Part shown: positions 1-12,617 of the stretch, piece after piece
How the letters are laid out: each line of letters opens with the position of its first letter
Position numbering within the stretch: position 1 is the first letter of the stretch
Assembly (NCBI GenBank): GCA_027028665.1
Contig: JALVIU010000189.1
Location: 1 to 12,617, forward strand
Reading direction: 5' to 3'
DNA: 12,617 bases
Source: Candidatus Atribacteria bacterium
GTDB taxonomy: Bacteria > Atribacterota > JALVIU01
Translations under genes and position numbers: made by a program
The notes under the pieces: generated by a model
Database searches by the model: none
The model's input: only the letters and a program-made list of their open reading frames with translations
Told to the model about the DNA's origin: nothing

Positions 1-21
1 AATTAACTTAGGAGGTGTTTT

Positions 22-1110
22 ATGAAAAAGCTTTTCATTTTTACTCTAGTATTGATATTCGTGGTTTCACTTTTTGGCATGGCTTACGCAAAGGACAAAC
101 CCCTTAGAGTAATCCTCCTTATAAATGGAACATTGGGGGATAAATCCTTTTTTGATTCTGCTGCACGTGGTGTAAAGAGGGCAGAAAAAGAATTGGGTAT
201 TGAAGCAAAGATTGTAGAGCTTGGTTATGATCCGTCTACATTTAAGCCAGGACTTGAAGATGCTGCAGATTCTGATTATGATATTGTCATCTGCGGTACA
301 TGGCAGATGCAGGAGGCATTACAGGAGATAGCACCTGAATATCCTGATAAGAAGTTTATTATATTTGACACATCAGTGGATTATAAACAGGGCGATCTTG
401 ATAATGTTTACTCCATACTTTATAAGCAAAATGAAGGCTCTTTCCTGGCAGGTGCACTTGCTGCTATGGTAACAACATCAAAGGAACTCCCTGATACGAA
501 TCCACAAAAGCTTATAGGGTTCTTGGGGGGTATGGATATCCCTGTAATTAATGACTTTTTGGTAGGATATATTGAAGGTGCAAGATATATAGATAAGGAT
601 ATGAAGGTACTTATCTCTTATGCAGGTAGTTTTTCCGATCCCGCAAAGGGAAAAGAGCTTGTACTTGCACAGTATAGACAGGGTGCAGATATCTCCTTTA
701 ATGTTGCAGGAGAAACAGGCCTTGGCCTCTTGGATGCGGCAAAAGAGGCAAAGAAGTATGCGATAGGGGTAGACTCTGATCAGGCAATGCTATTTAAGGA
801 TTCTGATCCAGAGAAAGCACGAAGAACTCTTACGTCAATGCTTAAGAGGGTAGATAATTCTTTGTATAGGGCGCTTTATTACCATCTGCAGGGTAAACTT
901 CCCTATGGTAAGGCAGAAGCATTAGGACTTGCCGAACAAGCAGTAGGTCTTGCAAAGAACGAGTTTTATAGAAAGTATGTACCAAAGGATATTCAAGCAC
1001 AGATTGCTTTATTAGAAGAAAAGATTATTTCTGGCAAGATAAAGGTAGATACCGCATTTGGCATGGGGCAGAAGGAGCTTAGCAAGCTAAGAAATAGCGT
1101 AAAACCATAA
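22..1110 (+). CDS. BMP/PnrA-family ABC transporter substrate-binding protein
   Basis: Periplasmic receptor that binds a small molecule, in this family usually a nucleoside, and hands it to the permeases encoded just downstream. Residues 1-23 form a Sec signal peptide (Lys-Lys, hydrophobic core, AYA cleavage site). No lipobox cysteine follows, so the mature protein should be soluble rather than a lipoprotein. The rest is one periplasmic-binding fold of normal family length (362 aa). Family landmarks are NGTLGDKSFFDSA (35-47), GVDSDQ (249-254) and TSMLKRVD (271-278); in PnrA-type proteins equivalents of the last two help hold the ribose. The first motif is usually GDKSFN, so Phe44 replaces a common Asn in the ligand pocket and the base recognised may differ. 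The ATG follows a strong AGGAGGTG 4 bp upstream. Family assignment is firm; the ligand is inferred. Confidence 0.93.
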   Translation: MKKLFIFTLVLIFVVSLFGMAYAKDKPLRVILLINGTLGDKSFFDSAARGVKRAEKELGIEAKIVELGYDPSTFKPGLEDAADSDYDIVICGTWQMQEALQEIAPEYPDKKFIIFDTSVDYKQGDLDNVYSILYKQNEGSFLAGALAAMVTTSKELPDTNPQKLIGFLGGMDIPVINDFLVGYIEGARYIDKDMKVLISYAGSFSDPAKGKELVLAQYRQGADISFNVAGETGLGLLDAAKEAKKYAIGVDSDQAMLFKDSDPEKARRTLTSMLKRVDNSLYRALYYHLQGKLPYGKAEALGLAEQAVGLAKNEFYRKYVPKDIQAQIALLEEKIISGKIKVDTAFGMGQKELSKLRNSVKP

Positions 1111-1127
1111 TTGATATATTCTACGGA

Positions 1128-1156
1128 ATAAGGGGCCTTTGGGCCCCTTATCTTTT
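1128..1156 (+). terminator. Intrinsic terminator or attenuator between binding protein and ATPase genes
   Basis: A perfect 10-bp stem (ATAAGGGGCC paired with GGCCCCTTAT) closes a 4-base loop TTTG and is followed by CTTTT. This is a standard Rho-independent layout. The downstream gene starts 13 bp later without a recognisable promoter, so I infer partial readthrough: an attenuator that leaves more mRNA for the binding protein than for the membrane complex. It could also protect the 3' end of a processed binding-protein mRNA. Confidence 0.8.
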
Positions 1157-1168
1157 AGGAGGTTATTT

Positions 1169-2725
1169 ATGGAAACTCCCATACTCGAAATGAGAGATAT
1201 TGTAAAAATTTATCCAAATGGTGTGATGGCCAACAAGGGTGTAAATTTCAAAGTAATGCCTGGTGAAATTCATGCCCTTTTAGGTGAAAATGGTGCAGGC
1301 AAGACAACACTTATGAATATCTTATTTGGACTTCAAGCTCCTACATCTGGAGAGATATTCTATAAAGGAAAGAAGGTAAAGATTGCAAGTCCTCATGATG
1401 CAATAAGGCTGGGAATAGGTATGGTGCACCAGCACTTTATGCTTGTTCCATCCCTTACAGTTGCTGAAAATATAGTTTTGGGGATGGAACCTAAAAGGGG
1501 AGTATTTTTCTCTAAAGAAGATGCATATAGAATAACAAAAGAGATAGGAGAAAAGTATGGGCTTGAAGTGCCACCAAAAGAAAGGGTTCAGGATCTTCCA
1601 GTAGGAATAAGACAGAGAATAGAGATCCTTAAGACCCTTCTTAGGGGTGCAGAACTATTGGTATTAGATGAGCCTACTGCTGTACTTACTCCTCAAGAGA
1701 CAGAGGAGCTCTTTGATGCCTTGAAGAAGCTTGTTTCTCAGGGAAAGACTATTATTTTTATTACACATAAATTGCGAGAAGTAAAGGAGATAGGTGATAG
1801 GATAACTGTACTTAGGAATGGAAAAAATGCAGGAGAGGCCCTGGTAAAGGATGTGACAGAGGAAGATATGTCTCGTATGATGGTGGGGAGAGATGTAGAG
1901 CTTATAATTCACAAAACCCCTTCGAAACCTGGAGAAGTTATTCTTCATGTAGAGAATATAGAATACACCCCTCCTGGACATAATAAGCTATTAAAAGGTA
2001 TATCTTTTTCGGTAAGGGAAGGGGAGATTCTAGGAATCGCAGGTGTAGAAGGAAATGGACAGAGAGAGCTTATAGAAATTTTGACAGGGCTTAGGGAAGG
2101 AGACAGTGGAAGTGTAAAAGTGAGAGGAAAGGAGCTCTTTGGTGCAACGCCGAGAGAGATAAGACTTGCATCTGTTGCCCATATTCCTGAAGATAGAATG
2201 GCAAGAGGGGTTGCGGCCCTTGCGAGTATAGAAGAAAATCTTGTTGTAGATAGATATTTTCTACCACCATTTTCAAAAGGAAAGTTTTCCATCGATGTAA
2301 AGAAGATTCATGAGAATGGTGAAAAATTGGTAAAAGAATTCGGCATTAAGGCTAAAAGTTCTGTAGTCCCTGTAGAAATGCTTTCAGGTGGTAATATACA
2401 AAAAGTAGTTGTAGCGAGGGAGTTTACATCGAATGCAAAGCTTATAATAGCTAATCAGCCTACCCGTGGAATAGATGTAGGTGCTACAGAATTTATAAGG
2501 AATAGACTTGTTGATGAAAGAGATAGGGGAGCTGCTGTGCTTTTGGTTTCTGCAGATCTGATGGAGGTAATGCAACTTTCAGATAGGCTGATAGTAATGT
2601 ATGAAGGTGAAATAGTAGGTTATTTTGATAGTCTTGATGGATTAACGGAACAGGAATTGGGTAAATATATGTTGGGCATAAAAAAGGATGCGCCGGAGAA
2701 GATTAAGGAGGCAGTGGTATCATGA
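1169..2725 (+). CDS. Nucleoside-type ABC transporter, double ATP-binding protein
   Basis: Cytoplasmic ATPase with two fused nucleotide-binding domains that powers the BMP-type importer; 518 aa, normal for the YufO/RbsA-like group. Domain 1 has Walker A GENGAGKT (39-46), signature LPVGIRQ (143-149) and Walker B ending in D167-E168. Domain 2 has the degenerate P-loop of this group, GVEGNGQ (292-298), a good signature LSGGN (405-409), and NQPTRG where DEPT would stand (N429, Q430). Its own hydrolytic site is therefore probably inactive; this degeneration is usual in the group. I chose ATG 1169, which lies 5 bp after AGGAGGT. A longer in-frame reading from 1139 would start inside the terminator hairpin and has no ribosome-binding site. 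The stop overlaps the next start (ATGA). Confidence 0.94.
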
Positions 2726-3783
2726 AAAAAACATCTTCCTTCGAGTTCATAAGAATTTTAGTAGCCATTGGAATCTCTTTAATATTGGGATTCTTGCTTA
2801 CTCTTTTATTGAGTAAAGATCCTATACATGCTTATAAATATTTTTTGTATGGACCTTTATCCAAAACACGAAGAATTATAGAATTTATAAATAATTCTGT
2901 GCCTCTTATATTTACAGGTCTTGCTGTATCCATTGTCTTTAAAGCAGAGCAATTTAATATAGGGGCAGAAGGTCAACTTTTTATAGGAGCTGTAGCGGGA
3001 ACGGCAGTTGCGATACTTTTTCCTCATATTCAAATTCTCCATATCATTCTTGTTTTTATAGCCGCTATGATCGCAGGTATGTTATGGGCAGCTGTACCTG
3101 GGATTTTAAAATCTAAGTTAAATGCAAGTGAACTGGTATCATCTCTTATGATGAATTATGTAGCCTTCTATCTGGGGCTATATTTTGTTAATTATTATTT
3201 AAGAGATAAAAATGCAGGTTTTTTAGTGTCCTATAAGTTTCCTAAAACTGCGTGGTTGCCATATTTGTATCGAAGGTATCATTTTCATTATGGAATAATT
3301 GTTGCCCTGGTGTTTGTAGTTTTGGTATGGTATCTCTTATATAGGACAAAAATAGGGTATGAAATAAGAATGATAGGTTATAATTTGAAGTTTTCAGAAG
3401 CAGGTGGTATAAATGTCCCTAATACTATATTCTCTGCTCAAGTGATAAGTGGAGCTGTTGCAGGAATTGCAGGTGCTATTGAAGTTACAGGATTATATCA
3501 TAGGTTCCTATGGCAAAATCTCCCTGGATACGGTTTTGATGGAATAATTGTTGCCCTTCTTGCGAGAAATAACCCTATTGGTGTTCCTTTTGCAGCTTTG
3601 TTTTTGGGTTATCTACGTACAGGTGCAAGGATTATGGAAAGGCAATCTGATATGTCTGCTGAGATGGTAACGGTACTTCAGGCCTTTGTAATTCTTCTGG
3701 TAACTGCCCAGGCCTTCCTCTCTACCTGGAAGCAAAGGATGATTGAGAAGGCATCAAGGAAAGAGGAGGAAGAAAATGAATGA
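2722..3783 (+). CDS. ABC transporter permease 1 (BPD_transp_2, nucleoside type)
   Basis: Inner-membrane permease of 353 aa, one half of the channel of the BMP-type importer. It is strongly hydrophobic, with a first membrane segment at about residues 9-30, several more segments after it, and a charged C-terminal tail rich in Lys and Glu. The cytoplasmic coupling region around residues 217-235 (MIGYNLKFSEAGGINV and what follows) is the counterpart of the G-x-N-xx-A-A-x-x-x-GI region in sugar and nucleoside permeases that contacts the ATPase. The start overlaps the ATPase stop by 4 bp, and the end overlaps the second permease by 8 bp, so the three genes are translationally coupled. This is the longer of the two permeases, as is usual for these pairs. 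Confidence 0.92.
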   Translation: MKKTSSFEFIRILVAIGISLILGFLLTLLLSKDPIHAYKYFLYGPLSKTRRIIEFINNSVPLIFTGLAVSIVFKAEQFNIGAEGQLFIGAVAGTAVAILFPHIQILHIILVFIAAMIAGMLWAAVPGILKSKLNASELVSSLMMNYVAFYLGLYFVNYYLRDKNAGFLVSYKFPKTAWLPYLYRRYHFHYGIIVALVFVVLVWYLLYRTKIGYEIRMIGYNLKFSEAGGINVPNTIFSAQVISGAVAGIAGAIEVTGLYHRFLWQNLPGYGFDGIIVALLARNNPIGVPFAALFLGYLRTGARIMERQSDMSAEMVTVLQAFVILLVTAQAFLSTWKQRMIEKASRKEEEENE

Positions 3784-4711
3784 GATATTAAAAGGTATAC
3801 TAACACCTGCTTTCGTATATTCTATTATAAGGGTAACTACTCCTATCCTTTTTGCAGCACTTGGTGCACTTATTACAGATCTTGCAGGGGTAATTAATAT
3901 TGCGTTAGAGGGTATAATGCTTACAGCTGCCTTTTTCGGAGTACTTGTAAGCGCCTTTACGCAGAATATGTGGTTAGGACTTTTGGCAGGTGTATTAAGT
4001 GGTGTGGGCATTGCCCTTATATTAGGTTATTTCTCCCTCAATCTTAAAACAGATCTTATTCTTGCAGGTATTGCAATAAATCTCCTCGCTTCAGGAGGAA
4101 CTATATTCTTGCTTTATATATTTGCAGGGGATAAAGGGACATCAAGTTCTTTAAAAAGTCTTGTACTCCCCAATATTAATATTCCTATCTTAAAGGATAT
4201 ACCTATACTTGGCCCCATGTTTAGTGGTCATCATATCCTTACATATATAGCTATAATTTCTGTAGTAATTGTGCACTATTTCCTATATCATACCCCTTTA
4301 GGATTAAGATTAAGGGCAGTGGGTGAGAATCCAGATGCCGCAGATTCTGTAGGTATCTCAGTTATAAAAATCAAATATATAGCCCTTATGTTAAGTGGTA
4401 TATTTGCAGGGCTTGGTGGTGTGCATCTCTCTATGGGATATGTTTCATGGTTTGCCCGTGACATGACATCAGGACGTGGATTTATTGCGCTTGCTGCAGA
4501 AACTTTAGGAGGAAGAACAGCTATCGGCACCACTCTTGGTTCTCTGGTTTTTGGTGCCGCAGATGCCCTATCTTATTCTCTTCAAGCATTTAGAATGCCT
4601 TCTGAGTTTGCACAAAGTTTCCCCTTCATTATAACTATACTTGCCCTTGGATTTTATGCGCAACAGCAGATATCAAGGGCAAAGAAAAGAAAAGCTGCAA
4701 GTAGGAGGTAG
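3776..4711 (+). CDS. ABC transporter permease 2 (BPD_transp_2, nucleoside type)
   Basis: Second channel subunit of the same importer; 311 aa with about eight to ten hydrophobic segments. The coupling motif RAVGENPDAADSVGI (180-194) is the classic ATPase-contact loop of this family. It is followed by the glycine-rich helix ALMLSGIFAGLGGVHLS, also typical. I chose ATG 3776, which has GAGGAGG 5-6 bp upstream inside the end of permease 1. A longer in-frame reading from 3743 would add only a basic, unhydrophobic stretch that reflects the neighbour's frame. The Lys/Arg-rich C-terminus fits a cytoplasmic tail. Confidence 0.92.
   Translation: MNEILKGILTPAFVYSIIRVTTPILFAALGALITDLAGVINIALEGIMLTAAFFGVLVSAFTQNMWLGLLAGVLSGVGIALILGYFSLNLKTDLILAGIAINLLASGGTIFLLYIFAGDKGTSSSLKSLVLPNINIPILKDIPILGPMFSGHHILTYIAIISVVIVHYFLYHTPLGLRLRAVGENPDAADSVGISVIKIKYIALMLSGIFAGLGGVHLSMGYVSWFARDMTSGRGFIALAAETLGGRTAIGTTLGSLVFGAADALSYSLQAFRMPSEFAQSFPFIITILALGFYAQQQISRAKKRKAASRR
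4702..4709 (+). promoter_or_regulatory. Shine-Dalgarno that fixes a TTG start
   Basis: TAGGAGGT lies in the last codons of permease 2, with GGAGG ending 5 bp before TTG 4714. No ATG or GTG stands at a usable distance, so this site supports the TTG start of the AIR-synthase-like gene and ties its translation to that of the permease. Confidence 0.75.
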
Positions 4712-4713
4712 TA

Positions 4714-5469
4714 TTGAACTTTTTGAAGATAGATAAGATAAGAGATCTTTCCCTTATAGATCTGGAAGATAAGTATATAGTAATAGCTGTGGATTCTTTT
4801 GGTGGTATAGGGCCTAAGGTAAATGATGTGGTAAAGCTTTCAATAAGAGAATGGGCAATTGCCTTATTACGTGTTCCTCTTATGGAGGTTATAGCATCAG
4901 GCGCCTATCCTTTTCTTGTGATAGATGCCCTTGGTGTAGAGTATGAACCTACAGGAAGACAGGTTGTAGAGGTGCTTAAGAGTGAACTTTCCAGATTAGG
5001 TTATTTAAATATACATATAAATGGGAGTACAGAGGATAATATCCCTGTAAGCTCTTCCGCTGCAGGAATTGTGGTACTTGGTCTTGCAGAGAAAGATCGA
5101 TTTTATCCAGGAACCACTTTAAATGGAGATGAATTATTTTTGGTAGGTGTGCCAAAGTCAGGACCTAATGAAAATATAAATCTAAGAGATGACCCAGAAA
5201 TACCAGATATATTAGATCTTATTTCACTTAGAAAGATAGATGGAATACATGATATATTACCTGTGGGTTCCCATGGAATTCTATATGAAGCCTTACAGAT
5301 GGCGGATACTGCTAAGCTTTCCTTGTCGCTTGCTTTTGATATACAGATAGATATTAAAAAGAGCGCAGGACCATCTACTTGTTTTCTATTATCCTCTCTT
5401 CTTCCCAAAGAAGAAATAGAAAGATATGTAACCGCACCTGTCTTCCAGTTGGGTAAATTTATAAATTAG
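4714..5469 (+). CDS. AIR synthase (PurM)-superfamily protein, possible alpha-ribazole kinase
   Basis: Cytoplasmic ATP-binding protein of the PurM/ThiL/SelD/HypE superfamily. The N-terminal half has the metal/ATP-binding pattern DSFGGIG (27-33) and the superfamily's glycine/acid stretch NGSTEDN (103-109). The C-terminal half has the AIRS_C-like strand GDELFLVGVPKSGP. The DS-GGIG-K and GSTEDN style resembles AIRS-like alpha-ribazole kinases (CblS) of cobamide salvage more than ThiL. HypE is unlikely because its C-terminal Cys tail is absent. At 251 aa it is clearly shorter than PurM or ThiL (about 325-345 aa). It begins with TTG 2 bp after permease 2, so it very likely acts on what that importer brings in. 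Superfamily is firm; substrate is a hypothesis. Confidence 0.72.
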   Translation: MNFLKIDKIRDLSLIDLEDKYIVIAVDSFGGIGPKVNDVVKLSIREWAIALLRVPLMEVIASGAYPFLVIDALGVEYEPTGRQVVEVLKSELSRLGYLNIHINGSTEDNIPVSSSAAGIVVLGLAEKDRFYPGTTLNGDELFLVGVPKSGPNENINLRDDPEIPDILDLISLRKIDGIHDILPVGSHGILYEALQMADTAKLSLSLAFDIQIDIKKSAGPSTCFLLSSLLPKEEIERYVTAPVFQLGKFIN

Positions 5470-5482
5470 AGGTAAGTAATTT

Positions 5483-6361
5483 ATGAGTGATATAAAGATG
5501 GATAAGGAACTTTATCAGAAACTTTTAAGATTTCAGAAGCAGGAAATTACTGAATATATAGTATATAGGGAATTATCAAAGTCTGCTACTTCAAAAAATA
5601 AAGAGGTACTAAATAAGATATCCAATGATGAGAAGAGACATTATAATGAATGGAAAAAGTATACAAAAAAAGATGTAGAACCTGATAAATTTAAAGTGTT
5701 TTTCTACCTTACAGTATCCAAGATATTTGGGATTACATTTGCTGTAAAAATGATGGAGAATTTAGAGAAAGGTGCTGAGGAGGCATATAGCTATATAGTA
5801 GACAAAATAGAACCTGCAGATTCTATTTTAAAAGATGAAATAGAACATGAAAGACTCCTTATTAATATGATAAATGAGGAGCGAATAAACTATATTGGCT
5901 CTATGGTTCTTGGTCTAAATGATGCTCTGGTGGAGCTTACAGGTGCTCTTTCAGGCCTTACCTTTGCTTTGCAAAATACCAGTACAGTAGGTATTGCAGG
6001 ACTTATAACAGGAATTGCTGCATCTTTGTCTATGGCAGCATCAGAGTATCTGTCTCAGAAATCTGAAGGAGGTAACACAAGCCCTTTAAAGGCATCTATA
6101 TATACAGGTATCGCATATATATTTACTGTACTTTTTCTCGTCTTTCCGTATTTTGTTTTTTCCCATTATATGATTGCCCTATTATTTACTCTTATCAATG
6201 CCTTTATAGTTATTTTTTTGTTTTCCTTTTTTGTCTCAGTGGTAAAGGATTTAAGGTTTAAATCTATATTTATTGAGATGTTTCTTATAAGTTTTGGTGT
6301 ATCGTTTTTGTCTTTTGGCATAGGGATTCTGGTAAGAAAGGTATTTCATATAGAAATATAA
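5483..6361 (+). CDS. Ferritin-like domain fused to VIT1/CCC1-family metal transporter
   Basis: Membrane protein of 292 aa, likely moving Fe2+ or Mn2+ out of the cytosol. Residues 8-130 form a four-helix rubrerythrin/ferritin-like domain with two ExxH metal motifs (E50-H53 and E119-H122) plus E21 or E24 and E95 or E99 as further candidate ligands. Residues 136-292 are a VIT1-type membrane domain. It opens with GLNDALVELTGALSG (144-158), continues with SMAASEYLSQKSE (183-195), and then has three hydrophobic segments. The order and motifs match MbfA-type proteins, in which the di-iron domain is thought to feed or gate the transporter. It sits 13 bp after the AIRS-like gene with AGAGGT 9 bp before its ATG, so it is probably cotranscribed, although the functional tie is unclear. 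Confidence 0.88.
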   Translation: MSDIKMDKELYQKLLRFQKQEITEYIVYRELSKSATSKNKEVLNKISNDEKRHYNEWKKYTKKDVEPDKFKVFFYLTVSKIFGITFAVKMMENLEKGAEEAYSYIVDKIEPADSILKDEIEHERLLINMINEERINYIGSMVLGLNDALVELTGALSGLTFALQNTSTVGIAGLITGIAASLSMAASEYLSQKSEGGNTSPLKASIYTGIAYIFTVLFLVFPYFVFSHYMIALLFTLINAFIVIFLFSFFVSVVKDLRFKSIFIEMFLISFGVSFLSFGIGILVRKVFHIEI

Positions 6362-6379
6362 AATATTATTTTATTTTTT
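6359..6379 (+). terminator. Weak AT-only hairpin with T-run
   Basis: TAAAA and TTTTA can pair across 5 bases, directly followed by six T. It sits at the stop codon of the VIT1 gene, where the upstream transcription unit should end. The stem has no G-C pair, so termination here is a weak proposal only. Confidence 0.25.
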
Positions 6380-6408
6380 AGACATAACCTTTATTTATAT
6401 GCTATAAT
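6379..6408 (+). promoter_or_regulatory. Sigma-70-type promoter for the kinase/V-ATPase unit
   Basis: TAGACA (6379-6384, five of six bases of the -35 consensus) is 18 bp from a perfect TATAAT (6403-6408). The -10 is preceded by TG at 6400-6401, giving an extended -10. It lies in the only sizeable intergenic gap and points at the kinase gene about 55 bp downstream. In AT-rich DNA such matches can occur by chance, but the combined elements and the position make it likely. Confidence 0.68.
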
Positions 6409-6426
6409 ATACTATGATATATTATA
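6403..6426. repeat. Inverted repeat over the -10, possible operator
   Basis: TATAATATA (6403-6411) and TATATTATA (6418-6426) are perfect reverse complements separated by six bases. The left arm contains the -10 and the right arm covers the expected transcription start, so a dimeric regulator bound here would block initiation. All arm bases are A or T, so chance is a real alternative. Confidence 0.4.
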
Positions 6427-6462
6427 CCTTAAGTATTTGTAATAGAAGACTAGAGGAATATG

Positions 6463-8367
6463 ATGGAAAGTTATGAGAATATAACAAATGCAATGAATCA
6501 TCTTGGAATAGGTCATGCCATATTTCAGGATTATGAGGGAAGAAAGGGTGTATTCAGGTATGTAAATGAGGCTCTTGCCCGAAAGCTTGGTTATTCCCCA
6601 GAAGAACTTATTGACAAAAAATCCTTCGTAGAGCTTTTAACCCCGGAAAGTTTAGAATTGGTAAGACAAAGATATGAGGCACGCATAAGAGGAGAAAATG
6701 TGCCTTCCCACTATGAGATCTCTGCAATTACAAAAAATGGAGAAAGAGTGGTGTTTGAGTCATATATACAGTTTGTTTTGTATAAAGAAAGACCTGCCAC
6801 GATGGGATTTTATATAGATATCACCCAGAGAAAGCTAATGGAGGAGGAGATCAAATCTAATCTGCAAACACAAAAGGAGTTAATTACAGCACTTAATCAT
6901 GCACCAGAGGTGATTCTTATAACAGATAGTAGAGGGATTATTCGTTATGTGAATCCTGCTTTTGAAGAGGTTACAGGATATGCTTTTCATGAGGTAGTAG
7001 GGAAAAAACCGAATATATTAAAAAGTGGAAAACATGATAAGGAGTTTTATAAAAATTTTTGGATGACCGTATCATCTGGCAAAAGATGGGAAGGACGTTT
7101 TATAAATAAGAAAAAGGATGGTACGTTATATATAGATCATACTGTAGTTGCCCCTGTGTTTAATGAAATAGGTGATATTGTTTCATATATTTCTATAAAA
7201 CGAGATATCACTCAGGAAGAGAAATTTAGAGAGCAGATTTTGCAGGCTCAAAAGATGGATGCACTTGGTGCAATGGCAAGTGGTGTGGCACACGACTTTA
7301 ATAATATATTAGGTGGCATACTAGGATATATAGAAGTTTTAAAGATAAGATATAAAGATGATAGTTATATGCAAAACATTTTACTTGCTATAGAGAAGGC
7401 AGGAGATAGAGCAAAGGATCTTATTGATAAACTTTTGGTTTTTTCTCGGAAAAAAGAAAGTGTTCAAAGGATTATCAATATAAATCTTCTTATAAAAGAT
7501 GTAGTAGAGATGTTTTCCAGAACTATGCCGAAGAATATAGAGATAAAAGTTGATTTAGATGAAAAGGCACCTATAAATATAATGGCAAGTCCTACACAGA
7601 TAGAGCAAGTTCTTATGAATATAGGTATAAATGCCTTTCAGGCAATGAAAGATGAGGGTGGAGAAATTTTTATAAGTACAAAAAGATTTTTTCCAGATGA
7701 GGATTTTCTCTCATCTCACTATGGTTTTACTCAAAAAGAGTATGTCCTTATTTCTATTTCTGATACAGGATGTGGTATGGATGATGAAATAAAAAAAAGG
7801 ATCTTCGAACCTTTTTTCACTACCAAGAAAAATGGAACGGGGCTTGGTCTTTCTATTTCTTATAATATAATAGAAAATCATGGGGGAAAGATATTTGTAT
7901 ATAGCGAAAAGGGAGAAGGAACTACATTCAATATCTATCTACCTATAGAGAAAGATGTAGATGCCTCCGAAAATACCAGAGATGAGGATGTTGTAGAGGG
8001 AAAAGGTACGATCCTTGTTATAGATGATGAGGTAATAATACGAGAAATGTTAAGTGATGCATTGGATATCTTAGGTTATAATTCTATATTTGCAAAAGAT
8101 GGTCAAGAGGGTTTAGAAAAGTTTAAAGAAAATATTGACGATATAGATCTTGTTATAATAGATATGAATATGCCAGGGCTTACTGGTAAAGAGGTAATAA
8201 AGGCTATAAGAGACATAAAACCTGATATAAGAACTATCTTAATTTCAGGCTTTGGATTAAATGGAATGCTTAAAGATTTAGTGCGAGAAGATCTTAGTAC
8301 TTTTTTACATAAGCCTTTTACACTGGGTGAGTTTTCGGAAACCTTAAAAAGGCTTTTGAGTAATTAA
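6463..8367 (+). CDS. PAS-PAS hybrid sensor histidine kinase with C-terminal receiver
   Basis: Soluble signalling kinase of 634 aa with no membrane segment, so it senses a cytoplasmic cue. In order: PAS 1 (about 8-125), PAS 2 (about 140-250, ending in the PAC-like IKRDITQ), HisKA with the AHDFNNIL box (phospho-acceptor H277), and HATPase_c. The HATPase_c domain has an N box (N386, N390), DTGCGM (434-439), FEPFFTTK and GTGLGLS (458-464). The receiver has the acidic pair D521-D522, acceptor D567 and K617; all key residues are intact. I prefer the second of two adjacent ATGs because AGAGG is 6 bp from it but only 3 bp from ATG 6460. No partner regulator or Hpt protein is encoded in the window. 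Its gene ends 19 bp before the V-ATPase genes, with no terminator or promoter between. Confidence 0.93.
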   Translation: MESYENITNAMNHLGIGHAIFQDYEGRKGVFRYVNEALARKLGYSPEELIDKKSFVELLTPESLELVRQRYEARIRGENVPSHYEISAITKNGERVVFESYIQFVLYKERPATMGFYIDITQRKLMEEEIKSNLQTQKELITALNHAPEVILITDSRGIIRYVNPAFEEVTGYAFHEVVGKKPNILKSGKHDKEFYKNFWMTVSSGKRWEGRFINKKKDGTLYIDHTVVAPVFNEIGDIVSYISIKRDITQEEKFREQILQAQKMDALGAMASGVAHDFNNILGGILGYIEVLKIRYKDDSYMQNILLAIEKAGDRAKDLIDKLLVFSRKKESVQRIININLLIKDVVEMFSRTMPKNIEIKVDLDEKAPINIMASPTQIEQVLMNIGINAFQAMKDEGGEIFISTKRFFPDEDFLSSHYGFTQKEYVLISISDTGCGMDDEIKKRIFEPFFTTKKNGTGLGLSISYNIIENHGGKIFVYSEKGEGTTFNIYLPIEKDVDASENTRDEDVVEGKGTILVIDDEVIIREMLSDALDILGYNSIFAKDGQEGLEKFKENIDDIDLVIIDMNMPGLTGKEVIKAIRDIKPDIRTILISGFGLNGMLKDLVREDLSTFLHKPFTLGEFSETLKRLLSN

Positions 8368-8372
8368 GATAG

Positions 8373-8382
8373 AAGGGGTGAT
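8373..8382 (+). promoter_or_regulatory. Shine-Dalgarno that fixes the TTG start of subunit H
   Basis: AAGGGGTGAT pairs with the 16S 3' end (one base short of AAGGAGGTGAT) and lies 4 bp before TTG 8387. An upstream in-frame GTG at 8378 is inside this site and so cannot use it, which argues for the TTG start. Confidence 0.65.
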
Positions 8383-8386
8383 TCTA

Positions 8387-8703
8387 TTGGATAAAAAGGA
8401 TGTTATAAAAGAGGTAAAGGAAACAGAGGAAAGAGCGCGTCAAATTGTAAAAGATGCCAAAAAAGAAGCACGTATGATTATTGATAAGGCTCATAGTGAT
8501 GTAAATGCCATGTGGAATGATGCAAAGAATCAGATGGCATTAAAGAGGAAAGAGATGCTAAAAGCAGCAGAAAAAGAAGCAGATAGAGATATTTCAGAAC
8601 TTGAGAATAAAAAAGAGGCGGAAAAACGGGAGCTTGTAAAAAAGGCACGAAGCAGAAAGGAAAAAGCAGTAGATTTTCTCTTTAAAAAGGTGGTGAATCT
8701 CTG

Positions 8704-8704
<1 letters not shown>
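8387..8704 (+). CDS. V/A-type ATP synthase subunit H (G), peripheral stalk
   Basis: Small peripheral-stalk protein of 105 aa that pairs with subunit E to hold the catalytic head still. It is almost one continuous charged helix, rich in Lys, Glu and Ala, with Ala or small residues at regular spacing as in the right-handed coiled coils of subunit H/G. There is no membrane segment and no other domain. Sequence alone would not identify so simple a coiled coil, but first place in an H-I-K-E-C order and the size match archaeal-type operons. The TTG start is supported by its Shine-Dalgarno; a GTG 9 bp upstream would add three residues. Its TGA overlaps the ATG of subunit I by one base. Confidence 0.8.
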
Positions 8705-11155
<2,451 letters not shown>

Positions 11156-11164
11156 GCAGGTGAT

Positions 11165-11761
11165 ATGTCATTAGAAAATATCTTGTCAGAGATATTAAAA
11201 GAAGGTGAAGAAGAGAAATTAAATATAATTAGAGATGCCAGAGAAAAGGCAGATAATATATTGGCAAAGGCTAAGAGAGAAATAGAGGAATACAAGGAAA
11301 GCGAAGAAGAAAAGATAAAGAAAGAGAGCCAGGCTGTGAAGGAACGTATTATCACAGCATTTGAGCTGGAAAGGGAAAAGGAACTTTTAAAGACAAAAAA
11401 GGAACTTCTTGATGGTGTATTTCAAGGGGTTTTAGAAAAGATAGTTTCTTTACCCAAGGAAGAATATCTTGCCTTTCTTGCAGGACTCATTTTAGAATAT
11501 GCACAAACAGGGAGAGAATTATTGTATCTTTCAGATCGTGACAAGAATCTTGTGGATAAAGCATTTTTGGATGATGTAAATAAGAAACTAAAAGAGAAGG
11601 GTAAGGCAGGAAATGTAAAATTAGCAGAAGAATCTGTTCCTATATCCGGAGGCGTTATACTTGGTGCAGAAAAGATCAGGATAAATGCCTCTTTGGAACT
11701 TATATTAGAAGATGCAAGAGAGAAATGGGAAAAAGAGGTAGGGCAGATTCTTTTTTCTTAA
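11165..11761 (+). CDS. ntpE: V/A-type ATP synthase subunit E, peripheral stalk
   Basis: Peripheral-stalk subunit of 198 aa that partners subunit H and caps the catalytic head. Residues 1 to about 95 are a long Lys/Glu-rich helix, preceded by the typical start LENILSEILKEGEEE with ARE-KA repeats. Residues about 96-198 are the small alpha/beta domain, with SGGVILGAEKIRINASLE near the end matching the family's GGxxL-x(5)-I-N-x-(S/T)-L pattern. Length is standard. GGAGG lies 8 bp before the ATG, and most of it sits in the hairpin at the K-E junction. Confidence 0.9.
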   Translation: MSLENILSEILKEGEEEKLNIIRDAREKADNILAKAKREIEEYKESEEEKIKKESQAVKERIITAFELEREKELLKTKKELLDGVFQGVLEKIVSLPKEEYLAFLAGLILEYAQTGRELLYLSDRDKNLVDKAFLDDVNKKLKEKGKAGNVKLAEESVPISGGVILGAEKIRINASLELILEDAREKWEKEVGQILFS

Positions 11762-11780
11762 AAAGTAAATATGTGAAAGG

Positions 11781-11798
11781 TGGTATAAAGTGATACCA
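11781..11798 (+). promoter_or_regulatory. Small hairpin with the subunit C GTG start in its loop
   Basis: TGGTAT (11781-11786) pairs with ATACCA (11793-11798). The six-base loop AAAGTG carries the GTG start, and the 5' arm overlaps the end of the AAAGGTGG ribosome site (11776-11783). It could slow initiation on subunit C, but a 6-bp stem is modest and may be coincidental. Confidence 0.4.
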
Positions 11799-12617
11799 GG
11801 AGAATCTGTTTTATCCATAAATAGAGATAGAGGTTTTAGCTTTATAGGTGGGAAATTAAAAAAGCAAGAAGGTGCTTTACTTTCTCCTCAAAAGCTTGAG
11901 AGGCTCATTGAGGCAGAGAATGAAGATGAATTTATAAGGAATTTTTTTGAGATAAGATGGTTTAGGAAAAACTATGAGATCCACTCTATGGATCAGTTTG
12001 AGGAGAAACTATACGAAGACCTACAGGATAACTTATTTGAATTTGTCCATGTTATCCCAGATATAAGGGTGTTAGATATTGTAAGATTAAAATACGATTT
12101 TCACAACCTAAAACTCTTATTTAAAAAGAGGATGAAAAACGCAGAACCAGAAGGACTCTATCTGGGATTGGGGAGTATACCCCTTGAACAGCTTGAAACT
12201 GCATTTGAAACAAAGAATTATACAGCCCTTCCGAAGGAGATCTCAAGAGTTATATCAAGGGTTGAGGCAAAGATAAAGGATGATGATATAAAGAAGTTGG
12301 AGATGTTTTTGGATAAGGAAAGGTTTGGTTTGACCTTTGAGATGATAGGGGAGATAGGGAATGATTATCTATTTAGACTTTATACAATTATAGTAGATCT
12401 TACAAATATACTTATATTTGCACGCTGTAAGGTCACAGGACTGGATAGAGAGGTTTTCTGGGATGCCTTTATTCCCTATGGAACCCTGAAGAGAGAGGTT
12501 TTAGATAATCTTTATGATGCCCCATTATCTGTGGCATCATCTACTCTAGGAGGGAAATTTTACCTTTCACCAATTCCTCCGAGGACAAAGAGGGAGGATG
12601 TTGTAGTAGATGGTTTT
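11790..12617 (+). CDS. ntpC: V/A-type ATP synthase subunit C, 3' end beyond window
   Basis: Central-rotor subunit that links the catalytic shaft to the membrane ring (yeast subunit d counterpart). The reading frame is open for 276 codons to the last base with no stop; family members run to about 330-350 aa, so about 60 residues should be missing. The visible protein is acidic and mostly helical. DIVRLKYDFHNLKLLFKKR (about 96-114) matches the first conserved helix pattern of the family (D-hydrophobic-L-x-D-x-x-N-hydrophobic-K-x-hydrophobic-L-K). DYLFRLYTIIVDLTNILIFAR (about 193-213) is its repeat in the second half. GTG 11790 is chosen because it follows AAAGGTGG; the upstream ATG 11771 is immediately followed by TGA. 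It lies 28 bp after subunit E. Confidence 0.87.
   Translation, partial: MIPGESVLSINRDRGFSFIGGKLKKQEGALLSPQKLERLIEAENEDEFIRNFFEIRWFRKNYEIHSMDQFEEKLYEDLQDNLFEFVHVIPDIRVLDIVRLKYDFHNLKLLFKKRMKNAEPEGLYLGLGSIPLEQLETAFETKNYTALPKEISRVISRVEAKIKDDDIKKLEMFLDKERFGLTFEMIGEIGNDYLFRLYTIIVDLTNILIFARCKVTGLDREVFWDAFIPYGTLKREVLDNLYDAPLSVASSTLGGKFYLSPIPPRTKREDVVVDGF

Follow-up and report, generated by a model that had tools for sequence, protein, structure and literature searches.

α-Ribazole is the ribonucleoside of dimethylbenzimidazole. In Firmicutes, CblS and CblT together form an alternative to CobT (PMC6461909; PMC6167548), and an operon on a plasmid of L. plantarum has been described as encoding CblT, CblS, CobS and CobC (PMC6722938). 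The transporter of this CblT-CblS salvage, which is known from Listeria, Geobacillus and lactobacilli, is the ECF S-component CblT. The nucleoside ABC importers of the PnrA/TmpC-BmpA type consist of a receptor, a double-domain ATPase and two BPD_transp_2 permeases. In the pocket of BmpA, two aromatic residues clamp the base while Asp, Asp and Lys engage the ribose (PMC13325309). No paper describing an ABC importer for α-ribazole was found in the open literature, a search that reached few subscription papers.

The DNA analysed here (the window) is contig C189, 12,617 nt in length, of a draft genome from the phylum Atribacterota (1.79 Mb, 413 contigs, 89.9% complete). Five ORFs at positions 22-5469, all on the plus strand, encode in this order a receptor, an ATPase, two permeases and a protein of 251 aa. 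The features of this region and of the gene following it are:

22..1110, plus strand: BMP/PnrA-type nucleoside receptor, 362 aa (PF02608, 3.6e-59; PDB relatives; pocket residues)
1127..1152, plus strand: G+C-rich RNA hairpin between the receptor and ATPase genes (fold -21.8 kcal/mol, z -2.84)
1169..2725, plus strand: double-domain ABC ATPase, 518 aa when read from the ATG at 1169 (PF00005 twice; Shine-Dalgarno 1157-1162)
2722..3783, plus strand: permease 1, BPD_transp_2 (PF02653, 5.4e-43)
about 3776..4711, plus strand: permease 2, BPD_transp_2 (PF02653, 8.6e-42; tree)
4703..4708, plus strand: AGGAGG as Shine-Dalgarno sequence for the kinase gene, overlapping the final two permease 2 codons
4714..5469, plus strand: predicted CblS-type α-ribazole kinase, 251 aa, TTG start (tree, alignments, conserved residues, structure)
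5483..6361, plus strand: rubrerythrin/VIT1 (MbfA-like) membrane protein (PF01988, 2.3e-12), 13 bp downstream of the kinase gene

An earlier sequence-only reading had described a complete BMP/PnrA importer followed after 2 bp by a gene of the PurM superfamily, the Shine-Dalgarno sequence of which lies within the permease gene. ORFs and Pfam matches agree with this description, and AGGAGG is indeed located within the final two codons of the permease 2 gene. The 2 bp between the permease 2 stop codon and the TTG of the kinase gene are weak evidence of joint function, because the spacing is equally tight at other junctions in the window. The importer and kinase genes are presumably co-transcribed, possibly together with the VIT1/MbfA-like gene; the strongest promoter-like sequence of this region (6379-6408) lies 3' of the latter. 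The window as a whole is densely packed and includes unrelated neighbours (VIT1, a histidine kinase, V-ATPase). The receptor has an N-terminal signal peptide and no lipobox cysteine. Both domains of the ATPase match ABC_tran (Pfam, 3e-48). Since AGGAGG at 1157-1162 precedes the ATG at 1169, an ATPase start at the TTG at 1139 is unlikely. The hairpin at 1127-1152 could possibly act as an attenuator or mRNA stabiliser.

All parts of a BMP/PnrA importer are thus present in the window, i.e. the receptor, the double ABC ATPase and two BPD_transp_2 permeases. Relatives of the receptor in the PDB are Lbp, TmpC/PnrA and BmpA. When aligned to BmpA, the receptor was found to retain Phe43 and Phe204 of the aromatic sandwich as well as the ribose-engaging residues (Asp116, Asp251, Lys275). 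On the base side, Asp19 and Asn28 of BmpA are replaced by Asn35 and Phe44, respectively. These two changes are common to the relatives of the importer (motif GDKSFFDSA), including those linked to nucleoside catabolism, and therefore mark the branch and not the window receptor; a pocket specialised for benzimidazole was rejected on this ground. Assignment as a putative B6 ABC transporter (NF047927) was likewise rejected, the score of 72.6 bits being under the equivalog cut-off of 400. In a tree of permease 2, the window protein falls within a clade (support 95/94 and 100/99) that has nine Bacillota members. Seven of the nine carry a nucleoside hydrolase gene 3' of permease 2; in Vallitalea, ribokinase and purine nucleoside phosphorylase follow at this place, and in one clade member DeoC and ribokinase. 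Given this branch and the operon content of its relatives, the window importer is, as far as can be read from its sequence, a nucleoside importer by descent. Its closest relatives, Bacillota operons L238, L239 and L274-L280, have an identical gene order up to permease 2. They usually continue with a nucleoside hydrolase, whereas cblS takes that position in the window. An α-ribazole-type kinase in the gene string also distinguishes the window from the PnrA/TmpC-BmpA importers, with which it shares all components and the conserved nucleoside pocket. At least three other BMP-type receptors are encoded in the window genome.

The identity of the 251-aa protein was then examined. As a single sequence it matched no NCBIfam entry (thiL included) and no PDB sequence, and in Pfam only AIRS (PF00586) was reached, at E=0.067 and thus under the family cut-off. 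An AlphaFold2 model with a mean pLDDT of 96 displayed the PurM-superfamily fold, and a Foldseek search with this model matched SelD, ThiL and archaeal AIR synthetase at E values of about 1e-12. The proposed membership in the PurM superfamily, marginal by single sequence, is thereby borne out. The fold is common to ThiL, SelD, HypE and AIR synthetase (PurM), yet these proteins lie outside the clade of the window protein, the structural matches share no more than 18% identity with the window protein, and the latter is shorter. In a phylogenetic tree (row L182, a wrongly chosen ORF, was disregarded) the window protein was placed inside the CblS clade, which is split with 98/96 support from E. coli ThiL, PurM, HypE and SelD. 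Both the tree and the gene neighbourhoods hence group it with CblS and not with ThiL. Its identity to CblS proteins is 24-49%. Of the residues invariant in 29 other CblS proteins it retains 19 of 19, and of the near-invariant ones 31 of 33, the two altered positions being Cys26 (Val) and Thr120 (Val). There is strong evidence in these comparisons that the protein is a CblS-type α-ribazole kinase by descent, and ATP-dependent α-ribazole kinase activity is to be expected from its family. The branch leading to it is long (1.57). Its nearest rows in the tree are CblS proteins of Bacillota, with weak support (83/79), while the other Atribacterota CblS proteins form a clade of their own to which it is not sister; for this reason, the gene probably arrived separately from cblS of other Atribacterota.

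Homologues of the window kinase with about 30% identity were present in nine other genomes of the phylum. Seven of their loci extend far enough upstream for inspection, and in each of them a cobalamin riboswitch (RF00174, 108-133 bits) is followed by an ECF S-component of the CblT type (PF12822/PF07155) and the homologue. When genome contigs were scanned with the window kinase as a single sequence no match was obtained, whereas an alignment-based scan gave matches. A profile scan of GTDB species genomes yielded 55 CblS loci, distributed over Bacillota, Atribacterota, Actinomycetota and further groups. In most of them a CblT-type S-component is encoded directly upstream of cblS, and several exceptions sit in cobQ/cbiP-cobU-cobS-cobC operons. 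The family includes a Listeria gene located between eutP/pduV and cobU-cobS-cobC as well as the gene of the L. plantarum plasmid operon cblT-cblS-cobS-cobC. A BMP importer beside cblS was found at none of the 55 GTDB loci and none of the nine Atribacterota loci. In Moorella (L066), a BMP cluster precedes cblT-cblS at a distance of about 2.5 kb, but it is cblT that adjoins cblS.

Genes for cobamide nucleotide-loop assembly were searched for in the window genome and in its phylum. CobS was detected in 44 of 50 phylum genomes, the window genome among them, and CobT (PF02277) in 19 of the 50. Strong profile matches to CblS were obtained in 10 genomes, the remainder being weak matches to longer paralogues. 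CblS and CobT did not occur together in any of the 50 genomes (Fisher p 0.008, uncorrected for relatedness); this exclusion is not strict in Bacillota, where some loci read cobT-cblT-cblS. In the window genome CobU adjoins CobS (contig C202). A cobalamin riboswitch precedes BtuFCD on C403, and on C166 a second one precedes the first part of a cbiF-like gene. Neither CobT (PF02277) nor CblT (profile, E≤0.01) was found in this 89.9% complete draft; with the CblT profile, complete members from this phylum reach E<1e-65. Lack of ECF machinery as a bar to CblT was considered and rejected, as homologues of CbiQ/EcfT are present. The genome thus combines CblS, CobS and CobU without detectable CobT, and the place adjoining cblS, where CblT would be expected, is taken by the BMP importer. 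No cobalamin riboswitch was detected in the window, which includes only 21 bp of sequence before the ATG of the receptor gene, and no purine or other riboswitch was found in the window or near the receptor orthologues of Atribacterota. The riboswitches known from the genome were rejected as candidates for this operon, as they precede the cbiF-like gene and BtuFCD.

As α-ribazole is a nucleoside, a nucleoside importer and a nucleoside 5'-kinase make a coherent pair. We propose that the BMP receptor captures ribonucleosides including α-ribazole, a benzimidazole riboside, which the permease pair together with the double-domain ATPase would bring into the cell. The CblS-type kinase would then use ATP to convert α-ribazole to α-ribazole-5'-phosphate, and CobS, encoded elsewhere, would link the latter to the AdoCbi-GDP that CobU supplies. 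In a lineage that lacks detectable CobT, the importer would thereby take over the task of CblT, an ECF S-component. On balance, the operon probably salvages α-ribazole via a nucleoside importer in the stead of CblT, with α-ribazole as the presumed ligand. Such a system would work like CblT-CblS salvage, with which it has in common the kinase family, transporter genes directly upstream of the kinase gene, CobS plus CobU, and undetected CobT. It is nevertheless not a CblT-CblS system, because CblT was searched for and not found, and a full BMP-type ABC importer stands in place of the ECF S-component.

The sequence-only reading had regarded a BMP-type importer in this role as a different arrangement, and this arrangement recurs in another phylum. 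Among the best 30 CblS loci of 398 sampled Bacillota genomes, one (L299, genome G209) combines genes for a LacI-type regulator, a ribokinase, a BMP receptor, an ATPase, two permeases, two nucleoside hydrolases and CblS in one string. It is the only other such string among roughly 85 CblS loci. The G209 proteins are 57% (receptor), 57% (ATPase), and 42 and 48% (permeases) identical to those of the window. Here permease 2 is followed by both nucleoside hydrolases and CblS; cblS is located 10 bp after the nucleoside hydrolase genes on the same strand, and a gene for an ADP-ribosylglycohydrolase comes next. Within 19 kb, the locus contained no CblT and no Rfam riboswitch, and no cob genes were found in the first 400 kb (about 12%) of the genome. 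cblS is present in 86 of the 398 Bacillota genomes (about a fifth). A rough estimate puts at less than 1% the probability that it would lie, by chance, only a few genes away from any of the dozen or so importer operons.

This recurrence bears on the idea that the importer is restricted to ordinary ribonucleosides, and that rearrangement or horizontal transfer brought cblS to its position 3' of the importer genes, α-ribazole entering by another route or being released inside the cell. Such a coincidence would fit the linkage of all nine Bacillota clade members to a nucleoside hydrolase, DeoC, PNP or ribokinase, the probable separate arrival of the window cblS, and the dense packing of the window next to unrelated genes. 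However, it would have to have happened with the same type of importer in two different phyla, and ordinary nucleosides could be served by the other BMP-type receptors of the window genome. We therefore regard it as unlikely.

The gene strings of the window and of G209 are both nucleoside operons, and the position of the G209 gene between nucleoside hydrolases and ADP-ribosylglycohydrolase raises another question, namely whether the kinase has changed its substrate and phosphorylates a different imported ribosyl compound, either a nucleoside or a nucleoside breakdown product. The long branch of the window kinase and its valines at positions 26 and 120 could be seen in the same light, but every invariant CblS residue is kept, and Val26 is present also in another CblS protein (L081). 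Moreover, without this kinase the genome would have no visible route to α-ribazole phosphate for CobS. A changed substrate thus appears improbable, even more so than a chance association of cblS with the importer.

Uptake of α-ribazole by the importer, the reading favoured above, does not imply that the importer is dedicated to it. Of the earlier proposal of a dedicated BMP-type α-ribazole importer, the CblS identity of the kinase and the novelty of the arrangement stood up, and two outcomes that would have spoken against it, a grouping with ThiL and a genome devoid of cobamide genes, did not occur. Dedication to α-ribazole is less well founded: the closest relatives of the importer occur with nucleoside hydrolases, a purine nucleoside phosphorylase or ribokinase, and the base-side pocket residues are shared with these nucleoside-catabolism importers. 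The branch is catabolic elsewhere, G209 included, and in genome G037 (76% complete) an orthologous importer is accompanied by CobT and no detectable CblS, the contig ending just after permease 2. A candidate CblT-replacing class may extend beyond the window and G209 to Vallitalea, a Firmicutes MAG and Fenollaria, which have CblS without adjacent CblT and the importer unlinked to it. When 37 CblS genomes were searched whole, close relatives of the receptor (E<1e-80), unlinked to cblS in these genomes, were present in 3 of 11 genomes without linked CblT versus 0 of 26 with it (p 0.02, post hoc), which also speaks for the favoured reading of α-ribazole uptake. That this BMP branch constitutes a second, non-homologous class of α-ribazole transporters replacing CblT, dedicated to this task in the window genome, is hence a tentative and rather doubtful extension of the proposal.

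Judged by the sequences compared, it is the pairing that appears to be new, the kinase adding one more member to CblS and the importer one to the nucleoside importers of the BMP type. The proposed function would also extend CblS salvage to Atribacterota, in which it never accompanies CobT in the 50 genomes examined. If it is true, a second class of importers for α-ribazole, a cross-fed building block of B12, goes under the annotation of nucleoside transporters, and nucleoside ABC importers would need to be taken into account when cobamide dependence is predicted from the genomes of bacteria that are CblS-positive and CblT-negative.

Between the receptor and ATPase genes of the importer lies a strong, G+C-rich hairpin (positions 1127-1152; z -2.84) followed by a short T-rich tail, and receptor yield may thereby exceed transporter yield. 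At the other end of the operon, cblS is followed after 13 bp by a gene for a rubrerythrin-VIT1 (MbfA-like) protein, a putative iron or manganese transporter (5483-6361); the two genes apparently belong to one transcript. The V/A-type ATPase operon at 8378-12617 runs on into contig C123 (locus L028) via a 127-base overlap.

The same genome (G000) contains pieces of a second BMP importer, split over contigs C183 and C370 (L029 and L030), with dihydropyrimidinase-like and xanthine-dehydrogenase-like genes as neighbours. A further gene, on contig C126 (L226, 788-2179), encodes a thioredoxin-like N-terminal stretch followed by a BMP receptor domain (residues 134-413), and is adjoined by an adenine-deaminase-like gene.

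In the Bacillota genome G209, a nucleoside operon (L299, 3310-12852) comprises genes for ribokinase, a BMP importer, two nucleoside hydrolases, CblS and ADP-ribosylglycohydrolase; the CblS encoded there carries a long extension at its N-terminus. Cytidine deaminase and pyrimidine nucleoside phosphorylase genes are located close to it.

CblS and CobT were found together in none of the 50 Atribacterota genomes. Neither protein was present in 21 of the 50, most of which possess CobS. In three Bacillota loci (L266, L267 and L271) both routes of lower-ligand activation adjoin in the gene row cobT-cblT-cblS.

The closest kin of the window CblS are encoded in six Bacillota clusters (L243-L248; genomes G146, G337, G457, G220, G276 and G300). 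These CblS proteins have long N-terminal extensions, and a gene for an ECF-type ATPase comes after cblS. CblT usually precedes CblS, and several clusters include a GntR-type regulator. These clusters possibly represent a self-contained alpha-ribazole ECF cassette.
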